9,647 bases of DNA, from contig MHDQ01000052.1 of NCBI GenBank assembly GCA_001803565.1, forward strand, positions 1-9,647, read 5' to 3'. Below are positions 1 to 9,647 of the stretch, piece after piece. Within the stretch, counting starts at the first letter, position 1. Each line of letters begins with the position of its first letter. The notes below the pieces were generated by a model. That model saw only the letters and a program-made list of their open reading frames with translations, did no database searches and was not told the origin of the DNA. The position numbers and the translations under genes are program-made. Source of the DNA: Nitrospinae bacterium RIFCSPLOWO2_12_FULL_45_22. GTDB taxonomy: Bacteria > 2-12-FULL-45-22.

Positions 1-792
1 CTTTTTTTATTACATTATTTACGATCGGCTCAGAGAAAAACCGATGAAAATCTTATATCAAATAGTTCTGCGAAAATCGGTGTTAAAGAATCTTTTCAAG
101 AAGCTTGGACTGACGTTGCAAATTTTTTATGTAAAAGTGGATGGGAAATACAAAACTTAATAGTTAGAGTTCAGAATCCAACGCTTTTCGACATTAAATT
201 GAACAAGAAGTTTATAAAATTTGCAGTTGATAATAATTTGAAAACTCCCAAGGCTGTGGCATATACCATCTTCCCACATAAGCTATACAAAAAATGCGGA
301 AACGCTACCAATTTATTTAATGCCTATAATAGGCGAAGAGGTCTCTATGAACGCTTAAAAATTCGTCAACCTAATACCTGGGGAACATATTTTAAAAGGA
401 TGACACACTATCCTACATCTGGCGGTACAATAAATCAACTTGCTAATATTATTGGAGCCATTAATAATCGTGGATATATTAGCAAGGCCGCATATACAAT
501 TATTATACAAAAAGCTGGGAGCGAAACAATTAGACCACGAGGAGGGCCATGTCTTAATTATTTGGCTATTCAACTCGATCCAAATGAAAGAACACTGGGG
601 ATATTAGCAGTTTACCGAAATCATGATTTTCTAGAAATGGCATATGGAAATTATTGGGGATTGTGCAATTTAATAGATTTTATGGCAAGGGAAACAAACT
701 TTAACCCGGGATATCTGACATGTATCTCATCCCGTAGCTACGTTAAGGATAAAAAGAGTTGCTTTAAAAAATTTGTAGATTCTACGCTATGA
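1..792 (+). CDS. Thymidylate-synthase-like protein (5' partial)
   Basis: The frame is open from base 1 to TGA at 790-792 (263 residues), with no ATG, GTG or TTG before 199. Conserved-looking sequence precedes the TTG at 199, so the true start lies upstream of the window. The order of thymidylate synthase (TS) motifs is visible: an Arg cluster (residues 111-113), WGxYF (the WGxYG strand), GGPC with the putative nucleophile Cys184 (codon 550-552), RNHD (Arg206, Asp209), Asn217 exactly eight residues after that Asp as in TS, and SRSY with Tyr247. TS transfers a C1 unit to C5 of dUMP through a Cys adduct. Asn217 matches the dUMP-type Asn rather than the Asp of CMP hydroxymethylases. Oddities: the His two before the Tyr is Arg, the His after the nucleophile is Leu, and only about 16 residues follow the Tyr, so the C-terminal folate-closing segment is missing. 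It is probably a divergent pyrimidine C5-modifying enzyme rather than housekeeping ThyA. Its stop overlaps the next start (ATGA). Family confidence is good; the reaction is unknown. Confidence 0.8.
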   Translation, partial: LFLLHYLRSAQRKTDENLISNSSAKIGVKESFQEAWTDVANFLCKSGWEIQNLIVRVQNPTLFDIKLNKKFIKFAVDNNLKTPKAVAYTIFPHKLYKKCGNATNLFNAYNRRRGLYERLKIRQPNTWGTYFKRMTHYPTSGGTINQLANIIGAINNRGYISKAAYTIIIQKAGSETIRPRGGPCLNYLAIQLDPNERTLGILAVYRNHDFLEMAYGNYWGLCNLIDFMARETNFNPGYLTCISSRSYVKDKKSCFKKFVDSTL

Positions 793-1823
793 GGTACCAC
801 CAACCGCCGTTTCTTTTACAAGAATGTAAAATCGAAGTAACTTATAGCTGCCCACTGGTATGTATTCACTGTTCAAGCGATTCAACACCAGAAAGTACAA
901 TAGAAATTTCTAAAGAGAAATGTTTAAAAATAGTCGAAGAAGCAATTGCTCTAGGTACTCAAAAAATAACATTTTCTGGCGGTGAACCTCTCGAATGGAA
1001 TGGATTTGAAGAAGCCACCACGTTTGCCTCAAGTAATAAAGTTGAGGTGATCGTTTATTCCTCAGGTAATATTTCACACTTAGAAAATAAAATGAAATCA
1101 TTAGCATCTTGCAATATATCAACAATTATTTTTAGTATCTTTGGAAGTTCTTATTCCACACATGAAGTAATAACAAGAAGGAGAGGTAGTTTTAATAATA
1201 CTATAAATGCTGTTAAAGCAGCAAAAAAAGCCGGGTTAAATGTTGAGTTTCACTTTGTACCGCTATCAATAAATTATAAAGAATTGCCAGGTATTTTTAA
1301 TCTGGCCAGATCTCTAGGTGTAAAGAAAATTAGTGTACTTAGATTTGTCCCGCAGGGAAGGGGTTATCTTATAAGACGCTACTCGTTAAATAAAATACAA
1401 TATTTGGAACTGAAAAAAATGATTGAGGCTGCCAGGAAGAACGGGTATAATGTCAGAACTGGGTCCCCTTTCAATTTCTTATTACTGAATGACAAACCGG
1501 AATGTTCAGCAGCAATTGATCGCATTATAATCGGACCAGATTTAAGAATTTATCCCTGTGATGCCTTTAAACAAATAAAGGCTGAAGATCTAGTGGGAAC
1601 TTTAGAATATTCTGCTATTGATCGTTGGACTCTATGGGAGTGTTGGGAAAAATCTCCTTATCTCAAGGCCATACGTGAGCACCTTACAACTAATTTCGCT
1701 AAGCCATGCAATAATTGTAGCGTACTTGAATTGTGTCTATCAGGGTGTCTTGCACAAAAAGTTTTAATATCTAATGATTTAAGAAAACAACCCGATCCTA
1801 TGTGTATCAAGAGTGGGAAATAG
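789..1823 (+). CDS. Radical SAM/SPASM domain protein
   Basis: This 344-residue protein starts at the ATG of an ATGA overlap with the TS-like gene, without a clear Shine-Dalgarno, so translation is probably coupled. The radical SAM cluster motif CxxxCxxC is at Cys21, Cys25 and Cys28, and the SAM-binding GGEP is at 64-67, in an N-terminal partial TIM barrel. The C-terminal SPASM region has Cys239, Cys257, the CxxCx5CxxxC set Cys307/310/316/320, and Cys339, enough for two auxiliary 4Fe-4S clusters. Radical SAM enzymes cleave SAM reductively to a 5'-deoxyadenosyl radical. Characterised SPASM members mostly modify peptides (PqqE, anSME), but some act on small molecules. No precursor peptide gene is visible nearby, and the TS-like and glycosylase-like neighbours suggest a nucleotide, nucleic acid or protein-partner substrate; that is inference. 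It lacks the short SPASM-free layout of prokaryotic viperins. Oxygen-sensitive clusters fit an anaerobic host. Confidence 0.9.
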   Translation: MRYHQPPFLLQECKIEVTYSCPLVCIHCSSDSTPESTIEISKEKCLKIVEEAIALGTQKITFSGGEPLEWNGFEEATTFASSNKVEVIVYSSGNISHLENKMKSLASCNISTIIFSIFGSSYSTHEVITRRRGSFNNTINAVKAAKKAGLNVEFHFVPLSINYKELPGIFNLARSLGVKKISVLRFVPQGRGYLIRRYSLNKIQYLELKKMIEAARKNGYNVRTGSPFNFLLLNDKPECSAAIDRIIIGPDLRIYPCDAFKQIKAEDLVGTLEYSAIDRWTLWECWEKSPYLKAIREHLTTNFAKPCNNCSVLELCLSGCLAQKVLISNDLRKQPDPMCIKSGK

Positions 1824-1825
1824 GA
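1822..1825 (+). promoter_or_regulatory. Shine-Dalgarno deciding the start of the UDG-Panacea gene
   Basis: AGGA lies 8 bases before ATG 1834 and overlaps the stop of the radical SAM gene. It favours ATG 1834 over the upstream in-frame GTG at 1813, which has only weakly purine-rich sequence before it. Confidence 0.45.
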
Positions 1826-1833
1826 TTGTATCG

Positions 1834-3015
1834 ATGAGAAATTTTAAATCTTTCTCAAAAGAAAAACGATTCGATGAATTTAAAAAAGCAGTTCAATACT
1901 GCTCTATATGCCCCAGGTTATCTAAAAGAACCAAAGTATTATCCGATTTAAATGGAAATATAAACTCTAAGGTTCTCTTTATTGCCGAAGCGCCGGGCCG
2001 CTTAGGAGCAGATCGTACTGGAATTCCATTATGTGGAGATCGTACTGGGGACATATTTGAGTCGCTAATTAGTAATATTGGTTGGAAAAGAGAACAAATT
2101 TTTATTACAAATACTGTTTTGTGCAATCCAAGGCAGGAAAACGGTAATAATGGCACCCCCACTAAAGAAGAGATTTTTAACTGTTCCTTATATTTGGGAA
2201 TGACAATAGAACTAATTGATCCAGGGGTAGTTGTCCCAATGGGCAAAACAGCCTTAGAGGGATTAACTTTGCTTTATCCACACTTTATTTCCCTAAAAAA
2301 AGATATCGGGAAAATTATTCCATGGAATGGAAGATATATTTTTCCACTTTATCATCCAGGTCCAAGAGCATTGGTACATCGATCAATTATCAAACAAAGA
2401 GCTGACTATATGCTTTTAGCAAAACAAATCGATCCATTGAAAGGGCGCAAAATAAAAAAAACCAAAAAGCTTTCATCTCAATTATCCCTTCTTAGTGTGA
2501 ATAGAACTCCACTACATGAAATGGTTTTACTTTTTGTTAATAAGTTTAAAGAATTGAGTATTTTTAAGCTGACAAAACTGCTTTATCTCACAGATATTTT
2601 GGCCCTAGAGCAATTGGGAAAAACATTAAGTGGGGAAATTTATTTAAGAAAACAGGAAGGGCCTTGGGTACCCAAATTAAATGAAGTTTTAAAGTCAATA
2701 AAAAGCTCAAACATTGAAATTAACTATAAAAATAAAATTCCCTATATAGTAATAGGTCCAAATCCAATTCCCGAATCCCACCTTGATGAGAATGCACTAT
2801 CTGTTGTCTTAAGAGTTATAGAAAAATATGGAAATATGAGCAATGCTGAAATAAAATCCGCTGCATATCTCACCGAGCCAATGAAATATATTCTTAAACG
2901 GGAGAAAGGAGGTAGAGATATGCGTAATATACCTGTAATTTATAAAGAGAAAACAGCTATAGAATTGGACAACAAAGGTGATCTGGTGAAAGTAGAAGAG
3001 AAAGTTACTGTGTAA
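1834..3015 (+). CDS. Uracil-DNA-glycosylase-like domain fused to Panacea (SocA/DUF4065) domain
   Basis: I chose ATG 1834 (393 residues) because AGGA at 1822-1825 sits 8 bases upstream; GTG 1813 in the same frame would overlap the radical SAM gene by 11 bases and has no Shine-Dalgarno. Residues about 15-200 are a UDG-superfamily domain of the iron-sulfur type (COG1573-like). They have CxxC (Cys23, Cys26) plus Cys97 and Cys117 as likely 4Fe-4S ligands, motif 1 EAPG (52-55) followed by a GDRTG loop, FITN (90-93) before the third Cys, and the motif-3 loop HPGPR (174-178) with a second His at 182. Residues about 229-355 match the Panacea/SocA-like domain, with a KLLYLTD helix (248-254), an SGE...EGP strand and a late helix pair. 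UDGs excise uracil or altered bases; Panacea domains are antitoxin or proteolytic-adaptor modules. The fusion is unusual. A linker rich in Lys joins the halves. Domain assignments are strong; substrate and role are unknown. Confidence 0.85.
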   Translation: MRNFKSFSKEKRFDEFKKAVQYCSICPRLSKRTKVLSDLNGNINSKVLFIAEAPGRLGADRTGIPLCGDRTGDIFESLISNIGWKREQIFITNTVLCNPRQENGNNGTPTKEEIFNCSLYLGMTIELIDPGVVVPMGKTALEGLTLLYPHFISLKKDIGKIIPWNGRYIFPLYHPGPRALVHRSIIKQRADYMLLAKQIDPLKGRKIKKTKKLSSQLSLLSVNRTPLHEMVLLFVNKFKELSIFKLTKLLYLTDILALEQLGKTLSGEIYLRKQEGPWVPKLNEVLKSIKSSNIEINYKNKIPYIVIGPNPIPESHLDENALSVVLRVIEKYGNMSNAEIKSAAYLTEPMKYILKREKGGRDMRNIPVIYKEKTAIELDNKGDLVKVEEKVTV

Positions 3016-3408
3016 GGAAGAAAAGGGGTTAATAACGGCTTTATAATTTATTCCATCCCGCATTATTAATTGGTCCGGCTCAAAATTCTTGTAATAAAGG
3101 AAAGGCGAAAGTACGTTTAGTTGGCGAATGCTAGGAATACCAAATTGTCCAAAATGAGGGAACTTTAAAATAGCAGTAACATCCAATGACTATTCAAATG
3201 ATTCCCATCCTTTTTATTTCGATTTACTTCTTGAATTTTAAGCCCAACCTGTTTCAATTGATCTTCACCACCAATTTCAAAGCCTGAGTTGGATATAAGG
3301 TCATTAACCTTTTCATTATTCCTTCCGTTACTCATTGGTTAATCTCCCTATATATCTTACGGTAACGGTATAAGAAAGGCCGGTGCTTTATGAAACGCTT
3401 TTTAACAT
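3016..3408. other. Junction region between two convergent operons
   Basis: These 393 bases separate the plus-strand TS-like operon from the minus-strand radC-helicase-DUF1016 operon. They hold only the small minus-strand ORF and the possible decayed frame described with it. I saw no strong rho-independent terminator (no GC-rich stem followed by a T-run on either strand), no tRNA and no clear terminal inverted repeats. A short tandem CGGTAA/CGGTAT is present at 3360-3371. Confidence 0.5.
3165..3335 (-). CDS. Small hypothetical ORF, possibly the 5' part of a frameshifted gene
   Basis: ATG (3335-3333) begins a 56-residue reading frame ending at TAA 3167-3165. It is preceded by AGGGAG (complement of 3344-3349) at 8-base spacing, the best ribosome binding site in this gap. 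The product starts MSNGRNNEKV and is hydrophilic, with no recognised domain, signal peptide or membrane segment. It lies 73 bases beyond the DUF1016 gene on the same strand and could be cotranscribed. A second minus-strand frame, open from 3189 downward, carries another 55 or so plausible residues (beginning DVTAILKFPHFGQFG) toward 3020, where it runs into the antisense of the Panacea domain. The two frames together suggest a gene broken by a frameshift and truncated at its 3' end. It may instead be a genuine short gene or a chance ORF. Confidence 0.35.
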   Translation of the reverse strand: MSNGRNNEKVNDLISNSGFEIGGEDQLKQVGLKIQEVNRNKKDGNHLNSHWMLLLF

Positions 3409-4563
3409 CTAATTTTGCGGTCTATTCAATCTCCGTTGTTGTTCCAATCTGCGCCGTTCAGCTTCGATCTCACGCTTCAGGATCGCCGGGTCTGGCAACT
3501 GGAGTTTGTAACGTGAAGCGAATACCTTGTTATTCAGTCCACCAAGGGCATAGTGCACCACGGCCTCATCCTTTTCGGAACAAAGAATCAGCCCGACCGG
3601 TGGCTCTTCGCCTTCGATCACCTCATTCTCCCTCAGGTAATTCAAATACAGGTTCATCTGACCAGCATCGGCATGGGTGAATTTGCCGACCTTTAGATCG
3701 ATGACCACAAGACAGCGAAGCCCTCGATGATAAAAAAGAAGGTCCAGGTAGTAGGATTCACTCCCAATCTGAAGCCTTTTCTGTCGGGCAACGAATGTGA
3801 AACCATAGCCTAGTTCCAAAAGGAAATCTGCCAGGTGCTGGATGAGGGCGTTTTCAAGATCTTGTTCCGAAATCGGTTCTGGAAGACCGAGGAATTCGAG
3901 AACATACGGGTCTTTGATTGCTTCTTCAGCACTAACCCGATCTCCAGCCTCCTCTGCTTTTTTAAGTAATTCTCCCTTCTTTTTCGAAAGAGCAATACGC
4001 TCGTAAAGCATGGAGTTGATCTGGCGATCAAGTTGCCGAACAGACCAGCCGGCCCGTCGGGCTTCTTCCTCATAGAAATCGCGCTTTGCCTTATCGTCTA
4101 TCGCCATAAGACGGATATAGTGAGACCAAGAGAGGGAAAAGATTTCAGAGGCTACGCCAATAAATTTTGCAGACAGTGTCTGCGATTTCTCCCTTGTTGA
4201 AATAGGCGGACCAGAGGATAGGAATTTCGCAGACGGTGTCTGCGAAATTGGCCAAGTTACATAAAACAGCCTCATTTGCTCCAGGTTACGTTCCGAAAAA
4301 CCACGCCCAAACCTGGCAATTAAATCTTTTGAAAGTTTTTTTAATAACTCTCTTCCATAATCTGCTCTTCTTTTTCCTTTCTGCTCAAACTCAACGATTC
4401 GCCTTCCGATCTCCCAGTAGGTTATAATTAAGATTTTATTGACTGAACGGGCTGCTGTATGCCGGGCCTGTTCTAACAATTCACTGACGCCAGTCAGAAG
4501 ACCAGAGTAGTCTTGATGATCTATTATTTTTATCCCCTTATCTTTAGAGTTTTTCTTCATCAT
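3409..4563 (-). CDS. DUF1016/YhcG-family PD-(D/E)XK nuclease domain protein
   Basis: This 384-residue protein has the two-part layout of YhcG/DUF1016 proteins. The N-terminal helical domain (about 20-150) contains the family hallmarks TYWEIGRRI (48-56), YGRELL (69-74), GFSERNLEQMR (88-98) and LSWSHYIRL (144-152). The C-terminal PD-(D/E)XK nuclease domain shows Glu237, Asp274 (YYLDLLF), DLK at 289-291 and the helix GQMNLYLNYL with Gln302. The end is a charged Arg/Glu/Gln-rich tail. Such proteins are found in mobile and defence islands and are thought to be nucleases; a precise role is not established. The start is ATG at 4563, whose ATGA overlaps the stop of the helicase-nuclease gene; a second ATG follows directly at 4560. 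The segment 107-134 carries a duplicated SQTxSAKF encoded by palindromic repeats, apparently an insertion in the N-terminal domain that keeps the frame. Confidence 0.88.
   Translation of the reverse strand: MMKKNSKDKGIKIIDHQDYSGLLTGVSELLEQARHTAARSVNKILIITYWEIGRRIVEFEQKGKRRADYGRELLKKLSKDLIARFGRGFSERNLEQMRLFYVTWPISQTPSAKFLSSGPPISTREKSQTLSAKFIGVASEIFSLSWSHYIRLMAIDDKAKRDFYEEEARRAGWSVRQLDRQINSMLYERIALSKKKGELLKKAEEAGDRVSAEEAIKDPYVLEFLGLPEPISEQDLENALIQHLADFLLELGYGFTFVARQKRLQIGSESYYLDLLFYHRGLRCLVVIDLKVGKFTHADAGQMNLYLNYLRENEVIEGEEPPVGLILCSEKDEAVVHYALGGLNNKVFASRYKLQLPDPAILKREIEAERRRLEQQRRLNRPQN
4163..4189 (-). repeat. Intragenic palindromic unit, copy 1 (imperfect)
   Basis: The core GCAGACAGTGTCTGC (plus strand, 4169-4183) is a 6-base inverted repeat around AGT with imperfect AT-rich arms. 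In the DUF1016 frame it encodes SQTLSAKF (residues 127-134). It sits exactly 60 bases from copy 2. Confidence 0.7.
4223..4249 (-). repeat. Intragenic palindromic unit, copy 2 (perfect 12-base inverted repeat)
   Basis: AATTTCGCAGAC at 4223-4234 is perfectly inverted at 4238-4249 around the spacer GGT (4235-4237). In the DUF1016 frame it encodes SQTPSAKF (residues 107-114). A 12-base perfect palindrome inside a coding gene, duplicated 60 bases away in the same phase, suggests a small palindromic element that spread in frame. Confidence 0.75.
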
Positions 4564-7430
4564 ATCTCTATCTTATCTGATCTGATTACACCTTCACGGC
4601 CGCAATATACCCGCAGGTCACATTCCTTGCAGACCTTATTCTCTGGCTTCTTACGTATCTCGTAATCTTTCTTGAGAATCTGCTCAACGACATGGTCAAA
4701 ATAAATACCCGCTTCATTCACCATCTCGAAGCGATAGGGAAACTGCATCAGGGCCTCATCTCGACTTGATTCACCTGTCCAATAAAGGAGAAGCCTCTCT
4801 GCTCTTTTGCCATACCGCCGCTCAAGGATGTGACCATAAATACAAAGTTGTTTGTAGTAGCTATCGAGTCTTAGATCATCCTCAAGGGGTCGAGGCTGTG
4901 ACTTAAAGTCAAGGAGTTCTAACTTGTCATCCGTCCCCAGTAGGAGGTCGATCTTGCCGGTAAGAATGTAATCATCCTTTTCCACGGATACATCGACCTC
5001 AGTCTCAATAATGCGGTCCATCTCGGCCCGATTCTGATTGAAATAGTTCATGACCTGAAAGAAGGCATTATCACGCTGCACCTTACCAATGGGACGGATT
5101 CCCCGGGTAATAAGATGGCGGAAATTGAAATCGAACAACTCTCGAATCTTCCCCTCTGCTAACTCATCGGCTCGTTTATCCAAGGCCCGGCGGTGAATAT
5201 CCTCGATGGTCTGATGCACCAGGGCCCCGAAAAAGATTTCCGCTGATCGGGAGGGAGTGAAGTCATAGTCCCTAAAGAACTGGTATTGCCTGGGACAGGT
5301 CTCATAAACTTTGAGGTCACTGGTGAAGCTGAAAGTCTTCTTTATGGTCATACGACTCCTCAGGCGAAAGAAGAGCGACTGGAGGAGATCTTTCCTCACA
5401 TAAGGCCATTGAGGTAAACCCTGCCAAATGGGTTTAAAGTGGGGCTTGGGCTGTTCTGTGGAAGTGAGCACTAACATCTTCTCTGGCCGTGAGAAAGCAA
5501 CGTAATAAAGACGCATTCGATCGAAGGCTGTGATCCTGTTTTCCGGCTCAAAGGGTTCTCTGTGATAAAAAGGTAACAGATGTCTTTCGACATCTTTTGG
5601 CGAAGAGAGCTGTTTGTCAAGGGAACCAACGATAACCACCGGGAATTCCAACCCTTTGGCCTGATGGATAGTCATCACCTGGACATACCCTTTGGGAAAA
5701 GGTTGATCGGGGTCCTCATACTCGTTGATCCCGCCTATATAGAGGAGACGCAGAAAGCTGTTGAAAAAATGGAGGCAAAGAAAATCCCGGTTGCGGTGTG
5801 AGACAATGGTATAATGATAGTAGTTCTGAAATATGTTCAACAGTTGGGAGAAGATGGCAAGGTTACGTGCCCGGTTCTCATTCTTGACCATGGAAGCAAA
5901 TGGCTCATGGGCTAATAAGTGATAAAAGTAATCGGCCAGCCTGCGATCGAGGGTTTCACCCTCCTGTAATAGCCGGATATCGGCCACGAATTGTTGGATA
6001 CAGAGGGAAAGAGGATGGGGATTCCCGAAGTTACGGCCCAGTTCAATGAGGCAATCATCCACATAGCTCACCATTTCATTAAGACTCTTCCCCTTAACTT
6101 CACCGCGTCCTTCTCCGTAATATCCGAGCAGGATTGCAAAACAGGCCACCATATATCGGATCTCTTCGTTCTCAAAATAACCCCGGGCACGAGGACAAAA
6201 AGCCGGAATCCCTTTAGCTTCCAATGCCCGGATATAGTGGCCACTGTGTTCCAGACGCACGCTGTGCAATAATAGCGCTACCTGGCTGTAGTCTTCAATG
6301 ACCCGGGCCTCTTTCAAAAAATGGATGAGATCTGCCACTCGACTTCCCTCATCTTTTCTGGATTCACCCCATATGGAAAAGACAGCCGGATATTCTGGAA
6401 AAATTCCTTCAGGGTCAGGGACGATCTCCTTGTCATACCGGAACTGGGAGGCAGAGACCGGATTGCTCCAATCGTGGCTCGACATAAATTTGTTATATGC
6501 CTTTATAATCTTCTCGTGGGAGCGGTAGTTAATGGCTAGTTTACAAATCTTACAGGCAGTAAAATTTTCCTGAAATTCGAGGAAGTTTCTTACAGTGGCT
6601 CCACGAAACCGATAAATACTTTGATCCTCATCACCGACTACGCAAATGTTATTCTGCGGGTTGGCCAGAAGGAGAAGGAGTTGTTCTTGAATATAATTCG
6701 TGTCTTGGTATTCATCTACCATGATAAACTTGATCCTTCCCCTGATGCCCTCACTCGTTCTCGGATTCTGAAGGAGTTGGTAACAGAGCTTTTGCTGGTG
6801 GGCAAAATCGATACAGTTTTTCTCATACAAGGCGGTCTCATAAGCCCGGTAGGCACCGCCAATGGCCTGGATAAATGGATCAGGCACCGAGAGGAGCCTG
6901 TCAGGATCTATCAATTCCTCTGTTATCTTATCAAAGTAGTTCCGTGCGCCTTCAATAGCAGTCCAGCGTGTTTTCCATCGCTTAAGATATTTCCCATTTA
7001 GCTCAGGTCCGATAATCTTATCAAAATTGTCATAGAGAAACAGGAGTTGGGTAAGTTCATCAAGGACTTCATAATTATTGCCGAGGGGAGTGAGATGTCT
7101 AAAAGTCATCAGGAAATCATTACAAATGCCATGAATCGTACCCACGAAGAGGTCTGACATATCGCCAGCGTAATTGAGTTTTTTAGCTGCCGCTGCAATT
7201 CGATCCCGCAATTCGAAGGCCGCCTTTTCAGTAAAGGTGCAGATAAGCATCTCCCGTGGTTGAGCAAGTTGCTGAAGAAGGATGTTAAGGGCCCTTACTA
7301 CTAAAACCAAGGTCTTACCTGAACCAGGCCCGGCGATGATGAGCAATGGGCCCTCAGTATGACCCACTGCTTCGACTTGGCCGCTGTTTAAATCAGGGAA
7401 TGCGTTGATGATTTGGCCGACAATGCTCAT
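4560..7430 (-). CDS. UvrD/AddA-type helicase with C-terminal Cas4/AddB-like Fe-S nuclease
   Basis: A single-chain SF1A helicase-nuclease of 956 residues from ATG 7430, which shares its A with the radC TGA (TGATG); a TTG one codon upstream is less likely. Numbering below counts from that TTG. Helicase motifs: Walker A AGPGSGKT (34-41), motif II DEYQDT (240-245), motif III VGDEDQSIYRFRGA (266-279), INYRSHE (301-307), motif V TIHQAKGLEF (588-597) and motif VI YYVAFSRPEKML (643-654). From about 700 follows a PDDEXK_1/RecB-like nuclease with His740, Asp829 (GKIDLLL), DFK (842-844) and Gln862. Cys713 plus Cys935, Cys938 and Cys944 are placed like the 4Fe-4S staple of Cas4 and AddB. It should unwind DNA 3' to 5' and cut it. 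RecBCD/AddAB-like end processing, repair or defence is possible. It is coupled to radC upstream and overlaps the DUF1016 start downstream. Confidence 0.92.
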   Translation of the reverse strand: MSIVGQIINAFPDLNSGQVEAVGHTEGPLLIIAGPGSGKTLVLVVRALNILLQQLAQPREMLICTFTEKAAFELRDRIAAAAKKLNYAGDMSDLFVGTIHGICNDFLMTFRHLTPLGNNYEVLDELTQLLFLYDNFDKIIGPELNGKYLKRWKTRWTAIEGARNYFDKITEELIDPDRLLSVPDPFIQAIGGAYRAYETALYEKNCIDFAHQQKLCYQLLQNPRTSEGIRGRIKFIMVDEYQDTNYIQEQLLLLLANPQNNICVVGDEDQSIYRFRGATVRNFLEFQENFTACKICKLAINYRSHEKIIKAYNKFMSSHDWSNPVSASQFRYDKEIVPDPEGIFPEYPAVFSIWGESRKDEGSRVADLIHFLKEARVIEDYSQVALLLHSVRLEHSGHYIRALEAKGIPAFCPRARGYFENEEIRYMVACFAILLGYYGEGRGEVKGKSLNEMVSYVDDCLIELGRNFGNPHPLSLCIQQFVADIRLLQEGETLDRRLADYFYHLLAHEPFASMVKNENRARNLAIFSQLLNIFQNYYHYTIVSHRNRDFLCLHFFNSFLRLLYIGGINEYEDPDQPFPKGYVQVMTIHQAKGLEFPVVIVGSLDKQLSSPKDVERHLLPFYHREPFEPENRITAFDRMRLYYVAFSRPEKMLVLTSTEQPKPHFKPIWQGLPQWPYVRKDLLQSLFFRLRSRMTIKKTFSFTSDLKVYETCPRQYQFFRDYDFTPSRSAEIFFGALVHQTIEDIHRRALDKRADELAEGKIRELFDFNFRHLITRGIRPIGKVQRDNAFFQVMNYFNQNRAEMDRIIETEVDVSVEKDDYILTGKIDLLLGTDDKLELLDFKSQPRPLEDDLRLDSYYKQLCIYGHILERRYGKRAERLLLYWTGESSRDEALMQFPYRFEMVNEAGIYFDHVVEQILKKDYEIRKKPENKVCKECDLRVYCGREGVIRSDKIEI

Positions 7431-8149
7431 CAAAGGAGACCCCCCGCCCGGAAGCTAAAGACCTCATCGTTTGAGACGATGATATGGTCAAAGACAGTGA
7501 TGTTGAGTGTCTTGGCCGCAAGAACAAGGGCTCGTGTAAGGGTTTTATCATGCTCTGAGGGATTGATATTCCCGTCCGGGTGGTTATGGGCAAATACTAA
7601 GACTGATGCCTTCTTTTTTAGAGCCGATTCCATTACTTTACGCGGATAGATCGTTGCCCGATCTATAGTTCCCTCGGTCAATGTTTCTAAATCAATTATA
7701 CGAAAGCGACTGTTAAGGTATATGACTTTAAACATTTCGTTTGGTTGGGCACCGAGGGCCGCTTTGCAATAATCATGTAGACGATTTGGATCTTCTAAAG
7801 ATAGGATTTCAGGTTCATTCTTTTCCAGGGTAAGATCGGCTTGACTTTTAGGTTGTAGATAAAGCGTAGCGGCCTCGCGAATGAAACGAATAGCTAATGG
7901 AGCGACTTCGCCAATTCCGGGTATCTTCCTCAATTCTTCCGCTGGGGCATCAAGGACACCCCGGAAAGATCCGAATCTCCTTATGGCTTCTTTAGCCATC
8001 ATTTTAACATCTTTTCGCGGTACGGCCAATGTGAGCAGGAATTCTATCGCTTCATAATCTTGAAAAGAAGCGAGGCCAGTTTTTTTAAACCTTTCACGCA
8101 GACGTTTTCTGTGGCCGAGATAATGTTGGGCTGCAGAGTTTGATTTCAT
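7430..8149 (-). CDS. radC: RadC family JAB/MPN domain protein
   Basis: This 239-residue protein has the full RadC layout and near-usual family length. The N-terminal UPF0758 region opens HYLGHRKRLRERF (9-21) and includes a helix-hairpin-helix-like LRKIPGIGEVAPLAI (73-87). The C-terminal JAB/MPN+ metalloprotease-like domain has Glu159 and the metal motif HNHPDG (188-193) with Ser198 and Asp201, that is HxH-x7-S-x2-D, so the metal site looks intact. RadC was once linked to DNA repair, but its biochemical role is unresolved; copies are frequent in mobile and defence regions. It is the first gene of the minus-strand operon, and its TGA overlaps the helicase-nuclease ATG as TGATG. No strong Shine-Dalgarno precedes ATG 8149, and I could not place a convincing promoter in the short gap upstream. 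Confidence 0.93.
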   Translation of the reverse strand: MKSNSAAQHYLGHRKRLRERFKKTGLASFQDYEAIEFLLTLAVPRKDVKMMAKEAIRRFGSFRGVLDAPAEELRKIPGIGEVAPLAIRFIREAATLYLQPKSQADLTLEKNEPEILSLEDPNRLHDYCKAALGAQPNEMFKVIYLNSRFRIIDLETLTEGTIDRATIYPRKVMESALKKKASVLVFAHNHPDGNINPSEHDKTLTRALVLAAKTLNITVFDHIIVSNDEVFSFRAGGLL

Positions 8150-8228
8150 TTAACCAGCAAGGTACAGATTTGGATAGATACACATATTTACCTTTACCAG
8201 CTATATCATGATGGCTATTACCAAACTT
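8150..8228. other. Gap upstream of radC
   Basis: These 79 bases separate the CoA-transferase remnant from radC and should hold the promoter of the radC operon unless it is read through from AOR. AT-rich stretches are present but I cannot point to a -35/-10 pair with acceptable spacing. The octamer ATCATGAT (8205-8212) is palindromic, but no longer operator is evident. Confidence 0.3.
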
Positions 8229-8336
8229 TTATATAATCTTTTCTTCCTGCAATTTCCATAGACCTTCTCGTGACAGCCCTAATAGGCCACAATAAATCTC
8301 TTCGGTATGTTTACCTAGGGCCGGGGCACCGCGATT
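8229..8336 (-). pseudogene. C-terminal remnant of a CaiB/BaiF (class III) CoA-transferase
   Basis: A 35-codon frame closed by TAA at 8337-8339 on its 5' side and ending at TAA 8231-8229 reads GAPALGKHTEEIYCGLLGLS then REGLWKLQEEKII. This matches the usual C-terminus of CaiB/BaiF CoA-transferases, with P-x-LG-HT-E followed by LLG(L/Y)S-E-x3-L-EE-x-(V)I. The rest of the roughly 400-residue gene is absent, because the AOR stop lies only 25 bases upstream. It is a deletion remnant with no start codon or ribosome binding site. Such transferases commonly accompany acyl-CoA catabolic genes, which suits the AOR neighbour. Confidence 0.65.
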
Positions 8337-8345
8337 TTAGGTAGA

Positions 8346-8361
8346 ATAGGTGGAGACCTAT
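8346..8361 (-). terminator. Short hairpin directly after the AOR stop codon
   Basis: ATAGGT (8346-8351) and ACCTAT (8356-8361) form a perfect 6-base stem with a 4-base loop immediately downstream of the AOR TAG. The stem is AT-containing and no proper T-run follows, so it would be a weak terminator or a transcript-end stabiliser at best. Confidence 0.25.
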
Positions 8362-9647
8362 CTAGGAGGGGAGTTTACCATGCCTTTGCAGATCATCCGC
8401 TACCTCTTTTAGCCCGAATCTCTCTAATGTCTCCCGCTTAGGGGCACCGCCAGTGATATCCCAACCCCGCAGTTGATAATATTCATCCTTTAGCTTCTCT
8501 AATTCTTCTGGGTCAATAGATACTTTAGTCTTTTTGTCCCGATCTGATTTCATCTCACGGTAGAAACCTTTGGCTAATTTATCATCCGCCCGGCTCAGGC
8601 CCTCTCGCACCTCAAAGGCCCTTTGCAGATGCCGTACCCGGGCTGAGGTTTCTATGAGAGATCCCACCGGGGTATCAACTCCGAAGCCTATACTCAAGAT
8701 ATGAGCCATATGTTTCGGTGTTATCGGGAGGCCAATAAAGGGGGTCATCCAGGTACATATACCTAATAAGTCTCCCAAACCATTTAGGTCCTCATTATAA
8801 CTTACAAACGGTGCCTTCCCTTCTGTCAACCTGGGATCAGCGGCATCTCTTGTCCCAGCTATTTGCTTTGAAATAGCTTCCCATTTCTTTAACCTATTCT
8901 CTAAATCTTCTTGATCACCACTCATGCCAAAAGTTAAAGCAGTATCCATTTCGCTGACTATAAATCCTTTTATCCCCTCACCCGTGGCCGATACGGCAGT
9001 GGCCAACCCTATTCCCTTAAGAGGTGGGATGTGAGTATCCATCGGAGACCCTTTGGCATGTTGAAGATACTCTTCTGCCCCTCTACCGATCTTCTTTGCT
9101 GCCTCTACTATCCCTTCGGCCAGAAGGTCCCCGATCTTTTCTCGCTGAAGTATCTTCCGGCTAATTTCTAAGATAGCCTCTCGGCTCCCATACTGCATGG
9201 GTATGCCATCAGTATCATCCTCGGTAATTATCTTATTTTTGTATAATTCCATTAGCCAGGCAATGATATTGGCCAGGGAACGGGCATCTATGCCAGCCTT
9301 CTGGCACAAAATCATGACCTCCCAGAATACCTTCATATCGGTATTCCTTAGGTCCCAGGTTAGATCAGCATAGGGACTGCATTTTACTACCCCGGCACCT
9401 ATCCCAGAAATCTGATAGGAATCCATACAGGCTACAGGACAGCCAAAGCAACCTACCCGCTTATACAGATGCTCTTTTAAAAAACCTTGGAGACTAAGAT
9501 TCTCAGCCCAGGGTTCACCGATAAGGGAGTAAATAGCCCGATATTCCCTATCCTGCCATCCCGTTAGCCCTACAGTGTGAATTTCCTTATAGGATGGGGC
9601 TTGTTTTATTAACTCGTGTAGTTTTTGACATTCTTCATAAAATTTGG
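8362..9647 (-). CDS. Aldehyde ferredoxin oxidoreductase family protein (5' partial)
   Basis: The frame is open from the window edge (first full codon at 9645) to TAG 8364-8362, about 427 residues, so the ATG at 9426 is internal. The Fe-S motif CFGCPVAC (CxxCxxxC) lies just before that ATG at 9450-9427. The fourth ligand is the Cys of LGICTWM (codon 8757-8755), as in Pyrococcus AOR. The C-terminal AOR domains 2 and 3 are present; the N-terminal tungstopterin-binding domain lies outside the window. The family oxidises aldehydes or related substrates with a W/Mo-bis-pyranopterin and one 4Fe-4S cluster, passing electrons to ferredoxin; BamB-type benzoyl-CoA reductase subunits are relatives. The substrate cannot be assigned from this part. 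It indicates anaerobic metabolism. A CoA-transferase remnant directly downstream suggests a former catabolic operon. Confidence 0.9.
   Translation of the reverse strand, partial: KFYEECQKLHELIKQAPSYKEIHTVGLTGWQDREYRAIYSLIGEPWAENLSLQGFLKEHLYKRVGCFGCPVACMDSYQISGIGAGVVKCSPYADLTWDLRNTDMKVFWEVMILCQKAGIDARSLANIIAWLMELYKNKIITEDDTDGIPMQYGSREAILEISRKILQREKIGDLLAEGIVEAAKKIGRGAEEYLQHAKGSPMDTHIPPLKGIGLATAVSATGEGIKGFIVSEMDTALTFGMSGDQEDLENRLKKWEAISKQIAGTRDAADPRLTEGKAPFVSYNEDLNGLGDLLGICTWMTPFIGLPITPKHMAHILSIGFGVDTPVGSLIETSARVRHLQRAFEVREGLSRADDKLAKGFYREMKSDRDKKTKVSIDPEELEKLKDEYYQLRGWDITGGAPKRETLERFGLKEVADDLQRHGKLPS

Follow-up and report, generated by a model that had tools for sequence, protein, structure and literature searches.

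The window, by which we mean the whole 9,647-nucleotide stretch of DNA analysed here, begins with three linked genes that encode a TS-fold protein, a radical SAM/SPASM protein and a fusion of a UDG with a Panacea domain. The motifs of these proteins are intact, the locus bears a signature of acquisition, its relatives keep company with defence genes, and the genes are not housekeeping copies. Judged from its sequence, the trio is probably an anti-phage conflict system based on nucleotide or base modification. We tentatively regard it, with slightly less than an even chance of being right, as a horizontally acquired defence-type module and a variant of a widespread cassette in which the partner of a TS-like protein is a UDG in some loci and a 5-hmdU DNA kinase in others.

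Gene layout and protein identities

The features of the trio are as follows.

1..792, plus strand: TS-like protein gene (gene 1), open frame, 263 residues visible, 5' end lost at the contig edge
550..552, plus strand: codon of Cys184, the presumed nucleophile, invariant in 28 and 35 homologues
616..651, plus strand: codons 206-217, RNHDFLEMAYGN, matching the TS R-x-x-D...N motif
789..1823, plus strand: radical SAM/SPASM gene (gene 2), 344 residues, PF04055 at 2.6e-18
849..872, plus strand: CxxxCxxC (CPLVCIHC) 4Fe-4S/SAM motif, with C21, C25 and C28 invariant in three relatives
1503..1805, plus strand: SPASM-type Cys set (C239, C257, C307, C310, C316, C320, C339), invariant in three relatives
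1834..3015, plus strand: UDG-Panacea fusion gene (gene 3), start at ATG 1834, PF03167 and PF13274
1954..2379, plus strand: UDG domain, family-4-like, PF03167 at 8e-25
2569..2859, plus strand: SocA-like Panacea domain, PF13274 at 2e-11 (45.2 bits, cut-off 25.7)

The ATG of the radical SAM gene (789-791) overlaps the TGA of the TS-like gene (790-792) in an ATGA, and the radical SAM stop codon TAG ends at 1823, which leaves a 10-bp gap before the UDG ATG at 1834; an in-frame GTG at 1813 is a possible alternative start for gene 3. These coordinates confirm the three-gene coupling that a sequence-only reading of this DNA had described. No regulator gene is found within the trio. A second contig (C1), identical to the window over the first 86 bases and diverging at approximately codon 29 of gene 1, has an in-frame ATG directly 5' of window base 1.

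Gene 1 has no match in a Pfam search, PF00303 included, and its score against the archaeal TS model TIGR03283 (2e-11, 43.8 bits) is below the cut-off of 174.55. The TS fold is evident in its AlphaFold2 model (pLDDT 90), with a Foldseek E of 4e-11 and Z of 15-18. The best structural matches are the C5-acting enzymes MilA and AfhB, with the CMP hydroxymethylase MilA at the top (Z 18.1, compared with ~15 for ThyA), which places the modeled protein closest to the nucleotide C5-hydroxymethylases; the TS/hydroxymethylase group is the only one among the top 50 VIA-align matches listed. C184, which is invariant, falls at the position of the catalytic Cys when solved TS structures are aligned, in agreement with the Cys nucleophile of the sequence-only reading. 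In the R-x-x-D...N motif, R206 corresponds to the phosphate Arg, D209 to the Asp and N217 to the pyrimidine-recognising Asn. N217 is invariant and R206 nearly invariant among the TS-like homologues; D209 is kept in the UDG4/Panacea group, formed by the window and the related loci L016 (a Chloroflexi genome) and L017 (a Bradyrhizobium MAG), and is missing from most of the TS-like family. For several classical TS residues, conservation was not found. Chemistry at C5 is supported by the MilA and AfhB matches together with the invariant pyrimidine-reading Asn, and the earlier idea of a pyrimidine C5 and base-excision logic fits.

Gene 2 encodes an intact radical SAM/SPASM enzyme. Its closest NCBIfam model is that of PqqE (sub-threshold), and among the solved relatives of the radical SAM profile PqqE is closest over the full length, with BlsE second. 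The protein is 39% identical to its counterpart in L016 and 37% identical to that in L133, a locus of another Chloroflexota genome. A plasmid search gave no close relatives, the matches being mainly of the PqqE/MftC type at ~25% identity, and scanning viral sequences with the radical SAM alignment turned up no relatives. A RiPP role for the SPASM enzyme was considered; the gaps between the trio genes, both those of the window and those of L016, held no recognisable precursor-like gene.

The UDG part of gene 3 carries the EAPGRLGAD and HPG motifs, and all four Fe-S cysteines (C19, C22, C93 and C113; nt 1900-2184) are invariant among the relatives aligned. Its PDB relatives are TM0511 and the T. 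thermophilus UDG (1vk2, 1ui0). Scores against NCBIfam type-4 UDG (3.9e-27) stay under the cut-offs, at 94.9 bits where 250 are needed and 88.9 where 125.3 are needed, and we therefore assign this predicted UDG to a divergent, family-4-like subfamily; the UdgX score, 57.6 bits, is likewise below its cut-off of 189.95. Since genes of this subfamily also stand alone in ordinary Chloroflexota contexts, the enzyme may simply excise uracil. Over its full length the fusion is 39% identical to its counterpart in L016 and 34% to that in L017; its AlphaFold2 model (pLDDT 58, built on three sequences) was set aside. Pfam for genes 2 and 3, and AlphaFold2 and Foldseek for gene 1, thus bear out the three identities given by the sequence-only reading. 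Its suggestion of a toxin-antitoxin-like control found no support besides the Panacea domain itself, as no toxin gene was recognised beside the Panacea protein in L016, in L017 or downstream in the window.

Related loci and the wider cassette

L016 holds the whole trio in an order identical to that of the window, behind a type I restriction locus (HsdM, a SIR2 protein, HerA, HsdS and HsdR) and without ACP, HTH, ImmA, peptidase or MazG genes. In L017 the arrangement is MazG-TS-UDG/Panacea, with the radical SAM gene absent and no ACP-HTH-ImmA upstream, so that only two of the three loci bearing the TS-like gene with UDG4/Panacea (window, L016, L017) have a radical SAM gene. L133 has the radical SAM-UDG pair without a TS gene, adjoining an Mrr enzyme (type IV), an HTH gene and a dCTP-deaminase-like gene. 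A close radical SAM gene was found in 2 of 400 Chloroflexota genomes, with this UDG adjoining in both. A profile that includes the window TS-like protein recovers that protein at E 2e-85 and those of L016 and L017 at 2e-62 and 5e-46, and in a tree the three form a single group (support 88/96).

The linkage of the trio is thus beyond chance: the arrangement recurs, whole in L016 and in part in L017 and L133, and the TS-like proteins group together. The sequence-only reading had proposed that the genes work together and that co-occurrence be checked in other genomes; the gene order is kept in a second phylum, the radical SAM-UDG pair and the TS-UDG/Panacea pair each occur again elsewhere, and rare co-occurrence is not what the genomes showed. 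A functional link between the genes is thereby supported, but the three together do not form the conserved core, the radical SAM being absent from L017 and the TS from L133.

In the wider cassette the genes run ACP-HTH-ImmA-(peptidase)-TS-like, accompanied by MazG and by one of two further genes, a UDG or a 5-hmdU DNA kinase (HMUDK, the Pfam 5-hmdU DNA kinase, PF18723). The window locus belongs with it in that its TS-like protein is homologous and adjoins a UDG-superfamily protein. Among 50 dereplicated TS-like loci, 21 have a UDG, 25 an HMUDK and 2 UDG4/Panacea; none combines UDG with HMUDK, and the two therefore seem to act as alternatives on a single product. The conserved core is the TS-like protein with a DNA-level partner (UDG or 5-hmdU DNA kinase), the radical SAM being optional. 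The association with HMUDK suggests that the TS-like enzyme makes something like 5-hydroxymethyl-dU. The family is borne on plasmids and islands, and an 18.7-kb stretch is identical across Sphingomonad genera. It is nearly absent from phages: a viral scan with gene 1 alone found no relatives, one with the TS-like profile yielded a single viral contig, and 50,697 phage records held no TS-like match. In the window itself, the GC content of the trio (34.7% vs 46% elsewhere) suggests acquisition from elsewhere.

Possible functions of the trio

The defence reading is supported by the defence genes that adjoin the relatives in L016 and L133. Doubt comes from the patchy occurrence of the radical SAM gene, from the classical TS residues not found conserved, and from the absence from L016 of the main cassette's ACP-HTH-ImmA genes. 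As to mechanism, the Cys nucleophile of the TS-like protein would attach a one-carbon unit, hydroxymethyl being the likeliest, to C5 of dUMP, and the radical SAM/SPASM enzyme, in the least secure step, might elaborate the C5 group or activate a partner protein. The altered nucleotide would be built into the DNA of the phage burst, where excision by the Fe-S UDG would leave abasic sites and stop replication, while the fused Panacea domain would restrain the glycosylase or control its turnover until infection. The module would then make its own abnormal pyrimidine nucleotide for fast-replicating phage DNA, with UDG and 5-hmdU kinase as interchangeable executioners across the family. We hold this last reading as a doubtful one, about a one-in-several prospect. 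A self-made poison base is costly unless tightly controlled, and the trio has no regulator.

Other explanations distribute the same activities differently. The radical SAM enzyme, perhaps with the TS-like protein, could act on the hypermodified thymines of an invader, exposing the base for excision by the UDG. The L133 pair, which lacks TS and lies beside a type IV enzyme, favours such stripping of phage DNA, which we consider rather unlikely; L017, with TS-UDG/Panacea and no radical SAM, speaks against it. All characterised TS-fold enzymes known to us act on free nucleotides, which we also count against it. In favour of stripping, the Brig3-BapA operon acts in this manner on glucosyl-5hmC (PMC13160076), and Brig2 acts on a modified thymine.

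Self-marking seems unlikelier still. Here the TS-like and radical SAM proteins would put a modified thymine into the DNA of the host or of the element, and the UDG would either clear away unmodified or wrong bases or attack foreign DNA. Thymidine hypermodification pathways use related steps, and the TS-like family is associated with 5-hmdU DNA kinase and MazG; however, the trio lacks an amino-acid or glycosyl transferase, the family hardly occurs in phages, and a search of the four genomes that carry the window, L016, L017 and L133 gave no HMUDK, weak evidence as control genomes also gave no match. The trio might instead make a nucleoside or free-base antimetabolite. Peptidyl-nucleoside antibiotic pathways use the CMP hydroxymethylase MilA and radical SAM enzymes of the BlsE type, and MilA and BlsE are respectively the nearest match of the gene 1 model and the second solved relative of the radical SAM profile. 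This route is nevertheless improbable: taken over its full length the radical SAM protein is nearest PqqE, neither the DNA glycosylase with its Panacea domain nor the company of defence genes fits, and genes for transport or tailoring were absent both beside L016 and in the downstream part of the window. Least probable is an accidental neighbourhood of housekeeping genes for thymidylate synthesis and uracil repair. The TS fold and UDG homology speak for it, but the linkage is conserved in other genomes, gene 1 is divergent and without a Pfam TS match, and the host has a further UDG and two ThyX genes, which make a ThyA unnecessary, with no ThyA match. The trio TS-like and UDG genes are therefore not the housekeeping copies.

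Comparison with known systems

The defence-type module that we favour has its nearest counterparts in the TS-like/UDG-or-HMUDK/MazG cassettes, which we take to be of the nucleotide-centric conflict system kind (Burroughs 2015, Iyer 2013). The TS-like proteins of these cassettes and of the trio are homologous, their partner is a UDG-superfamily protein or a 5-hmdU kinase, and the distribution is mobile and defence-like; the trio differs in its added radical SAM gene and its different, Panacea-fused UDG (Fe-S, family-4-like), and in L016 also in lacking the ACP, HTH, ImmA, peptidase and MazG genes. DefensePredictor lists related candidate systems, and anti-phage activity in E. coli was validated for systems that include a TS domain or a 5-hmdU kinase (PMC13092281). 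The defence role raised earlier is thus predicted or validated for related systems, and is probable for the trio.

Gene 3 resembles the SocA/Panacea antitoxins in having a Panacea domain above the Pfam cut-off, and differs in its fusion to a UDG, its lack of a recognised adjoining toxin gene and its score against the SocA equivalog (12.4, cut-off 190). Phage thymidine hypermodification (M6, ViI, SP10) relies, around 5-hmdU, on radical SAM enzymes and a hydroxymethylase of the TS family. A 5-hmdU kinase and a transferase are both lacking from the trio, and the 50,697 phage records contain no relative of its TS-like protein; the hypermodification link proposed earlier therefore survives as an analogy and not as a direct phage tie. 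The mildiomycin and blasticidin pathways (MilA, BlsE) likewise combine a TS-fold C5 hydroxymethylase with a radical SAM enzyme, whereas the trio has another radical SAM subfamily, with a SPASM domain, and a DNA glycosylase.

The UDG-superfamily glycosylases Brig1-3 protect bacteria from phages whose bases are modified (PMC11078745, PMC13160076). Like the UDG of the trio's relatives they lie in defence surroundings, with an accessory enzyme (BapA) in the Brig3 operon; the passages that describe them mention no TS-like or radical SAM partner and no Panacea domain. In the trio, a TS-fold enzyme is combined with radical SAM chemistry and base excision within a single bacterial unit that appears to be mobile. 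The unit belongs to a broad, mostly unannotated family where glycosylase and 5-hmdU DNA kinase swap, which is a clue to the product of the TS-like enzyme. The trio is probably an undescribed form of bacterial defence that alters and excises DNA bases and, if so, would extend glycosylase immunity from phage-made to host-made base modifications.

The three-gene unit and its contig setting

The source genome (3.67 Mb in 321 contigs) comes from a phylum represented by two genomes in the searched set. Three genes lie on the same strand within bases 1–3015 of the window, and the sequence-only reading of them was accurate in coordinates, coupling, domain assignments and the relation of gene 1 to thymidylate synthase (TS). 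The features of the window are as follows.

1–792, gene 1, TS-like enzyme, truncated 5' at the contig edge; its stop TGA (790–792) overlaps the gene 2 ATG (789–791)
789–1823, gene 2, radical SAM/SPASM enzyme (PF04055)
1834–3015, gene 3, UDG-Panacea fusion (PF03167 and PF13274), start ATG at 1834
3409–8149 (−), RadC, UvrD-PDDEXK helicase-nuclease and DUF1016/YhcG nuclease genes
8362–9645 (−), aldehyde ferredoxin oxidoreductase gene

The sequence upstream of gene 1 is absent from the assembly, which forks at the start of this contig: bases 1–86 recur in another contig of the genome (C1, 20261–20355), where 9 further upstream bases supply gene 1 with an in-frame ATG. Beyond the shared bases C1 departs from the window and soon meets a stop, which would reflect either strain variation or an insertion boundary within the TS-like gene. 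The GC content of the trio is 34.7%, compared with 46.3% in the remainder of the window and 46.0% in 12 kb of C1. The RadC, UvrD-PDDEXK and DUF1016/YhcG genes, the last being PADLOC candidate PDC-S02, overlap by 4 bases each in one operon, which may be a unit of its own for defence or repair.

Gene 1 gave no match in the Pfam domain search and matched the archaeal thymidylate synthase model below threshold. Its AlphaFold2 model (pLDDT 90) was grouped with TS by Foldseek and VIA-align (Z about 15), and lies slightly closer to the CMP hydroxymethylase MilA (Z 18.1, 3.3 Å, 204 residues) and to the phage dCMP hydroxylase AfhB. Cys184, Gly216 and Asn217 are invariant in alignments of 28 and 35 homologues; Cys184 aligns with the catalytic cysteine of solved TS structures and Asn217 with the pyrimidine-reading asparagine. 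Gene 1 thus encodes a TS-fold enzyme, predicted to be distinct from the cell's own TS, as the genome holds two ThyX genes and no match to ThyA; a further UDG is encoded elsewhere.

Gene 2, with PqqE as nearest solved relative, retains CxxxCxxC and the complete SPASM cysteine set, both common to its relatives in L016 and L133. The UDG domain of gene 3 has kept four Fe-S cysteines, with family 4 as its nearest match; its scores fall under both the family-4 and UdgX cut-offs, which by sequence makes it a divergent subfamily (signature EAPGRLGAD). Viral contigs L175 (6001–6705) and L176 (2059–2763) match this UDG weakly (24%), extending into the Panacea part, and are possible phage UDG-Panacea fusions.

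Conservation of the linkage

A TS-like profile scan of 84,980 species genomes left 80 loci. The best, L016 (Chloroflexi), has the identical trio order, with identities to the window of 42–43% (TS-like), 39% (radical SAM) and 39% (UDG-Panacea), and starts 73 bases past a locus of HsdM, a SIR2 protein, HerA, HsdS and HsdR. L017 (a Bradyrhizobium MAG) has the order MazG-TS-UDG/Panacea, while L133 (Chloroflexota, 5091–9207) has radical SAM-UDG, a small unassigned protein that is membrane-like by inspection and a dCTP-deaminase-like gene, with a divergent HTH gene and an Mrr enzyme close by. The expectation of conserved co-occurrence thus held for the whole trio in L016 and in part elsewhere, L017 lacking the radical SAM gene and L133 the TS gene; the case for the trio is built on two loci, one of which lacks its 5' end, together with two partial loci. 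The three TS-like proteins found with UDG4/Panacea form a single group in the tree (support 88/96). Among 400 Chloroflexota genomes the UDG subfamily occurs in 22 (L016 and L133 included), usually as a standalone gene in ordinary surroundings, and a close radical SAM gene in two (L016 and L133), adjoining this UDG in both.

An aldehyde ferredoxin oxidoreductase gene also lies downstream of the L016 trio (12334–14289); it and the window's gene are on opposite strands at differing distances from the trio, and their presence is probably coincidence.

The wider TS-like cassette

Nearly all other TS-like loci carry ACP-HTH-ImmA-(papain-like peptidase)-TS-like with MazG and either UDG or HMUDK (Pfam 5-hmdU DNA kinase). 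In L006–L015 and most of L018–L096 the regulator is of the XRE type, the ImmA/IrrE peptidase accompanies the papain-like one and MazG is MazG-C; a chagasin-like domain is attached to the ImmA/IrrE peptidase of L006. Dereplication at 90% DNA identity gave 50 groups, with UDG in 21, HMUDK in 25, UDG4/Panacea in two, neither in two and both in none; MazG was found in 43 and HTH with ImmA in 47. The UDG of these cassettes shares about 22% identity with that of the window, lacks the Fe-S cysteines and is of another subfamily. Partner type tracks the TS tree (6 changes versus 27 in shuffles). HMUDK was not found in the trio genomes; control genomes gave no signal either, so its absence there is weakly supported. 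In Actinoplanes regularis the main cassette has a second MazG and HMUDK pair (L050, 12878–16047) a few kb away.

Plasmids of rhizobia, Streptomyces, cyanobacteria and a haloarchaeon carry members of the family, and an 18.7-kb region carrying the cassette (L059–L079) is 95–100% identical among several Sphingomonadales genera, so the cassette is mobile and this region a recently moving element; in the L060 copy the ImmA, peptidase and UDG frames are broken. Searches of phage records and viral contigs found the cassette almost missing from phages, a result that favours a function on the side of the cell over one in modifying phage DNA.

Proposed chemistry and putative role in defence

The TS-like gene nearly always has either UDG or HMUDK beside it, and never the two at once. 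This is most simply read as a single product in DNA that serves both as substrate; judging by the name of the HMUDK family, it would be 5-hydroxymethyl-dU or something closely related. The radical SAM enzyme of the trio would elaborate it, and excision would fall to the UDG-Panacea protein.

A literature search, with Iyer 2013 and Burroughs 2015 outside its scope, found no description of the trio and no name for the widespread ACP/TS-like cassette. Those two comparative-genomic works may describe parts of the wider cassette.

A defence role is favoured by the gene company (type I RM with SIR2-HerA, Mrr and DUF1016), by cassette mobility and by precedent. The last comprises the UDG-superfamily glycosylases Brig1–3, which act in defence against phages with modified bases (PMC11078745, PMC13160076), and anti-phage systems of E. 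coli containing a TS or a 5-hmdU kinase, not necessarily both in one operon (PMC13092281).
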